From Haloarcula sp. CBA1129 (GTDB lineage Archaea; Halobacteriota; Halobacteria; Halobacteriales; Haloarculaceae), in contig NZ_RKSM01000001.1 of assembly GCF_008729015.1 (NCBI RefSeq), forward strand, positions 3,100,001 through 3,164,000: a stretch of 64,000 nt of DNA, read 5' to 3'. The notes under the pieces are model-generated. The model ran no database searches. It was not told the DNA's origin and was given only the letters and a program-made list of their open reading frames with translations. A program made the translations under genes and the position numbers. Below, piece after piece: positions 1 to 64,000 of the stretch (within the stretch, counting starts at the first letter, position 1; the number at the start of each line of letters is the position of its first letter).

Positions 1-1173
1 GTCTCCGAAACGGCCAGACACACACCGCTTGATTACTCGCACACGTTTTCGGCGATGACCGGCGCGGATATCCATCTCAAGCTCGAACTGTTCCAGCGCA
101 CGGGGTCGTTCAAGATTCGAGGTGCGACCAACCGCATCGCGTCGCTCTCAGACGCTGAACGGGAGGCTGGTGTTGTCACAGCGAGTGCCGGCAACCACGC
201 ACAGGGTGTCGCACTGGCAGCCACGCGAATCGGCGTCGATTCGAAGATCGTGATGCCGGAACGGGCACCAGTCTCGAAGGTGAAGGCGACCCGGAGCTAC
301 GGCGGTAACGTAGTCCTCCACGGTCGGGACTACGACGCGGCCGCCGAACACGCTCACGAACTCGAGCGCGAGGAGGGCCGGACCTACGTCCACGCCTTCG
401 ACGACGAGAAAGTGATGGCAGGGCAGGGGACCATCGGACTGGAGATCTACGAGGACCTCCCCGGTGTGGATACGGTCGTCGTTCCTATCGGCGGCGGCGG
501 ACTCATCAGCGGTATCGCAACGGCGCTCAAAGGCAAGGACGAAAGCATCCGTGTCATCGGTGTACAGGCCGAGGGAGCCTCCAGCGTGGCCGAATCTCTG
601 GAGAAAGGTCACCGCATCGAACGCGACAGCGTCGAGACCATTGCCGACGGCATCGCCACTCGCACTGTCGGTGAGCAGACGTTTGAGGTCATCAGCGAAC
701 GCGTCGACGAGGTCGTGACGGTGTCGGACTCGGAGATCGCTGTCGCCCTGACCACGCTACTTGAGCGCTCGAAAACGCTTGCCGAGGGTGCGGGTGCCGT
801 CGCGTTGGCCGCCGTCATGGAGGAGAAGTTCGACTTCGAGGACGACGAGACGATCGTCCCCGCGCTGTGTGGTGGCAACATCGACCTGAATATGTTGACT
901 AACGTCATCATGCGCGGCCTCGTCGAGACCGGCCGCTATCTCAAGATTCGGACCGTCCTACAGGACCGACCCGGCGCGCTGGAAGAACTCGTCGAGGTCC
1001 TTTCACGCGAGCAGGTCAACATCTACGGCATCGAGCACGACCGGACCAGCCGCGACGTAGCGATGAGTTCGGCCGAAGTCGAACTGGATCTGGAGACTCG
1101 CGGCCCCGACCACGTCGACGCACTCATCGACGCGCTCACCGACGAGGGGTATGAGGTCGACGTGCTCGTCTGA
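1..1173 (+). CDS. ilvA: Threonine ammonia-lyase (threonine dehydratase), 5' end outside window
   Basis: PLP enzyme that deaminates threonine to 2-oxobutyrate, the entry step to isoleucine. The reading frame is open from base 1 and already reads family sequence (HTPLDYSHTFSAMTGADIHL), so the true start lies upstream and the ATG at 55 is internal. The PLP lysine sits in TGSFKIRGA (codon at 112-114), followed by SAGNHAQG and the glycine loop IGGGGLISG that holds the cofactor phosphate. The last ~75 residues (TVLQDRPGALEELVEVLSRE) form an ACT-type domain, suggesting allosteric control by an amino acid. A catabolic threonine or serine dehydratase is the main alternative. Confidence 0.92.
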   Translation, partial: VSETARHTPLDYSHTFSAMTGADIHLKLELFQRTGSFKIRGATNRIASLSDAEREAGVVTASAGNHAQGVALAATRIGVDSKIVMPERAPVSKVKATRSYGGNVVLHGRDYDAAAEHAHELEREEGRTYVHAFDDEKVMAGQGTIGLEIYEDLPGVDTVVVPIGGGGLISGIATALKGKDESIRVIGVQAEGASSVAESLEKGHRIERDSVETIADGIATRTVGEQTFEVISERVDEVVTVSDSEIAVALTTLLERSKTLAEGAGAVALAAVMEEKFDFEDDETIVPALCGGNIDLNMLTNVIMRGLVETGRYLKIRTVLQDRPGALEELVEVLSREQVNIYGIEHDRTSRDVAMSSAEVELDLETRGPDHVDALIDALTDEGYEVDVLV

Positions 1174-1345
1174 CCGGACGGGCTGTGGCTCGAATGCTCA
1201 CGCCCTCGGCTTCTTGCCGCTGTCGCTTGTCGCGGCTCTGCGTTGATTCCGGCGATGTTTTAGCCGCGGCGGCCACCGATTCGTGTATGCGATGGCCTGC
1301 ACGTCCCGTCTCAGTCGAGACAACAGCACGGAGTGGAGGGCGCTG

Positions 1346-1549
1346 ATGGACCCGCGAACGAAGGCCAGTCTGCTGTGGGGCGTCGTCGGGGGCCTCGCGT
1401 TTCTGGTTCTCGTTCAGGGCTACGAGCTGCTGGCCGGGACGCCGGTGTCGATATCGGCCAAAGCTGGTGTCGCCGTAGCCGTCGGTGTCGGGGCGACGCT
1501 TGCCTCCTACCGTATGCAGTCGCGGCTGTTCGGAAACGAAAGCCCTTAA
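1346..1549 (+). CDS. Small two-helix membrane protein, unknown function
   Basis: Predicted 67-residue protein with two hydrophobic segments (about residues 9-30 and 38-54) and a short charged tail. The ATG at 1346 is chosen because the protein then opens directly on a short basic N-terminus before the first helix; an in-frame ATG at 1283 would add 21 residues of poor composition. It lies 30 bp upstream of tRNA-Ser on the same strand, so the two could share a transcript. I do not recognise a named family; it resembles conserved haloarchaeal small membrane proteins. Confidence 0.6.
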   Translation: MDPRTKASLLWGVVGGLAFLVLVQGYELLAGTPVSISAKAGVAVAVGVGATLASYRMQSRLFGNESP

Positions 1550-1578
1550 TCGCCCGCCCTCGCACTCTCGAAACACGA

Positions 1579-1660
1579 GCCAGGATGGCCGAACGGTAAG
1601 GCGCACGCCTGGAAAGCGTGTTCCCTTTCGGGATTCTGGGTTCAAATCCCAGTCCTGGCG
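1579..1660 (+). tRNA. tRNA-Ser (GGA)
   Basis: Acceptor arm GCCAGGA (1579-1585) pairs with TCCTGGC (1653-1659), followed by discriminator G. The anticodon stem CACGC/GCGTG encloses loop CTGGAAA, giving anticodon GGA at 1611-1613. A long variable arm (ttccctttcgggat) and T arm CTGGG-TTCAAAT-CCCAG complete a class II tRNA, as expected for serine. There is no encoded CCA and no intron. Confidence 0.95.
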
Positions 1661-1767
1661 TCTTCTGTGACTGACTGCGAGTGAGAAGCGACAGCGTCCG
1701 TTACATTTTCCTCCCGCCACTGTGCCCACCGCACCGTTTTCCCGCCCCCAGCACTGATACGTGAGCG

Positions 1768-3246
1768 ATGGTCGACCAGCGTGACGGCGACGAGATAGAC
1801 CTGCTGGACTCCTCGATTCGGACGACCAGCGGGGCGCTGTTCTCGACGACGCTGTTCGTTCTCAGCGGCATCGTCTACGCGTTCGTCACGTCGCCCGCGG
1901 CGACTGGGACGTACTTTTTCATCAGTATCTCAGTCTCACTCGTCCTCCGCCCGATTCGGGGCATCAGCCAGACGCTGCAGAAGGTCGGTAGCGAACGGGG
2001 CGAAGCGGTCGGCCCGTATCTCGGACTGGCAATGCTATTCGCCAGCGGATATCTCCTCGTCGCCGGCGGAGCTGTGGTTGCACTGGCCGGCCCCATTGTC
2101 AGCAACACGGTTGTTTCGCCGGGATTGCTCGCCCCTGTCGGTCTGTACGCCCTCGCCGTTGCGCTGTCGATGATTGCGACGAGTCTGGTCGGAGCCATCG
2201 GCTACCCGAGCGTAGAGACGTGGCTCACCGGAACACAGAGCGCTATCCAGCTCAGCATCCTGCTGGCACTGGCTCCGACACTGGCGACTGCCGGCGACCT
2301 ACTGCTCGTCGTGGCCGGGGTTCGGCTAGCGGTGCTCGTTCCCGTCACTGTCGCGCTGGGCGTCGTCCCGACCTTGCCGGACCGACACGCTATCGACCGG
2401 GCTTGGAACTTCGCCAAGTGGAGTGTCCCGGACCAGATTTTCGACCGCTTGTCTTACAATATGCCGGTGTACGTACTGGGCGTCGTTGCGACACCGGCGG
2501 CCGTCGGTATCTACGAGGCCGCCGACCGGTTCGCCGATTTCGGCGCGACGATTTCTTGGCGGCTCTCCTCCCCGCTGCTCACGAAGGTCAGCGGGGACGC
2601 CTCCGCCGGCGACACACAGCTTGCCTACCTCGACGGGGCGATTACCGGTGGGACGGGCGTTACATTCGTCGTTTTCGGCTATCTGCTGGCTGCACACGAT
2701 GTCGTCGCGCGGATCGCCTTCGCCGGCTCCGAGAGCGTCTTCTCGACAACTGTCCTGCTCGTCGGCGGTGTGAACATCCTCCGTGGCTTCTGGACGCTCA
2801 CCTCACACGCCATGGAGGGTGTCGGGAAACCGAGCGTGAGCTTCCGGACGAAGCTCTATGGACTGGTGTTCAGCGTTCCAGTGCCGGCTATCTTCGGGGC
2901 GGAGTTCGGGGCGGTCGCCGGAGCGGCCGGCTACGGCGTGATGAATCTGGTAATCTTCGGGTACGTCCTTTACTACTCCCGGACCGTCTTCGGGCGGATT
3001 CCACTCGATTCCATGGTCGCGGCGTCTCTCGCTGTCGGCCTCGGCGTCTCGTTCGCACTCACGACCGGCGCAGTTGCAGGCCTCACGCGCACTGCCCTCT
3101 CCCCGATTGTCGTCGCCAGCGTGGCCGCTGTGATCTGTCTTGCCGGCTTCAGCGGCTTCCTTGTGGCTGTGTCCGCACCGGCTCGACTTGTCGCTACTCG
3201 CACGGCAACGCTGTGGCGCGGCCGGGTTCGATCCCTGTTCGAGTGA
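1768..3246 (+). CDS. Polysaccharide/lipid-linked oligosaccharide flippase-like membrane protein
   Basis: A 492-residue protein with about 12-14 hydrophobic segments and short charged loops, matching the oligosaccharide flippase (Wzx/MOP superfamily) architecture. Such proteins flip lipid-linked glycans across the membrane for S-layer N-glycosylation or exopolysaccharide synthesis. Typical features are the N-terminal paired helices, PIRGISQTLQK in an early loop, and the mid-protein stretch EAADRFADFGATISWRLSSP. No glycosyltransferase genes flank it, so its glycan substrate cannot be inferred. It stands alone between tRNA-Ser and a convergent VOC gene. Confidence 0.8.
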   Translation: MVDQRDGDEIDLLDSSIRTTSGALFSTTLFVLSGIVYAFVTSPAATGTYFFISISVSLVLRPIRGISQTLQKVGSERGEAVGPYLGLAMLFASGYLLVAGGAVVALAGPIVSNTVVSPGLLAPVGLYALAVALSMIATSLVGAIGYPSVETWLTGTQSAIQLSILLALAPTLATAGDLLLVVAGVRLAVLVPVTVALGVVPTLPDRHAIDRAWNFAKWSVPDQIFDRLSYNMPVYVLGVVATPAAVGIYEAADRFADFGATISWRLSSPLLTKVSGDASAGDTQLAYLDGAITGGTGVTFVVFGYLLAAHDVVARIAFAGSESVFSTTVLLVGGVNILRGFWTLTSHAMEGVGKPSVSFRTKLYGLVFSVPVPAIFGAEFGAVAGAAGYGVMNLVIFGYVLYYSRTVFGRIPLDSMVAASLAVGLGVSFALTTGAVAGLTRTALSPIVVASVAAVICLAGFSGFLVAVSAPARLVATRTATLWRGRVRSLFE

Positions 3247-3275
3247 GTGCCGCTCGTCCGTTCGGACGCCGCTGG

Positions 3276-3647
3276 TCAGAGCCAGCGGTAGAACTCCAGC
3301 GTGTACCCTTCGGGGTCCTCGACGAAGGCGGCGAAGGCGTCGGCGGCGTCGATTTCCGTCGGTTCGAGCACCGGCGCAGCGCCGGCGTCGATGGCCGTCT
3401 CGAAGGTTTCCTCGACGTTCTCGACGGTGAACGCGATATGGTCCACGTCGGCGCGGTTCGGCGCGACCGGGGTGGTTCGGTCGGGGTCGTAGCGCAGTTG
3501 CAGGTCGCCATCGCCGTCCCGGCCGAGGTAGACGTTCTCGACGCCGTCGAGCGTGAAACGGTTGGTCTCCTCGAAGCCCAGCGCGTCGTAGAACTCTATC
3601 GCGCGGTCGAGGTCCGAGACGCAAATCGCGGTGTGTGCGAGGTCCAT
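3276..3647 (-). CDS. VOC/glyoxalase superfamily protein
   Basis: A 123-residue single-domain vicinal-oxygen-chelate protein. Two beta-alpha-beta-beta-beta repeats are visible: MDLAHTAICVSDLDRAIEFY at the start and DHIAFTVENVEETFETA from residue 69, ending DPEGYTLEFYRWL. Candidate metal ligands are His5, Glu at residue 48-50 region, His70 and Glu118, as in glyoxalase I. The ATG at 3647 begins directly at the conserved first strand. Substrate is unknown: lactoylglutathione lyase annotation is common, but haloarchaea use other thiols. Confidence 0.85.
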   Translation of the reverse strand: MDLAHTAICVSDLDRAIEFYDALGFEETNRFTLDGVENVYLGRDGDGDLQLRYDPDRTTPVAPNRADVDHIAFTVENVEETFETAIDAGAAPVLEPTEIDAADAFAAFVEDPEGYTLEFYRWL

Positions 3648-3705
3648 GGGCCGCGGTTGTGTACGGGGCGAAATGAGTGTGCCGGTACCGGGGCTGTCGC
3701 GGCCG

Positions 3706-4584
3706 CTACAGCAGGTCGCCGCGGGCGACGGGCACGACGCTGCCGCCGACCCGGACGGTGATGTCCTCGCCGCTGCCGGCCGTCGAGAGGTGCAACAGCG
3801 ACGGCCGCCCCATCTCGTATCCCTGTTCGACGCGCGCATCGACGGCGGGGCTCCCGAGCATCTCGTGGCGGGCGAGATACGCCGCCAGACAGCCGTTCGA
3901 GGAGCCGGTCGCCGGGTCTTCCAGAACATCGTAGAACGGCGCGAACACGCGGACTGCGAGGTCGTTGTCGTCGCTTCGCGGGTCCCGGGAGACGGCAAGA
4001 ACGTTCTTGGCCTCTCGGTCGCCGGTGACGGCGTCGTAGGCGTCGCGGTCCAACTCGATGGCTTCCAGCGCGTCGCGGTCGGCCACCGGGACGACGATTG
4101 TCGGCAGTCCTGTCGAGACGATTGCCACCGGCCAATCGTGATCCAGTCGGTCAGCCGGCAGGCCGAGTACGGCGGCAAGGTCCGCGTGGGCCAACTGTTC
4201 GCCGAACTCGGGGGACTGCTGTGTCATCCATAGGGTTTCGCGACCGTCGCGCCCTCGTACTTCGACCGGGACTTCGCCGACAGGCAGGTCCAGCGTCACC
4301 GTCTCCGGTTGCCCCTCGGCCAGATGGTCCCGGATGACCTGTGCGGTCCCGAGGGTGGGGTGGCCGGCGAAGGGGACCTCGGCCGCGGGAGTGAAGATAC
4401 GAACCGGCCACGCGCCATCGCTTGGCTCCCCGGTGACGAACGTCGTCTCCGAGTAGTCCATCTCGGCGGCGATGGCCTGCATCTCGTTTTCGTGCAGGTC
4501 GTTAGCGCTGGTCACGACAGCGAGCTGGTTCCCGGTGTATCGCTCCCGCGCGAACACGTCGACGATGTGGAACGGATGGGACAT
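3706..4584 (-). CDS. PhzF family isomerase
   Basis: A 292-residue PhzF/diaminopimelate-epimerase-fold protein. The N-terminus HIVDVFARERYTGNQLAVV and the following YSETTFV are characteristic; the glutamate in SETTF is the usual general acid/base. The second half carries DPATGSSNGCLAAYL, the family's glycine-rich active-site loop. The start at 4584 places the conserved FHIVDVF at residue 5. There are no phenazine genes nearby, so it is probably a general isomerase rather than part of phenazine synthesis. It is divergent from the DJ-1/PfpI gene. Confidence 0.88.
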   Translation of the reverse strand: MSHPFHIVDVFARERYTGNQLAVVTSANDLHENEMQAIAAEMDYSETTFVTGEPSDGAWPVRIFTPAAEVPFAGHPTLGTAQVIRDHLAEGQPETVTLDLPVGEVPVEVRGRDGRETLWMTQQSPEFGEQLAHADLAAVLGLPADRLDHDWPVAIVSTGLPTIVVPVADRDALEAIELDRDAYDAVTGDREAKNVLAVSRDPRSDDNDLAVRVFAPFYDVLEDPATGSSNGCLAAYLARHEMLGSPAVDARVEQGYEMGRPSLLHLSTAGSGEDITVRVGGSVVPVARGDLL

Positions 4585-4692
4585 ATCTGTTTGCTCGACG
4601 GCGTCGCCAAAGAACGCTCCGGACGATAGTGGAACGACACCAAGTGACACGAGACCACCGAACTATTTGCCACCGTCAATCCTGTTGTGGGC

Positions 4693-5304
4693 ATGGACGC
4701 TGTCGCAATCGCCTGTTTCGACGGGTTCGACGAACTGGACGCCATCGGTCCCTACGAGGTGTTCGAGAACGCGGCGCGCTTCGGCGCGTCGTGGGACGTG
4801 ACGCTTCGCTCGGTACGCGAGTCCGATATAGTCACCGCGAGCCACGGGCTTCGAGTCGAACCGGACGGGCCGCTCGCCGACGTTGCCCCGGACCTGCTCG
4901 TCGTGGCCGGCGGCGGCTGGAATGACCGAAGTGAGGCCGGTGTCTGGACGGAGATCGAGCGCGGAGACCTACCCGACGCTGTGGCGGCGGCCCACGACCG
5001 CGGTGCGACTGTCGCCGGCGTCTGTACCGGCGGCATGGTCCTCTCACGGGCCGGCCTGCTCGACGGCCGTCCGGCGGTGACACACGGCGGCGCAATCGAG
5101 GACCTGCGAGCGACTGCCGCCGAGGTGGTCGACGCCCGGGTCGTCGACGACGGCGATGTCCTGACCTGTGGCGGCGTCACGTCCGGACTGGATCTCGCGG
5201 TGCATCTCGTCGAGCGCGAATGGGGCGCGGACGTGGCTGCCGCTGTCTGTGACGAAATGGAATACGAGCCGCGTGGGAGCGTCTTCGGCGACGAATCGGC
5301 CTAA
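4693..5304 (+). CDS. DJ-1/PfpI (class I glutamine amidotransferase-like) family protein
   Basis: A 203-residue DJ-1/PfpI protein. The N-terminus AIACFDGFDELDAIGPYEVF fits the subgroup related to the sensor domain of GlxA/AraC regulators. The nucleophile elbow is AGVCTGGMVLSRAGLL, with the cysteine near residue 115, followed by VTHGG. The ATG at 4693 is preferred over the GTG at 4687 because it sits directly before the first strand. The domain may act as an isonitrile hydratase, glyoxalase or chaperone-like enzyme; the sequence alone does not decide. A TATA-like aactatttg lies about 30 bp upstream. Confidence 0.85.
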   Translation: MDAVAIACFDGFDELDAIGPYEVFENAARFGASWDVTLRSVRESDIVTASHGLRVEPDGPLADVAPDLLVVAGGGWNDRSEAGVWTEIERGDLPDAVAAAHDRGATVAGVCTGGMVLSRAGLLDGRPAVTHGGAIEDLRATAAEVVDARVVDDGDVLTCGGVTSGLDLAVHLVEREWGADVAAAVCDEMEYEPRGSVFGDESA

Positions 5305-5319
5305 CGAGCGGGCGCGGAG

Positions 5320-6393
5320 TCAGGCGTTCGCGCGGGCGTCGTCGAGCAAGGCCTGCACGTCGACGGCCTCGCCCGTTTCGCTGCTCTCGATGGCGGCGAA
5401 GACGATAGCCATGGATTCGAGCACGCTGTCGACGTTTGTCGGCATCGGCTCGCCGCCGTCGACCCAGTCACAGAACTGCTCGATGAGCCAAGCGTTTTTC
5501 CAGTGAGGGCGCTCGGCGAGCGGCACTGTCTTGCCGTCGCCCTTGCCGATACTCTCGAAGTTCCCGGTGTCGTACGCGTCGACGTGGAACCGCTCGACGT
5601 CGCGGCGGTCGAGCACGACGGTCTGGTCCGAGCACTCGGCGCGGAACTGCTCGTGGCCCCAGCCGTTCAGCGTCGTCGCGTTGGCGTAGCTGCCCTCGTA
5701 CTGGGCGCGGGTGCCATCGGCGAAGTGCAGCGTCACGAGGCCGGTGCAGTCGCCGTCGTAGTCTGCCTCCTCGGGCGTCCACGTCTCGGCGTACACTCGT
5801 TCACAGGGTGAATCGGCCAACGACGCGAGGATGTCGAGGTGGTGAATTGCGCCGTCGAGCAGGAGCATATCGTCCATCTCGTAGACGTAGTCGGCATAGA
5901 AGCCGCGCTCGCGGACGTTACCCGTGTACCGGGCCGTCAGATAGTCGATGTCGCCGGCCTCCTCGACAGCCCGCCGGAACGTCGTCTTGTCCTGATCGAA
6001 CCGGTGGCTCATCGTGACACCCATCTTCTTGCCGGCCTCGTTGACCTTCTCGGCGACCCGAACCGATGCCTCCAGCGTGTCGGCAATCGGCTTCTCCGAA
6101 ATGATGTGTAGGTCGTGGGCGAGCGCCGTCTCTACGACGGCCTCGTGGGTCGCCGGCGGCGTCACGATCGAACAGATGTCAGCCGGGCGCTCAGAGAGTG
6201 CGGTTTCGAGGTCGGTGTAGCACTCCTCGGGCGACAGCCCGAGTTCCTGTTCAGCCAGTTCGTGCCGGTCCGGGTCGGTGTCGACCGCGGCGACGACCTC
6301 GATTCGGTCGTCGTGTACGTTCGGCGGAATCGCGTCAGTCGCCCAGGTGGAGCCCTGTCCCCCCAGACCGACGTGGACTAATCTGTGTGTCAT
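5320..6393 (-). CDS. Gfo/Idh/MocA family oxidoreductase
   Basis: A 357-residue NAD(P)-dependent oxidoreductase. The Rossmann motif VHVGLGGQGSTWATDAIP is at residues 6-23. EKPIADTLEASV contains the conserved EKP lysine of the family. The C-terminal half has the alpha/beta substrate-binding domain, including LLLDGAIHHLDILASL with its HHxD-like active-site motif. Members oxidise sugars or inositols; the substrate is not deducible here because no sugar genes adjoin. Convergent with the DJ-1/PfpI gene. Confidence 0.9.
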   Translation of the reverse strand: MTHRLVHVGLGGQGSTWATDAIPPNVHDDRIEVVAAVDTDPDRHELAEQELGLSPEECYTDLETALSERPADICSIVTPPATHEAVVETALAHDLHIISEKPIADTLEASVRVAEKVNEAGKKMGVTMSHRFDQDKTTFRRAVEEAGDIDYLTARYTGNVRERGFYADYVYEMDDMLLLDGAIHHLDILASLADSPCERVYAETWTPEEADYDGDCTGLVTLHFADGTRAQYEGSYANATTLNGWGHEQFRAECSDQTVVLDRRDVERFHVDAYDTGNFESIGKGDGKTVPLAERPHWKNAWLIEQFCDWVDGGEPMPTNVDSVLESMAIVFAAIESSETGEAVDVQALLDDARANA

Positions 6394-6435
6394 GGCTTCG
6401 TTATCGCTTCGAGGAATAAATGCTGCACTATCTCA

Positions 6436-7371
6436 TCAGTACTCGTCTGCGTCCGGGAACTCGACGCGGCGCTCCATCCCGTCTTCGGCGAGGACGACCT
6501 CGCCGTCGAACGCGTCGCGGGCTTCCGCCACGAGCTGGTCGGCGCTCGCAGCGTAGCGCGTCGAGATATGGGTCAGTACCAGCGTTGACGCACCGGCCTG
6601 CCGCGCCACGTCGGCGGCCTCCCGGGCGGTGGAGTGGGCCGTCGCCTTCGCCCGCTCTTTCCGGTCCTCGGCGAAGGTGGCGTCGTGGACGAGCAGGTCC
6701 GCATCCACGCTTGCCTCGATGACACTCTCTTTCGGAAGCGTGTCGCCGGTGTAGACGAACCGCCGGCCGGGACGGGACGGCCCGACGACGGCCTCCGGCT
6801 GGATGGTCTCGCCATCGTGTTCGACGGCCTCTCCACGATGAAGCTTGGAGTACTTCGGCCCCGGTGGGATGCCGAACTCTTCTTCGGCCTTCCCTCGGTC
6901 GAACTTCCCCTTCCGGTCGTCCTCGTCGAGGACGTAGCCGACGCTGGCGCAACGATGGGCTGTCTCGATAGCGCGGATTTCGTACTCCGGGCGGTCGAGG
7001 ACCACGTCGCCGGCCGACACTTCGTTGATTCGGACGGGAAACGATGGTGTCGTCCCGTTGGCTTGGATGAGTTGCTTGATGTTCCCGCGCGTGCCCGCTG
7101 GCGTGTGGATGGCGATGGGGCGGTCGCGTTCGTTGAAGTCCCACGTCTGGAGCAGGCCCGGAATCCCGAGCACGTGGTCGCCGTGAAGATGCGTGACGAA
7201 CAGGTGGTCGATAGCGAAGCCGGTGCCATAGCGCATCATCTGTCGCTGTGTGCCCTCGCCGCAGTCGAAGAGGAGGTAGTCGCCGTCGCGATTGACGAAG
7301 ATGCTGCTCGTGTTGCGCTGGGTCGTCGGCACGGCCCCACTCGTCCCCAGAAACGTCACGCGCATAGTCAT
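6436..7371 (-). CDS. rnz: Ribonuclease Z (tRNA 3' endonuclease)
   Basis: A 311-residue metallo-beta-lactamase-fold nuclease that trims the 3' trailer from pre-tRNAs. The N-terminus TFLGTSGAVPTTQRNTSS is typical of RNase Z. THLHGDHVLGIPGLL is the zinc-binding HxHxDH motif. Further ligands lie in VHDATFAEDR and LTHISTRY. Length is that of the short, homodimeric form. All four tRNA families in this window lack an encoded CCA, so 3' trimming by this enzyme followed by CCA addition would be needed. Confidence 0.95.
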   Translation of the reverse strand: MTMRVTFLGTSGAVPTTQRNTSSIFVNRDGDYLLFDCGEGTQRQMMRYGTGFAIDHLFVTHLHGDHVLGIPGLLQTWDFNERDRPIAIHTPAGTRGNIKQLIQANGTTPSFPVRINEVSAGDVVLDRPEYEIRAIETAHRCASVGYVLDEDDRKGKFDRGKAEEEFGIPPGPKYSKLHRGEAVEHDGETIQPEAVVGPSRPGRRFVYTGDTLPKESVIEASVDADLLVHDATFAEDRKERAKATAHSTAREAADVARQAGASTLVLTHISTRYAASADQLVAEARDAFDGEVVLAEDGMERRVEFPDADEY

Positions 7372-7749
7372 CGCATCCTCTACTGTCGACGGGTAAACCG
7401 GTGTCGAAAGGACGTCGCCACGGGCGAGGTAGCACTCTCTGTCTGGCCCGGCTGGGTTGTTGCGACACCTGTTTTCGTGTCACTTAGTGAGCCGGTAATC
7501 TGTAGTGAGCGGCAATAGCGGCTGCTAGCCGATATCTCAGCTCGTCTCGTGTTCTTCTCTGTCTGGACTTAATCACCAGCAAACAAATGTACCGCTGGGT
7601 GACTGTCACTCAGTCTCAATTTCCCGACCCGGCGGTAACAACCGATAGCTTAGCAGGTAATTATGTTCTGTTGAACTGTCTCCTCGGTTTATGTGTCACT
7701 CACTCGTTGCATCGTTCGCATTGCCTTCCGATCACTGCAGGACCGAATC
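7372..7749. other. 378-bp intergenic region, probable promoter of the repeat protein
   Basis: No coding frame here is convincing on either strand. The part near 7640-7690 is AT-richer than its surroundings (gtaattatgttctg) and probably contains the promoter of the secreted repeat protein. A near-palindrome, gactgtcactcagtc, lies around 7601-7615. The 5' half belongs to the upstream side of rnz. Confidence 0.4.
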
Positions 7750-9009
7750 ATGATACAAACTCGTACACTCGCCGTTTTCGCTGCGCTACTCGTCGTCGGC
7801 GGCCTCACCGCACAGGTCGGGGCTGTACCGGGCGTGACAGCACAACAGGAATCGCCGCTCGAACACGCCGCAAACACAGGGGTCACCGTCGACTCTCTGA
7901 CTGCGCCACAGAGCGTCACACCGAACTCGACTACTGATGTGGCCGCGACAGTCACGAACACCGAGGACGCCACGGTGACCGAGTCCGTGGCGTTCCGCTT
8001 TGACGGCGCTGTCGCCGACCGGACGCTCGTCACGCTCGAACCAAACGAGAGCACGACCGTCCAGTTCTCCGCAGACACGACTGGCGTCGAACCCGGCGAC
8101 TACCGCCACGGCGTCTTCACCAGCGACGACGGGCAGGTCGCCGCGGTCACTGTCTCCGACTCGTTCACGCTGGAGCGCTTCGACGCACCGACGAGCGCCG
8201 CCGTCGGTGACAACATCACCGTCGACGCGACCGTCGCCAACCCGAACGAGTTCAACACGACCCAGACCGTCGAGTTCCGACTAGGTGGCCAGCCGCTCGC
8301 CGCCGAGTCCGTGACTCTCGACGCGAACGAATCAACTGACGTGACGTTCACCATCGACACGACCGGTATCGAGCCGGAGACATACACTCATAGTGTCTTC
8401 ACGCGCGACGACGGTGCGTTCGCCGAGATCACTATCAAGTCTGCTGTCGACACACCTGAAGAACCGCCCGCAAACGAGACTGAAGAACCGCCCGCAAACG
8501 AGACTGAAGAACCGCCCGCAAACGAGACTGAAGAACCGCCCGCAAACGAGACTGAAGAACCGCCCGCAAACGAGACTGAAGAACCGCCCGCAAACGACAC
8601 CGAAGAGCCGCCAGCGAACGACACCGAAGAACCGCCCGCCAACGACACTGAAGAACCGCCCACCAACGAGACCGAAGAACCGCCAGCGAACGACACCGAA
8701 GAGCCGCCAGCGAACGAGACTGAAGAACCGCCAGCGAACGAGACTGAAGAACCGCCCACCAACGACACCGAAGAACCGCCCGCAAACGACACTGAAGAAC
8801 CGCCCGCCAACGACACCGAAGAGCCGCCAGCGAACAACACCGAAGAGCCGCCAGCGAACAACACCGAAGAGCCGCCAGCGAACAACACCGAAGAGCCGCC
8901 AGCGAACAACACCGAAGAGCCGCCCGCCAACGAGACTGACGAGTCGGCTGAAGCCGAGACAGACGAGACAGACGAGACGACTGAGGAAGCAGCGACGACA
9001 GAAGGCTAA
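7750..9009 (+). CDS. Secreted CARDB-like protein with 20 tandem N-glycosylation-sequon repeats
   Basis: A 419-residue predicted exported protein. Residues 1-32 are a Sec-type signal peptide (TLAVFAALLVVGGLTAQVGA). Two beta-sandwich modules of the CARDB/NEW3 kind follow at about 38-135 and 137-236, each ending with YRHGVFTSDDG or YTHSVFTRDDG. Residues 237-396 are exactly 20 copies of an 8-residue unit EEPP(A/T)N(E/D/N)T, and residues 397-419 are an acidic Thr-rich tail. Every repeat contains Asn-X-Thr, an archaeal N-glycosylation sequon. There is no C-terminal anchor or PGF-CTERM, so it is probably released or bound to other surface proteins. The ATG at 7750 is chosen because it opens the signal peptide. 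Function unknown. Confidence 0.85.
   Translation: MIQTRTLAVFAALLVVGGLTAQVGAVPGVTAQQESPLEHAANTGVTVDSLTAPQSVTPNSTTDVAATVTNTEDATVTESVAFRFDGAVADRTLVTLEPNESTTVQFSADTTGVEPGDYRHGVFTSDDGQVAAVTVSDSFTLERFDAPTSAAVGDNITVDATVANPNEFNTTQTVEFRLGGQPLAAESVTLDANESTDVTFTIDTTGIEPETYTHSVFTRDDGAFAEITIKSAVDTPEEPPANETEEPPANETEEPPANETEEPPANETEEPPANETEEPPANDTEEPPANDTEEPPANDTEEPPTNETEEPPANDTEEPPANETEEPPANETEEPPTNDTEEPPANDTEEPPANDTEEPPANNTEEPPANNTEEPPANNTEEPPANNTEEPPANETDESAEAETDETDETTEEAATTEG
8458..8937 (+). repeat. 24-bp tandem repeat array, 20 units
   Basis: Twenty in-frame 24-nt units encoding EEPPANET variants. The first five units are almost identical in DNA sequence, and units 16-19 (EEPPANNT) form a second homogeneous block. 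Units between them mix GAG/GAC, GCG/GCC/ACC variants. This patchy homogeneity indicates expansion by slippage or unequal recombination in separate bursts. Confidence 0.97.
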
Positions 9010-9036
9010 TCCGCGCCACCCTGTCACCCGTTCACA

Positions 9037-9044
9037 TTTTTAAT
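9037..9044 (+). promoter_or_regulatory. Probable TATA box of the TrkA-type gene
   Basis: The sequence tttttaat lies about 23-30 bp before the ATG at 9067, so transcription should start at or next to the start codon, giving a leaderless mRNA as is common in haloarchaea. Position and composition only; no start site is known. Confidence 0.5.
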
Positions 9045-9066
9045 GGTGGCCGTCGTACCGTAGTGC

Positions 9067-9732
9067 ATGAAGTTCGTTATCGTTGGCTATGGCCGCGTCG
9101 GCATCCGGACCGCACGGATTCTACAGAGCGAGGGCCACGAGGTTGTTATCGTCGACAACGACCCTGTAAAGGTCGAACGAGCCACGGAAACCGGGTTCGA
9201 GACTATTCAGGGTGACGGCAACGAGGAGAGCGTTCTCATCGATGCCGGCATCGAAACCGCGGACGCTATCGGCGGCCTCACGGGCGACCTGAACACGAAC
9301 TTCACGGCCTGTATGATCGGCAAGGAGTTCGGCTGTCGGACCGTCCTCCGGATCGACGCCGACTACCGCGAGGAGATTTACGAGAAGTACGCCGCCGACG
9401 TGGACGAGATTATCTACCCCGAGCGGCTGGGTGCGGCCGGTGCGAAGACGGCACTGCTTGGAGGCGATTTCAACGTCCTCGCCGACCTGACCGAACAGCT
9501 CTCCGTCGCGAGTATCCGTATTCCAGACGGCTCACCGTTCGTCGGGAAACGGGTCGTCGAGGTGGAGCTTCCCGGCGACGCCCATATCTACGCCCACGGA
9601 AAGGACCACGAACCGATGACGATTCCGCTCCCGCAGACTGAAATCGAACCCGGCGACAGTGTCGCGATTATGGCCGACCCCGGTGGGCTGGACGATATCC
9701 GGGCGACGCTCCGGGGCGACGCATCAGCCTGA
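9067..9732 (+). CDS. TrkA-type NAD-binding (RCK) potassium-channel regulatory protein
   Basis: A 221-residue peripheral membrane-associated regulator. The N-terminal RCK-N Rossmann domain begins KFVIVGYGRVGIRTARIL, with the acidic end of strand 2 in VIVDND, and continues to about residue 135. A TrkA-C domain follows (SIRIPDGSPFVGKRVVEVEL ... PGDSVAIMADPGGLDDI). Such proteins bind NAD(H) or ATP and gate TrkH/KtrB-type K+ uptake, which matters for salt-in halophiles. No trkH partner is adjacent, so it must act with a channel encoded elsewhere. Confidence 0.92.
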   Translation: MKFVIVGYGRVGIRTARILQSEGHEVVIVDNDPVKVERATETGFETIQGDGNEESVLIDAGIETADAIGGLTGDLNTNFTACMIGKEFGCRTVLRIDADYREEIYEKYAADVDEIIYPERLGAAGAKTALLGGDFNVLADLTEQLSVASIRIPDGSPFVGKRVVEVELPGDAHIYAHGKDHEPMTIPLPQTEIEPGDSVAIMADPGGLDDIRATLRGDASA

Positions 9733-10015
9733 GATTCCGGGACGATATCCCGCGTTGTCGTCTATTTTCAAGTCGATAGGACTCGCTGTTTTCGACGAAC
9801 GCTAGGGGAAGTAGGGTATGAAAGGGAGGATCGCGGTGTCCGGGCGCGTCTGGGGAGGATAGGATGGCACGCAGTGTCACCGACGTCCACTGGAGCCGTG
9901 GAAGCGCGCCCGTACCGGGTGGAATGATACCGGTAGGCATAAATGTCCGTCAGACAGGCAGCCGACGGACGACAGACGGCACGGCTTTTTCCCCGTTCAG
10001 CCACTGCGTCCTGCT

Positions 10016-10123
10016 ATGACTTGGGCGACGCTGTTCGAACGTGCGGCGGACCACCAGACCACGGTCGACGCTGTCTGTGCGGCCCTCGACGAGCACCGGA
10101 CGGAGGACGACGGCGATGCGTGA
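10016..10123 (+). CDS. 35-residue microprotein overlapping a PIN-like gene
   Basis: A 35-residue acidic, helical peptide (MTWATLFERAADHQTTVDAV then a charged tail). Its TGA at 10121 lies beyond the ATG at 10116 of the next gene, giving an 8-nt overlap (ATGCGTGA) that implies translational coupling. No membrane segment is present. The arrangement, a small acidic protein before a PIN-like protein, resembles an antitoxin before a toxin, but the peptide lacks a visible DNA-binding motif. It may equally be a regulatory partner or leader peptide. No named family is recognised. Confidence 0.6.
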   Translation: MTWATLFERAADHQTTVDAVCAALDEHRTEDDGDA

Positions 10124-10592
10124 GTCGTCGCCGGCGCGTATCGTCGCCGATGCCGATGTCCTCGTTGCCGACCTGCTGTGTGGGCCAGACAGCGATGCCC
10201 GTGCCGCTATAGACCACGCCCGCCGTCACTCGTGGGTCACGCTCGTCGCAAGCGACCACTTGTTGGCCGACGCCGCCGCCGTCATTGCCGACCTCGCCGA
10301 CGACGACTTGGCGGCTGACTGGCGGGCGCGGATCGAACCCGACTGTGACATGGTCGATCACCCGGCCGGTGACCACCCCGCGCTGGCCTCGGCCTACCGC
10401 GGCGGCGCACAACAGTTGCTCTCCTACGATGATGACCTGCGGAGCGCACGGACCGGCGCATCGCTCAACCGGCACATGTCCCTGAGCGTCAGGCCGCCGG
10501 ACGCCTTCGCCCGCCTGTTCGACCCGGAGTCACTGTACCCCGTCGTCGAAGACGGCGAGTATCCCGGTCCCGACCGGGACCCACGGGCGTAG
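10116..10592 (+). CDS. PIN-like domain protein
   Basis: A 158-residue protein with the layout of a PIN-fold nuclease. An early acidic motif IVADADVLVADLLCG resembles the first catalytic Asp strand. DHPAGDHPALASAYRGGAQQ then LLSYDDDL resemble the PIN motif in which an Asp precedes a helix and a second acidic cluster follows a beta strand. A central helical part (SDHLLADAAAVIADL) fits the fold. The C-terminus is proline-rich. It could cleave RNA, but the acidic residues need structural alignment before activity is assumed. It is translationally coupled to the 35-residue protein upstream. Confidence 0.75.
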   Translation: MRESSPARIVADADVLVADLLCGPDSDARAAIDHARRHSWVTLVASDHLLADAAAVIADLADDDLAADWRARIEPDCDMVDHPAGDHPALASAYRGGAQQLLSYDDDLRSARTGASLNRHMSLSVRPPDAFARLFDPESLYPVVEDGEYPGPDRDPRA

Positions 10593-10609
10593 CACGTGGC
10601 CGTTGCCGC

Positions 10610-12313
10610 TTAGTCGTCAGCCGTCGTTACGGTGGCTGTGGAGACCGTTCTCGACGGCCCGGCCGCGTCCCCCGCAACGTCGAACTCCGCAAGCACCTCA
10701 CGCAGCTCGTCGGTCTGGGCTGCCATCTCCTGTACTTCGGTGGTCACTTCGGTAATCGTCGCAGTCTGTTCCTCTGCTGCGGCGGCGACGGCCTCGGACT
10801 CTTCGTTGGTCTGCTCGCTCACTGCCGCGACCTCGTCGACCATATCGACGACCTCCTGCGTGGTCTCTGCCTGCTCGGCGGTGGCACCCGATATCTCCTG
10901 AATCGAGGCGTTGACTTCGCCGAGCACGTCGACGATGTCCTCGAAGTCCCGGAGCGCAGACTCGATGGTCGCGACGCTGTCGGTCACCTGCTGGTTCGTC
11001 GCCTCTACGTCGCTGACAGTCTCGCTGGCCTCGTGCTGGACCGCCTCGATGCGGTCCGACACGTCCGTCGCGGCGTCGCGAGTCTCCTCGGCGAGCGTCT
11101 TCACCTCGTCGGCCACGACGGCGAACCCGTCACCGCTGCCGTCCGCGCGGGCCGCCTCGATGGAGGCGTTCAGCGCAAGCATGTTGGTCTGCTCGGCGAT
11201 GTCCGTGATTACCTCGACGATGTCGTCGATCTCGCTGATCTGGTCGACCAGACTCTCGACCGCAACGGCGATGTCGTCGATCCGGGCCTCCATCTCGTCG
11301 AGTTCGTCGATGGCCTGCTCGGCGTCCGCACGCCCCTCTCGGCCTCGCTGTGTCGCCTTTTCAGCGGTCCCGGCGGCGTTTTCGGCAGTCGCGGCGATCT
11401 CCTCGACGGTGGCAGACAGCGTGTTCATCTCCGAGGCGACATCGTCGTGGCGGGTCGCCTGCTGGCTGGCCCCTGCCGAAATCTCCTGTATCGAGCGGGA
11501 AATCTCATCGCTCGCGTCGTCGATCTCTTCCACGCTCCGGGTGACGTGGTCGCTCGTCTCGTCGACGTCCTCTGCGAACGCAGCGACGGTGGCAACCGTT
11601 TCTCCGAGCGTCGTCACGAGGTCGTTGTAGTTCTCGACGACGGCGTCGAACTGCTCGTCGTCGGCCTCGAAATCCTTGTCGATAGTGGCCGTCAGATCCC
11701 CGTCTTTCGCCTGTTCGGCGGCGTCACCGAAGGCGACGACGAGGTTGTTAAGCGCCTGTGACCGTCGTTCGAGGTCGCTGGTCATCTCTTGTAGTTCGGT
11801 CGTGTAATCGTCCATACTGGCGGCCATCTTCTCCAGCGACTGGCCGAAGGTTCCGGGTACGTCCTCATCGAGAACATCGGCGTCGAACTCCTGCCGGGAG
11901 AGCGCGTCGGCTTGCCGGGACACCGTCAGCAGATAGGACTGCATCGACCTGAACGATGAGAGCAGTTCGGCGACTTCGTCGTCGCGCTCGCTCTCGGGCA
12001 GTTCCACGTCGAGTTCGCCGGACGCGATGTGGTCCGCACCCGCGGCCATCGCTGTGACGGGTTCGACGAAGTCTTCGCGAGTGATGAACACCGTGTTGGC
12101 GAACGCGACGATAGCGCCAGCGAGCAACACCCCCGTAACGACGAACCGGACGGTCCCGCTGGCGACAAGAGAGACAACTGCCAGTGCAACCGAAGCGGCA
12201 AACTGCAGCCCGACGGCTGCGAGCACCTTCCGTTCGACGGAACCAGAGACGCCGAAGAGATCCAGTGATTCACGTATCACCGTTTTGTACTGTCCGACCG
12301 GGTCTGTGAGCAT
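10610..12313 (-). CDS. Methyl-accepting chemotaxis transducer (Htr)
   Basis: A 567-residue transducer. Two hydrophobic helices lie at about residues 27-50 and 54-74 with only a few residues between them, so there is no extracellular sensor domain. A HAMP domain ([18 protein letters not shown]) and a second HAMP-like unit near 190-240 follow, then the long coiled-coil signalling domain. The hairpin tip that contacts CheA/CheW is [19 protein letters not shown] followed by [18 protein letters not shown]. Glu/Gln pairs suitable for methylation flank it. The signal is probably cytoplasmic or membrane-borne, or comes from a partner protein. No che genes are adjacent. Confidence 0.93.
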
Positions 12314-12445
12314 ACCTATCGTTTTCTTACAATGGTTAATAAGGTTCCAGTCTAATTCTCGAAGATTGAAAAGGACTCGATGACTGAAAACCCGAGGAAA
12401 AACGATATTGGCGCTGGAACCAGTACCAGTCTCGGAATTGATTCT

Positions 12446-13243
12446 CTACCTGCCCCGGTTGACCAGCGCTGCAACGCGCCGGACGATCCACCGCGGCGTC
12501 ACCCTGACCAGCCGGTCGATAAGTCGCATCGACCGGCGCGGAATGACGACAGTCTCGCCGGCTGCGGCCCCTTCGTAGGCCGCCGATGCGACCGCTCTGG
12601 GCGTGTTCGTGCTGACTGATCCGACCGCCGAGTCCGCCATCCCCGCCCGTTCCTGAAACTCCGTATCGACCGGCCCGGGACAGACTACTGTTACATCGAC
12701 CGGTGTCTTCCGTAACTCCTCGGCGAGCGCCTCGCTGAAGCTGTTGATGTACGCCTTGCTCGCGTAGTAGCCTGCGAGGTTCGGCCCGGGCTGGAACCCG
12801 GCCACCGAACCGACGTTGATAACCGCGCCGCCGTCGCCGAACTCGTCTAAGAACAGCCGGGTCAGTTCGACCGGGAGCATGACGTTCAGACGCAACTGTG
12901 TCCGTTCTTCCGATAGATCACTTTCGGCGAACGGGCCGTAGGTCCCCACGCCGACGTTGTTGACGAGCACGTCGATAGCCAGTCCGCGCGAAGCCACTTC
13001 GTCGTACAGCTCTTTGGCGGCCCCCGGGCGGTCGAGATCCATCGTGATCGGCGTCGCCGTGACGCCTCTCTTTTCGAGGTCCTTGGCAAGCTGTGCCAGT
13101 TTCTCCTCGCTCCGGGCGACCAGTACCACATCGTGCCCGCGTGCGGCGAACTCCTGAGCCAACGCTTTGCCGATACCCGCCGAAGCACCGGTTATCAGAG
13201 CGGTACCACCAGCGCCGACGACCGGCACATCGCTACCGCTCAC
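12446..13243 (-). CDS. SDR family NAD(P)-dependent oxidoreductase
   Basis: A 265-residue classical short-chain dehydrogenase. The cofactor motif ALITGASAGIGKALAQEFA is at about residues 15-33, NNVGVGTYG follows strand 4, and the catalytic Ser/Tyr/Lys are in VGSVAGFQPG and YYASKAYINSF. The GTG start at 13243 lies inside a 29-bp copy of the end of the upstream pyrophosphatase gene, which also supplies the Shine-Dalgarno-like ggagtgg. Starting further in would shorten only the poorly conserved leader before the Rossmann strand. Substrate unknown. Confidence 0.9.
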   Translation of the reverse strand: MSGSDVPVVGAGGTALITGASAGIGKALAQEFAARGHDVVLVARSEEKLAQLAKDLEKRGVTATPITMDLDRPGAAKELYDEVASRGLAIDVLVNNVGVGTYGPFAESDLSEERTQLRLNVMLPVELTRLFLDEFGDGGAVINVGSVAGFQPGPNLAGYYASKAYINSFSEALAEELRKTPVDVTVVCPGPVDTEFQERAGMADSAVGSVSTNTPRAVASAAYEGAAAGETVVIPRRSMRLIDRLVRVTPRWIVRRVAALVNRGR

Positions 13244-13258
13244 CGTACCACTCCGCGA
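13230..13258. repeat. 29-bp direct repeat, copy 1 (over the SDR start codon)
   Basis: Identical over 29 bp to 13339-13367. On the minus strand this copy contains the SDR start codon GTG and a ggagtgg sequence just before it. The second copy encodes the last residues and stop of the pyrophosphatase gene. The 80 bp between the copies contain a perfect hairpin and a 7-bp inverted repeat. Confidence 0.95.
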
Positions 13259-13308
13259 CTGTTGTCGCTTCGGTTCCAGCGCCGTCGGTCCCTCGCCACT
13301 GGAACTTC

Positions 13309-13329
13309 CGAGGGATGTCCCATCCCTCG
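13309..13329. terminator. Hairpin between the pyrophosphatase and SDR genes
   Basis: Perfect 8-bp stem cgagggat / atccctcg with a 5-nt loop gtccc. It lies 13 bp past the end of the upstream pyrophosphatase gene. It may be a terminator or processing site, but no T-run follows it, so the role is uncertain. Confidence 0.4.
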
Positions 13330-13338
13330 ACGGACGGT

Positions 13339-13367
13339 TCGCTACCGCTCACCGTACCACTCCGCGA
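13339..13367. repeat. 29-bp direct repeat, copy 2 (end of the pyrophosphatase gene)
   Basis: Partner of 13230-13258. This copy is coding: on the minus strand it gives the terminal residues FAEWYGER and the TAG stop of the XTP/dITP pyrophosphatase, so it is presumably the ancestral copy. Confidence 0.95.
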
Positions 13368-14013
13368 ACTTCGCCAGCGCCCGCCCACGGTGGGAGATCG
13401 CGTTCTTCTGCTCGGTGCTCATCTCCGCGAACGTTGTCCCATCGTGCTCGAAAATAGGGTCAAAGCCGAAGCCACCCTCGCCCCGCGGCGCGACGATTTC
13501 GCCGGGCACGCGCCCTTCGAACAGCTTCACCGGCGCTGTCTCGCTGCGCTTCTCCGCGCTCCCGTCGTGGACCTGCTCGTCCGTCGTCGCTGCGCCGCGG
13601 TCGTCGGCCGACAGGTCCTGTCCGCGCCGGTCATCGCGGTCGATACCGCCCGGGTCCGGCGTCGCCTCGAACCCATCGCCGTCGCAGTAGGCGATGACCG
13701 TCTTGAACGCCGCGCCACGGTCGTCCTCCGGCTCGGTCATGCGCCAGACACGCTCCACGCCGACGGTATCCTCGACGTAAGAGGAGTACGGCCCGGGGAA
13801 CCCGTCGAAGGCGTCGATGAACAGCCCCGCGTCGTCGACGATGACAGGCCCGTCCGCCGCTCGGTAGGCCGCCCGCGCTCCCTCGGCCGCGACCGTTTTC
13901 AGGTCGTCAGCTTGGACTTCCGGGTAGTCGAAGTCGAACTGTTCGACCTCGTCGTCGAGATACTCTGTCGCCTCCCGGACCTTCCCGGGATTGGTCGTGA
14001 CAAAATTGAGCAT
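13342..14013 (-). CDS. XTP/dITP (Ham1/RdgB-type) pyrophosphatase
   Basis: A 223-residue house-cleaning enzyme that hydrolyses non-canonical purine NTPs to NMP and PPi. The N-terminus NFVTTNPGKVREATEYL and the segment VIVDDAGLFIDAFDGFPGPY are diagnostic. The ending GFGFDPIFEHDGTTFAEM then ISHRGRALAKF completes the substrate pocket. A stretch of about 45 residues (GFEATPDPGGIDRDDRRG to SETAPVKL) is inserted where most relatives have a short turn; it is polar and looks disordered. The gene precedes the SDR on the same strand. Confidence 0.93.
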   Translation of the reverse strand: MLNFVTTNPGKVREATEYLDDEVEQFDFDYPEVQADDLKTVAAEGARAAYRAADGPVIVDDAGLFIDAFDGFPGPYSSYVEDTVGVERVWRMTEPEDDRGAAFKTVIAYCDGDGFEATPDPGGIDRDDRRGQDLSADDRGAATTDEQVHDGSAEKRSETAPVKLFEGRVPGEIVAPRGEGGFGFDPIFEHDGTTFAEMSTEQKNAISHRGRALAKFAEWYGER

Positions 14014-14078
14014 ACCGGGACACGGCGACCGGCGATAAAAGAGCCGTCGAAACTCCGCAACCGCCCAACCAATCCGTC

Positions 14079-14354
14079 TCAGTCGACGACGACTTCGACC
14101 GGTTCGTCCTCGCTCTCGGCCTCGAACTCCTCGTCGCTGCCGCCGCGTTCGAGATACAGCATCACGCCAGCGACTGCCAGCACGACCCACGAGCGCCAGT
14201 TCGCAAGGTTCAGCGTGTAGCCGATGCCGAAGGGTTTCTCGACCAGCATGTCCTCGTTCGGCTTCCAGTACGCCGACACTAACCGTTTGAGGCTCGGTCG
14301 TTCGAAGTTGTACGGCACGCCGAACAACGTTCCCGACTGGGGTTTTTCTGCCAT
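14079..14354 (-). CDS. DUF5808-type small membrane protein
   Basis: A 91-residue protein. The N-terminal half (SGTLFGVPYNFERPSLKRLV) matches my memory of the DUF5808 domain. One membrane helix (about residues 54-70, SWVVLAVAGVMLYL) follows and the tail is strongly acidic. Function is not known. It is followed on the same strand by the pyrophosphatase gene about 65 bp away, so they may be co-transcribed. Confidence 0.75.
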   Translation of the reverse strand: MAEKPQSGTLFGVPYNFERPSLKRLVSAYWKPNEDMLVEKPFGIGYTLNLANWRSWVVLAVAGVMLYLERGGSDEEFEAESEDEPVEVVVD

Positions 14355-14475
14355 ATCGAACTCTATTCGGGCCGCGGTTAAACCATTTGTCCACCACCTT
14401 TTTGCTGCGAGGGGTGTTCTCGGCCGCGGGGCGGCCTGCGGGCACCCCCGCTTGCAAAAACGTGGGCGAAAAAGG

Positions 14476-14522
14476 CGCGAATCGCTTCGCGATTCGCGTG
14501 AAACCGCGGCCTTCGGCCGCGG
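14476..14522. terminator. Two tandem perfect hairpins downstream of the kae1-bud32 gene
   Basis: Hairpin one has arms cgcgaatcg (14476-14484) and cgattcgcg (14490-14498). Hairpin two has arms ccgcggcc (14504-14511) and ggccgcgg (14515-14522) with a ttc loop. They are separated by five bases. The location after the stop of the minus-strand kae1-bud32 gene suggests a terminator or mRNA 3'-end stabiliser. Archaeal termination usually relies on T-runs, so this is tentative. Confidence 0.45.
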
Positions 14523-14560
14523 TATGCTTGCTTTTATCGACTGCGATGTATTCGTGTTTT

Positions 14561-16222
14561 CTACTGGTACCGGCCACGTCCTTCGATGTCGTCGAGACTG
14601 TCGAACACCGCGTCGGCGTGGTCGCTCTCGGTCCGGTAGGCGTCCTCGGCGGCCGACAGCAGCGTTTCGGGGTCGTCCGCAGTCCCAGCGAGCGACTGAG
14701 CGAGGACGTGGAGATCCATCGCGTGGTCCTCGGCCTCCTGCGTGTAGTAGCCGAGGCCGAAGTCGATGAGGACGGTTCGGTCCGGGTGACCGTCACGGCT
14801 CCCGACGCGGACGTTCCGCGTCGTCGGGTCGCCGTGGACGAAGCCAGCATTGTGGATGCGAGCGAGCCAGCGGCCCACGTCCGTAACGCGCGACTCAGAC
14901 AGTCCCTCGCGAAGATCGGCGTCGCCCACCCGCTGGAAAACGATGCGGGCCTCCTGTGGGTCTACGTCCCGGACTAGCGGCGTCGGGACACCGTTTCGGC
15001 GCGCCTCGCTGGTGAGCCGCGCTTCCTGTCTGGTGCGTTCGGTCCGCAGGCGGTCATCAAGCGTCGGGTGGCGGTAGCTCCGCGGGACGCGCTCCTTGAT
15101 GACGCGGGCACCGTCGAAGCGAACGGTTGCCTCCGCGCCCTGAACTTCCTTGTCGGTCGTCCGATAGCTGTCAACCGACTCCTCGGCTCCGCGCCAGCTG
15201 ACGGAGACTTCGTCGGGCCGGAAGTTCGAGTCGATGCGGGAGTCCTCGATGGCGATGGTGTCGCCGGCCGCGTACATCTTCGCACCGAGCATCGCGATCA
15301 TGCCAGCGTTGTCCCGCAGGAAACGATTTTCGGGGGCGTAGAACTTCGCGCCGCGTTGCTCGCACATCTCGCCGAGCATCCGCTGGAGGCGGTCGTTCTG
15401 GCCGACGCCGCCGCCAAGCACCAGTTCGTCAGCGCCGGTCAGCGACAGCGCCCGCTCGGAGACCTCCGTCAGCATCGCGAAGATGGTCTCCTCCATCCCG
15501 CGACAGACATCGTCTACTGGGACGCCGTCGTCGACGGCCTGCTTGGCGGCGCTCATGATGCCCGAGAAGGAGAAGTCCATCCCCTTGACGACGTAGGGCA
15601 GTTCGTGGTACTCGCCGTCGCGGGCGTGCTGTTCGACTTTCGGCCCGCCGGGATGGGACCAGCCGATGTGACGGGTGAACTTGTCGATAGCGTTGCCGAC
15701 GCCGGTGTCCATCGTTTCACCGAGGACGCGGTAGCGGCCGTTCCGGTAGCCCAGAATGTGGGCGTTCGCGCCCGAGGCGTTCAGACAGACCGGCGAGTCA
15801 AAGCCCGAGCGGTGCCGCCCGACTTCGAGGTGGGCGACCATGTGGTTCACGCCGACCAGCGGCACGTCGAAGCGTTGGGCGACCGCTCTGGCTGCTGTGG
15901 CGACGATACGCAGGCAGGGCCCGAGCCCCGGGCCGCGAGCGAAGGCAACGGCGTCGATTGGCGGGCCGCTTTCGCCGCCAGCGTTTGCGCCGCCACCGGC
16001 CGCCCGCTCGTGTGCGTGCTCGATGGCCGTCTCGACGACGGTCGGGATGGCCTCGCCCATATGCTCGGCGGCCTCGCGCGGATGGATACCGCCGCTGTCT
16101 GGCGCGTAGGCGTCAGTTTCGATGAAAACGTGGTCGTCGTCGGTTACCCGCGCTGGGTCCGGCGTCTCAAACACCGAAGCACTGGCTGCCCAGGCGGTAC
16201 CTTCGATACCCAGAATACGCAT
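14561..16222 (-). CDS. Kae1-Bud32 fusion, KEOPS tRNA threonylcarbamoyltransferase/kinase
   Basis: A 553-residue fusion of two KEOPS subunits that make t6A37 in ANN-decoding tRNAs. Residues ~1-325 are Kae1: GIEGTAWAASASVFE opens the ASKHA fold, NHMVAHLEVG carries the metal-binding histidines, and GGGVGQNDRLQRML is a nucleotide-binding loop. Residues ~345-553 are Bud32, a small Rio-like kinase: KERVPRSYRHPTLDDRL, FVHGDPTTRNV (catalytic loop) and VLIDFGLGYY (DFG). The fusion order matches that known from Methanocaldococcus and haloarchaea. It lies 9 bp after rps27ae in a likely S24e-S27ae-kae1 operon. Confidence 0.95.
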   Translation of the reverse strand: MRILGIEGTAWAASASVFETPDPARVTDDDHVFIETDAYAPDSGGIHPREAAEHMGEAIPTVVETAIEHAHERAAGGGANAGGESGPPIDAVAFARGPGLGPCLRIVATAARAVAQRFDVPLVGVNHMVAHLEVGRHRSGFDSPVCLNASGANAHILGYRNGRYRVLGETMDTGVGNAIDKFTRHIGWSHPGGPKVEQHARDGEYHELPYVVKGMDFSFSGIMSAAKQAVDDGVPVDDVCRGMEETIFAMLTEVSERALSLTGADELVLGGGVGQNDRLQRMLGEMCEQRGAKFYAPENRFLRDNAGMIAMLGAKMYAAGDTIAIEDSRIDSNFRPDEVSVSWRGAEESVDSYRTTDKEVQGAEATVRFDGARVIKERVPRSYRHPTLDDRLRTERTRQEARLTSEARRNGVPTPLVRDVDPQEARIVFQRVGDADLREGLSESRVTDVGRWLARIHNAGFVHGDPTTRNVRVGSRDGHPDRTVLIDFGLGYYTQEAEDHAMDLHVLAQSLAGTADDPETLLSAAEDAYRTESDHADAVFDSLDDIEGRGRYQ

Positions 16223-16231
16223 CGGGTGGCC

Positions 16232-16366
16232 TTACTTCCACTCGGTGTAGCCGCACTTGCCGCAGTGCTGGCGGTCCTCGTGCTCGGCGAGGACGGTGTC
16301 GCCGCACCGGGGGCAGGTTTCACGGTCGAGCTCGCCGTCGTCGCTGTAGTACTCGTTGTGTGGCAT
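16232..16366 (-). CDS. rps27ae: 30S ribosomal protein S27ae
   Basis: A 44-residue zinc-ribbon ribosomal protein. Ligands are Cys18, Cys21, Cys35 and Cys38 in [13 protein letters not shown] and [13 protein letters not shown]. Its ATG abuts the stop of the S24e gene with no gap, so translation is probably coupled. In eukaryotes the homologue is fused to ubiquitin; here it stands alone, as in other archaea. Confidence 0.95.
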
Positions 16367-16675
16367 CTATGCTTCCTCCGCTTCCTCTTCGCCGTCGGCG
16401 ACGATCTTGTTGCGTTCGAGCATGTGATCCTGCTCGACGTCGCGGGCGTACTCGGGGTTGTCGTAGACCTTCGCGTAGCCGACCGTCTTCCGCATGCCGA
16501 ACTTGGTGTCGAGCTTGTGGATGACGACTTCCTCGGCATCCTTGTTCAGCGTGGCCGCAAGAGAGTCGCGGACAGAGAGACGGGAGGGGGTGGCTTCGTC
16601 GTGGACGACCTCGAACCGGACGTCCGTGCGGTGCAACATGGGATTCTCGTCTTCTTCGATGATGTCGATATCCAT
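16367..16675 (-). CDS. rps24e: 30S ribosomal protein S24e
   Basis: A 102-residue S24e protein. MDIDIIEEDENPMLHRTDVR at the start and the internal HKLDTKFGMRKTVGYAKVYD are family hallmarks. The C-terminus (GEEEAEEA) is very acidic, a halophilic trait. It is the first gene of the S24e-S27ae-kae1 unit. Confidence 0.95.
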   Translation of the reverse strand: MDIDIIEEDENPMLHRTDVRFEVVHDEATPSRLSVRDSLAATLNKDAEEVVIHKLDTKFGMRKTVGYAKVYDNPEYARDVEQDHMLERNKIVADGEEEAEEA

Positions 16676-16707
16676 GGTTCGTTGTCCGTATCTACCCGCC
16701 GAAGCGC

Positions 16708-16715
16708 GTAAAAGG
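16708..16715 (-). promoter_or_regulatory. Probable TATA box of the S24e-S27ae-kae1 operon
   Basis: On the minus strand ccttttac lies about 33 bp before the S24e ATG, the right distance for a short-leader transcript. Called from position and composition only. Confidence 0.35.
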
Positions 16716-16869
16716 ATTTCGAAGCGGTTGACGCCGCCTCGACGGCTGAGCGCCTCCGATTCCGTGTCACCGCGCCGTACCGTGATTCGACAAGGGACGG
16801 GAACGTGCTGTAGCGGCTAGCTATGTCCGGTACAGCGTTTCCAGAGCAACAGCGGACGGCAACCCCCGC

Positions 16870-17877
16870 TTACCGCTCGCCCAGCTGTGCGAGGAGGTGC
16901 GAGAGGTGGATTCGCTCGTTCGCCGCGTCGACGAGCGCCATATCCGTCTCGCCGGCCAGTTGGTGGATCTCGGCCAGTTGGTCCCCGGAGTAGCGCGACC
17001 GGGCCACTTCCAACACGTCGTCGAGGATGTCGGACGCACCGTACCCCTCGTCGACGAGCAGGTCGTCCAGCGTTGACCGTGCGTCGGTAAACCGCCCGTC
17101 TTCGGCCGCCTCGACCATCTGCTCGACTTGGTCGTCGGCTTCGACGGCGTTCAGAGTCTCGAAAGCCGCGTCCATCGTCACCTCCCCCTCGGCTTCGGCA
17201 GTCGTCTGGGCGGCCAGCACCGCTGTCCGCAGGTCCCCCTCTGCGTAGCCGGCGACGTACTCGATGCCGTCATCGTCGTGGTCGACGCCCTCCGCAGTGA
17301 CGATGTCCTCCAGTACCGACGCCGTCTCCTCGTGGGTCGGCTCGCGCATCACGACCGGGAAACACCGCGAGCGGATCGGCGGGATAACCGCCGAGGGCTG
17401 GCGCGTCGCGATGACGAACTGTGTCGCCTCGTAGTACTGCTCCATCACCCGACGCAGTGCCTGCTGGAAGTCCTCGCGCATCCCCTCGGCGTTGTCAAGC
17501 AGGATGGTCTTGTAGCTGCCCGACACCGGTGAGTAGCTGGCGGACTCTTTGAGGACGTGGTTGATGAGGTCGGCCTTCGAGGACTCACGGCGTCGCTTGC
17601 TGTCGATGAACGACGCGAACCGCGGGTCGTTGGCGACTTCCTTTTTCGTCATGCCGAACACGTCGGCCATGTTGAGTTCCGTGAAGTCCGCGTCGGGGTT
17701 CTCGTGGACCTCCCGTGCAAAGGCCCGGACAGCGGCCGTCTTTCCGCTCCCTTTCGGCCCGTGGACCAGCAGATTCATCGGCTCCTCGATGGCTCCCTGC
17801 AGGTGTTCACGGGCCTTCGGCTGGCGGATTTCCGACAACTCCGGGGCGTGTGTCTCCGTCCACAGCGGCGCGTCCAT
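16870..17877 (-). CDS. Replication factor C small-subunit paralogue (clamp loader AAA+ ATPase)
   Basis: A 335-residue AAA+ protein of the RFC small-subunit family, which loads PCNA. LVHGPKGSGKTAAVRAFA is Walker A (about residues 36-54). ILLDNAEGMREDFQQALRR aligns with Walker B, but reads DNAE where canonical RFC has DEAD or DEAE. The SRC arginine-finger motif is present as IRSRCFPV, and the C-terminal collar helical domain follows. Haloarchaea are known to carry several RFC small subunits; this looks like the divergent second or third. It starts a new unit upstream of the ribosomal genes. Confidence 0.9.
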   Translation of the reverse strand: MDAPLWTETHAPELSEIRQPKAREHLQGAIEEPMNLLVHGPKGSGKTAAVRAFAREVHENPDADFTELNMADVFGMTKKEVANDPRFASFIDSKRRRESSKADLINHVLKESASYSPVSGSYKTILLDNAEGMREDFQQALRRVMEQYYEATQFVIATRQPSAVIPPIRSRCFPVVMREPTHEETASVLEDIVTAEGVDHDDDGIEYVAGYAEGDLRTAVLAAQTTAEAEGEVTMDAAFETLNAVEADDQVEQMVEAAEDGRFTDARSTLDDLLVDEGYGASDILDDVLEVARSRYSGDQLAEIHQLAGETDMALVDAANERIHLSHLLAQLGER

Positions 17878-18042
17878 CTGTTGGCACTGCGTATGGCCGG
17901 CCCCGACAAGTATCCCGCGGTCCGAGGGTTCGCAGCACTCGAAGAGTCCTCGTCACAATAGCGCAATCGTATGGGTCGGTGACTGCCGCAGCTATCGGAC
18001 TGCGAAGGGCTATTGAGACGGGGTGTGTCCCGATTCAGCCGG

Positions 18043-18183
18043 TTACGAGTCTATGCGCTTTGCATCCGGCTGCCAGCCGCACTCCACGCACTCGAACTCC
18101 TCGTCGGCTGTTTTGATCACCGGCTCATGGCATTCCTTACATTCCCGAAGGGGATTGTGGGGCCGAGTGGATGGTCGCGGCAT
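18043..18183 (-). CDS. 46-residue zinc-finger microprotein
   Basis: Small protein with two CxxC knuckles: Cys15/Cys18 in RECKECHEPV and Cys32/Cys35 in FECVECGWQP. This matches the many short zinc-finger proteins of haloarchaea, which are rich in CxxCG motifs and mostly uncharacterised. The ATG at 18183 is preceded by a good TATA-like box. It is not obviously linked to the RFC gene on the same strand. Confidence 0.8.
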   Translation of the reverse strand: MPRPSTRPHNPLRECKECHEPVIKTADEEFECVECGWQPDAKRIDS

Positions 18184-18210
18184 ACGTTACCATACTACAC
18201 ATTCATGCTA

Positions 18211-18216
18211 CATAAC
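18211..18216 (-). promoter_or_regulatory. Probable TATA box of the zinc-finger microprotein
   Basis: Minus-strand gttatg within an AT-rich stretch, about 28 bp before the ATG at 18183; predicts a leaderless or nearly leaderless mRNA. Confidence 0.4.
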
Positions 18217-18332
18217 CATTCACTCTACGTACCTAGAATCATGTCGCTATGGCCGGCGGAGTTGAAATTGTATACCGCCCGTGTATGCTGATTTCCGGCG
18301 GTACTGGGGCTTACGATGCAGTCGCAGCAAAA

Positions 18333-18346
18333 TGCGCCGGCCGGGA
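18333..18346. repeat. 14-bp copy of the tRNA-Gly 3' end
   Basis: The sequence tgcgccggccggga is identical to 18400-18413, the 3' acceptor/T-arm end of the tRNA-Gly gene. The hairpin caaacgcggagcgtttg follows it. Short copies of a tRNA 3' end are typical leftovers of integrase attachment sites, although a chance GC-rich match is possible. Confidence 0.6.
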
Positions 18347-18399
18347 GTGAGCAAACGCGGAGCGTTTGCGAACATCGGGCGGCAAACGACAAAAGGGAG

Positions 18400-18470
18400 T
18401 GCGCCGGCCGGGAATTGAACCCGGGCTATTGCCTTGGGAAGGCAATGTCCTACCACTGGACCACCGGCGC
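18400..18470 (-). tRNA. tRNA-Gly (CCC)
   Basis: On the minus strand the acceptor GCGCCGG (from 18470) pairs with CCGGCGC, with discriminator A at 18400. The anticodon stem TTGCC/GGCAA encloses loop TTCCCAA, giving anticodon CCC. The T arm contains GTTCAATT. It is 71 nt long with no encoded CCA and no intron. Confidence 0.95.
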
Positions 18471-18514
18471 TCGTTGCACTCGCGCCGAGGCTCGCGATTC
18501 CCGCGGAATCGCTC

Positions 18515-18525
18515 ACCACCGGCGC
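18515..18525. repeat. 11-bp copy of the tRNA-Gly 5' end
   Basis: The sequence accaccggcgc equals 18460-18470, the 5' end of tRNA-Gly, and lies 44 bp upstream of the gene in its direction of transcription. With the 3'-end copy on the other side, both tRNA ends have partial duplicates nearby. Confidence 0.5.
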
Positions 18526-18642
18526 ACTTCGTACCAAACTGTCAACAGCGACCGCACTTGAACGTAGCGTTTTGACTGGACACGTGTCCGAAAATATCAC
18601 GCCGATAGATGGGTATTAGTTCCGTCCGTCCAACCAATAGAC

Positions 18643-19476
18643 ATGGCAACGGCCGAATCCATTGTCCGTGCGGACGACCCGCTTGACCTGTCGTTCTCTG
18701 AGGCTGAACTAGACGCCCACCGCGACCATATCACATCGTTCATCGAGGAGCAGGTCGACGCCGCCGGTGTCGATACAGTGGTGCTGGGACTCTCTGGTGG
18801 TATCGACAGTACGCTCGTCTCGCATCTGGCTGTCGAAGCGCTTGGCCGTGACGCCGTTCACGGGCTTGTGATGCCCAGCGAGGTCAACCGCGTGGACAAC
18901 ATGAGCGACGCCGAACGGGTGGCTAACGACCTGCTCGGCATCGAGTACGACGTTATCGAAATCAATCCGCTGGTCGACGCATTCCTCGACGCCTATCCCG
19001 ACGCCGAGGGTGACCAGCTCGCCGTCGGTAATCTCCGGGTTCGCTGCCGAGCGGTACTGAACTATCTGGTCGGCAACCACGAGCAGGCGCTGGTACTGGG
19101 CACCGGCAACCGCAGCGAGGCGCTGGTCGGCTACTACACGAAGTATGGCGACGGCGCAGTCGACTGCCATCCTATCGCACCGCTGTACAAACAGCAGGTC
19201 CGGCAGCTGGCGAAACACATCGGCGTCCCCGATGATCTCGCCGAAAAGACCGCTAGCGCCGAGATGTGGGCCGGTCAGACTGATGCCGACGAAATGGGGA
19301 TGGACTACGATACGCTCGACTCTATCCTTGCCCTGCATATTGACGGCGGCGTCCCCGCGGCTGCAACAGCGGAGCGGCTCGGTGTCCCGCTCGATGTCGT
19401 CGAGACTGTCCGCGAGATGTACGAATCGAGCGCCCACAAGCGGGCGATGCCGCCGGGGCCGGACCCGCTGTACTGA
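18643..19476 (+). CDS. nadE: NAD+ synthase
   Basis: A 277-residue NAD synthetase that amidates deamido-NAD using ATP. The PP-loop VLGLSGGIDSTLVSHLAVEA is at about residues 46-65. LGTGNRSEALVGYYTKYGDG and the C-terminal KTASAEMWAGQTDADEMGM are diagnostic for NadE. No glutaminase domain is fused, so it should be ammonia-dependent. The C-terminal SSAHKRAMPPGPDPLY is conserved in archaeal forms. Confidence 0.95.
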   Translation: MATAESIVRADDPLDLSFSEAELDAHRDHITSFIEEQVDAAGVDTVVLGLSGGIDSTLVSHLAVEALGRDAVHGLVMPSEVNRVDNMSDAERVANDLLGIEYDVIEINPLVDAFLDAYPDAEGDQLAVGNLRVRCRAVLNYLVGNHEQALVLGTGNRSEALVGYYTKYGDGAVDCHPIAPLYKQQVRQLAKHIGVPDDLAEKTASAEMWAGQTDADEMGMDYDTLDSILALHIDGGVPAAATAERLGVPLDVVETVREMYESSAHKRAMPPGPDPLY

Positions 19477-19499
19477 GTGCTGCTCTCACACTTTAGCCG

Positions 19500-20270
19500 T
19501 TAGCGGACCGGATTCTCCGGGCCGCGACCCAGATACTCCGAAAGGAACGCGTGGACGGTCTCTGCGTCGTAGTTGTCCATCGTTAGCTCGTGTTGCCATC
19601 CAGTCACAACGTACGTCGCCCGCGGGTCGTCGTTGGGGTTCGGGACGGCGACGACGCTTCGCCACGTTCCAGTGTGGACGCTTGAAAATTCCCGAAGGCT
19701 CTGTCTGGCTTCAGGCGAGATCTCCGCGGGATCGTAGTAGACGATGACCGCGCCGTGTTCGAGCGTGTGGACGAGCGAACCGAGCAACGGCGTCGCCTCG
19801 TAGAAGCCCGCATCCGCCGTTTCCGCGTAGTGTGTCCCGGAGAGTGGCGGGACGCGCTGGTAGTCGATGGCACTGCCCTGTTCGACGTGGTTGTTCCCCC
19901 GGTCCGGGAACTGCTCGACGTCGGCCAGTCGGTCGCTGTCGCCGGTGTCGTCCAGTGACGATGCTTCGACCCCGGAAGCCTCGACTGCGGAAAGCGGCTG
20001 TGCGCCCGCCGTCCCGACGAGGTCCGCGTCGCTGCCACCGCCGTCGCCACTCAACTGGGTCACGTACGCTGTGAGCCCGATAGCGAACACGACGACGATG
20101 CCGATGACGATCGCTCCGACCGGGAGAGAGTTGCTGGCCTCCCCTCCGGTGTGTTCCTTGACGCGCCGACGGTCAATTGCACCTAGTTCGCCGTCGTGGG
20201 CGTCGGCGAGGTGGTCGAGATAGGCGTCGTCGCCGTCGAACGATTCCGCGCAGTACTCACAGTCGACCAT
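19500..20270 (-). CDS. DUF3105 protein with N-terminal C2H2 zinc finger and one membrane helix
   Basis: A 256-residue protein. Residues 4-25 form a C2H2 finger (Cys4, Cys7, His20, His25). A single membrane helix lies at about 51-71 (GAIVIGIVVVFAIGLTAYV). The rest, outside if the finger is cytoplasmic, is a DUF3105 domain with PPLSGTHYAETADAG and LVHTLEHGAVIVYYDP. DUF3105 is a domain of unknown function found at bacterial and archaeal cell surfaces. The finger could tether the protein to a cytoplasmic partner. Convergent with nadE, 23 bp apart. Confidence 0.85.
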   Translation of the reverse strand: MVDCEYCAESFDGDDAYLDHLADAHDGELGAIDRRRVKEHTGGEASNSLPVGAIVIGIVVVFAIGLTAYVTQLSGDGGGSDADLVGTAGAQPLSAVEASGVEASSLDDTGDSDRLADVEQFPDRGNNHVEQGSAIDYQRVPPLSGTHYAETADAGFYEATPLLGSLVHTLEHGAVIVYYDPAEISPEARQSLREFSSVHTGTWRSVVAVPNPNDDPRATYVVTGWQHELTMDNYDAETVHAFLSEYLGRGPENPVR

Positions 20271-20308
20271 TAGGGGCCCGTACGCGAGGAGTCGGCTTGT
20301 ACCCTTCC

Positions 20309-20983
20309 CTACTCGGTCTTCGCGTTGAGGTCGGCGAAGGCCAGCTGCTCGCGGCGCTCCTGTGTTTCCCTGTCGGCGTCGTCTCGCATCCGTTCTTTCA
20401 GGACTCGAAGCGCGTCCGCGTCAACACCGGCTAGTTCTTCGGCGACAGCCCGTGGTTCCGTGGTAATCCGCGAGACTAAGCCCATCCGAAGCGCCGTCTC
20501 GGCGTCCAGCGTTCGGCCCGAAAGCGCAATATCCAGTGCCTCGCCGGTCCCGACGATATCGGGGAGCCGCGCTGTCCCGCCCCACGCGCCGAACAGGCCG
20601 AGTTTGACCCCGGTTTCAGCCAAGGTCGCGTCGGGGGTCGCCACCCGAATGTCGCAGGCCAGCGCCAGTTCGACACCGCCGCCCCGCGCCGCGCCGTCGA
20701 TACCGGCGACGACCGCTCCATCGTAAGATTCGAGCGTCTGAGCGACCCGCTGGCCCAGCGCCGCGAACGCCTCGGCGCTCTCTGAATCGAGCGCTTTCAC
20801 CTCGTCTAAGTCCGCACCGGCACAGAACGCCTCGCCAGCGCCGCGGAGATACAGCACTTGCTCGGTCGCGGCCTCGACCGCCGCTTCGAGGTCACGCAGC
20901 GCCGCGCTGGTGAGCGCATTGCGCTGGTCGGGCCGGTCGAGCGTCAGGGTCCGGATACCATCGCGGCTCGTGGTCTGTACCAT
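20309..20983 (-). CDS. Enoyl-CoA hydratase/isomerase family protein
   Basis: A 224-residue crotonase-fold protein. TLDRPDQRNALTSAALRDL at the start, AFCAGADLDEVKAL (oxyanion strand) and ARGGGVELALACDIRVA are the family signatures. It is shorter than typical FadB/EchA proteins at the C-terminus. The glutamates that hydrate enoyl-CoA are not certain, so it could be an isomerase or another crotonase. The ATG at 20983 gives the usual family N-terminus. Divergent from the DUF7114-like gene with only 60 bp between starts. Confidence 0.88.
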   Translation of the reverse strand: MVQTTSRDGIRTLTLDRPDQRNALTSAALRDLEAAVEAATEQVLYLRGAGEAFCAGADLDEVKALDSESAEAFAALGQRVAQTLESYDGAVVAGIDGAARGGGVELALACDIRVATPDATLAETGVKLGLFGAWGGTARLPDIVGTGEALDIALSGRTLDAETALRMGLVSRITTEPRAVAEELAGVDADALRVLKERMRDDADRETQERREQLAFADLNAKTE

Positions 20984-21043
20984 GCTTGCTGTGACTCTGT
21001 GGTTTCCAAAGGTCTTTGCCCTTCCCGTCGCTAGACCCTCATA

Positions 21044-21700
21044 ATGGAGGAAGTGGCGGCAGTTCGCCGAGCGGCGTTGGCGGCAGTCGACGATGTCGGG
21101 CCTGACCGGCTTCACGGGCGGATCGATGCTCGCCTCGACGACGCGTCGCTGGCGCCCGGCGTCCTGACGCTCGTCAGCGCGGGTGCAACCAGCGACCCGC
21201 CGGTCGATCTGGCCGACGGCGTCGCTGACCGCGCCGCCGGCGTCCAACTCATCTACGAGGGGCTCTCGCTCACTCGTCAGTTGGCCCGTGACGACCCGTG
21301 GGTCAACGGCGACCGCGACACGGCCGACCTCGACATCCTCATCGCTGACATCCTCGTCTCGCGTGGCTTCTACCTGCTCGCTAGGACAGAGGCCGCCGAC
21401 GCCGCCGTCTCCGTCGTCCGTTCGTTCGGCCACGACCAGACCGTCCGGCAGACGACCGGTGACGAGAGCCCCGACACTGCGCTCGAAACCGATATTCTAG
21501 AACTCGCCGTGGTCGCCGGCGTCACCGCTGCCGGCATCCGACCGACGCCGACGCTTCGCGAGTACGCGACTGAGCTGGCCACCGACGGCCTCCCGCCGAA
21601 CGCCGAATTGCTCGATGAAGATGTCGCTGACGCCCTTCGGGCCCGCGCGGGAGCAGAACAGCCGTCCGGGGACGGGACCGAGGCCGCCGCCGACCACTGA
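21044..21700 (+). CDS. DUF7114/polyprenyl-synthetase-like helical protein
   Basis: A 218-residue all-helical protein. The segment DTADLDILIADILVSRGFYL resembles part of the isoprenoid synthase fold, and haloarchaeal homologues are often labelled polyprenyl synthetase. The two Asp-rich DDxxD motifs that bind prenyl diphosphate magnesium are not visible, so catalytic activity is doubtful. The family number is from memory. It stands upstream of tRNA-Thr. Confidence 0.7.
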   Translation: MEEVAAVRRAALAAVDDVGPDRLHGRIDARLDDASLAPGVLTLVSAGATSDPPVDLADGVADRAAGVQLIYEGLSLTRQLARDDPWVNGDRDTADLDILIADILVSRGFYLLARTEAADAAVSVVRSFGHDQTVRQTTGDESPDTALETDILELAVVAGVTAAGIRPTPTLREYATELATDGLPPNAELLDEDVADALRARAGAEQPSGDGTEAAADH

Positions 21701-21767
21701 TACTAGTCGACACACCGGCCCTGAATCGAAACGACTTTAGACAATTGCCGGATACACATTGATGCGT

Positions 21768-21839
21768 GCCTGGGTAGCTTAGCGGTAAAGCGCGTCCTTG
21801 GTAAGGACGAGACCCCGGATTCAAATTCCGGCCTAGGCT
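21768..21839 (+). tRNA. tRNA-Thr (GGT)
   Basis: Acceptor GCCTGGG pairs with CCTAGGC through one G-T wobble, with discriminator T at 21839. The anticodon stem CGTCC/GGACG encloses loop TTGGTAA, giving anticodon GGT. The T arm is CCGGA-TTCAAAT-TCCGG. It is 72 nt with no encoded CCA. Confidence 0.95.
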
Positions 21840-22008
21840 TTCTCCACGTTACTGACGCGGAGTGACAGCGATAGCGCTGTCGTGCGCGAAAGCCGGATGC
21901 GGTATTCGAACCGGCGGAAGACTCGCTTCGCTCGTCTCCGAGGGGCTCAACTTCCGGCCTCGAATTTGCTCGACTGCACTGCGACGATGTTTCCCCGTCG
22001 AGCGACCG

Positions 22009-22449
22009 CTATCGGTCCGGTTCCTCGGCGAGCGCCGTCTCACGCAACTGTTTGCACTCCTCACTCTCGGCAGTCAGTTCGGGCACAGGTGTCGGTTTGC
22101 CGTCGTCGACGGCGACGAAGGTAGCGTAGGCACTCGTCGTCTCCTCGGTCTCCCCCGTCTGTGGGTCCTCTCGCGCGACTTCGATGCGGACCCGGACGCT
22201 GGTCCGACCCGTCGCGTAGGCATAGGAGTCAATAAGCGCAGTGTCGCCGATAGGAATCGGTCGCTCGAAGTCCACGCGGGACATCTGCGCGGTCACACAG
22301 GATTCTCTGGCGGCCCGCATGGCCGACATCGCTCCGATTTCGTCCATCCATTTCATGACGATACCCCCGTGGGCGCTCTGGTAGTTGTTGGCGTGGGTCG
22401 GCTGGACGCGCTCGCGGTTGATGATGTGCGTATCGGCGATAGTCGGCAT
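22009..22449 (-). CDS. Acyl-CoA thioesterase (hotdog fold)
   Basis: A 146-residue YciA/BFIT-type hotdog thioesterase. THANNYQSAHGGIVMKWMDE carries the conserved Asn and the GG turn before the central helix, and MSRVDFERPIPIGD the following strands. These enzymes hydrolyse acyl-CoA to free acid and CoA in the cytoplasm; chain specificity is not visible. It is alone on its transcript, 127 bp before the Pno1-like gene. Confidence 0.9.
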   Translation of the reverse strand: MPTIADTHIINRERVQPTHANNYQSAHGGIVMKWMDEIGAMSAMRAARESCVTAQMSRVDFERPIPIGDTALIDSYAYATGRTSVRVRIEVAREDPQTGETEETTSAYATFVAVDDGKPTPVPELTAESEECKQLRETALAEEPDR

Positions 22450-22575
22450 ACCGTCTCATAGAGCGTGTCCGGGAAAACGGTGTGGTGCGCCGCTGACGGG
22501 AGTCACCGGCGACGGTGCACACTTATACTGTCGCCGTGACCCATAATTGCCAGTCAAACAGCCGACTTGCCGGAG

Positions 22576-23124
22576 CTACCCGGTGAACTGGTGGTATTCG
22601 AGGCCTTTGTGCTTCATCTCGTTGTGTTTGCGTTCGAGGAACGAGTAGACGGAGCCATGCGGTGCACCGTCCAGAATCATCTCGGCGGCTTCTCGAACGG
22701 CGTCGACCTGCTCTGGGCCGCCGATGATACCGAGCGTCGACCCGTAGATGACGACGGCCGCCCCGGAGAGTTCCTGCATGAGTTCCCGCGTTCGACCGCC
22801 CTCGCCGATGAGCCGTCCTTTCTGGCGGCGGAAGTCGTTCTTGTTGCGGGAGGCGGCCTCGATGTCGATGAGTTCGAACATCATCATGTCGTCCTCCAGT
22901 AGCGCCAGCGCGTCGTCGGGCGAGAACCCGCGGCCAATGGCCTTGACGATGTCGGGGCCTTTCAACCCCGTTACGGGGTCGCCGACGGACTCGACTTTCA
23001 CCGTGCCGTCCTCGGAATCGATATCCAGTCGGACCTCTGCGCGCTCCTCGATCTCGCGCATGGTCTCACCGCCCTCACCGATCAGCACACCGATACGGTC
23101 CTGCGGAATCTTCACGTGTTGCAT
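22576..23124 (-). CDS. Archaeal Pno1/Dim2-like KH-domain ribosome biogenesis protein
   Basis: A 182-residue protein with two KH domains. The first is at residues ~3-65 with the GxxG loop in GVLIGEGGETMREIEERAEV. The second is at ~95-165 with GRLIGEGGRTRELMQELSGA. Its eukaryotic homologue Pno1 (Dim2) binds the 3' end of pre-18S rRNA and guides cleavage. In many archaea it is encoded next to aIF1A and Rio1; here a sensor kinase and a surface protein separate it from them. Confidence 0.92.
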   Translation of the reverse strand: MQHVKIPQDRIGVLIGEGGETMREIEERAEVRLDIDSEDGTVKVESVGDPVTGLKGPDIVKAIGRGFSPDDALALLEDDMMMFELIDIEAASRNKNDFRRQKGRLIGEGGRTRELMQELSGAAVVIYGSTLGIIGGPEQVDAVREAAEMILDGAPHGSVYSFLERKHNEMKHKGLEYHQFTG

Positions 23125-23244
23125 AAGTATACCTCCTTTTAGGAGGGTCTGCCTGTTTAAAACTTCGGCGTCTGGGCTGGTTGGTGCCGAGTGCCACCCG
23201 TCGGCTGGCGGTCAGTTGTCTGTTACATAGTGCGACGGGGCCGG

Positions 23245-24381
23245 TCAGACACGCAAGACGGCGGAAAGAAACCAGATGAGGCCGAAGACACCACCGGCCG
23301 CACCCGCTAGTTTCGTGAGCATAACGTTCCAGTCGGCTGGTTCGACCGCACTGGAACGGGTCGTGCTCCCGATGGCGTCCAGTTGTTCGCTGAATTTCGT
23401 GACTCCGTACGCATACCGGTACATGAGCGCGCCACCGATCGCTGTGAGCGGGCCGAACAGGAGGCCGGACTGAGATTCCTCGGGCTGTCTGTCCTCGGGC
23501 CCGGGATTGAAACTGACCGTGTCCGGTGTCCCTGTCTCGTCATTCTGATCCACTGCGACTGTGGTCTGGGCGGGTGACTCCGATGACTGCTCGCTGTCCT
23601 TGGTGTCGGTCGTCGCAGTGTCGTGGGTCCCAACTGCGATTTCGTCGAGATATGCTCGGCCATCGAGCTGGACCTGCCAAGCGGTGTTTGCAGTGCTGGT
23701 CGAAACCGTTCTGGTCACGCGGTCCCGGCGCTGCTGGTCAGTATCCCACAGCGCGACCTGTGCGGTCCCGTTTGGATACCATCGGATCTCGACGGCGAAG
23801 AACCGACCAGTGGGAGCTGTGATGCGCTCTGACGCCACTGTTCCGCGTTCGTCCGTCGCGACGATGTCGACGCGGTCGCTATTCTCCCGACCGACATTCT
23901 GGATGGACACTGAAGCCGTGGCGTTCCCGTCGGCGCGCTCAACGACTCGTAGCGCCCCGCCACGACCCACGTCAACGACACCGGTCACAGTGCCCTGACT
24001 GGCGTTGACTGTTGTGGCGGTAAGCGTCGCGGTGGCGTTGTCACGGACACCGAGCGAACAGTCTCCGTCCGCGCCGATACGGAGGATTTCGCCGGCAGTC
24101 CAGTTGGTCGTCGACGCGGTCCCAAGTCCATCGACGTAGTGGTATGAGGAGTCAGTGGCCGGTGTCTCCGGGCGCTCGTCTTGCACCGAGCACTCTGTCT
24201 GTGGGGTCGCCGACTCGGTTGTGACGGTGTGGCCGTGCGTCGTCGTCGATGGCTGGTGTCCATCGGCCGTCGAGCTTCCTGCGGCAGCAGCAAAGCCCGG
24301 GTATGCGACCAGTACCATCACGCCAAGTAGGGCAACGAGCGGTACTAGCTGTCTGGTCGTGGGGGTTGGAGGGCGTCCCAT
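23245..24381 (-). CDS. Surface-exposed membrane-anchored protein, unknown function
   Basis: A 378-residue predicted exported protein. A signal peptide or anchor lies at about residues 11-34 (LVPLVALLGVMVLVAYPGFA). A Thr/Ser-rich external part follows, with a beta-sandwich-like centre (about 75-255) carrying several Asn-X-Thr/Ser sequons. A C-terminal hydrophobic pair (SGLLFGPLTAIGGALMYRYA and LAGAAGGVFGLIWFLSAVL) anchors it. It resembles concanavalin-like ligand modules (FFAVEIRWYPNGTAQVALWD), but the assignment is weak. Same strand as, and downstream of, the sensor kinase. Confidence 0.7.
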   Translation of the reverse strand: MGRPPTPTTRQLVPLVALLGVMVLVAYPGFAAAAGSSTADGHQPSTTTHGHTVTTESATPQTECSVQDERPETPATDSSYHYVDGLGTASTTNWTAGEILRIGADGDCSLGVRDNATATLTATTVNASQGTVTGVVDVGRGGALRVVERADGNATASVSIQNVGRENSDRVDIVATDERGTVASERITAPTGRFFAVEIRWYPNGTAQVALWDTDQQRRDRVTRTVSTSTANTAWQVQLDGRAYLDEIAVGTHDTATTDTKDSEQSSESPAQTTVAVDQNDETGTPDTVSFNPGPEDRQPEESQSGLLFGPLTAIGGALMYRYAYGVTKFSEQLDAIGSTTRSSAVEPADWNVMLTKLAGAAGGVFGLIWFLSAVLRV

Positions 24382-24575
24382 CGGTGGATAGCGGGCGATT
24401 GATTCGCAGTGATAGGCTCTCGTTGGTGGTTGTCACCGGGCCGTCGCTTATTGCTGTTCTGCTTCTGTGGGACAGTCCAACGGTGGTGGCTATCACGAGC
24501 GGTGGTTTCCATTCGCCACCCGCCGACGGTGAACGGTCAGGGCTGTGTCGGAAACGCGTCCCAGAGACCTTGCTG

Positions 24576-25625
24576 TCAGTCCAGAAACTCAACACCAGTA
24601 ATTTCGAAGCGAGCGCCGCCGGTGTCGCTGTCGGTAACGACGATATCCCAGCCGTGTGCGCCCGCGATGGTCCGGACAATCGAGAGTCCGTAGCCGCTGC
24701 CCTCTTCGGCGGTCGTGAAGCCGTGGTCGAATACGTCGTCTTTGATGTCGGCTGGAACTCCCGGCCCGTCGTCCTCGACGTAGAAGCCGTCGTCAAGCGG
24801 GCCGACGCGGACGATAACAGCACCGTCGCCGTGTCGGATGCTGTTCTGAAAGAGGTTCTCGAACAGTTCGATGAGGCGGTCGGCGTCGGCGCTCACCGAG
24901 CCGATAGTGTCGTAGTGGAGCGTGGCTCGCTCGGTGGTTCCGGCGGCCCCTTCCCAAGCGGTGTCGACAACGTCCTTGACGTTCGTCGTTTCCGGGTCGG
25001 TGACGACGTTTCCCTGTTTGGCGACCGAGAGGAGGTCGTCGACGAGGCGAGCCATTCTGTCACTTGTCGCTTCGAGCGCGTCGAGGTGTTCCTCGTCACC
25101 GGTTTCGCGGGCCAGGGCCACCCGTGAAGAGATGACGCTGAGTGGACTCTTCAGGTCATGGGCGAGGACATCGGTGAATTCCTTGAGCCGGTCGTTCTGG
25201 CGTTCGAGCATCTTGTCGTACTGGTGTTTCTCGGTCGTGTCTTGGCTGACTACGACGAACCCTTCCGGGTCTCCGTCCCCGAGCGGCGAGAGCGAGAGGG
25301 TTGCCCAGAACACCGATCCGTCGGCCTGTCGATGCCAGTGCTGTGTCTCGACGGGACCGTTCGCTGCCTCCACTAGCAGCGACTCGACGGTCGTTTCCAT
25401 TTCTTCGGGGTCGGCGAACAGCATCTCGACGTGATGGCCGACCGTCGCGTCGCGTTCGTAGCCGTACAGCGCCGCTGCCGGGTCGGGCCAGTTCGTGACG
25501 GTGCCATCAGTGTCAAGCATGAACACAGCGTGCGATGATAACCCCTCGATAAGCCGATCAGAAACTGAGTCGTCGCTCCCCGCTGTCTCCTCGTCTGAAC
25601 TGTTGTCCGGTGGTGTGGGATCCAT
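24576..25625 (-). CDS. PAS-domain sensor histidine kinase
   Basis: A 349-residue soluble kinase. A PAS domain spans about residues 25-135 (AVFMLDTDGTVTNW ... FVVVSQDTTEKHQ). A HisKA dimerisation helix follows, with the phosphorylated His in VLAHDLKSPLSVISS, then an HATPase_c domain: N-box FENLFQNSIRHGDG, G1 DDGPGVP and G2 GSGYGLSIV. No membrane helix and no response regulator are present, so its partner is encoded elsewhere. The ATG at 25625 is preferred over an upstream GTG because it gives a polar haloarchaeal N-terminus. Confidence 0.93.
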   Translation of the reverse strand: MDPTPPDNSSDEETAGSDDSVSDRLIEGLSSHAVFMLDTDGTVTNWPDPAAALYGYERDATVGHHVEMLFADPEEMETTVESLLVEAANGPVETQHWHRQADGSVFWATLSLSPLGDGDPEGFVVVSQDTTEKHQYDKMLERQNDRLKEFTDVLAHDLKSPLSVISSRVALARETGDEEHLDALEATSDRMARLVDDLLSVAKQGNVVTDPETTNVKDVVDTAWEGAAGTTERATLHYDTIGSVSADADRLIELFENLFQNSIRHGDGAVIVRVGPLDDGFYVEDDGPGVPADIKDDVFDHGFTTAEEGSGYGLSIVRTIAGAHGWDIVVTDSDTGGARFEITGVEFLD

Positions 25626-25700
25626 CAGCCGTACCTGCCTGAGATCGGCCAGTGAAACTTCCAACGGGACAGGGGCCACTGTGACCGTTCACTCATACTT

Positions 25701-25710
25701 ACATATATAC
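25701..25710 (-). promoter_or_regulatory. Probable TATA box of the sensor kinase
   Basis: Minus-strand gtatatatgt in the most AT-rich part of the 273-bp gap between the kinase and Rio1. A start about 25 bp downstream would leave a leader of around 50 nt. The remainder of the gap (25711-25898) shows no gene I can support. Confidence 0.5.
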
Positions 25711-25898
25711 AATCTAATACATTACGCACTGTGGTTTTCACAGCGAAAAGAGTTGTGATGAATCGGATAACAAAGCCGCAGTACAGCGATTTACTTCTGG
25801 AGCTTCTTGCGCATGGTTTCAAACGACAAGCATCTACCTATCGCGGCGACAATATATTCCCAGTTCAGTAATCCCGGGTCCGAACAGAACGCGGGTGC

Positions 25899-26834
25899 TT
25901 ACTCCTCGTCGCGGCGGTCGGCCGGCGTCCCCTGCGGGACGGCGTCGTCGTCGCTTCCCGGCGCGGTGTCGTCCTTGTCCTTCGGCGTCGCGTACTCCCG
26001 GACGTACGCGAGCAAGGCCTCGGGCGTGGCGTCGACGCCCTGTCTGGCGAAGAAGTTCGCGACGTTGCGGCAGTCCCGTTCCAGGAAGTCGTCGGCGTTG
26101 GGGTGGTGGATAGTCACCGCCTGGCCGAGGTCGATGATGTACAGCTGGCCCTCGTGGAAGACGATGTTGTACTCCGAGAGGTCGCCGTGGACGAGGCCGG
26201 CGTCGTACAGCCGACGGGTGTACTCCTTGACGACCTCGTAGGCGGTTTCGGGGTTCTCGATGCGGACCTCGCTGAGGCGCTTGCTGCGACCGGCCTCGGT
26301 CCCGAGATACTCCATCACGAGGACGTTCCGCTCGACGGCGATGGGTTCGGGTGTCCGGACGCCGGCCCGTCGGGCGCGTTTGAGATTTGATGATTCCTTG
26401 CGAACCCATGCGGTGACGACCTTCTTCTTGTCCGAGCCGATGCCCTCAAAGCGGGGGTCGCCGTCGAGATAGCTCCGCATATCCTTGAAATCGGAGGCGT
26501 TGATGCGGTACACCTTGACAGCGACCTCTTTGTCACCCGACAGTGCCGTGTAGACGTTGGCCTCTTTCCCTGTCGAAATCGGCCCGCCGAACGCGTCGAT
26601 GTGGCCGTCCTGTACGAGTTTGTACAGCGCGCCGTAGGTGGCGTCGTCGAAGACGCTGGCCTCGACCTTAAACTGGTCGGCGTCCTTGATACGCTCGCGG
26701 AACTCGCTGAACTCACGGTCCCGTTTGCGAGCGATGCGGTCAGCTTCCGTATCGGAGACATCGACTTCCTCCCACTCGTCGCCCGGCGAGTCAACGTCGT
26801 CAGTGTCGAGCAGGCCGAACTGCCCCTCGGTCAC
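25899..26834 (-). CDS. RIO1-type serine/threonine kinase/ATPase
   Basis: A 311-residue atypical kinase/ATPase in 40S-type subunit maturation. The P-loop GGPISTGKEANVYTALSG, the catalytic loop GLVHGDLSEYNIVFHEG and the metal-binding LYIIDLGQAV are canonical for Rio1. An N-terminal helical, highly charged extension precedes the kinase lobe, and the C-terminus is a polar tail. It follows the aIF1A gene by about 40 bp, forming the conserved aIF1A-Rio1 pair. Confidence 0.95.
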   Translation of the reverse strand: MTEGQFGLLDTDDVDSPGDEWEEVDVSDTEADRIARKRDREFSEFRERIKDADQFKVEASVFDDATYGALYKLVQDGHIDAFGGPISTGKEANVYTALSGDKEVAVKVYRINASDFKDMRSYLDGDPRFEGIGSDKKKVVTAWVRKESSNLKRARRAGVRTPEPIAVERNVLVMEYLGTEAGRSKRLSEVRIENPETAYEVVKEYTRRLYDAGLVHGDLSEYNIVFHEGQLYIIDLGQAVTIHHPNADDFLERDCRNVANFFARQGVDATPEALLAYVREYATPKDKDDTAPGSDDDAVPQGTPADRRDEE

Positions 26835-26875
26835 GCTTTTGCCTCCGTCGGGCCCGCGGCCAGATACATATCAGG

Positions 26876-27163
26876 CTACTCCTGAATGTGTCCCTCCTCG
26901 CGTAGTTGGTCGGCATCCTGTTTCTCGTAGCGCCACGTGATGTCGGCTTTCTCGTCTTGCCAGTCCCACGGTTCGACCAGCACCACGTCGTCCTCGCGAA
27001 TCCAGATTCGCTTTTGCATCTTGCCCGGAATCCGGGCTGTGCGTTCGACGCCGTCCATACAGCGTACCTTGACGCGATTCGCGCCAAGCATATCCATGAC
27101 GACGGCGAACACCTCGTCATCTTCCGGCATCCGCAGGTTCTTTCTGCTGTCGTTGTCGCTCAT
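26876..27163 (-). CDS. Translation initiation factor aIF1A
   Basis: A 95-residue OB-fold initiation factor that binds the A site of the small subunit. [20 protein letters not shown] opens the domain, followed by [20 protein letters not shown] and [20 protein letters not shown], all typical. It is first in the aIF1A-Rio1 unit. Confidence 0.96.
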
Positions 27164-27285
27164 AGACGGTACTTCGACGGGGAGAGGTTTAAGGTTTGGA
27201 AAAGTTGGACCGCAAACGCGGTCCGTGGCCCCCGATACGGGGTGGGACAGACGCTGGGGCCGTACAGAAAACCGCGGTCGTCGCG

Positions 27286-27414
27286 TCAGTCAGCGCCGAG
27301 ACAGCCGACCCACGAGCAGTCGGTGCAGGTCTCGATGCCTTTCGCTGTCGTCGTCTCGCTGCGACAGCGCGGGCAGACGGAACCGACCTCCGGCGGCTGG
27401 ACGGACTTACTCAT
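27286..27414 (-). CDS. 42-residue zinc-ribbon microprotein overlapping the aldehyde dehydrogenase
   Basis: Small protein with Cys14/Cys17 (VCPRCRSE) and Cys30/Cys33 (ETCTDCSW), plus an extra Cys38. Its ATG overlaps the stop of the aldehyde dehydrogenase by 8 nt (ATGAGTAA), so the two are translationally coupled and in one operon. Function unknown; it could bind zinc and the enzyme or nucleic acid. Confidence 0.8.
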
Positions 27415-28930
27415 CGGTGATGATGTCCGCCGACAGGCCCTGTGCCATCTCGATGTCCTTGGAGTTGTTGAGCGTCCATGCGGTTCGCTCGGTAACCGCC
27501 TCGATAACTTCGCGGCCGCTCGGAAGGCCGTTGCCGGACTTCTTGACGCCGCCGAAGGGCAGGTGGACCTCCGCGCCGATACACGGGAGGTTCCCGTAGG
27601 CGAGGCCGATTTCGGCCTCGTCACGGAACTGGTTGATCTGGCGGTAGTCCTCGGAGATGATTGCGCCGGCGAGGCCGTAGTCGACGCTGTTGTGCATCTC
27701 CAGCGCCTCGTCGAAGTCTCCCGAGTACTCGAGCAGGGCGACGTGAGGCCCGAACACTTCCTCGTTGATACAGCGCAGGTCCTCGTCGTAGTCGATTTCG
27801 TAGACGAACGGCCCGACCCAGTGGCCCTCCTCGTGGCCGTCCGGAATCTCTTCAGCACCGAGGTCAGCGCGGTCGACGAGCACGTTCGCGCCCTCTTCAC
27901 GAGCGAGGTCGTTGTACCGCTTGAATTTCTCGACTTGGTCCTTCTCGATGAGCGGCCCCATGAAGGTGTCTTCCTCCAGCGGGTCGCCGACGGCGATGTC
28001 CGATGCGATGTCGACGAACCGCTCCTTGAACTCGTCGTAGAGGTCCTCGTGGACGATGAGGCGCTCTGAGGAGACACAGCGCTGCCCGGTCGTCTTGAAG
28101 CTTGACATCACGGCCGAGTGGACGGCGATGTCGAGGTCGGCTTCCTCCGTGATGACGACCGCGTTCTTCCCGCCCATCTCGCAGGCAGCGATCTTTCCGG
28201 GCTGTCCGCCGACGTTTGAGGCGATCTTGTGGCCGACTTCGGCGCTGCCCGTGAAGAGGACCGTCTCGACGCGGTCGTCTTCGACGATGGCGTTGCCGGC
28301 GTCGCCGTAGCCCTGCACGAGGTTGAACACACCGTCGGGGATGCCCGAATCCTCGAACATCTCGGCGATGATGTGGGCGCACCACGGGGTCTGCTCGGCG
28401 GGCTTCCAGACGACGGTGTTGCCCTCGACAAGCGTCACGGCGAGGTGCCAGAACGGGATGGCGACCGGGAAGTTCCACGGGGTGATACAGCCGACGACGC
28501 CCTTCGGCTTGCGCCGCATGTAGGCGTCCTTGCTGGCGATTTCGGAGGGTACCACGTCGCCGTGGGGATGGCGGGCGTTGCCGGCGGCCCATTCGACCAT
28601 GTGCCAGGACTCGGTGACGTCGGCCAGCCCTTCGCTGATCTCCTTGCCACACTCCATGGTGACGATTTCGCCGAGTTCCTCGTGGCGGTCACGCAGCTCG
28701 TGGTAGATGTCCCAGAGGTACTCTGCGCGGTCGATGTGCGAAAGCGAGCGCCACTCGTCGTAGGCGTCCTCTGCCGCGGCCAGTGCGCGGTCGACATCGT
28801 CTTCGGTCCCGCGGTGGAACGACGCGAGTGCCTCTCCGGTGGCCGGGTTCTGACTTGTGAACGTTTCGTCGCCGGTGCCTGTTGTCCATTCACCGTCGAT
28901 GTAGTGTCGTCGTGAGTCGTCTGTACTCAT
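27407..28930 (-). CDS. Aldehyde dehydrogenase, probable 1-pyrroline-5-carboxylate dehydrogenase
   Basis: A 507-residue NAD(P)-dependent aldehyde dehydrogenase. PWNFPVAIPFWHLAV and VLFTGSAEVGHKIAS bind the cofactor, CEMGGKNAVVITEEADLD holds the general base region, and the catalytic Cys is in TTGQRCVSSERLIVHEDLYD. The C-terminal IGAEVHLPFGGVKKSGNG is typical. The neighbouring proline dehydrogenase suggests it oxidises P5C semialdehyde to glutamate, but the family alone does not prove the substrate. The ATG at 28930 gives the normal family N-terminus (HYIDGEW). Promoter and candidate activator site lie directly upstream. Confidence 0.88.
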   Translation of the reverse strand: MSTDDSRRHYIDGEWTTGTGDETFTSQNPATGEALASFHRGTEDDVDRALAAAEDAYDEWRSLSHIDRAEYLWDIYHELRDRHEELGEIVTMECGKEISEGLADVTESWHMVEWAAGNARHPHGDVVPSEIASKDAYMRRKPKGVVGCITPWNFPVAIPFWHLAVTLVEGNTVVWKPAEQTPWCAHIIAEMFEDSGIPDGVFNLVQGYGDAGNAIVEDDRVETVLFTGSAEVGHKIASNVGGQPGKIAACEMGGKNAVVITEEADLDIAVHSAVMSSFKTTGQRCVSSERLIVHEDLYDEFKERFVDIASDIAVGDPLEEDTFMGPLIEKDQVEKFKRYNDLAREEGANVLVDRADLGAEEIPDGHEEGHWVGPFVYEIDYDEDLRCINEEVFGPHVALLEYSGDFDEALEMHNSVDYGLAGAIISEDYRQINQFRDEAEIGLAYGNLPCIGAEVHLPFGGVKKSGNGLPSGREVIEAVTERTAWTLNNSKDIEMAQGLSADIITDE

Positions 28931-28956
28931 AGTATGTACTGTATGCGTCCCCCACC

Positions 28957-28978
28957 AATATGTTCCACCGTCCATGGT
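28957..28978 (-). promoter_or_regulatory. Aldehyde dehydrogenase promoter: candidate activator site plus TATA box
   Basis: On the minus strand ACCATGGACGGTG (28966-28978) is followed after two bases by the TATA-like acatatt (28957-28963), which lies about 27 bp before the ATG, predicting a leaderless mRNA. The 13-mer recurs before the Liv transporter (31101-31113) and, with two mismatches, before the HTH-10 gene (29027-29039). Confidence 0.6.
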
Positions 28979-29026
28979 CAGGGGTGCAGTAATTGCCTGA
29001 TAGATCACCCACAACCGGAAGTATCT

Positions 29027-29052
29027 CCCATGGTCGGTGTTTCCCTTATGAA
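29027..29052 (+). promoter_or_regulatory. HTH-10 gene promoter: candidate activator site plus TATA-like box
   Basis: CCCATGGTCGGTG at 29027-29039 differs from the other two sites only at its first base and at the W position. The TATA-like cttatgaa follows at about 29045-29052. A second TATA-like ctttattt lies near 29059-29066. The site suggests autoregulation. Confidence 0.5.
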
Positions 29053-29118
29053 CCGCACCTTTATTTGCGTCCATAGCGTGACTTCCTTTAGCACCCCTTC
29101 ATACGGAGGGCGCCCAGT

Positions 29119-29832
29119 ATGAGCGAAGCACAATCACAACACGGGGGACTACAGCTTACCCTGAGCATCTGGCACCCGGACTGCTGGACGCTTGAAGTTA
29201 CCGACCAGACGGCCGCCGGCCTGTTGGCTCACGGCGTGTACAACACACAGAACGGCAGCGTAAAGGGACTGTTCACGGCGTATGCTGACAGCATTAGCGA
29301 CGTTGAGGACCTCATCGATGCGACCCGTGACTCGTCGTTGACTGACTCAGTGCTGGAGTTGCGCGAGCGCCACGGCGCGACTGGAACGGGCTCGTCACCG
29401 GGGAACACGACCCGAGAGCTGTTCGTCGAGTACAACCCGGACAACACCATCAGCGACAGCCTGCTTTCACGCGGGTTCATCCACAACGACCCGGTTCGGG
29501 TCCGTCACGGTCGCGAGCACTGGCCGGTGTTTTTCCCGGATTCCCGTGACGAAGCCGAGTCGCTCCTCGACGAAATTCGCGAGGAACAATCGGCCGACAT
29601 CGAAGTCACTCGAATCACGTCCGCCGGCGGCGGTAATCCAGAGCAACTCCGGCGGATGGACCGGCTCTCGGACAGCCAGCGCGAGGCGTTCGAACTCGCC
29701 CGACAGGAGGATTACTACGCGTGGCCACGGGGTATCTCGACGCGCGAACTCGCGTCGAAACTCGGCGTCTCGAAGACGACGCTGCTTGAACACCTCAGAA
29801 AGGCGGAAGCGAAGCTGTTAGACCCGGATTAG
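29119..29832 (+). CDS. HTH-10 (bacterio-opsin activator-like) transcription regulator
   Basis: A 237-residue regulator. The N-terminal ~165 residues form an alpha/beta sensory domain (LTLSIWHPDCWTLEVTDQTA ...) typical of the Bat-like family. The C-terminal HTH-10 domain starts at about residue 178: LSDSQREAFELARQEDYYAW then GISTRELASKLGVSKTTLLE with the recognition helix. It is divergent from the aldehyde dehydrogenase and convergent with proline dehydrogenase (4 bp between stops). This context makes it the likely regulator of proline catabolism. Confidence 0.92.
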   Translation: MSEAQSQHGGLQLTLSIWHPDCWTLEVTDQTAAGLLAHGVYNTQNGSVKGLFTAYADSISDVEDLIDATRDSSLTDSVLELRERHGATGTGSSPGNTTRELFVEYNPDNTISDSLLSRGFIHNDPVRVRHGREHWPVFFPDSRDEAESLLDEIREEQSADIEVTRITSAGGGNPEQLRRMDRLSDSQREAFELARQEDYYAWPRGISTRELASKLGVSKTTLLEHLRKAEAKLLDPD

Positions 29833-29836
29833 TAGA

Positions 29837-30673
29837 TTAACTCAGCACGGCCCGAACGGCAAACAGTGCATTCTCTTTGCGCTCGCGGACGCGCCGGTAG
29901 AAGTAGGAGAACCACTTGTCACCGTAGGGGATGTACTGCCACATCGGGACGCCCTCGGCGGCGAGGTCGCGCTGTGCGTCGTCACGGACGCCCATCAGCA
30001 TCTGTACCTCGTAGTCCGTGCCGTACTCGTCGTGGAGGTCCTTCGCGTAGTCTATCATCGCCGGGTCGTGGCTGCCGACGCCGATGCCGCCCTCGAACTC
30101 CTCGAACATTAGTTCGAGACAGTCCCGATAGGCGTCGTTGACACGCTCTTTCTTTTTGTAGGAAACACTCTCTGGCTCGGAGTAGGCCCCCTTGACCAGT
30201 CGGACCTTCCCGGGCAGAGGCGCGAGCCGTTCGAGGTCCTCAGGTGTGCGCTTGAGGTTCGCCTGCGTACAGACACCGACGCCGCCCTCGTGTTCAGTGA
30301 CGAGTCGCTCGTACGCGTCGAGAGTCACGTCGGTCGTGGTGTAGTCCTCCATATCGACCCAGACAAAGACGCCGCGGTCGTCGCCCGCCGCGACGATGCG
30401 TTCGAGGTTCTCGACGAACACGTCGTCGCCAACGTCGAGGCCGATCTGTGATGGCTTGACCGAGATTGCGCAGTCGAGGCCGCTCCTGTCGATCTCTTTG
30501 ATCAACTCGATGTACTGGTCTGCGTCTTCGTCGGCGGGCTGGCGCTCGTCGTAGTGTTCGCCTAACAGATTTAGGATGCCTTTGACGCCGTCGTCGTTGA
30601 GCGAAGCGACGTGGTCGAGCGCCCCCGGTGCTGTCTCCCCGGCGACGAAGTTGTTCGCTATCGGCGGAATCAT
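29837..30673 (-). CDS. Proline dehydrogenase
   Basis: A 278-residue FAD-dependent TIM-barrel enzyme that oxidises proline to 1-pyrroline-5-carboxylate. PGKVRLVKGAYSEPESVSYK is the FAD/substrate-binding strand, and YIPYGDKWFSYFYRRVRERK matches the C-terminal PutA signature with the substrate-binding arginine pair. Length matches the compact monofunctional PutB-like form. Unlike its neighbours, its upstream region lacks the CCATGGWCGGTG element. Confidence 0.93.
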   Translation of the reverse strand: MIPPIANNFVAGETAPGALDHVASLNDDGVKGILNLLGEHYDERQPADEDADQYIELIKEIDRSGLDCAISVKPSQIGLDVGDDVFVENLERIVAAGDDRGVFVWVDMEDYTTTDVTLDAYERLVTEHEGGVGVCTQANLKRTPEDLERLAPLPGKVRLVKGAYSEPESVSYKKKERVNDAYRDCLELMFEEFEGGIGVGSHDPAMIDYAKDLHDEYGTDYEVQMLMGVRDDAQRDLAAEGVPMWQYIPYGDKWFSYFYRRVRERKENALFAVRAVLS

Positions 30674-30744
30674 TATCGAAACTACGCCACTATATCAGCC
30701 TAAACGCACCCCCTACCAAAAAAATCACTTTTCAAACCCTGAAA

Positions 30745-31016
30745 TCAAGCGGGCGTGAAACTGCCGAGCGTATCGTCGTCGGTCCGGTAAAACGTGTGCT
30801 CGCCCGTGATATGTGCTGTGACCGAGACGACCGGCTTAGTCACGGTGACGCCGTCGTCGACGCTGGTATCAGTGATATACCCCCAAATGTCGACCCGACC
30901 GGGCCGGTCACTTCGACACGCTCGCCGGTAGCGAGGTCGCCGTCGACGTGATGGAGCGTCAACCGCGCACACGTACCCGTTCCACAGGGTACCGTGATGA
31001 ACTCCGTTCGTTCCAT
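30745..31016 (-). pseudogene. Proline racemase family remnant, N-terminally deleted and frameshifted
   Basis: About 90 residues of a proline racemase/hydroxyproline epimerase C-terminus. Frame one starts at 31016 and reads FITVPCGTGTCARLTLHHVD, which includes the second catalytic Cys motif (CGTGTCA), up to VGSTFGG. Homology continues in another frame with VTKPVVSVTAHITGEHTFYR and DDDTLGSFTPA to the TGA at 30745. Restoring one base in the G-run (30880-30884, minus strand) would rejoin the frames. The first ~200 residues, including the first catalytic Cys, are missing, so it cannot be active. It lies beside proline dehydrogenase. Confidence 0.8.
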
Positions 31017-31100
31017 AGCCGTAGCGATACTCTATGCAGGGAACGCGTTCCAGAAGTATTAATTGACGGCTTTCCCTATGCGGTTGAGAACATGGCACCT

Positions 31101-31126
31101 ACCATGGACGGTGACAGGGTTATACA
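31101..31126 (+). promoter_or_regulatory. Liv transporter promoter: candidate activator site plus TATA box
   Basis: ACCATGGACGGTG at 31101-31113 is identical to the site before the aldehyde dehydrogenase. The TATA-like gttatac follows at 31119-31125, about 32 bp before the ATG at 31157, giving a short leader. Confidence 0.6.
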
Positions 31127-31156
31127 GGGACTTACGAAAAAGGATATCAGTATACC

Positions 31157-32464
31157 ATGAACGAACATGACAAGCGTTCGATCGACAGGCGAAGCGTAAT
31201 CAAAGCCGCTGCCAGTGCTGGACTCGTCGGCCTCGCCGGCTGTTCCGGCGGTGCTCCCGAAGACGGTGGTGGGAGCGATGGCGGCGACGGCGGCGATGGC
31301 GGCGATGGCGAATCGACGGATTCCTCGACGGACTCTGGTTCCGAAACCTATACTATCGGGATGGTAGACAGCCTCTCCGGGTCGCTGTCCGCGTTCGGAC
31401 AGCGGAACCAGCGCGGCAAGGAGATCGCGCTCGACGATGTCAACTCAGTCGGCGTCGGTGGCGGCGAACTGGCGATCTCACAGCAGGACGACCAGAGCAC
31501 GAGTCAGGGCGGGGTCAGCGCAGCACAGACGCTGGTCAATCAGGAAGAGGTTCCACTGCTCATCGGTACTGTCGGGAGCGGTGTCAGCACGGCCATCCAC
31601 GAGAGCGTCGTCCAGAATACGGACGTTGTCCAGATCAGTCAGAACAGCACTAGCCCGAATCTGACGAACTTCCCGGATCTGCTCCGGATGCCGCCGGCCG
31701 GCAAGGCACAGGCGGAGGCGATTTCGTCGCTCCTCGACGAGGACGGCAACGAGTCCGCCGCGCTGGCTTGGATCAACAACGATTACGGGCAGTCCGTCGG
31801 TGAGGCCTTCATCGAAGCCTACGACGGGGAGATTGTCTACAACGAACCCCACGACCAAGGCCAGTCTTCTTACAGTAGCACCATCTCCTCGATGTCTGAC
31901 ACCGACGCCGACGCGTGGGTGTTCATCACGTATCAGCCGGAGTTCGCGACGATGTCTCAGGAGGCGTTCGACCTCGGTGTCACCGATCAGGCCGCCTGGT
32001 ACGGCGGTGACAGCGTCAAAGGACCGAAAGTCCTCGAAGCGGCTCCCGAAGGAAGCCTCAATGGGATGAAGGCCGTCGTCCCGAGCGTCCCACAGGACGC
32101 CGAAAACTACCAAGCGTTTGTCTCGGAATTCGAAGACCGCTTCGGCCAAGAACCCACGTCGTGGTCGGCGTACGCCTACGACGCCGTGGTCGTCAGCGCA
32201 CTCGCCATCGAGGCCGCCGACGAGTTCACTGGCTCGGCGCTCATGGAGGTCGTCCGCGACGTGACCCGGCCCGAGGGCGAGGAGGCGACCTCGTACGAGG
32301 CCGCCCACGAGATTCTGGCAAACGGTGGCTCGCCGTCGGACGTGGACTACACCGGCGTGAGCGGCCCCATCGACCTCGACGAGAACGGCGATCCCGTCGG
32401 GTTGCTGCAGGTGTTCGAAGTCGTGGACCACGCGTACGAATCCAGCGGCTTCATCGAGGGCTAA
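31157..32464 (+). CDS. Liv-type ABC transporter substrate-binding lipoprotein
   Basis: A 435-residue amino-acid-binding protein (periplasmic-binding fold type I, LivJ-like). The N-terminus has a Tat motif (DRRSVIK) followed by the lipobox LVGLAGC, so it is exported folded and lipid-anchored at Cys29. A Gly/Asp/Ser-rich linker (about 30-58) precedes the two-lobed domain beginning TYTIGMVDSLSGSLSAFGQR. It is the first gene of a five-gene operon. The ligand may be branched-chain amino acids; the promoter shared with the proline genes makes proline or a related amino acid a reasonable alternative. Confidence 0.92.
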   Translation: MNEHDKRSIDRRSVIKAAASAGLVGLAGCSGGAPEDGGGSDGGDGGDGGDGESTDSSTDSGSETYTIGMVDSLSGSLSAFGQRNQRGKEIALDDVNSVGVGGGELAISQQDDQSTSQGGVSAAQTLVNQEEVPLLIGTVGSGVSTAIHESVVQNTDVVQISQNSTSPNLTNFPDLLRMPPAGKAQAEAISSLLDEDGNESAALAWINNDYGQSVGEAFIEAYDGEIVYNEPHDQGQSSYSSTISSMSDTDADAWVFITYQPEFATMSQEAFDLGVTDQAAWYGGDSVKGPKVLEAAPEGSLNGMKAVVPSVPQDAENYQAFVSEFEDRFGQEPTSWSAYAYDAVVVSALAIEAADEFTGSALMEVVRDVTRPEGEEATSYEAAHEILANGGSPSDVDYTGVSGPIDLDENGDPVGLLQVFEVVDHAYESSGFIEG

Positions 32465-32494
32465 GGCGGCCACGACCCTTTTCCATTTTCACCA

Positions 32495-33412
32495 ATGGCG
32501 CAGATATTACAGTACCTGGCAAACGGGCTCGTTTTCAGTAGTATCATCATCCTCGGGAGTATCGGGCTCTCGCTGGTCTACAGCATCGCCGACTTCGCGA
32601 ACTTCGCACACGGCGACACGATGACGCTTGGTGCCTACGGGGCGTTCGTCGCGTTCGGTGTGTTCGGCGGTCTCGGCGGCACCGTTCTCGGCCTTCCTTT
32701 GGGCTTTTTCCTGTCTCTGGTGGTTGGGATGGCGCTTGCGGCTGTCGTCGCTGTCCTCACCCATATTCTCGTGTACAAGCCCCTCGATACGGACTCGATC
32801 GGGCTCCTCATCACGAGCATCGGTGTGGCGTTCGTCTACCGCGCGGTGCTACAGGCAACCTTCGGGACGGACTTCCTGCAGTACGATATCAGTCGCAGCG
32901 GGCCGATTCCGGTGCTGCTGGATACGCTTGATGTCGCAGTGACACAGCGGGATGTCGCAATTATCGTCAGCGCGGCGGTGCTCGTCGCCGGCCTGCATCT
33001 GTTGCTCCAGCGGACGACGCTGGGACGGAAGATGCGTGCGACGGCCGACAACCCCGATCTTGCACGCGTGAGCGGTATCCGAACCGACCGCGTCATCCTC
33101 GTCATGTGGGTCGTCGGCAGCGCCTTGGCCGCCGCTGGGGGCGTTTTCCTCGCGCTATACAGTCAGCTCGACCCACGAATCGGATTCAACATCCTGCTGG
33201 TCGTGTTCGCCGCGGTCATCCTCGGCGGCATCGGCTCGGTGTACGGCGCGATGCTCGGTGGCCTTCTCATCGGGATGCTCCACGAACTGACGCCGCTGCT
33301 TGGCGATATTGGACTCCCCATCAGCAACGCCTACGCGCCGGCCGTCGCGTTCGTCATCATGGTCGCGGTCCTGCTTGTCAGGCCTCGCGGCATCGCGGGT
33401 GATATGACATGA
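32495..33412 (+). CDS. Liv-type ABC transporter permease (LivH)
   Basis: A 305-residue inner-membrane permease with about eight helices. YSIADFANFAHGDTMTLGAY and LLQRTTLGRKMRATADNPDL, the cytoplasmic loop that contacts the ATPase, are LivH hallmarks. Its stop overlaps the next gene by 4 nt. Confidence 0.93.
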   Translation: MAQILQYLANGLVFSSIIILGSIGLSLVYSIADFANFAHGDTMTLGAYGAFVAFGVFGGLGGTVLGLPLGFFLSLVVGMALAAVVAVLTHILVYKPLDTDSIGLLITSIGVAFVYRAVLQATFGTDFLQYDISRSGPIPVLLDTLDVAVTQRDVAIIVSAAVLVAGLHLLLQRTTLGRKMRATADNPDLARVSGIRTDRVILVMWVVGSALAAAGGVFLALYSQLDPRIGFNILLVVFAAVILGGIGSVYGAMLGGLLIGMLHELTPLLGDIGLPISNAYAPAVAFVIMVAVLLVRPRGIAGDMT

Positions 33413-34518
33413 GTGCGCTCGATGTCGGTACGTACTCGCCCCGTGAGAAGGGCGTCGTCGGACTGCTTGGCGCACTCGGCGCGTTCCTGCTCGTTGCGGT
33501 GCTGACTGGCTTCCTCGCCCCAGCGTATCTGCTGTATCTCATTGGGCTGTCGGCGATGTACATGCTCCTCTCGATGGGGCTAAACGTCCAGTGGGGGTAC
33601 GGTGGCATGATCAACTTCAGTGTCGCGGCCTTCTTCGGCCTCGGCGCGTACGGGACCGCGTTGCTGACGGCGTCCGGCTCGCCGATATCCGGCGGTGTCA
33701 GCCCCGTCATCGCGCTGTTTGGCGGCCTCGGCCTCGCCGCGGTGCTCGCGGTCATTATCGGGTACCCGACGCTGAAGCTCCGCGACGACTACCTCGCCAT
33801 CGCGTCGCTGGGCCTCGCGGAGGTCGTCCGCATCTTCATCCTCAACGAATCACAGTGGACGGCGGGTAGCGCCGGACTGACCGGCATCCCGCTGTTCTTC
33901 TCTGACTGGCCCGTGCTCGGTGACCTGACCTACCCGTACATCTTCTACGCGGGCGGGACGCCGGTGTTCAACATGAGCCAGTCGGTCGTCACCAGCGCGC
34001 TGAACGTCGTTCTCGTCACGGTAATTGTCGCGGCGGTCTATCTGTTCCTGCGCCGCATCCACCAGTCGCCGTGGGGGCGCGTCCTGCGGACGATTCGGAC
34101 CGACGAGGACCTCGCGGAGACGCTGGGCAAGAACACCTTCGCGTTCAAGATGCAGGCGTTCGTCATCGGGAGCCTCATCATGGCGCTCGCGGGCGTGTTC
34201 TACTCCCATCTCGTGTTGTTCGTCAGCCCCTCGGACCTGCAGCCCATCACGACGTTCTACGTCTGGGTCGCCGTCATTCTCGGCGGCACCGGAAGCGACC
34301 GCGGCGCGATGCTGGGCGGGTTCACTATCGTCGCCATCCAGCAGGGGACGCGCTTCATGACCGACACCGGGCTGCTACCAATCGGCGCGGCACCGCTTCG
34401 ACTCATGCTGGTCGGCCTGCTCATCATCTTTATCGTCAGACTCCGCCCGGAGGGGATTCTCCCGCCGGAGCGTGAACTTATCTGGCCCGACTCGCTGGGC
34501 GGTGGTCGCGATGAGTGA
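33409..34518 (+). CDS. Liv-type ABC transporter permease (LivM)
   Basis: A 369-residue permease, partner of LivH. GLNVQWGYGGMINFSVAAFF and the ATPase-coupling loop SPWGRVLRTIRTDEDLAETL are typical. The N-terminal region has extra hydrophobic segments, as in most LivM. It overlaps livG by 8 nt (ATGAGTGA). Confidence 0.93.
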   Translation: MSALDVGTYSPREKGVVGLLGALGAFLLVAVLTGFLAPAYLLYLIGLSAMYMLLSMGLNVQWGYGGMINFSVAAFFGLGAYGTALLTASGSPISGGVSPVIALFGGLGLAAVLAVIIGYPTLKLRDDYLAIASLGLAEVVRIFILNESQWTAGSAGLTGIPLFFSDWPVLGDLTYPYIFYAGGTPVFNMSQSVVTSALNVVLVTVIVAAVYLFLRRIHQSPWGRVLRTIRTDEDLAETLGKNTFAFKMQAFVIGSLIMALAGVFYSHLVLFVSPSDLQPITTFYVWVAVILGGTGSDRGAMLGGFTIVAIQQGTRFMTDTGLLPIGAAPLRLMLVGLLIIFIVRLRPEGILPPERELIWPDSLGGGRDE

Positions 34519-35323
34519 GCAGTCGCTCGTCTCCGATGGCCCCGTCCTCGGGAAGGCTGACCCTGTTCTCCGTGCCGAGGGTCTAGAGAAACGCTTCGGC
34601 GGCCTCGTGGCGACGGACAACGCGTCAATCGAGGTCGAACGCGGCACGATAACTGGCCTCATCGGTCCCAACGGGGCCGGCAAATCGACGCTGTTCAACC
34701 TCGTCTCGGGCTTCTACGAGCCCGATGCGGGCTCGGTCGCGGTCAACGGCGTCGACGTGACCGGGCAGAAGCCCCACGAAATCGCCGATCAGGGGATGAT
34801 CCGGACGTTCCAGACGCCGCGCAAACCGGAGGGCATGACCGTCCGGGAGGCGCTGCTTGTGGGGCCGCACAACCAGACTGGGGAATCGATTATTCCGCTG
34901 TTCACCTCGCCTGACACCGTCGAACAGGAGGAACGGCGCTCGCTGGAACAGGCCCAAGAGATGCTCGAACGGTTCGAGATCGGCGACCTAGCGACCCAGC
35001 CTGCGACAGACCTCTCCGGCGGGCAGATGAAACTGGTCGAACTGGCCCGCGGGATGATGGCCGAACCCGACCTGCTCCTGCTCGACGAGCCCGTCGCCGG
35101 CGTCAACCCCGTACTGGCCGACAAACTGGCCGGGTTCATCGAGGAACTCAACGAGGAGGGCATCACCTTCCTCATCATCGAACACGATATGAACTTCATT
35201 ATGCGGCTGGCCGACCCGATCATCGTCCTCAATCAGGGGAGTGTCCTCGTCGAGGGGCCGCCGGAGGCGGTCCGGAGCGACGAGCGCGTCATCGACGCCT
35301 ATCTGGGAGGGCCGTCGGAATGA
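34511..35323 (+). CDS. Liv-type ABC transporter ATPase (LivG)
   Basis: A 270-residue ATPase. Walker A is IGPNGAGKSTLFNL, the signature is DLSGGQMKLVELARGMM, Walker B is LLLLDEPVAGV and the switch His is in FLIIEHDMNF. The ATG at 34511 is chosen because it gives the 8-nt overlap with livM and a short leader. It overlaps livF by 4 nt. Confidence 0.94.
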   Translation: MSEQSLVSDGPVLGKADPVLRAEGLEKRFGGLVATDNASIEVERGTITGLIGPNGAGKSTLFNLVSGFYEPDAGSVAVNGVDVTGQKPHEIADQGMIRTFQTPRKPEGMTVREALLVGPHNQTGESIIPLFTSPDTVEQEERRSLEQAQEMLERFEIGDLATQPATDLSGGQMKLVELARGMMAEPDLLLLDEPVAGVNPVLADKLAGFIEELNEEGITFLIIEHDMNFIMRLADPIIVLNQGSVLVEGPPEAVRSDERVIDAYLGGPSE

Positions 35324-36042
35324 CCGATCCCATCCTCACCGTCGACGGCGTCGACAGCGGCTACGGCGAGGTGCAGGTGCTCGACGACCTCTCCTTGACG
35401 CTCGGGGAGGGCGAAATCGCCTGCCTCGTTGGCCCGAACGGGGCCGGGAAGTCGACCGTCCTCAAGACGGTGTTCGGGATGCTCGAACCGTGGACCGGTT
35501 CCGTCCGTCTGGGCGACCGCGAGATCGGCGGGATGGCCCCCGAGGACATCGTCCGCATCGGCGTCGGCTACGTCCCACAGACCGAGAACGTGTTCGGCTC
35601 GCTGACCATCGACGAGAACCTCCGGATGGGCGGGGTCGCCCGCGACGGCGGCCTCGACGAGGTCGTGACCGAACTGTACGACCGGTTCCCCATCCTCGAC
35701 GACAAGCGCACCGCGAACGCCAAGACGCTGTCGGGCGGCCAGCGGCAGGTGCTCGCCTTCGCTCGCGCACTCGTGATGGAGCCCGACGTGTTGCTCATCG
35801 ACGAGCCCAGCGCCGGACTTGCGCCCAACACCGCAAAGGAGGTGTTCGACGACGTGGAGACGGTCAACGAACTCGGCACGTCGATTCTGATGGTCGAGCA
35901 AAACGCCCGCGAGGGACTGGGTATCTCCGACCGCGGGTTCGTCCTCGATCAGGGGACAGTCAAGTTCGAGGGCGAGGCCGACTCGCTGCTTGATGACCCC
36001 GAGGTGTCCCGACTGTATCTCGGCGGCGAATCCCGTCGCTGA
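35320..36042 (+). CDS. Liv-type ABC transporter ATPase (LivF)
   Basis: A 240-residue ATPase. Walker A is VGPNGAGKSTVLKT, the signature is TLSGGQRQVLAFARALV, Walker B is VLLIDEPSAGL and the switch region is SILMVEQNAREGL, where Gln replaces the usual His-Asp order as in other LivF. It is the last gene of the five-gene transporter operon. Confidence 0.94.
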   Translation: MTDPILTVDGVDSGYGEVQVLDDLSLTLGEGEIACLVGPNGAGKSTVLKTVFGMLEPWTGSVRLGDREIGGMAPEDIVRIGVGYVPQTENVFGSLTIDENLRMGGVARDGGLDEVVTELYDRFPILDDKRTANAKTLSGGQRQVLAFARALVMEPDVLLIDEPSAGLAPNTAKEVFDDVETVNELGTSILMVEQNAREGLGISDRGFVLDQGTVKFEGEADSLLDDPEVSRLYLGGESRR

Positions 36043-36148
36043 GATCGTTTCGGCTGTCTCAGTCGTGTCATGCGCGGTGCTGCGGTGACGAGCCGTCCCC
36101 GAGAGGACAAGGCAACACAGAAAAGCCCCCCTTACATACCGCCTGCCA

Positions 36149-36559
36149 ATGACGGTGATGCTCCCGACCGAGGCCGACGACTGGGCCGTTGCGTGGCGCG
36201 ACCGGATCAACGAACGGGACGCCTTCGCTGACAGTGCCGACGGCTTCACCGCCGCGTTCTGTTTCGAGATTCGCGCCGACGACGCCTACGCCGGTGCGCC
36301 GATACAGTTCTCGGTCGTCATCGAAGACGGCGTCTGTACCGCCGCCAGAACGGCTACAGACCCCGAGTACGACTTCGCATTCCGTGGCCCCTACAGCGAG
36401 TGGGTCACCATGCTGCAGGGCGATCTCGATATCTCCGCCGCCGCAATGGACGGCACCTTCGATGTCGAGGGCGACACGATGCGGCTGCTTCGCCGGCAGG
36501 ACACCATCGCCGAGATGGTCGCGGCGGCACAGAACGTCGACACCGAGTTCGAGTACTGA
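36149..36559 (+). CDS. SCP2 sterol-binding domain protein
   Basis: A 136-residue single SCP2-like domain, a fold that binds hydrophobic ligands. The pattern FCFEIRADDAY ... PIQFSVVIEDGVCTAARTAT ... DYDFAFRGPYSEWVTMLQGD is characteristic. The ATG at 36158 is an alternative start. No lipid genes adjoin; the ligand is unknown. Confidence 0.8.
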   Translation: MTVMLPTEADDWAVAWRDRINERDAFADSADGFTAAFCFEIRADDAYAGAPIQFSVVIEDGVCTAARTATDPEYDFAFRGPYSEWVTMLQGDLDISAAAMDGTFDVEGDTMRLLRRQDTIAEMVAAAQNVDTEFEY

Positions 36560-36597
36560 CCGACGGGCTTTTGTCCGCCCGCTTGGCCTACACGGGT

Positions 36598-36834
36598 ATG
36601 CTCGACAAACTCGGTGCGGTTGGCATCGGCGGCATCGTCGTGTTGCTCGCCGGTATCGGTCTGGTCGCATGGCAGTCACCCATCGTCGCCGCCGGCATCG
36701 CCCTCGTCGTCGGCGGCCTCGGACTGGTCGTCTACGGCCTCGTCACGAGCCTGCTCGGCGCGTTCGGTCTCGGCGGTGGGATGGGCGGTATGGGCGGCGG
36801 TGGAATGGGTGGCGGTGGCGGCGGCATGCCCTGA
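36598..36834 (+). CDS. Small membrane protein with Gly/Met-rich tail (DUF7470-like)
   Basis: A 78-residue protein with two hydrophobic helices (about residues 8-25 and 29-55) and a C-terminal tail made almost only of Gly and Met (about 59-78). The family name is from memory. It follows the SCP2 gene by 38 bp on the same strand. Confidence 0.7.
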   Translation: MLDKLGAVGIGGIVVLLAGIGLVAWQSPIVAAGIALVVGGLGLVVYGLVTSLLGAFGLGGGMGGMGGGGMGGGGGGMP

Positions 36835-36886
36835 CACCCGCTGAATATCCATTTTTCAACTCGACTGTGGACCGCTAGCCTGCCGG

Positions 36887-38863
36887 TCAGTTCTCGCTCG
36901 TCGGCCGGTCGGCCCGGTGCTCGCTGATGATCTGGTCGACCATCTCCGCGTTCTGTTCCTTCCGGCGGTCGGCGGCCCGCTCCTCCCAGTCCTCGAGTGC
37001 GGCCTCGATTTCGCCCTCGCGGGCGACGGCCAGTTCGTCCACCTCCTGAACAGTGACCATGTCGGCCGGCGCGACGGGAATGTCGTTGTCGAACAGCACC
37101 TGATCGGCGATATCGGAGAGGTTCCCGTTCCGGAGCACGATTTTCGGGTCGACATCGGCTAACTGCTGGGCGGTCGACCGGCCAGCGCCCGAGGCGTCCC
37201 GGAACATGACGATATCGTCCTCGACGAGGCCGAAGCGCTCGTCGGCGTCGGCGATGGCGTCCTTGGTGAACTGCTCGACCACTTTGACTGGTGTCAGCCC
37301 TTCCTGTTTCTCCGAGACATCGGCGAAGTTCGAGTGGTCGAGCTTCCACAGTGCCTTCAGCCGGTCGAGCTTGTCGGCCAGCGCCTCGCGTTTCTCCTCC
37401 TCTTCCTCGACTTTCCGCTCTAACGCCTCGTTGCGCCGCTGGAGCCGCGTCACCTCGCGGTCCTTCCGGACTTCACGCCGCCCCTCGCTACGGGCTTTCT
37501 CCAGCTGTTTGTCCTTCTCGGAGAGCTGGTCGTCCTTTCGCTGTATCGTCTCCTTGAGGTCGTCGACGTGTGACTCAAGCCGTTCGATGCGGGCGTTCAG
37601 CCGCTTTATTTCCTTCTCGTCGTCGGTAAGTTCCCGCGGCTGGTGGGCCGTGGTGTCCTCGTCCTCGCCGTCGTCGTCTTCGAGGTCCCGCAGCACCGTC
37701 TCGACACTCTCCTCGCCGGCAACGACGCGGTCGATGACCGGCCCCACGTCGTGCTGTGGCGGTACCTTGCCCGCAACGCGCTCGAACTGGTCGGCGTGGT
37801 GGTCGAAGGCGTAGAGGGCGGCGGCCATCGCATCACGCTCGTGGTCGTTGTCGTAGGTCTCCTCGCGGGTCCGGTGTTTCTTCTCGTCCACTGGGAGGTC
37901 GGTGTCCGGTTCCCAGCCTGCGGCATTGAACGAGCGCCGGAGTTTCTCGACGGTTTCCGGCATCGGCGTCACGTCGGCGGCGACGACGACCGGCCGCCCG
38001 CGCTCGATTATCCACTCCGTCGTCGCGGCGGCGTCGTCAGTGCGAGAAGAGTACACGTCTAACACGGTGCCATCGAGGGAGACGATGGCGACGGCCGTCG
38101 TCGTCCCGGGGTCGACGCCGACGACGACGTGGTCGCGCCGTTTCGCAAGCGGCTTGAACTCGATACCGTCCCGTCGTTCGCGCTCGATCTCGACCCGTGT
38201 GTCGCCCGAACGCGCTCTCGATACGGGGATATCCTGTGGCCGGGCCGACACCTGAAACACGGCGTTGGAGAAGCCGCCGTACTTCTCGGTCACGTCTCGC
38301 TCGTACTCCAGTCCGGCGGCGTCGAGTTCGGACTCGATTTCGCGTGCTCGCTTCCTGACCGCGCCGTGGATACGCCGGGTGTAGCGGTCCTCTGACCAGC
38401 CGCCCTTGCCCGTCGAGCGGCCGCGGGAGACTTTCACCTCGGTCGTGTCGGTGAACGCGGACACCTCCTGCCCGACGTTAGCGGCGGCCAGCCGGGCCGC
38501 AGCCTCGGCCTCCTCCATCGGGTCCTTGCCGTAGGGGACGCCGTGGCGCTTAGCGACTCGCGACAGCGGTTCGGGCCGCTCGTCGCCGGTCACCTGCACC
38601 AGTTTCGTTTCGTCGGGGAGCGAGCCGAGAACGTGAATCAGGGCGTCCTTGTCCGCAGCGAGTTCGTACATGTTGTCCGTCGCGACGATGGCCGGCTCCT
38701 CCTGTTCGATACGCCGGCGGAGCTTCCGTCGCGAGACCACGTCTCGCTCGACTGATTCCCCGTCGAAGACCACCAGCGCGTACGAGGGCGCGTCACCGCG
38801 CACGTCGCCGCTCTGGATGTCGACCCCGAAGACGACCGCGTCGAGCGCTGCCGTGCGGTTCAC
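36887..38863 (-). CDS. DUF460 protein with RNase-H-like folds and a coiled coil
   Basis: A 658-residue archaeal DUF460 protein. The N-terminal region (AVVFGVDIQSGDVRG) and a second unit from about residue 245 (VVVGVDPGTTTAVAIVSLDG) show the DxG first strand of RuvC/YqgF-like RNase H folds. NDHERDAMAAALYAF, near residue 345, has the terminal catalytic Asp position. Residues ~415-500 form a long coiled coil. The C-terminal ~150 residues are a separate domain. It is probably an RNA- or DNA-processing nuclease, but no activity is established to my knowledge. A TATA box sits 24 bp before the ATG. Confidence 0.85.
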   Translation of the reverse strand: MNRTAALDAVVFGVDIQSGDVRGDAPSYALVVFDGESVERDVVSRRKLRRRIEQEEPAIVATDNMYELAADKDALIHVLGSLPDETKLVQVTGDERPEPLSRVAKRHGVPYGKDPMEEAEAAARLAAANVGQEVSAFTDTTEVKVSRGRSTGKGGWSEDRYTRRIHGAVRKRAREIESELDAAGLEYERDVTEKYGGFSNAVFQVSARPQDIPVSRARSGDTRVEIERERRDGIEFKPLAKRRDHVVVGVDPGTTTAVAIVSLDGTVLDVYSSRTDDAAATTEWIIERGRPVVVAADVTPMPETVEKLRRSFNAAGWEPDTDLPVDEKKHRTREETYDNDHERDAMAAALYAFDHHADQFERVAGKVPPQHDVGPVIDRVVAGEESVETVLRDLEDDDGEDEDTTAHQPRELTDDEKEIKRLNARIERLESHVDDLKETIQRKDDQLSEKDKQLEKARSEGRREVRKDREVTRLQRRNEALERKVEEEEEKREALADKLDRLKALWKLDHSNFADVSEKQEGLTPVKVVEQFTKDAIADADERFGLVEDDIVMFRDASGAGRSTAQQLADVDPKIVLRNGNLSDIADQVLFDNDIPVAPADMVTVQEVDELAVAREGEIEAALEDWEERAADRRKEQNAEMVDQIISEHRADRPTSEN

Positions 38864-38886
38864 GAACCATGGTAGGCGACGGTCGA

Positions 38887-38893
38887 CTATAAA
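38887..38893 (-). promoter_or_regulatory. TATA box of the DUF460 gene
   Basis: Minus-strand tttatag begins 30 bp before the ATG at 38863, predicting a leaderless transcript. One of the clearest TATA boxes of the window. Confidence 0.6.
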
Positions 38894-39018
38894 TCCGTTC
38901 CGGGGGACTCGAAGCGGCCTCCGACACCCAACCGTAACGTTTCTTAGTCACACATATCAACTGGGCTGCATGATTGCACAACAGCACCACACTGGGTGCA
39001 CCACGGGGGTCGGTCAGG

Positions 39019-39579
39019 ATGGCCTCTGAGAAAGAGAAAATGCTCGCGGGCGAGCGCTACGACGCGAGCGATCCGGAACTCGTCGCCGGCCGCGAGCGTG
39101 CGAACGAACTCACCCGAGAGTACAACCGCACCGACCCGTCGGAGGCTGACACCAGACGGGCGCTCATCGAGGACCTGTTCGGCTCGGTCGGTGGGGACTG
39201 CCACGTCGAACCCCCGTTTCGGTGTGACTACGGCGACAACATCCACGTCGGCGATGGGTTCTACGCGAACTTCGACTGCGTCGTGCTGGACGTCTGTCGG
39301 GTCGATATCGGCGACGACTGCCTGCTCGGGCCGGGCGTCCACATCTACACCGCAACGCACCCGCTCGATCCGGACGAACGACGCAGCGGCGCCGAGTACG
39401 GAAAGCCGGTGACTGTCGGTGATAACGTCTGGATCGGCGGGCAGGCAGTCATCAATCCGGGCGTTACCATCGGCGATGACGCCATCGTCGGGTCCGGCGC
39501 GGTCGTCACCGACGACGTTCCCGCCGGCGTCGTCGTTCAGGGCAACCCCGCATCGGTCGTGCGAGACATCGAGGACTGA
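39019..39579 (+). CDS. Maltose/galactoside O-acetyltransferase family (hexapeptide)
   Basis: A 186-residue left-handed beta-helix acetyltransferase. The N-terminal [20 protein letters not shown] is the Maa/LacA leader domain. Hexapeptide repeats then run from about residue 75 ([20 protein letters not shown]) to the end, with the catalytic His in [13 protein letters not shown]. The ATG at 39019 is chosen because it starts exactly at the leader domain. The acceptor sugar is unknown. Confidence 0.92.
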
Positions 39580-39656
39580 CGGCCCCGTGCAGCAGCCACA
39601 GCTGAATGGATGTGACCCGTCGCGGGGTTCTTCGCGCTGTGGCACGTCCCCCCTGT

Positions 39657-40004
39657 ATGGACACGACAACGGAACACGGCGTTCGAACGGTCGAAACACG
39701 GAGCGAACTCGACGACGTGGTGGCGACGGCCGACCGCGTACTGGCGATGGTCCGGACGACCGGCTGCACCATCTGCAAGTCGATGGAGCCGATACTCGAC
39801 ATTGCCGCGAAGGCCACCGACGCTACGGTGGTCGTTTTCAATCCGAAACGCGACCTCGACGCCGTTGCGGCGTTCGATGTCCGGAGCGTCCCGACGTTCC
39901 TGCTGTTCGCCGACGGCGAGCTTATCGACCGCCGTGCCGACGGGTTCGTCCCGGCCGAGGAGCTTATCGAGTTCATCGAGAGCGGGTCGGAATCGGGTGT
40001 GTGA
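39657..40004 (+). CDS. Thioredoxin-fold protein with CTIC motif
   Basis: A 115-residue thioredoxin. The redox motif is TTGCTICKSMEPILD (CxxC with Thr-Ile between), and the cis-proline lies in DVRSVPTFLLFADGE. It may reduce protein disulfides in the cytoplasm. The unusual CTIC in place of CGPC suggests a different redox potential or partner. The ATG at 39657 gives the expected length. Confidence 0.88.
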   Translation: MDTTTEHGVRTVETRSELDDVVATADRVLAMVRTTGCTICKSMEPILDIAAKATDATVVVFNPKRDLDAVAAFDVRSVPTFLLFADGELIDRRADGFVPAEELIEFIESGSESGV

Positions 40005-40066
40005 GCTGGGCCGCATTGTCACACTGAGACAACACTTATACCCCCGCTTGTCGAAGCGCTCCCTTG

Positions 40067-40834
40067 ATGGCCCTCCAAATCGGCTCCGCCCTCGAAGAGG
40101 CGGGGTATCGGCTGTTCAGTCGTACCGGCGCGATACTGTTCGGGGCGTTTCTCGCCCTGATGTGTGGCATTCAGGCACTGTCTAACACGATTCTAGCGAT
40201 TACCTACGCAAGGCTGGGGTACGGTGAGCTCGCCTCGATGATACCACTCACTCTCGACATCTCGCTCAACGTCGCCGGTGCTGGTATCGCCGTCAGCTCC
40301 GTGGTTTCACTGTATCTCACCATCGTCAGCTTCCGGACGTTCGTCGGCGACGCACGCGACAGCTTCCCTGCCGGCGCGTTTACGCGGAACGTGCCGCTGG
40401 CGATGGTGAACGTGATCGTCGGCGGCATCGTCTACGGCCTGCTGGTGTTCATCGGGTCGGTCTTGCTCCTCATCCCCGGCATCTTCGCGTACGTCGCGTT
40501 CATCTTCATGATGCCCTATATCGTCGCCGAAGACCGGAACTTCGTCGCGGCGCTCAAGCAGAGCTACCGGCTCACTGAGGGAGACCGGGTTGGGATGTTC
40601 GTCCTGCTGTGCATCGTCGTTGCTGTCGGGACGCTTCTCGGCGGTATCGTTGGGTTTGTGGGCTCGCTGGCGCTCCCGGGCCCGGCCTCTCTGTTGCCGA
40701 CCGTCGTCATCCAACCGCTGATATCGCTGTACAGCACCGCGGTTATCGCGGTCGCGTTCGAGCAACTCCGTGAGCGTGACGGGACGCCGCCGTCTGCCCT
40801 GAGCGAGGACGACACGTCGATGGCCGCTCTCTGA
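40067..40834 (+). CDS. Integral membrane protein (DUF7847-like), unknown function
   Basis: A 255-residue protein with about six membrane helices. Two long internal segments (VIVGGIVYGLLVFIGSVLLL and VGMFVLLCIVVAVGTLLGGI) flank the loop MMPYIVAEDRNFVAALKQSY. That loop resembles the glycerophosphoryl diester phosphodiesterase membrane domain/DUF7847 group. The ATG at 40067 is used in preference to the adjoining TTG. No function assigned. Confidence 0.75.
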   Translation: MALQIGSALEEAGYRLFSRTGAILFGAFLALMCGIQALSNTILAITYARLGYGELASMIPLTLDISLNVAGAGIAVSSVVSLYLTIVSFRTFVGDARDSFPAGAFTRNVPLAMVNVIVGGIVYGLLVFIGSVLLLIPGIFAYVAFIFMMPYIVAEDRNFVAALKQSYRLTEGDRVGMFVLLCIVVAVGTLLGGIVGFVGSLALPGPASLLPTVVIQPLISLYSTAVIAVAFEQLRERDGTPPSALSEDDTSMAAL

Positions 40835-40919
40835 CTGGCGCTGCTGGCTGCTGTCGTCCCAACCAGAGACTGCTACCGGACCGTGACTGTCTTATCCATC
40901 CAGTTTCCTATCGGGAGCA

Positions 40920-41438
40920 ATGCGACGGCATCGGGTCGGAACGAGTCTGTACGCCGGTGTGCTGTTTGTCGTCCTCGGCGTTCTCGCGTGGGCGACTGGC
41001 CAGCCGTTCATCTTCCCGAGTCTCGGTCCCTCGGCGTTCATCCTCGCGTTCGAGCGGGAGAGCAACCGGACACAGCTGACCAGCGTCGTCGTGAGCCATC
41101 TCATCGGCGGCGTCGCAGGGCTGCTCGCGTACACCTTGCTCGCAAGCGGCGTCTCCCTCGTTGCGGACCCGGCCGCGTTCTCGACGGCCGGCCTCCGCCT
41201 CGTCGCGAGTGCGACGCTCTCAATTGTCGCCACGAGCTGGGGGATGATCGCCACCGACACGATTCATGCCCCGGCCTGTGCCACGACACTCATCGTTTCG
41301 CTGGGGCTGCTCTCGACGCCGCTGCAGGTCACAACCATTGTCCTCGGCGTGGGTGTCCTCGTTGCGTTCCACGCACTTGTGCTCTCTGTGTATCACCGAG
41401 CTATCGGTTCGTCCCGGCCGGGAGTCGTCGATGGCTAA
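40920..41438 (+). CDS. HPP family membrane protein
   Basis: A 172-residue four- to five-helix protein. GQPFIFPSLGPSAFILAFER includes the family HPP-like turn (here GPS), and HAPACATTLIVSLGLLSTPL the second. HPP proteins are implicated in nitrite transport in chloroplasts and cyanobacteria; the haloarchaeal role is unknown. Convergent with the universal stress protein gene. Confidence 0.82.
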   Translation: MRRHRVGTSLYAGVLFVVLGVLAWATGQPFIFPSLGPSAFILAFERESNRTQLTSVVVSHLIGGVAGLLAYTLLASGVSLVADPAAFSTAGLRLVASATLSIVATSWGMIATDTIHAPACATTLIVSLGLLSTPLQVTTIVLGVGVLVAFHALVLSVYHRAIGSSRPGVVDG

Positions 41439-41454
41439 CGGTCTCTACTGTGGC

Positions 41455-41892
41455 TCACTCGTCCGGTAGTTGGACGGTCAGCACCGGCACCGGCGATTCG
41501 CGAACGACTGTTTCCGCGACGCTCCCGATGAGATAGTGGTCCAGTCCGGTCCGGCCGTGGGTCCCCATCACGACGAGGTCCGCTGGAATCTCCGTGACCG
41601 CGTCGACGATTTCGGTCTTCGGGACGCCCTCTCGCTGCGTGGTTTCGACCGAGACGTCGTCGGGTAGCTCGGCGACAGTCGTTTCAATGGCCGCCCCAGC
41701 ACGCTCGCGCTCTGCCTCGACCCACGCGTCGGCCGAGAGGCCGCTAGACGGGCTCTCGAACCGGTTGCGGCTGTCGACGACTGAGAGTACGTGGACTGTC
41801 GCGTCGAACCGCCCTGCAATCGCTCCGGCGTGTCTTGCGGCCGCGCCGATACCGTCGCTGCCGTCGGTTGGGAGGAGAATGGTGTCGTACAT
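41455..41892 (-). CDS. Universal stress protein (UspA)
   Basis: A 145-residue UspA domain. LLPTDGSDGIGAAARHAGAI at the N-terminus and the ATP-binding loop MGTHGRTGLDHYLIGSVAET near the C-terminus define the ATP-binding class. The ATG at 41892 lies 4 bp after the stop of the TSUP gene, implying one transcript, so the protein may modulate that transporter. Confidence 0.92.
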   Translation of the reverse strand: MYDTILLPTDGSDGIGAAARHAGAIAGRFDATVHVLSVVDSRNRFESPSSGLSADAWVEAERERAGAAIETTVAELPDDVSVETTQREGVPKTEIVDAVTEIPADLVVMGTHGRTGLDHYLIGSVAETVVRESPVPVLTVQLPDE

Positions 41893-41896
41893 CGGT

Positions 41897-42991
41897 TTAG
41901 ACACCACCCGTCGCCATCAGGAACAGCGCGACGGCGATGACTGCGAACAGCCCGCCGACGAACTTCTTGATGGTCCCGGTATCCAGTGCGGTCGAGACGT
42001 ACGGTGCAATCTGGCCGCCGGTGACGGTCGCGGGCACGGTCCAGATGACCATGTTCCACGGTGTCGATGCGAGGTCGATTGAGTGCGCGCCCGGAACGAG
42101 GCCGCCGCCGAAGACGTGGACCAGCGAGGCGAGGACCGCCGTCAGCGCTACCACGATGTGGTTCGTGCCGATGGCGACCCGGACCGGGACGTCGGTTCGG
42201 AGCATCGAGATGATGCCCAGTTCGCCGACACCGAAGCCGGCCAGTCCTTGGAAGACGCCGCCGATACTGTAGTTCGCGAAGCGTTCGAGATAGCCGCCGC
42301 GCGTGTAGCCGTAGTCGTTGCCGTCGCGGTCGACGCGCGTCACCGTTCCGTTGTCGGCTGTTTCGACGCCGGCCGGCCCGAGTTTGTTGGCGTCGTCGGG
42401 GAGCGTCGTATCGCCGCCGTCAGCTGACACGTCTGGGTCACTGTCGCCTGCTTCGCCCGGCTCCTCGTGGCCGAGGTCGGCCTTGAAAAGCAGGTACGAC
42501 GCCGCCAGCAGGGCGATCCCGAGTAACGCGTGAAACAGCGGTTCCGGGATGACAAACGACAGCAGCGCGCCGGCGATGACAAAGGGCACGCTCCCGAGGA
42601 CGAGGCTTAGCGCGAGCCGTCGGTCGACGAGCCCGTACTGGATGAACGCGAGCGCCGAACTGGAGAGGCCGAACGATTCGCTGATGAGTCCGACCTTCAC
42701 CAGTGTCTCCGGTGTCAGCGTCTCCCCGGCGAGTAGCGGGAAGATGAAGATGAGAAACGGGACGAACAGGGCCGACCCGCTGATACCGACCGTGTTGACG
42801 ATGGTGGCACCGGTGACGAAGGCGATGCAGAGCCACCAGTATTCGAACCAGTAGCCGGTACCCGCGTCAGCGGGCGTCGGTGCGGCGGTGTACACACCGA
42901 CGACGAACAGCAGTGGTGCCAGAAACACGAAGACGTGCTGGTACTTGAGAAACCCCTTCTGGAGTCGACTGGACGGTGACGACGTGGTCAT
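41897..42991 (-). CDS. TSUP/TauE-SafE family anion exporter
   Basis: A 364-residue membrane protein of the sulfite/organosulfonate exporter family. Two homologous helical halves are present: VGISGSALFVPFLIFIFPLL in the first and GFGVGELGIISMLRTDVPVR in the second. A polar cytoplasmic loop of about 50 residues separates them. The ATG at 42991 is taken because it precedes the first helix by a normal distance. It forms a pair with the universal stress protein. Confidence 0.9.
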   Translation of the reverse strand: MTTSSPSSRLQKGFLKYQHVFVFLAPLLFVVGVYTAAPTPADAGTGYWFEYWWLCIAFVTGATIVNTVGISGSALFVPFLIFIFPLLAGETLTPETLVKVGLISESFGLSSSALAFIQYGLVDRRLALSLVLGSVPFVIAGALLSFVIPEPLFHALLGIALLAASYLLFKADLGHEEPGEAGDSDPDVSADGGDTTLPDDANKLGPAGVETADNGTVTRVDRDGNDYGYTRGGYLERFANYSIGGVFQGLAGFGVGELGIISMLRTDVPVRVAIGTNHIVVALTAVLASLVHVFGGGLVPGAHSIDLASTPWNMVIWTVPATVTGGQIAPYVSTALDTGTIKKFVGGLFAVIAVALFLMATGGV

Positions 42992-43156
42992 TGACGCGTG
43001 AAGCCAGCATTGTGAACTATCGCTTAAATCCCTTGTTGTCTGTACTTGTTTCAAAAATGATTGCAAAAACCGGCGAAGACGGCAAAACCGCACGGCTACG
43101 CCGGTAGCCTAATATCCCTAATATTTATTTCACAGCCCGTGGTAACACATATCGTT

Positions 43157-44322
<1,166 letters not shown>

Positions 44323-44361
44323 CGCCCATCCGCCTCGGTGCTGCCGCTTCGCTCGCCCCGC

Positions 44362-44997
44362 TCAGGTGCCTTCGACCAGTCGCTCTAGCTGCTCCGGCGG
44401 AACTGCACCGCGGGCGGCGTGACCGTCGTACGCGAACGTCGGGACGCCGGTGACGCCTTGACGCTTGGCCCCAGTGAATTTCTCGCGGACTTCCGACCGG
44501 AGCGCGTCGTCCGCGAGCGCCGACCGGATTTCGTCGCCGTCGACGCCCGTCTCTCCAGACAGGTCGACCAGCACCTCCTCATCGCCGATGTCCCGTCCGT
44601 CCTGCCACAGCGCCTCGAAGACAGCCACATCGAAGGCCAGCCACGTCTCGTAGTCGTAGTGCTCCTTGACGTAGTAGGAGGCGATCTGGGCGGGCAGCGA
44701 ATCGATGTCGGTGGCGATGTCGAGGTCCATCTCCACGTCGTACTTCTCTTGGAGCCGTCGCACGCCCTGTTTGGCCTGCTCGTAGTAGTCCTCGTCCTTG
44801 CCGTCGTCGACGGAGTGGTCGATGGAGCCGTCGGGGTTGCGCTTCCCGCTCCGGAGGTCGAAGGGATGCCAGTCGATCTCCAGTTCGTCCTTGCGCGTCG
44901 ACTGGTACTGCCTCAGCGATTCGCGCCCGAGATAACAGAACGGGCAGACGTAGTCCGAGAAGACCGTAATCCGCTCGCTCGACTGTGTTTCACTCAT
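44362..44997 (-). CDS. DsbA family oxidoreductase (FrnE-like)
   Basis: A 211-residue DsbA-like protein. The active site VFSDYVCPFCYLGRESL (CPFC) is near residue 18, a helical insertion follows, and the cis-proline is in GVTGVPTFAYDG. There is no signal peptide, so it acts in the cytoplasm like FrnE or 2-hydroxychromene-2-carboxylate isomerase relatives. Confidence 0.9.
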   Translation of the reverse strand: MSETQSSERITVFSDYVCPFCYLGRESLRQYQSTRKDELEIDWHPFDLRSGKRNPDGSIDHSVDDGKDEDYYEQAKQGVRRLQEKYDVEMDLDIATDIDSLPAQIASYYVKEHYDYETWLAFDVAVFEALWQDGRDIGDEEVLVDLSGETGVDGDEIRSALADDALRSEVREKFTGAKRQGVTGVPTFAYDGHAARGAVPPEQLERLVEGT

Positions 44998-45073
44998 ACG
45001 TCCGGGTATGCGTTGCTCGGGGTTAAACGCAGCCACCGTCTGTGTCGGGACAGTGCACGACCGACCGGTTTCG

Positions 45074-46435
45074 CTACGCCCCGTCGTCGACGGCCCCGTG
45101 GACAGCCTCGACGCGCGAGATGAGGGTGTCGGCGGTCGCCCCGAGCAGCAGTACGCGCCCGCCGATACCCATGCCCTCGCGGCCGACGACGGCGACCGGT
45201 GTTTCGTCACTGGTCCCGAACGCCCGGTCGACGCCCCACCGTGTCGCGGCGTCATCGGCAACGTCATCCGGTCGCTCGCTGGGGTCGTACGTGGCGATAG
45301 CGCCGTCTAGCGATGCCAACGCGTCCTTGACGGCGTCGGTCAGCCGGCAATCGACAGCGAACCGGACCGCAGGGTCGTGCTCGCGGGCGGCAAGCAGAGC
45401 GCGAGCCACCGTCGTCGACGCGCCGAAGCGGACGCCACGGTTCGGCCGGACACCGTCCATCGTCCGGGCGATACGACCCTCGACGGCCGCAACCGAATCC
45501 GGCGTCTCCGCGTAGGGCGTCGCACCGGCGACAGTCAGCCCCCGCTCGGGGACCAGTGTCGACACGTCCAGCTCAACGAGCGTCGACACGACCCGTTCGA
45601 CGGCCTCACTCGTCGAACGCCGCGCGGCATCGTTGCGCGTCTGAACGAGGTGGTGGACCGAACCCGGTCCCTCGCCGACATCGATGTTGTACCGGACCGC
45701 GCTCGCAAGCAGGTCGATGCCGCCGCCGACTGCCGTCGACAGGTCGTCACCATGAGCTAACTGCGTCGCAATGGCCGAGGAGAGCGTACAGCCGGAGCCG
45801 TGCGTGGCCTCGGTGTCGATGCGGTCGTGGCGGAACGTCGTCACCTCGTCCTCGGTCACGAGGATGTCGACGACGGTGTCGCCGGGAACGTGGCCACCCT
45901 TTACGAGCACACTGTTAGCCCCCATCTCGACGAGGTCCCGGCCCGCCTGTTTCGCGGCGTCGGGATCGTCGATATCGCGGCCGGTCAGGACGGCGGCCTC
46001 GTCGGCGTTGGGCGTGACGACCGCTGCTTCGGCGATGAGGTCCTCGTAGGCGGCCTCCGCTTCGGGGGCCAGCAGTCGGTCGCCAGACGCTGCCACCATC
46101 ACCGGGTCGACGACGAGGTTCGGCAAATCGGCGGCGTGTTCCACGACGAGGTCGATAACCTCGCTTGCTGCGAGCATCCCCGTCTTGACCGCGGCCACGT
46201 CGAAATCTTCTGTGACGGCCTCAAGCTGGGCCTCGATCTCGGCAAGCGGGAGCAGATGCTGGCCCTGTACGCCTGTGGTGTTCTGTGCCGTGACGCTCGT
46301 GATCGCACTGGTGCCGAAGCCGCCACAGGCCTCAATGGCCTTGAGGTCAGCTTGGATACCGGCCCCGCCACCGGAGTCGCTGCCGGCGATTGTCAACACG
46401 ACTGGCGGTGTCACTGGGGCATCCGCTCGTGTCAT
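45074..46435 (-). CDS. thiD: ThiD-ThiN fusion (HMP/HMP-P kinase with thiamine-phosphate synthase domain)
   Basis: A 453-residue thiamine biosynthesis enzyme. Residues ~7-265 are ThiD, which phosphorylates hydroxymethylpyrimidine: [44 protein letters not shown] and the catalytic [13 protein letters not shown]. Residues ~275-453 are ThiN, fused in many archaea, which can couple HMP-PP and thiazole phosphate. In ThiN I see [14 protein letters not shown] and [16 protein letters not shown]. Whether its catalytic Arg and His are kept was not determined. The ATG at 46435 starts just before the first strand. Confidence 0.93.
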
Positions 46436-46507
46436 GTCTGATGCGTTCACCGGCGGCCACATATCGGTGCTGGTCTCTCAGCTCGACTATATTCTGTGGG
46501 ACTATCC

Positions 46508-46533
46508 TAGTATGCTAATAATACTTCATACTA
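46508..46533. promoter_or_regulatory. Inverted repeat in the thiD-thiN/DUF7331 divergent promoter
   Basis: TAGTATG (46508-46514) and CATACTA (46527-46533) are a perfect 7-bp inverted repeat with 12 bp between. On the minus strand a TATA-like gaatatag (about 46489-46496) follows towards thiD. On the plus strand acatttattt (about 46543-46552) precedes the small DUF7331-like gene. The position suits a regulator of one or both genes. Confidence 0.45.
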
Positions 46534-46584
46534 CATTTGGGAAACATTTATTTGAGACCATGTCGGATGTGACTTTGTACCACA

Positions 46585-46749
46585 ATGGAACCAGCGTCGC
46601 GCGATACTACCGACTCCGACGAGCAGTACGGCAGCTTCACTACTGGCGGCGGCGACGTCGTCGTCTACGACACCGAGAATCCGACCGCATGGCTGCAATC
46701 GAGCTATGCGGTACAGGTTGGCTGCTCCTCGGAGCGAAAGTCGGCCTGA
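46585..46749 (+). CDS. 54-residue DUF7331-like protein
   Basis: Small acidic protein: [20 protein letters not shown] then [15 protein letters not shown]. This matches my memory of the haloarchaeal DUF7331 family. It is soluble with beta-rich character and no known function. Its stop lies 5 bp before the end of the convergent EamA transporter gene. Confidence 0.75.
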
Positions 46750-46754
46750 CCTTC

Positions 46755-47687
46755 TTACCCCACCGATATCATTGCGATACCGACGATAGCCAGCCCTGCA
46801 GCGGCTAGGCGTGCCCGGAAGTGTGCCTCATCGAGAATAACCGCACCCAGAATGACGGCGATGATAGCCTGCCCGTTGACGATAGGCGAAACGATACTCG
46901 CCGGGAGCAACTGGAAAGACAGTAACACGATGTGATTCGCGTAGGCGACGAACATCGCCGCGACGACGAATTTCGGGAGGTCCGCCCGCCACCCCGGAGG
47001 GATCTGGTATCGGAACGCGAGCGGCGCCATCAACGCAGCGATGCCGACGGCCATCACCGGGATGTACGTCGTCGGCTCGATGGCCAGTTCCTGCATCAGC
47101 ACCCGCTTGCTTACATCGACGAGTGCGAACGCCGCAGCCGACAGCAAGGCTAGCTGTGCGGGCCGGGACTGCCGAGCCCGTTTGAGCGGAGCCAGTAACG
47201 CCGTCCCTTGCCAGTTTGCGACGTAGACGGCGGCGGTCGCGACGACGACACCGCTGACCTGTAGCGGCGAGAGGTGCTGGCCCAGCAGTCCGACTTCCAG
47301 CGGCAACACGAACACGGGGACGATTTTGCTAATCGGTGACACGTAAGAGACTTCGCCGACGCGGATCGCCCGAAAGAGAGTGAGCAGTCCCACCGCCGTC
47401 ACCGCCGTCACGGCGAGCACTGACGCAAGGACGCTGATACGGTTTCCTGCTGGGAGGAAGGGCTCGTTGCTGACGAAGACGATGGGGAGGTAGACGATGG
47501 GAACTAGGCTGTACGTAAGCAGCAGGAACACCGGCGACGGGTACTCGGTGAACCACCGCTTCATCACGAACAGGTACACCCCAAACACCAGCGCCGACAG
47601 GACGGCGTACGCGATTCCGACGTTCACGGTTGACAACGGCCGGCCGTCCGCAATAACTGTTCCCTTCGGGATCGTGTCAGGAACCAC
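46755..47687 (-). CDS. EamA/DMT superfamily transporter
   Basis: A protein of up to 310 residues with ten hydrophobic helices in two EamA halves. The first opens [20 protein letters not shown] and the second [20 protein letters not shown]. Most members export or import metabolites. The GTG start at 47687 overlaps the surface-protein gene by 11 nt. An internal GTG at 47627, just before the first helix, is an equally plausible start giving 290 residues. Confidence 0.85.
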
Positions 47688-49989
47688 GCTGGCGGGCGAT
47701 CAGGGCCGCGACCAACACTGCGAGGCCAGCCACGAATGCGGTAAAGCCGTCGCCCTCTCCGGCTGTTGTCCGTGTGTTTGTGGGCGTGTCCGTCTGAACC
47801 CGAGTCGGTTTCGCCGTCTCCGTCGACACGAGTACGTCGACCGCTGTCGCGGCCCGTCCGTCACCCGCCGACAGCGACACCGTGCCGGGCTCGTCGAGGG
47901 CGACCGTCCGCGTGACTGTCCTCGTCGCCTGTGGCGGGAGATACAGCCGCTGTTCGGCGAACACGATGCCGTCGCGGCGGAACTCGACCGCTATTGTTCC
48001 CGGAATATCGTTGGCGTTGGCGACAGTGGCGGTCACGTCGACCCTGTCCCCCTGCCTGACTTCGCGTGGACTCACGGCGACGTCGGTTACGCTGGCCGCT
48101 GCTGGTTCTGACACGATGACTGTGACAGTGTCGCCGTCGACGCTGACCACGTATCGGCCGGGGTCAGCGAACGTGTGTGTTATCTCGACCTCGGTCCGTA
48201 CCCCCGGTTCGATCTGGCCCTGTTTCGCGGCGACGACGGTCTCGTTGACCGCCAGCGTCAGGTTGTACGTCCCCGCCTCACCGCCGGCGTTCTCGACGAC
48301 CGCGTCGACGGCAAGTGTTTCGTTCGTCGCTAGCTGAATCGACTCGCTCCCACCGACTGGTGCGTCTGACCGGTAGAGACTATCTGCGCGGTAGGCATCC
48401 GTTCGGTCGACCGGTGGGAGGCTGTAGCCGATACGGGCGGGAATCGCACCGAACAACCGCCGGTGTGTCGTCTCGTTCCACATCGCCACCGTCGCTGTCG
48501 TTTCGGTCTCCGTCGCGGTCGTATTTCGGACGCTTGCGCCACCAGCGGCCTCGACCTCGGTGAGAAACTGCGATTGCGTGACCGGGTCACGATAGCCGTT
48601 TAGCGACTGAAACACGCTCTGGAGTGTCTGGTTGCGGTCAGTGGCTGAGCGGATATGGACGTCGGTCCGTCCGGCGACGAGCGCACCCTTCCAGTAGTTC
48701 GCGTCGTTCGTCCAACTCGACCGGTCCGTCAGCGCCACATCGCTGTAGACGGGCCGGCCGCCTGCTGCGAGCTGTGTCTGGAACTCGTCGAACCCGATCC
48801 GGTCCTGTTCTAGGGTCAGGACAGCGGCGTAGTACGTCGCCCAGCCCTCGACCGTCCACCGCGTCTCCCGCGTCGCCTCGTAGGCCTGCCGGCTGTGGAC
48901 GTACTCGTGGAGCCAGACGTTGTTGGCGGTGTCCAGCGTCTGCCGGGACTGGACCCACATGTCCGCGTCACCGATCTGGTACCCCTCGACGCCCCAGTCG
49001 ACGGCCCCGGACGGTGCGGCGACGACGAACACCTGCTCGTCACGGTCGCCGACTCGGAGCGCGTTCGACGCGTTCGCCATTGCGTCGAGGACAGAAATCG
49101 GCGAGGCCGTCATCGTCGCCCGCTCTGGCACAGCCAGCGTGAACGTCTGGTTGTGTGCCGTCTCCCTGAACGTCGCCACTTCGCCGAGGTACACGATCTC
49201 CGCGCCCGCTGCCCCCGGTCCTGCAGTCCGGAGTGTGCGGTTGTACCTGACGGGGTCCTGACCAGTGTAGCGCCAGCGCGTCGGTGTCAGTGACCGGGTG
49301 AGCAGCGCCCACTCACCCGTATCGACGCTGAGATACCGGCCCCCGGCTCCCTCTGGACCGCTCTTTTCGATGGTCTGGTTCGGGTTGATGCGGTAGCTGA
49401 TCGTCGCTGGCCCCGGTGTCTCGTCCCACTCAAACACGGACTCGTTGACACGCTCGAACCCGTCTGTTTCGGTCACTGTCGCCGCTGCTGGGACGTGCGT
49501 TTCGAGGCCAACGACCCGGTCCGGGACCTCGTAGGTCAGGGTCACCGCGACTTCGCCCGGCTCTTCCGGCACACGCGCGTAGGTCTGTGTCTGCTGAATC
49601 ACGTCACCGTCGCCGGTCTGTGTCGCACCCGATGTGGCCGTCCCTGTCTCCATGTTTGCCGCCGTCGCAGCGGCCGCTCCGGCCGCGTCTCCACCCTGTT
49701 CTCGTGGCTTCCGCCGATGCGTGTCGGCGCTTCGTGTTCGGACCAGCGAGCTGTTCGACCCGTTGCTGGCTGTCGCTGGCTGCACTGACTCGACTGTCGG
49801 TCCACGCTGTTCCGACGCCGGACCGGCTCTGTACGTACAGTTCTCGGCGCTGACTCCAACTGCTGTTCCGTCGCTGGCCCCGGCCGGTACGTGGTCAGTG
49901 GTCGCCGCCACCGGGAGCGACGCGATTCCCCCACCGAGGAGAAGGACCACGAGTCCGACGGCCACCACGCGCCGGGGTGCAACAAACAT
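47677..49989 (-). CDS. Surface protein with gluzincin-like HExxH motif and CARDB-type domains
   Basis: A 770-residue exported protein. The signal peptide is at residues 1-29. A disordered Thr/Ala region (about 30-130) precedes a central domain containing HEYVH at 361-365 and a third possible zinc ligand Glu381 (WTVEGW), the pattern of an M1/M61-like metallopeptidase. Two CARDB-like beta-sandwiches follow (about 540-640 and 640-720). The end is a Thr-rich stretch, GEGDGF, a hydrophobic helix and RQRGS, resembling the PGF-CTERM surface-anchoring signal without the exact motif. Substrates unknown; it may process S-layer or secreted proteins. Confidence 0.75.
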   Translation of the reverse strand: MFVAPRRVVAVGLVVLLLGGGIASLPVAATTDHVPAGASDGTAVGVSAENCTYRAGPASEQRGPTVESVQPATASNGSNSSLVRTRSADTHRRKPREQGGDAAGAAAATAANMETGTATSGATQTGDGDVIQQTQTYARVPEEPGEVAVTLTYEVPDRVVGLETHVPAAATVTETDGFERVNESVFEWDETPGPATISYRINPNQTIEKSGPEGAGGRYLSVDTGEWALLTRSLTPTRWRYTGQDPVRYNRTLRTAGPGAAGAEIVYLGEVATFRETAHNQTFTLAVPERATMTASPISVLDAMANASNALRVGDRDEQVFVVAAPSGAVDWGVEGYQIGDADMWVQSRQTLDTANNVWLHEYVHSRQAYEATRETRWTVEGWATYYAAVLTLEQDRIGFDEFQTQLAAGGRPVYSDVALTDRSSWTNDANYWKGALVAGRTDVHIRSATDRNQTLQSVFQSLNGYRDPVTQSQFLTEVEAAGGASVRNTTATETETTATVAMWNETTHRRLFGAIPARIGYSLPPVDRTDAYRADSLYRSDAPVGGSESIQLATNETLAVDAVVENAGGEAGTYNLTLAVNETVVAAKQGQIEPGVRTEVEITHTFADPGRYVVSVDGDTVTVIVSEPAAASVTDVAVSPREVRQGDRVDVTATVANANDIPGTIAVEFRRDGIVFAEQRLYLPPQATRTVTRTVALDEPGTVSLSAGDGRAATAVDVLVSTETAKPTRVQTDTPTNTRTTAGEGDGFTAFVAGLAVLVAALIARQRGS

Positions 49990-50235
49990 TGCGAACAGTT
50001 ACCGCCCCATGGTTGAAATAGTTGACCGCCGACCATGAGGGTTGGTCACAGACGCTAACTTCTATCTCGGCCGATCGTTGCCGTAACTTCTCACGAGGGC
50101 AAAACAGCCAGACCTGAACCACTCGTGGCCGGCCGCAGCGGATACTTGCGGGCAGACCAAGCTGAAAAGCTGGCGAGCAGGCCACAGCAGGCGCTTGCCA
50201 CGGCGCTCTCACGAGAACCGTTGGCAGTCAGGAGT

Positions 50236-50553
<318 letters not shown>

Positions 50554-50573
50554 CTATTAAACACTGTCGGGGA

Positions 50574-52802
50574 CTACCGGTCGGAGACGATTCCATTGGC
50601 GATCTCGACGGCTTCGTCGGCCATCGCCTCATCGACCTCGCCACCGTACCGAAGCTGTTCACGCAACGTTGCCAGCCGCCGAACCCGGCTATCGGCCTCT
50701 ATCGCGTCGAGATACGACCGAACCGTCTCACCGTTCTCGCGATGTCGGTGCTCCTTCGCGAGGACGTACATAGCCCGCTGGAACGCCTGCTCGATGTCGG
50801 TTTCGGGGTCCACGCGCCGCTGGTAGCGCAGCCACATCGTTCGATACGCCCGCTCACTGAGGCCGGTCCGTCGTGCGCCCGCTGCGATGCCGAGCAGCGC
50901 GACAACGCCGAGCGTCATTTCCTCGCGCGACGGGAGGTCCGGAAGACTCAGCCTCGTCTCGTCGCCTGTATCCGCGCGCTCCGTGGGACTCGTTTCTGTG
51001 TCGGTCTCCGTGGCTGTTGGCGTCTCTGTCGGCTCTGACTCGGTGCTCTCGGTTTCGGTCAGCGGCGCGGGCGTCGACGTGTCGGCCGGCGTGTACTGCT
51101 CTACGGGGATGCCGTCGCCGACAGTCGGGGATGATTCGTCCGGGCTCGTGTCCTCGATACGCTGCTGTCTGATTTCTTCGCGCGGTCCGGACGGTGTGGG
51201 GTCGAACTGCACCCAGCCTTGGCCGGGAAAGTACACCTCGACCCATGCGTGAGAGTTGAGCCCGCGCACGACCCACTGGTCCTCGTCGATTCGCTGGCCG
51301 GACGTGTACCCGACGGTCATGCGCGCCGGGATGCCTTGGGTCCGGAGCATCGTCGCCATCGTCGTCGCGAAGTAGACGCAGTACCCCTCGTCCATCTCGA
51401 AGAGGAAAGCGTCGGCGACGTTGAAGTCAGGTCGGTCGACGTCAAGTGAGTAGCCCTTGCTCTCCTGCAGCCACCGTTCGACGACCAGTGCCGTCTCGTA
51501 GGGGTTTTCGGCGTTCGCAGTGAGGATAGCGGTCCGCTCCGTGACCCGGGCCGGCGTGCTGTCGGGGAGCTGGGTGTACAGCTCCGCAGTCGTATCGTCG
51601 TAGTCAGTGCCAGCCTCACGCAGCCCGTCCGGGGTCGCCACGAGCAGTTCGCTCCTGACCTGATAGCTGTCCCCTGTCGACAGCGTGCCGTCCGGCTGGA
51701 ACCCGCCCTCGTTGGAGACAGAGACAGACGCCTCCCCCGAGTAGCGGACAGGCTTCCATGCGGCCGGGACGGTTCCAATGGTCGACTCCGCCCGGAACTC
51801 CTGTCGAAGCGTCCGGGTTTCCCCCGGTGGGCTGTCGAGGCGCTGGTCGTCGTACGGGATGGGGTTCCCCGTCCGAACCCACCCGTTGCCGGTGTAGCGG
51901 TCGTAAGAGGTGACCCGCCAGTAGCGCGGTTCCTCGCTTTCGACCGTGTACCGTATCTCCGGGGTCAACGAGATGCTCCCGCGTACTGAGAGGGACTCCC
52001 CGGCGTCGAAGAGGCTCCCCTCGACGGTCTGGCCGTCCGACCCGTCGTCGTACGACAGCCAACTGCCGCGGGTGAACGGCACCTGTGACAGCGCCGCTGG
52101 GATAACGATTATCGCCGCCAGCTGTTCGAGGACGGCGCGCCGTCCGGTGTCGATACCCTCGCTGTCGTCGCTGGGCTGGTCCTCCCCCACGGCGACCGCA
52201 CCGGGCCGCTTCGTCAGGTCCGCCGGTTCGTCCGTCGACAGCGTATCGAGCGTCCCGAAGCCGATGGTCGCCGCGATGCCGACCACGCCCAGCAGTGTGG
52301 TCACCACACCGGCGTCAGTCGTCAGGGCGAAGAACGCGAGCGCTGTGCCGGCCGTCAGCGTCGCCGTCACGTACCACCGTCGCAACGCGAAGTACCACGT
52401 CAGAAACACCGGGGCCGGCGCGAACGACAGTACCCACAGCCTGACCTTGGCGATCTGGAGCAGCGACCGCCCGGTCAGCAGGGCGGCGGTGTCAGCCAGC
52501 AGCTCCGTCACCGCCGGGTCCGTCGAGAGGTTCAGGATGTACGCGCCGAGCCCGCCGGCGAACAGCATTGCGCCGACACCGACCGCCAGCGTCGGCCTGA
52601 GCACGCGGGCCAACAGCGTCGCGCCGACGAACGAGAGTGCAACGAGTGCCAGAAACAGCGTCGGGTCGCCGACCACGTCGCTGAGATAGTACATCGTCCG
52701 CAGCGGCGCACCGATAGCCAGCGCCGCCGCAAGCAGGGCCAGTATCCGCGACCCGCTCCATGGGAGCCGGTCGCGGACCTGTTCCGTGACGGCGGCGCTC
52801 AT
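50574..52802 (-). CDS. TgpA-type transglutaminase-like membrane protein (DUF3488)
   Basis: A 742-residue protein. Six N-terminal helices (to about residue 200) lead to an external transglutaminase-like domain. Its Cys is in MDEGYCVYFATTMATMLRTQ, its His in GLNSHAWVEVYFPGQGW, and its Asp in QFDPTPSGPREE. A Thr-rich linker (SESEPTETPTATETDTE), another helix and a C-terminal cytoplasmic DUF4129-like tail follow. With DUF58 and MoxR it forms a conserved cluster of unknown exact function. Its ATG overlaps the DUF58 gene by 4 nt. Confidence 0.92.
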   Translation of the reverse strand: MSAAVTEQVRDRLPWSGSRILALLAAALAIGAPLRTMYYLSDVVGDPTLFLALVALSFVGATLLARVLRPTLAVGVGAMLFAGGLGAYILNLSTDPAVTELLADTAALLTGRSLLQIAKVRLWVLSFAPAPVFLTWYFALRRWYVTATLTAGTALAFFALTTDAGVVTTLLGVVGIAATIGFGTLDTLSTDEPADLTKRPGAVAVGEDQPSDDSEGIDTGRRAVLEQLAAIIVIPAALSQVPFTRGSWLSYDDGSDGQTVEGSLFDAGESLSVRGSISLTPEIRYTVESEEPRYWRVTSYDRYTGNGWVRTGNPIPYDDQRLDSPPGETRTLRQEFRAESTIGTVPAAWKPVRYSGEASVSVSNEGGFQPDGTLSTGDSYQVRSELLVATPDGLREAGTDYDDTTAELYTQLPDSTPARVTERTAILTANAENPYETALVVERWLQESKGYSLDVDRPDFNVADAFLFEMDEGYCVYFATTMATMLRTQGIPARMTVGYTSGQRIDEDQWVVRGLNSHAWVEVYFPGQGWVQFDPTPSGPREEIRQQRIEDTSPDESSPTVGDGIPVEQYTPADTSTPAPLTETESTESEPTETPTATETDTETSPTERADTGDETRLSLPDLPSREEMTLGVVALLGIAAGARRTGLSERAYRTMWLRYQRRVDPETDIEQAFQRAMYVLAKEHRHRENGETVRSYLDAIEADSRVRRLATLREQLRYGGEVDEAMADEAVEIANGIVSDR

Positions 52803-53769
52803 CCGTTCACCTCGCCCGCGATGGGGTTGTCCCGACTCGCGGTTACGTCAGCGAAAGATCGGCGGCGACCGTCGACCGACACCGTGACGCCGTCACCGTT
52901 GGCTGTGATGACCACGTCGGCGTCGTCCACGCGGTCGGTTCGGCCCGCGTCAGCCCGGGCCAGCAGTTCGAGGAGCCGCGTCCGGTGGGTGTCGCCGTAC
53001 CCCTGTTCGACAGCACCGTTCGGGACGGCGAGTTCGACCGCGAGACCGCTTTCCAGTGCGGCCGTCGCGATGGTGGCCGCTGCGGCGGCCATCTCGTCGG
53101 CGTATCCCTCACTGGCCGCTGCGGCGACGAGCAGGCTCCTGTCGCTCCGGCTGTCAGTGAACTCCTTGACCAGCAGGTCCTCGCGCTTGGCGCTGGATTT
53201 CCAGTGGACGTCCCGCAGCGAGTCGCCGCTGACGTACTCACGTAGCCGGTCGAACGACTGCCGGTCCTTGCTTTCCGGTGAAAACGTTCGCGTGAACGCC
53301 TCCTGACCACCCAGCTGATAGACGGGGGGATACACCAGCACGTCGGTCATGCTGTCGATGGTGTAGGTCTCCGCGACGAGCCCCAGCGCGTCCGTCACCG
53401 TCGCCTCGATGGGGCCGACCTGTTGCTCGCCCCGGGCCGCGTAGGTGACCCGGTAGGTCACCGTCGCCGGGAGGGACTTGGTTACTGCCGTCTCCCCCTC
53501 TAACCCTTCGGAGAGTCGGTCGGTTATCGTCGCGATGCCGCTGCCGTCGACCCGGAACTCGACGGGTTTCGTCTCGCCGGGAAAGCCGCGCCGGAGCCGG
53601 CCCCGTTCGACAGTTGGCGCGCCGTTCCAGCGGACCTGCACGGCGGCGGCGAACACGCCGACGAACAATGGGCCGGCGACGGCAGTGAGCCCGGGTTGAC
53701 CGTATCTGGCGCTGATCAGGAGGGCGGCGACGGCAAAGACGAGGACGGCGAAACCGCGTCGTGTCGGTC

Positions 53770-53773
<4 letters not shown>
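52799..53773 (-). CDS. DUF58 domain protein
   Basis: A 324-residue membrane-bound protein. Two N-terminal helices lead to a beta-rich region and the DUF58 signature FDRLREYVSGDSLRDVHWKS followed by SAKREDLLVKEF. A vWA-like C-terminal domain follows. Encoded between MoxR and TgpA with 4-nt overlaps at both ends, so the three are co-translated. Confidence 0.93.
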
Positions 53774-54729
<956 letters not shown>

Positions 54730-54923
54730 AGTCGCGATCTCGTGGGACGACGCCGCGGCACGGGGACTGGTGGAATAGTCTGTCCTGTCGACCAGTAAGT
54801 GTCTTGTGTGGTCCGCCACATCCTCCGGGCCGTTCAGTTGTACCCACGCCTACGGCGTGAGCGTATGTAACTCTGTGGATGAGTGAGAACAACACACGTC
54901 CGCTTGACGGCCGGTAGCGCCGT

Positions 54924-55190
54924 TCACCATGACTTACACGCCCCACAGACGAGTTGGCCGTCCTGCATCCACCGCCGCTCGACGACCTCATCACACTCGG
55001 CACAGGCGGCTCCCTCGGGCGACCACGAGTACGTCGTCACGGCCGGTTCGACTGTGTCAGCAGAGGCGTCGGAGTCCGGAGTTTGACTTTCTGTCCCTGC
55101 AGTATCATCTCCCGTAGACGTCTCGCTCTCGCTTTCGTCCTTGCTCTCGCTGCTACCGACAAAATCCTCCAGCGAGGCGTCTTCGCCCAT
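54924..55190 (-). CDS. Small zinc-ribbon protein with acidic N-terminus (DUF7573-like)
   Basis: An 88-residue protein. Residues 1-50 are acidic, Ser/Thr-rich and probably disordered. The C-terminus has a zinc ribbon with Cys63, Cys66, Cys82 and Cys85 (AACAECDEVVE, LVCGACKSW). The family name is from memory. Function unknown. Confidence 0.78.
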   Translation of the reverse strand: MGEDASLEDFVGSSESKDESESETSTGDDTAGTESQTPDSDASADTVEPAVTTYSWSPEGAACAECDEVVERRWMQDGQLVCGACKSW

Positions 55191-55274
55191 ACACCTCTGT
55201 TTTGCCCGCGGTCACAAAATACCCTGTCGGTCGTTTCGCCCGGTTACACCTGTTTTGGGGCCTCTGCCGGACCG

Positions 55275-55958
55275 CTATTCGGTGGCGACGCCGACGGTTA
55301 GCAGCGTCCCCAGTTCACGGTAGCGCTTGACCATCGCCTCGCGGGTCTCGAATTCGTCCGTGGGGAACGCATCCGCCGCCGGGATTTCTACCTCGCGGTC
55401 GGGGATGGTGTCCTGCGACGCAACGGCTAAGCCGGCCCCGCGGAATGCCTCGCGGTACTCGTCGGCGCTCCAGCGAGTCATCTCGATGTCGATGAACTCC
55501 TGCCACTCGTGGGAGTGGACGTTCTCCTCGTAGTAGTTCACCGCGATGTGGGCGGTCCCGCCCGGTCGTAGCACCCGCTCGATCTCTTCGAGAGTGTGTG
55601 GCGGGTCGCTGGCGTAGTAGAACGCCTCCATCGAGAACACGTGGTCGATACTGTCGGTCGCAAACGGCAGCGCGTCGAAATCGCCACGCAGGAACCCGAT
55701 GCCGTCGTCATCAGTGTACTCGCGGGCGTTCCGGAGCATTTCTGGGGACCCGTCGAGCCCGTAGCAGGGACCGGCATCGTTGGTGTCCCGGAGCGCACGG
55801 AGCGCGTAGCCCGAGCCCGTCCCGAGGTCGAGTACCGTGTCGCCCGGTTCGACCGGCATCCGGGCGAGGACGTGCTTGGCGGTGTGCCAGTGCCGGTCCT
55901 CCATCCCTCTGTCCTTGCCTTCGGCCGCCCACGCGTCGAATTCCTCGCGAACACTCAT
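55275..55958 (-). CDS. Class I SAM-dependent methyltransferase
   Basis: A 227-residue methyltransferase. The SAM-binding motif I is GDTVLDLGTGSGYALRALRD. Motif II and the post-motifs are GFLRGDFDALPFATDSIDHV and EIERVLRPGGTAHIAVNYY. It is a small-molecule-type methyltransferase; substrate unknown. It is divergent from tryptophanase with 162 bp between starts, so it may modify a product of that pathway, but this is only an inference. Confidence 0.88.
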   Translation of the reverse strand: MSVREEFDAWAAEGKDRGMEDRHWHTAKHVLARMPVEPGDTVLDLGTGSGYALRALRDTNDAGPCYGLDGSPEMLRNAREYTDDDGIGFLRGDFDALPFATDSIDHVFSMEAFYYASDPPHTLEEIERVLRPGGTAHIAVNYYEENVHSHEWQEFIDIEMTRWSADEYREAFRGAGLAVASQDTIPDREVEIPAADAFPTDEFETREAMVKRYRELGTLLTVGVATE

Positions 55959-56059
55959 ACGTCGTTCCACCAGTCGTGGCCTCAAAATGCCCGCTGTTTC
56001 TGCCTGCCGGAAACACGTGTCCACCGATAGCCGTACTCGTCTGGTGATGGACATCTCAG

Positions 56060-56089
56060 CCCACCTCTGTACAACATATATCAGGTGGG
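56060..56089. promoter_or_regulatory. Inverted repeat framing the tryptophanase TATA box
   Basis: CCCACCT (56060-56066) and AGGTGGG (56083-56089) form a perfect 7-bp inverted repeat. The 16-bp spacer contains the TATA box catatat (about 56075-56081), placed about 40 bp before the tryptophanase ATG. A protein bound to this dyad would block the box, which suggests a repressor operator. Confidence 0.5.
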
Positions 56090-56120
56090 AGATAAGTCGG
56101 TCGGAGTACTGCGACACGGT

Positions 56121-57464
56121 ATGCGCTCGTACAAGGCCAAATCGGTAACATCGATACAGCTGCCGCCTCGTGAGCGACGTGAAAACGCACTCACAGAGGC
56201 CGGGCACAACGTCTTCAACCTCGCTGCAGCGGACGTCTTTATCGACTTGCTGACTGATTCTGGGACTGGAGCAATGAGTGACGACCAGTGGGCGGGCTTG
56301 GTGCGGGGCGACGAGGCGTACGCCGGGTCGCGCTCGTTCAAACGGTTCCGTGAGACGGTTGCCGACGTGATGGGGTTCGATCGCGTGGTCCCGACACATC
56401 AGGGCCGCGGCGCGGAGAACGTCCTGTTCGGGGCGCTACTGGACGACGGTGATGTCGTTCTCAACAACACGCACTTTGACACCACCCGCGCACACGTAAC
56501 GAATCAGGGTGCAACTGCGGTTGACTGCCCGGCGGAGACGGACCTTACCGCTGACAGCGTCGGGCCGTTTGCGGGAAACTTCGCCACAGACCGAGGGTGG
56601 GACGCTGTCGAGGAGTACGGGCAAGATGCTGTTTCGGCTGTCGTCCTGACGATCACGAACAACTCCGCCGCCGGCCAGCCGGTATCGATGGAAAACATAC
56701 GCGAGACGGCCGCTTTCGCCACGGAAATCGACGCGACGTTCGTCATTGACGCCTGTCGGTTCGCCGAGAACGCACAGTTCATCAAGCAACGAGACCCCGA
56801 ATACGCCGATACGCCCCTCAGTGAGATTGCTCGCGAGCAGTTACGTCCCGCGGATGCAATCACGATGAGTGGGAAAAAAGATGCACTCGCAAACATTGGC
56901 GGGTTCACGGCCGTCCGCGACGCTGCCCTGTTCGAACAGTGCAAACAGCGCGCGATCCTCTATGAAGGGTTCCCGACCTACGGTGGCCTCGCGGGCCGCG
57001 ACCTCGAAGCGATGGCCACCGGTCTCCGGGAAGCGGTCGAACCCCCGTACGTCGCCGAGCGACTCGAACAGGTCGCGACCCTCGGCGACCTCCTGCGTGA
57101 GCGCGATATCCCGATTGTCACACCGACCGGCGGTCACGCCGTCTACATCGATGCGGCCGCCCTGCTCCCGGACATTCCCGCCGACCAGTTCCCCGGCCAG
57201 CGACTCGTCTGTGAACTCTACCGCGAAGGGGGCGTCCGGACAGTCGAACTCGGCTCGTTTGCTTTCCCCGGGGCCGACCGCCCGGAACTCGTCCGTCTCG
57301 CTCTTCCTCGCCGGACGTACTGGCGTGAACACCTCGAACATATCGCAGAGACCGCTGCGCGAGTTCGTGACCGGCGCGACGAGTACACCGGTCTGGAAAT
57401 CGTCTGGGAGCCACCGATGGAAGAGCTCAGACACTTCTCAGCGGAACTCGAGCCCGTCGCGTAG
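56121..57464 (+). CDS. tnaA: Tryptophanase (tryptophan indole-lyase)
   Basis: A 447-residue PLP enzyme that splits tryptophan into indole, pyruvate and ammonia; tyrosine phenol-lyase is the closest alternative. FNLAAADVFIDLLTDSGTGA, GDEAYAGSRSFKRF, VVPTHQGRGAENVL and FVIDACRFAENAQFI are family motifs, and the PLP lysine is in AITMSGKKDALANIGGF. The start at 56121 gives YKAKSVTSIQLPPRERR, as in other members. No tryptophan permease or TnaC leader is present nearby. Confidence 0.92.
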   Translation: MRSYKAKSVTSIQLPPRERRENALTEAGHNVFNLAAADVFIDLLTDSGTGAMSDDQWAGLVRGDEAYAGSRSFKRFRETVADVMGFDRVVPTHQGRGAENVLFGALLDDGDVVLNNTHFDTTRAHVTNQGATAVDCPAETDLTADSVGPFAGNFATDRGWDAVEEYGQDAVSAVVLTITNNSAAGQPVSMENIRETAAFATEIDATFVIDACRFAENAQFIKQRDPEYADTPLSEIAREQLRPADAITMSGKKDALANIGGFTAVRDAALFEQCKQRAILYEGFPTYGGLAGRDLEAMATGLREAVEPPYVAERLEQVATLGDLLRERDIPIVTPTGGHAVYIDAAALLPDIPADQFPGQRLVCELYREGGVRTVELGSFAFPGADRPELVRLALPRRTYWREHLEHIAETAARVRDRRDEYTGLEIVWEPPMEELRHFSAELEPVA

Positions 57465-57562
57465 GCTTGTTCGCCCGTGGCTCCGGACGACAGGGGCTCC
57501 CGAGCAGCTACGTAGTGGCCGGGAACGCAAACGCAAAGTAGGGCCACGCTAACGTTCAGGTA

Positions 57563-57781
57563 ATGCAAGGACTGCTGTCGGAACTGCTCCAGAGCATCAT
57601 CGACATGCCCGGCTGGTTCATCGGCGTGGCACTGAACGACCCGCTGGCGGCACTCATGCTCGCCGTCGGTGCCGTCATCACGACTGTCTCAGTCGTCTTC
57701 TTCGGGTACCTGTCGCTGGGGGCTGTGCTCTCGCTGTTCAGCGGCTCCGGCGGTCGAGGACCGCCCCAAGCAAATCGATAG
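57563..57781 (+). CDS. 72-residue membrane protein
   Basis: Small protein with two hydrophobic segments (about residues 17-38 and 40-62) and a Gly/Pro-rich end (GSGGRGPPQ). Its 3' end overlaps the convergent Mer-like gene by 44 bp. It is preceded by a usable intergenic region, so it could be real, but no family is recognised. Confidence 0.55.
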   Translation: MQGLLSELLQSIIDMPGWFIGVALNDPLAALMLAVGAVITTVSVVFFGYLSLGAVLSLFSGSGGRGPPQANR

Positions 57782-58715
57782 CCGTCTCGATATCCGGCCC
57801 GAGCGGCGACGCGAACACGATACTGTCGGCATATTCCTCTAACTCCGCCGTGCGTTCCGCGACCGTTTCGGGCGTTCCGGCGATACAGAACGCGTCTAGC
57901 ATCGCTTCGGTCACGTGCTCGAATGCCGTCGGGAACTCGCCAGCCGAAATCGCCTGCCCGATGTTCTCTGCGACCTCGTGGTCGATGCCGTGGCGGTCAA
58001 GCACCGGCGGCGGGGACCCCGCGGCGACGAACGCGACCGGCGGCCGGGCGGCTTCTCGCGCTTCGGCCTCGTCCTCGGCGACTGAGACACTGGCGTAGGC
58101 TGCGAGGTCGAACTCACCGTACTTGTCGGGCCGTTCGTCGGCCATGTCTTCTACCTGCTCACGTGCCCACGCGAGGTCCTTGGGATGTGCCCCGTTGTAC
58201 AGCGCGCCGTCGGCGTGCTTGGCTGACATCCGGGTCATGTGCGGCCCCTGTGCGCCGACGTACACCGGGATCTCGCCGACCTCGTAGTTCAGCCCCGCGT
58301 CGACCGCCTCGAACGTCCCGTGGTGGTCGACCCGCTCGCCGTCCCAGAGCTTCCGGGCAGTCGTGAACGTCTCAAGCACGCGCCGCAGCGCGTCGTCGTG
58401 GCCGAAGCCGAGATTGCTGAGTGTCGACTTGTCTCCCGGCCCGATGCCGAAGACGGCTCGCCCGTCGCTCAGCTCGTCCAGTGTTGCCACCCGTGAGGCC
58501 AGCGTCACCGGGTGCGTCTCGTAGGGATTGGCGATGCCGGGACCGAGCAGGACCTCCTCGGTCCGTTCGGCCATCGCGGTCAGCGACATGAACTGGTCGC
58601 GGTTGTTGTAGTGATGACTGACGTACACGGCGTCGAGCGCGTTCGATTCGGCCTGTTCGGCAAACGAGGCGAGCTGTGCGACCGGGTGTTCTGGGGTGAG
58701 TTCAATCGCGTACAT
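57738..58715 (-). CDS. F420-dependent 5,10-methylenetetrahydromethanopterin reductase family protein (Mer-like)
   Basis: A 325-residue luciferase-like (bacterial luciferase/F420 oxidoreductase) TIM-barrel protein. YAIELTPEHPVAQLASFAEQ opens the fold; LLGPGIANPYETHPVTLASR and FGIGPGDKSTLSNLGF are typical of Mer. In methanogens Mer reduces methylene-H4MPT with F420H2; haloarchaea use folate, so the one-carbon carrier here is uncertain. It overlaps cofE by 14 nt, tying it to F420 synthesis. Confidence 0.88.
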   Translation of the reverse strand: MYAIELTPEHPVAQLASFAEQAESNALDAVYVSHHYNNRDQFMSLTAMAERTEEVLLGPGIANPYETHPVTLASRVATLDELSDGRAVFGIGPGDKSTLSNLGFGHDDALRRVLETFTTARKLWDGERVDHHGTFEAVDAGLNYEVGEIPVYVGAQGPHMTRMSAKHADGALYNGAHPKDLAWAREQVEDMADERPDKYGEFDLAAYASVSVAEDEAEAREAARPPVAFVAAGSPPPVLDRHGIDHEVAENIGQAISAGEFPTAFEHVTEAMLDAFCIAGTPETVAERTAELEEYADSIVFASPLGPDIETAIDLLGAVLDRRSR

Positions 58716-59475
58716 GTGACCACTTTCTGAGTGCTTGTCTGACGACATCCTTCTCGGGGTCGCGGAACAGCTGCTCGCTGCCCGCGTGGTCGCCGAAGTC
58801 GAAATCACGGACGACTGCGGCGGGTGTTCCGCCGTCGCCTTCGCCGGTGACGAGGTTGGCCGCGGCGGCGAGTTCGTCGACGACGGCTTGGACGGTGGCT
58901 TCGAGTTCGCGCCCATCGCGGTCGTGTTCGCCACGCCAGTCCCGTGAGGCAGAAAGACCGGCCCAGCCCAGTGCGACGCCGCGCTGGCCGAGGCGGAACG
59001 GCCGCCCCGACGTGTCGGTGACGATGACGCTGGGTTCGACCCCCGCTTGTTCGCGGATACCGGCACGGATGGCTTCGGCCTCCGCTGTCGGGTCTTCGGG
59101 GAGCAAGAGGAGATCGGCACCGGGCACGTTCGAGCGGTCGATACCCGCGTTGACCGTGATATGCCCGAACTGTGTCACCCCGAGAATAAAGGGCGCTTCG
59201 ACGAGCACTTCTTCACACTCGTCGAGAATCGCCTGCGCCATCCGCGGGTCCTTCTCTTCGTCGGCGATGTCCTCGATGGTCGCCGCGATGCGCTCGGCGC
59301 GCTCGCCCGGCTCGTACGAGGCCAGCGACCGCCCGCGTCCGTTGGCCTTTGAGACGATAGTGCTGGCGACACAGATCACGTCGTCGTCCCGAAGGTCGGC
59401 CTGCTCGACGAGCAGTCCCGCCACGTCGTCGCCGGGGCATACCTCGGGCAACCCCTCGACCGCGAAGACTTCCAT
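58702..59475 (-). CDS. cofE: Coenzyme F420-0:L-glutamate ligase
   Basis: A 257-residue GTP-dependent ligase that adds gamma-linked glutamates to F420-0. VICVASTIVSKANGRGRSLA, FGHITVNAGIDRSNVPGADL and VIVTDTSGRPFRLGQRGVAL are the CofE signatures. The ATG at 59475 gives the canonical short N-terminus. Its 3' end overlaps the Mer-like gene by 14 nt, so both are translated from one message. Confidence 0.94.
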   Translation of the reverse strand: MEVFAVEGLPEVCPGDDVAGLLVEQADLRDDDVICVASTIVSKANGRGRSLASYEPGERAERIAATIEDIADEEKDPRMAQAILDECEEVLVEAPFILGVTQFGHITVNAGIDRSNVPGADLLLLPEDPTAEAEAIRAGIREQAGVEPSVIVTDTSGRPFRLGQRGVALGWAGLSASRDWRGEHDRDGRELEATVQAVVDELAAAANLVTGEGDGGTPAAVVRDFDFGDHAGSEQLFRDPEKDVVRQALRKWSHVRD

Positions 59476-59584
59476 ACCGCTTCTGAGAACCCTGCGGGAA
59501 AAAGACCCCCGCTCGCTGCAAAGCCGGCCAACAGTGGCAACAGCTGCCGGTAATCCCGGGCACAACGACGTTCACTGGTCCGGA

Positions 59585-60073
59585 CTACAGTTCGTGCTGG
59601 GCTACGTCGAGCGATCCGTTATCGACTGTCGCAGTCAGCATCGTCGGGCGGTCAGCCGGCGATGCTCCAGTGACGCTGCCGGGGTTCAGAAGCCGAACGC
59701 CCTCGTAGACGGTGTCAGTCCGTTCGTGCGTGTGGCCGGCGACGCCGACGGCGCTGCTGTCGGCTTCCTGCCTGACTGTGGCGGCGACGCGGTCTGTCCA
59801 GCCACGCGGCGACCCAGTGCCGTGTGTCACGACGAATGTGACGCCACCGAGTTCGACTGTCGCCCGCTCCGGCAGCCCGATGTGCGGGTCGATATTTCCC
59901 GAGACGGCGGTCAGTGCCGTCGCCATGTGACGGATATCAGCGAGCGCCCCTTTGCTGTCGAAGTCGCCAGCGTGAATGACGTGGTCAGCGACCTCGATGC
60001 GCTCCCGGAACGACGGCGGAATCTCGTGTTCCCGGGACGGGATGTGCGAATCGCTGATGAGAGCGACATCCAT
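59585..60073 (-). CDS. YfcE/MJ0936-type metallophosphoesterase
   Basis: A 162-residue calcineurin-like phosphodiesterase. Metal ligands are visible in order: ALISDSHIP, IHAGDFDSKG, SGNIDPHIG, FVVTHGTGSPRGW and GVAGHTHERTD. Members act on phosphodiesters or nucleotides; the natural substrate is unknown. The gene stands alone. Confidence 0.92.
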   Translation of the reverse strand: MDVALISDSHIPSREHEIPPSFRERIEVADHVIHAGDFDSKGALADIRHMATALTAVSGNIDPHIGLPERATVELGGVTFVVTHGTGSPRGWTDRVAATVRQEADSSAVGVAGHTHERTDTVYEGVRLLNPGSVTGASPADRPTMLTATVDNGSLDVAQHEL

Positions 60074-60146
60074 GCAGATGTATCGTGTCGGCGTTCGAAA
60101 AGGGTTACTCCCACGGAAACGGTGCCGACTGGTCGTCTTGGTGACG

Positions 60147-60449
60147 CTACTCTGTGGACGAAAACACGTCCCGCAGTCCGTCCAACTGCTCGACCAGACG
60201 GCCGATGCCGTCGTTGATTGTTGCGACCCGCTCGTCGATGTTGTCCGCCGGAACGGCTCCCTGTGGTGTCGGCTCGATGAGTTCGTCGTCTTCCAGCATC
60301 CGCAGCGAGTACCGCACCTTGTGTTTCGGGACGCCTGTCTCCTCGGCGAGCCGAACGATACCGATCGGCCCGTTCTCGATGACAGCTTCGAGGATCGACA
60401 GGTCCCGCCCCTCCTTCTCGACCTGATCTTCCAGTCGGTCCATTCCCAT
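60147..60449 (-). CDS. Winged-helix transcription regulator
   Basis: A 100-residue protein. A wHTH core is visible: LSILEAVIENGPIGIVRLAE, then ETGVPKHKVRYSLRMLEDDE as the recognition helix, and LIEPTPQGAVPA as the wing. A C-terminal helix (RLVEQLDGLRDVFSS) is suited to dimerisation. Targets unknown; the gene could regulate its own or adjacent genes. Confidence 0.8.
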   Translation of the reverse strand: MGMDRLEDQVEKEGRDLSILEAVIENGPIGIVRLAEETGVPKHKVRYSLRMLEDDELIEPTPQGAVPADNIDERVATINDGIGRLVEQLDGLRDVFSSTE

Positions 60450-60563
60450 AGTAAATCGTACCTGTGCTTTTACCGCCGCGACACATAAACGCCCCAGTTC
60501 CGGCACTGTGACTCGGGTTTTCTCTGTCCCGTTGTGCGGTGATACGCGTCCGAACTGGCGGCG

Positions 60564-61217
60564 CTATTCGTCCGACACTGGTGTTCGGCGAAGTTCGTCG
60601 AGCTGGTCCCTGAGTTTACTTAGCTCCGTCTCTAGTTCTTCGCGGCGGTCGATGAGCGCGCTCAGTTCCTCCGTGTTGACCGAGTAGTCGTTGTCCATCG
60701 CCACGTCCAATGCATCGGTCGTCGCGCTCGTGAGGCCGGACGCGACCCGCAACACTTCACTCGGCGTCCCACGAGATTCGTACAGTTCCTGTTCGCCCGA
60801 TAGCGGGCTGTAAGTCACCATCGGCGACTCGACGCCGCGGTGGTAGCTCACCGCGTAGCTCGTGTCCGTCACCGGGTTGAGGCGGTCGTCCGCTCGCTCC
60901 GTTCGGACGATGTTGAACGGTTCAGCCAGTGCGGGAAACGTGTCGGCGAGATCTCGAAGCCGGTCCGCGGCGGTCACGTCCAGTTGAGCCTCCACGTCGC
61001 CGAAGAACTGCCGTGAGTTGGTGAGACTAAACGCCACGGTGTAAAACACCGACTCGTCGCTGTCCGCCAGATTCCGAACTCGGTCGCGGACCTCCTCGTG
61101 GCGACCCTCGATAGTGAGCTTCTCCAGTTCCTCAAGCAGCGCCCGGACGCCCTCCTCGCGTTCGAGGAACGCCTCGACGATTGCGCCGGGCATTTCCTCG
61201 CCATCCACGTCCTCCAT
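60564..61217 (-). CDS. Conserved haloarchaeal-type protein with C-terminal coiled coil, unknown function
   Basis: A 217-residue soluble acidic protein. Its N-terminal part is helical (AFLEREEGVRALLEELEKLT). The centre is mixed alpha/beta with DTSYAVSYHRGVESPMVTYS. The last ~45 residues are a coiled coil (ALIDRREELETELSKLRDQL). No catalytic motif seen. The ATG at 61217 is chosen because the region before it reads as non-coding, with Cys-rich low-quality sequence. Confidence 0.7.
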   Translation of the reverse strand: MEDVDGEEMPGAIVEAFLEREEGVRALLEELEKLTIEGRHEEVRDRVRNLADSDESVFYTVAFSLTNSRQFFGDVEAQLDVTAADRLRDLADTFPALAEPFNIVRTERADDRLNPVTDTSYAVSYHRGVESPMVTYSPLSGEQELYESRGTPSEVLRVASGLTSATTDALDVAMDNDYSVNTEELSALIDRREELETELSKLRDQLDELRRTPVSDE

Positions 61218-61652
61218 GGCCACTCTTTTGCGGGGGCTCGTAAACAGTTTGTCGCTGGCAGCCGCTAATCGGCACGCCTTACACCCAACACAAAACATAT
61301 GCCATCCCGCGTGAAGTGATAGCACGTCCGACCTCGGTGGACGGACACTATGACAGGCTAAGGGGGGCACTTCCCCGGACGTCTGCTATTGTGCTGCGCG
61401 TGTGGTATCAGTATATGCGGTTTTATCGACCAGTAGGCGGTGTTTACTGCTTGCTGGACAGTTATTAAAACGCGTACTCGTGCTGTAGCACGAAAGTGAG
61501 GCGATGAAACGCATCGCTCGTCAAAATTAAATCCAGAGGAACGCCCGGAGCGGGATTTGAACCCGGGCAAACGCTCGTTGCGCTCGCGTTTGCGTGATTC
61601 AAATCCGCTCGTTACGGATCTGCGACTCACGAATTTGTTCGTCGCAAAAGTA
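61218..61652. other. 435-bp gene-free region upstream of the hypothetical gene, with a tRNA-Asp remnant
   Basis: No open frame is convincing. It contains AT-richer stretches (tttatcgacc, gttattaaaacg), the 24-bp tRNA-Asp 3' remnant at 61542-61565, and several short hairpins such as caaacgc...gcgtttg near 61568-61592. Confidence 0.5.
61542..61565 (-). repeat. 24-bp remnant of a tRNA-Asp 3' end
   Basis: The 24 bp are identical to 61653-61676 and 61776-61799, the acceptor and T-arm ends of the two tRNA-Asp genes, on the same strand. The sequence diverges immediately afterwards, so no complete third gene exists. It could be an attachment-site scar or the remains of a third tandem copy. Confidence 0.85.
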
Positions 61653-61725
61653 CGCCCGGAGCGGGATTTGAACCCGCGTCACGACCGTGACAGGGTCGTA
61701 TGATGGGCCACTACACCATCCGGGC
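61653..61725 (-). tRNA. tRNA-Asp (GTC), copy 1
   Basis: Minus-strand acceptor GCCCGGA pairs with TCCGGGC, with discriminator G at 61653. The anticodon stem CGACC/GGTCG encloses loop CTGTCAC, giving anticodon GTC. The T arm includes GGTTCAAATCC. It is 73 nt with no encoded CCA. Confidence 0.96.
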
Positions 61726-61730
61726 AGTCT

Positions 61731-61755
61731 ACGAGCACACGCTGACCGTGCTCGT
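61731..61755. terminator. Hairpin between the two tRNA-Asp genes
   Basis: Perfect 8-bp stem acgagcac / gtgctcgt with a 9-nt loop, in the 50 bp separating the two identical tRNA genes. Possibly a processing or spacing element of a dicistronic transcript. Confidence 0.4.
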
Positions 61756-61775
61756 CAGTTGGGTCGCAATAGGAA

Positions 61776-61848
61776 CGCCCGGAGCGGGATTTGAACCCGC
61801 GTCACGACCGTGACAGGGTCGTATGATGGGCCACTACACCATCCGGGC
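61776..61848 (-). tRNA. tRNA-Asp (GTC), copy 2
   Basis: Same 73-nt sequence as the copy at 61653-61725, with anticodon GTC. It is the upstream member of the tandem pair. Confidence 0.96.
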
Positions 61849-62040
61849 CTTCGTTGCATTTCTTCGTACCTTGGTGTCGGTATTAAGACTTTCCAAAGAG
61901 ACCCGCCCCGGGATGAGTGCACATGACGGGACCCAAAGTTCTATGTCCAGTCTGCTTCATGTGGTTGGTAGGAGCAAACACGCCCGCAGTCCGTGAGGAT
62001 GGGCGGGTCCGATAGCCACGGCAGAGCGACTTGGTAAGTG

Positions 62041-62046
62041 TTATAT
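62041..62046 (+). promoter_or_regulatory. TATA box of the RNA polymerase operon
   Basis: ttatat lies 79 bp before the rpoH ATG; a start near 62069 would give a leader of about 55 nt. The rest of the 276-bp region from 61849 shows no gene. Confidence 0.5.
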
Positions 62047-62124
62047 GCACCCCGACAGTACGGCCCTGTAGTATCTCGTGACAGCCACCTTCTCCAGCAG
62101 CAGGCCAAACGCACACGCACACAC

Positions 62125-62352
62125 ATGGTAGATGTAAGTCAACACGACCTCGTCCCAGACCACAGTGTCGTCGACGAGGACGACCTCGAAGCAGTACTCA
62201 CGGAGTATGAAATCAAGAAGACGGACCTCCCGAAGATCAAGCGCACCGACAAGGCGCTGCCCGATGACGCCGAAGTCGGTGACGTGGTTCGGATTGTCCG
62301 AGACTCCAGAACGACGGACGAAGCCGTCGTGTATCGACTGGTGGTAGAATAA
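62125..62352 (+). CDS. rpoH: DNA-directed RNA polymerase subunit H
   Basis: A 75-residue subunit homologous to the C-terminal part of eukaryotic Rpb5. [20 protein letters not shown] and [20 protein letters not shown] are diagnostic. It heads the archaeal rpoH-rpoB2-rpoB1 operon and its stop overlaps the rpoB2 start codon by one base (TAATG). Confidence 0.95.
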
Positions 62353-63917
62353 TGAACACACAAGATCGCCGCGCTATATCGCGTGAATATTTCGCCAAGG
62401 AACGGCTCGCCGAACACCACTTCCGCTCGTTCAACGCGTTCCTCGACCGAGGGATGCAGCAGGTCGTCGACGAGAAAGAGACCATCGAGACCGACATCGG
62501 TGACAAGGAAGGGCAGGAACCGGTGTGGGTCGAACTGGGCGACGTTCGCGTCGTCACCCCTCGCGTTCGCGAGGCCGACGGCAGCGAGGAACTGCTGTAC
62601 CCCCAAGAAGCCCGGCTTCGGAACATCACCTACTCCGCGCCGGTGTTCATGGAGATGGCCATCGTCCGCGGTGGCGAGGAGGAACCGGAGGAAGTCGTCG
62701 ACCGAACTGAGACCAAGATCGGACGGATGCCCATCATGGTCGGGTCGAACAAGTGCAACATTGCGGGCTTCAACGACGAGGAGCTCATCGACATCGGCGA
62801 GGACCCCGCAGACCCCGGTGGCTACTTCTGTGTCAACGGCTCCGAGCGGGTGCTGATGACCAGCGAGGACCTCGCCCCGAACAAGATTCTGGCCGAGTAT
62901 GACACCAAGTACGGCGACGAGGTGCAGGTCGCCAAGACGTTCTCCCAGCGCCGCGGGTACCGCGCGCTGGTGCTGTGTGAACGGACGCGTGACGGGCTGC
63001 TTGAAGTCTCGTTCCCGTCCGTCTCGGGCAGCATCGACTTCGTCACGCTGGTCCGTGCGCTGGGGCTGGAGTCGGACGAGGAGATCGTCCACCGCGTCAG
63101 CGAGGACCCGGAAATCGTGAAGTTCATGCTGGAGAACTTAGAGGAGGCCGAGGTCCAGACGACCGAGGAAGCCATCGAGACGCTGGGCAAGCGCGTCGCC
63201 TCCGGGCAGGGCAAGAACTACCAGCTCAAACGGGCCAACTACGTCATCGACCGCTATCTCCTCCCGCACCTGCACGAGGAAGGCGTCGAGGAAGAAGAGG
63301 TCCGTATCAACAAGGCGTTCTACCTCTGCCGGATGGCCGAGGCGTGTTTCGAACTCGCACTCGAACGCCGCGAATCCGACGACAAGGACCACTACGCCAA
63401 CAAGCGGCTGAAGGTCAGCGGCGACCTGATGACCGACCTGTTCCGGACGGCGCTGAACAAGCTCGCCCGGGACGTGAAATATCAGCTGGAACGGGCCAAC
63501 ATGCGGAACCGCCAGCTGTCCGTCTCCACCGTGGTTCGCTCGGACGTGCTGACCGAGCGACTCGAACACCCGATCGCGACGGGGAACTGGGTCGGCGGCC
63601 GCTCCGGCGTGAGCCAGCTGGTCGACCGGACCGACTTCATGGGGGTGCTGTCACACCTCCGCCGACTGCGCTCGCCGCTCAGTCGCTCCCAGCCACACTT
63701 CGAGGCACGGGACCTGCACGCGACCCAGTGGGGTCGCATCTGTCCCTCCGAGACGCCGGAGGGTCCGAACTGTGGGCTGGTGAAGAACTTCGCTCAGGCG
63801 ATGGAGCTGTCACAGGACGTTGCGGACCCACAGGGTCTCAAACAGGAACTTGCAGAGATGGGGGTTCAGGGCATCCCCGGTATCGAGTCGATCGAACAGC
63901 AGCCCGCGGACGATTAA
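62352..63917 (+). CDS. rpoB2: DNA-directed RNA polymerase subunit B''
   Basis: A 521-residue subunit corresponding to the N-terminal half of bacterial beta/Rpb2. It contains the protrusion, lobe and fork: APVFMEMAIVRGGEEEPEEV, NGSERVLMTSEDLAPNKILA and the fork-loop region HATQWGRICPSETPEGPNCG. Haloarchaea carry the second-largest subunit as two genes, and this ends where rpoB1 begins, 1 bp apart. Confidence 0.96.
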   Translation: MNTQDRRAISREYFAKERLAEHHFRSFNAFLDRGMQQVVDEKETIETDIGDKEGQEPVWVELGDVRVVTPRVREADGSEELLYPQEARLRNITYSAPVFMEMAIVRGGEEEPEEVVDRTETKIGRMPIMVGSNKCNIAGFNDEELIDIGEDPADPGGYFCVNGSERVLMTSEDLAPNKILAEYDTKYGDEVQVAKTFSQRRGYRALVLCERTRDGLLEVSFPSVSGSIDFVTLVRALGLESDEEIVHRVSEDPEIVKFMLENLEEAEVQTTEEAIETLGKRVASGQGKNYQLKRANYVIDRYLLPHLHEEGVEEEEVRINKAFYLCRMAEACFELALERRESDDKDHYANKRLKVSGDLMTDLFRTALNKLARDVKYQLERANMRNRQLSVSTVVRSDVLTERLEHPIATGNWVGGRSGVSQLVDRTDFMGVLSHLRRLRSPLSRSQPHFEARDLHATQWGRICPSETPEGPNCGLVKNFAQAMELSQDVADPQGLKQELAEMGVQGIPGIESIEQQPADD

Positions 63918-63918
63918 C

Positions 63919-64000
63919 ATGAGTCAGGGACGCGAAGCCAAAGTATACGTAAACGGTAGTCTGGTCGGCACACACCCCGACCCGGAACAGCTCGCAGAAC
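63919..64000 (+). CDS. rpoB1: DNA-directed RNA polymerase subunit B' (3' end outside window)
   Basis: Only the first 27 residues are present (MSQGREAKVYVNGSLVGTHP...), matching the N-terminus of archaeal RpoB1. It carries on the operon directly after rpoB2 and runs off the right edge. Confidence 0.93.
   Translation, partial: MSQGREAKVYVNGSLVGTHPDPEQLAE

Follow-up and report, generated by a model that had tools for sequence, protein, structure and literature searches.

Haloarchaeal genomes encode many paralogous surface proteins that carry two CARDB/Ig-like domains (PF07705). Haloarchaeal S-layer glycoproteins share AglB sequons and an acidic Thr-rich C-terminal stretch, and those of Haloarcula hispanica carry both N- and O-linked glycans, with O-linked Glc-Gal (PMC9943897). 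A very sequon-dense surface protein is SlaA of Sulfolobus acidocaldarius, in which 9 of 11 C-terminal sites were found to be occupied (PMC4245038), and Halomucin of Haloquadratum walsbyi is a secreted, loosely cell-associated protein for which the formation of a hydrated coat has been proposed (PMC4378361).

Here we describe a gene of Haloarcula sp. CBA1129 located in a stretch of 64,000 nucleotides (hereafter the window; contig NZ_RKSM01000001.1, positions 3,100,001 to 3,164,000). Its product likewise has two CARDB/Ig-like domains and adds to them a C-terminal array of 20 units, each with one N-glycosylation sequon. The sites in SlaA are scattered at about one per 45 residues, whereas those of the array are in tandem, one every 8. 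With 25 sequons per 419 residues the protein is ~2.5 times denser in sequons than the S-layer glycoproteins of the same genome (21–22 per 925–942 residues). It was nevertheless ruled out as an S-layer glycoprotein, as it has neither the TIGR04207 surface-glycoprotein signal (no NCBIfam match at E up to 1, while the genome's own S-layer genes match) nor a PGF-CTERM; the S-layer proteins end in PGFTAAIALIALVAAALLAVRRDN, as opposed to the hydrophilic C-terminus seen here. Halomucin, which differs from it in size and sequence, is likened to it by description only. A literature search returned no paper on this protein, the novelty of which is the arrangement of known parts.

Domain architecture and anchoring

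The coding sequence (7750–9009, plus strand) specifies 419 residues and a stop codon, comprising a Sec-like N-terminus, two CARDB domains, the 20 units and an acidic tail, and has Haloarcula orthologs in the same gene order. The hydrophobic N-terminal segment (aa 1–33, 7750–7848; hydropathy maximum of 2.04 at aa 8–26) is a probable Sec signal peptide judging by its hydropathy and conservation, with a putative cut site after VTA and no lipobox, and export of the protein is plausible on the strength of these features. The 236-aa core matches PF07705 in two stretches (40.4 bits against a gathering score of 22.7, E = 3.7e-10). The first domain spans approximately aa 46–130 (7885–8139; sequons N59 and N99; AlphaFold2 strands at 45–132), and the second, supported by the second CARDB stretch and an A2M match over the cut-off, approximately aa 132–230 (8143–8439; sequons N155, N169, and N193; strands at 140–230). 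An AlphaFold2 model of the core, built from seven sequences, shows two all-beta sandwiches at moderate confidence (mean pLDDT of 71), agreeing with the two beta-sandwich domains proposed in the first-pass annotation of this DNA. The core resembles many tandem Ig-like domains in structure comparison, a generic fold which implies no function, and no function was drawn from matches to transglutaminase, complement, RbmA, and glycoside-hydrolase Ig-like domains, given their high rmsd over both domains. The DUF7282 domain (PF23951) is absent from the protein according to Pfam.

Counted from aa 33, the mature protein carries a net charge of –94 and a single Lys; the array itself is free of Lys and Arg. 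The absence of a C-terminal anchor, already suspected from the first reading, was borne out: hydropathy over 19 residues never exceeds 0.5 after residue 40, the end is hydrophilic (...TTEEAATTEG), there is no Cys, and none of the NCBIfam sorting-signal models, including PGF-CTERM, match. Among the orthologs, mean pairwise identity is 94% in the N-terminal 33 residues versus 89% in the mature core. Higher conservation of a signal-like N-terminus than of the mature core is unusual for a cleaved signal peptide, and since this segment is at least as conserved as the core, it may remain uncleaved and serve as an anchor. A second CARDB-like protein of ~770 aa, also predicted to be exported, is encoded in the window on the minus strand (47,686–49,989). 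It carries 14 sequons, an HExxH-type motif (WLHEYVH), and, unlike the array protein, a PGF-CTERM-like tail, and is possibly an anchored metallopeptidase.

The octapeptide array

The array occupies positions 8458–8937 and consists of exactly 20 in-frame 24-bp units, translated as consecutive EEPP(A/T)N(E/D/N)T octapeptides. Tandem Repeats Finder reports it as a single array (8456–8939, period 24, 20.2 copies, 91% matches) with a score of 604, far above the 51–66 of the six other arrays in the window. An NxT sequon (N-[E/D/N]-T) is present in 20/20 units, against a mean of 2.9 sequons after shuffling the residues of array and tail; the remaining five of the 25 lie in the CARDB domains. The array is followed by a degenerate last unit and an acidic C-terminal tail devoid of a hydrophobic anchor (8938–9006). 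Antisense ORFs over the array were taken as artefacts of a GC-rich repeat, and a scan for bacterial-type promoters and terminators, whose coverage does not extend to archaeal promoters, gave no match.

Two blocks of units are identical in DNA sequence, namely units 1–5 (8458–8577) and units 16–19 (8818–8913), the latter in the NNT form. Neighboring units are closer to each other than in permuted arrays (mean distance of 0.086 versus 0.135; 0/5000 permutations). The original description of twenty sequon-bearing octapeptides, with two homogeneous blocks produced by recent, local expansion at the DNA level, therefore holds. Its interpretation was borne out only in part, as discussed below, the idea of a unit defined by its sequon being unsupported.

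Orthologs and exchange of the C-terminal half

The array is found on an orthologous protein in 14 other Haloarcula genomes. Orthologs occur in H. mannanilytica, H. amylolytica, H. japonica, H. sebkhae, H. argentinensis, and H. vallismortis. Gene order is the same wherever checked, including genomes G016 and G004, and in the species checked the gene is flanked by rnz on the minus strand and a trkA-like gene on the plus strand, the latter starting 57 bp downstream of the stop codon in the window. Of 391 genomes sampled from the class, 13 contain a pattern of two consecutive sequon units, and all 13 belong to this genus; a plasmid search returned only distant CARDB relatives.

In genome G030 the ortholog at the same place lacks the array and has in its stead two DUF7282 domains (PF23951, E = 1.3e-67); relatives in G029, G022, G001, and G026 resemble this form by sequence. 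These CARDB + DUF7282 proteins share the locus, the neighbors and the N-terminal half (55% identity) with the window protein, and differ in having two DUF7282 domains where the latter has its octapeptides. As the genus evolved, one type of C-terminal half thus came to be exchanged for, or replaced by, another, and two changes between the forms are needed on the core tree. The same tree placed G016 as the sister of the window species (support of 90/82), a placement that was dropped as a tree of five neighboring genes, albeit with fewer species, puts G016 beside the outgroup G004 with a bootstrap of 100.

Turnover of units between species

Fifteen orthologs with a total of 217 units were compared. 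Complete arrays range from 6 to 20 units, so the expected variability in copy number is supported between species, the collections used holding one genome per species. At 98.7% identity of core DNA, G012 has 18 units, 8 of them with a sequon, and G006 has 17, of which 11 carry one; at 95%, G019 and G027 have 14 and 6 units. The array of H. vallismortis (G009; contigs 32 and 22) is cut by a contig end, the assembly breaking inside it, and a further array-like piece is visible on contig 22. Mean distance between units is 0.188 within and 0.224 between species, and the difference of –0.036 lies well beyond the most extreme value obtained in 500 label shuffles (–0.006). Units are thus closer within than between species, which points to partial concerted evolution.

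Is the sequon used, and is it what selection keeps?

AglB (TIGR04154) is encoded in the same genome with a score of 921 bits against a cut-off of 450, and was found in all 32 genomes of the genus, 31 of them over the cut-off. Across all species N/(N+D) at position 6 of the unit is 0.62, compared to 0.22 in the genes of the window, and 128/133 Asn residues of the arrays sit in NxT, although within an array this is a consequence of the repeat itself, and the units, being copies, reflect few independent changes. Other spacer repeats of the family (DNETAA, TVDNET, an NGTAG tail, and a DNATD tail) likewise have nearly every Asn in a sequon (2/2, 3/3, 7/7, 6/6, 5/5, 6/7, 3/3, and 14/15, region by region; p ≤ 0.006 each versus shuffles), a result that is indicative only, since the regions were chosen by eye. 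Sequon repeats in spacers and tails of related proteins (L023–L029 and L035), some at the same locus, include ADNETADNETA, TVDNETVDNET, NGTAGNGTAG, and DNATDDG, and some related tails, of the EEPT and PTET types, have no Asn at all (L034, L027, and L030). The sequon is probably more than an accident, to judge from its composition and recurrence, and the array is likely to be N-glycosylated in the window species. Full occupancy of the 20 sites is not to be assumed, as human STT3A can skip acceptor sites that lie close together, which has been reported for NxS sites (PMC4750078).

A different picture emerges from what is conserved. Only 127/217 units have a sequon, and the count per species varies from 0/15 in G016 to 20/20 in the window, with zero to twelve in its relatives (e.g., 6/14 in G005 and 8/19 in G028). 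The G016 protein retains a 15-unit octapeptide rod with no sequons, despite an intact AglB and five sequons kept in the core. Position 6 is N in 128 and D in 78 units, with few others, and is one of the array's more changeable positions in other species (pN of 0.27 in G006). Thr8, by comparison, is present in 216/217 units, including 89/89 of those without N6, with its codons free to change synonymously (104 ACC and 101 ACT); E1, E2, and P3 are present in 212, 215, and 216 of the 217. The pN/pS of the array is 0.05–0.18 within species, close to the 0.19 of the core between species. Low pN/pS and retention of Thr8 without N6 indicate purifying selection on E1, E2, P3, and T8 rather than on the sequon as such. 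We conclude that the protected feature is an acidic, Pro-rich rod, to which the sugar load is a changeable addition, contrary to the first-pass annotation, in which the sequon defined the unit.

Proposed explanation and alternatives

We suggest, with a probability of roughly 0.55, that the gene encodes an exported protein in which two Ig-like (CARDB) domains are followed by an acidic, proline-rich rod of turnover-variable length, many units of which are probably modified by AglB. From its composition, the C-terminal rod would be extended and intrinsically disordered. Slippage or unequal exchange of the 24-bp unit would rapidly change its length and sequence, with purifying selection holding its chemistry (E-E-P-x-x-[N/D]-E-T), and the resident AglB would very probably modify the NxT units at least in part. 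In the window species the rod would then be a glycan-decorated, strongly negative brush, and in some relatives an almost bare acidic rod. Its likely role is that of a spacer or brush that positions the Ig-like domains around the cell surface or at a distance from it. Two observations sit uneasily with this explanation. The same rod exists without a single sequon in G016, and sequon number differs (8 versus 11) at 98.7% identity of core DNA; moreover, with no anchor, retention on the cell is left unexplained.

The sequon-free rod of G016 and the presence of non-sequon units in all 14 other orthologs would be expected if the rod were simply an unglycosylated acidic, proline-rich spacer that needs no more than length, solubility, and a negative charge at high salt, in which Asn6 is tolerated, being one transition away from Asp6 (AAC/GAC), and has been fixed in the window species by accidents of unit copying. 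The almost exclusive alternation of N and D at position 6, the indifference of Thr8 to N6, and the plain EEPT or PTET tails of related proteins or paralogs agree with such a spacer. What makes it doubtful in our view is that N/(N+D) is about three times the value in the genes of the window, that array Asn residues occur almost only at the sequon position, and that Asn falls in sequons in unrelated spacers of the family as well.

Thr8 is also the most conserved modifiable residue of the unit, even where there is no sequon, as would be the case in a mucin-like rod that is mainly O-glycosylated at this position, with NxT being secondary. Precedents are the Glc-Gal of the H. hispanica S-layer mentioned above and the O-glycosylated Thr-rich regions reported in S-layer proteins of Halobacterium and Haloferax (PMC4245038). 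However, Ser, which could equally take O-glycans, never replaces Thr8, and as the O-glycosylation pathway is described as unknown in the same source, there are no genes to search for; we consider this reading improbable.

That the sequon itself is selected, every unit glycosylated, and glycan number the selected trait, as originally proposed, accords with 20/20 sequons in the window despite variable positions 5 and 7, with the use of NxT and not NxS throughout, and with the sequons of unrelated spacers, but the counts in G016, G005, and G028, the failure of Thr8 to relax upon loss of N6, and the relative freedom of position 6 make it distinctly improbable. A neutral minisatellite, in which 24-bp slippage maintains an array without function, would account for the blocks of identical units, the likeness of neighboring units, the differing copy numbers, and the greater similarity of units within species, but is hardly credible given the low pN/pS of the array and its retention on this protein, with the reading frame unchanged, in 15 species.

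Implications

Returning to the acidic rod with partial AglB modification, a more speculative extension, which we hold to be rather unlikely, is that the array acts as an evolvable dial of surface sugar load, in which unit turnover lets a lineage change rod length and the number of N-glycans (0 to 20 sequons) independently while the folded domains stay unchanged, providing surface diversity, e.g., against viruses. Should the array be glycosylated, it would offer a potential N-glycan every 8 residues, a density exceeding that of SlaA; should it not be, sequon counts alone would mislead. For the study of glycan dose, the genus provides a natural series in which one rod bears anything from 0 to 20 sequons while the folded domains and the locus stay the same.
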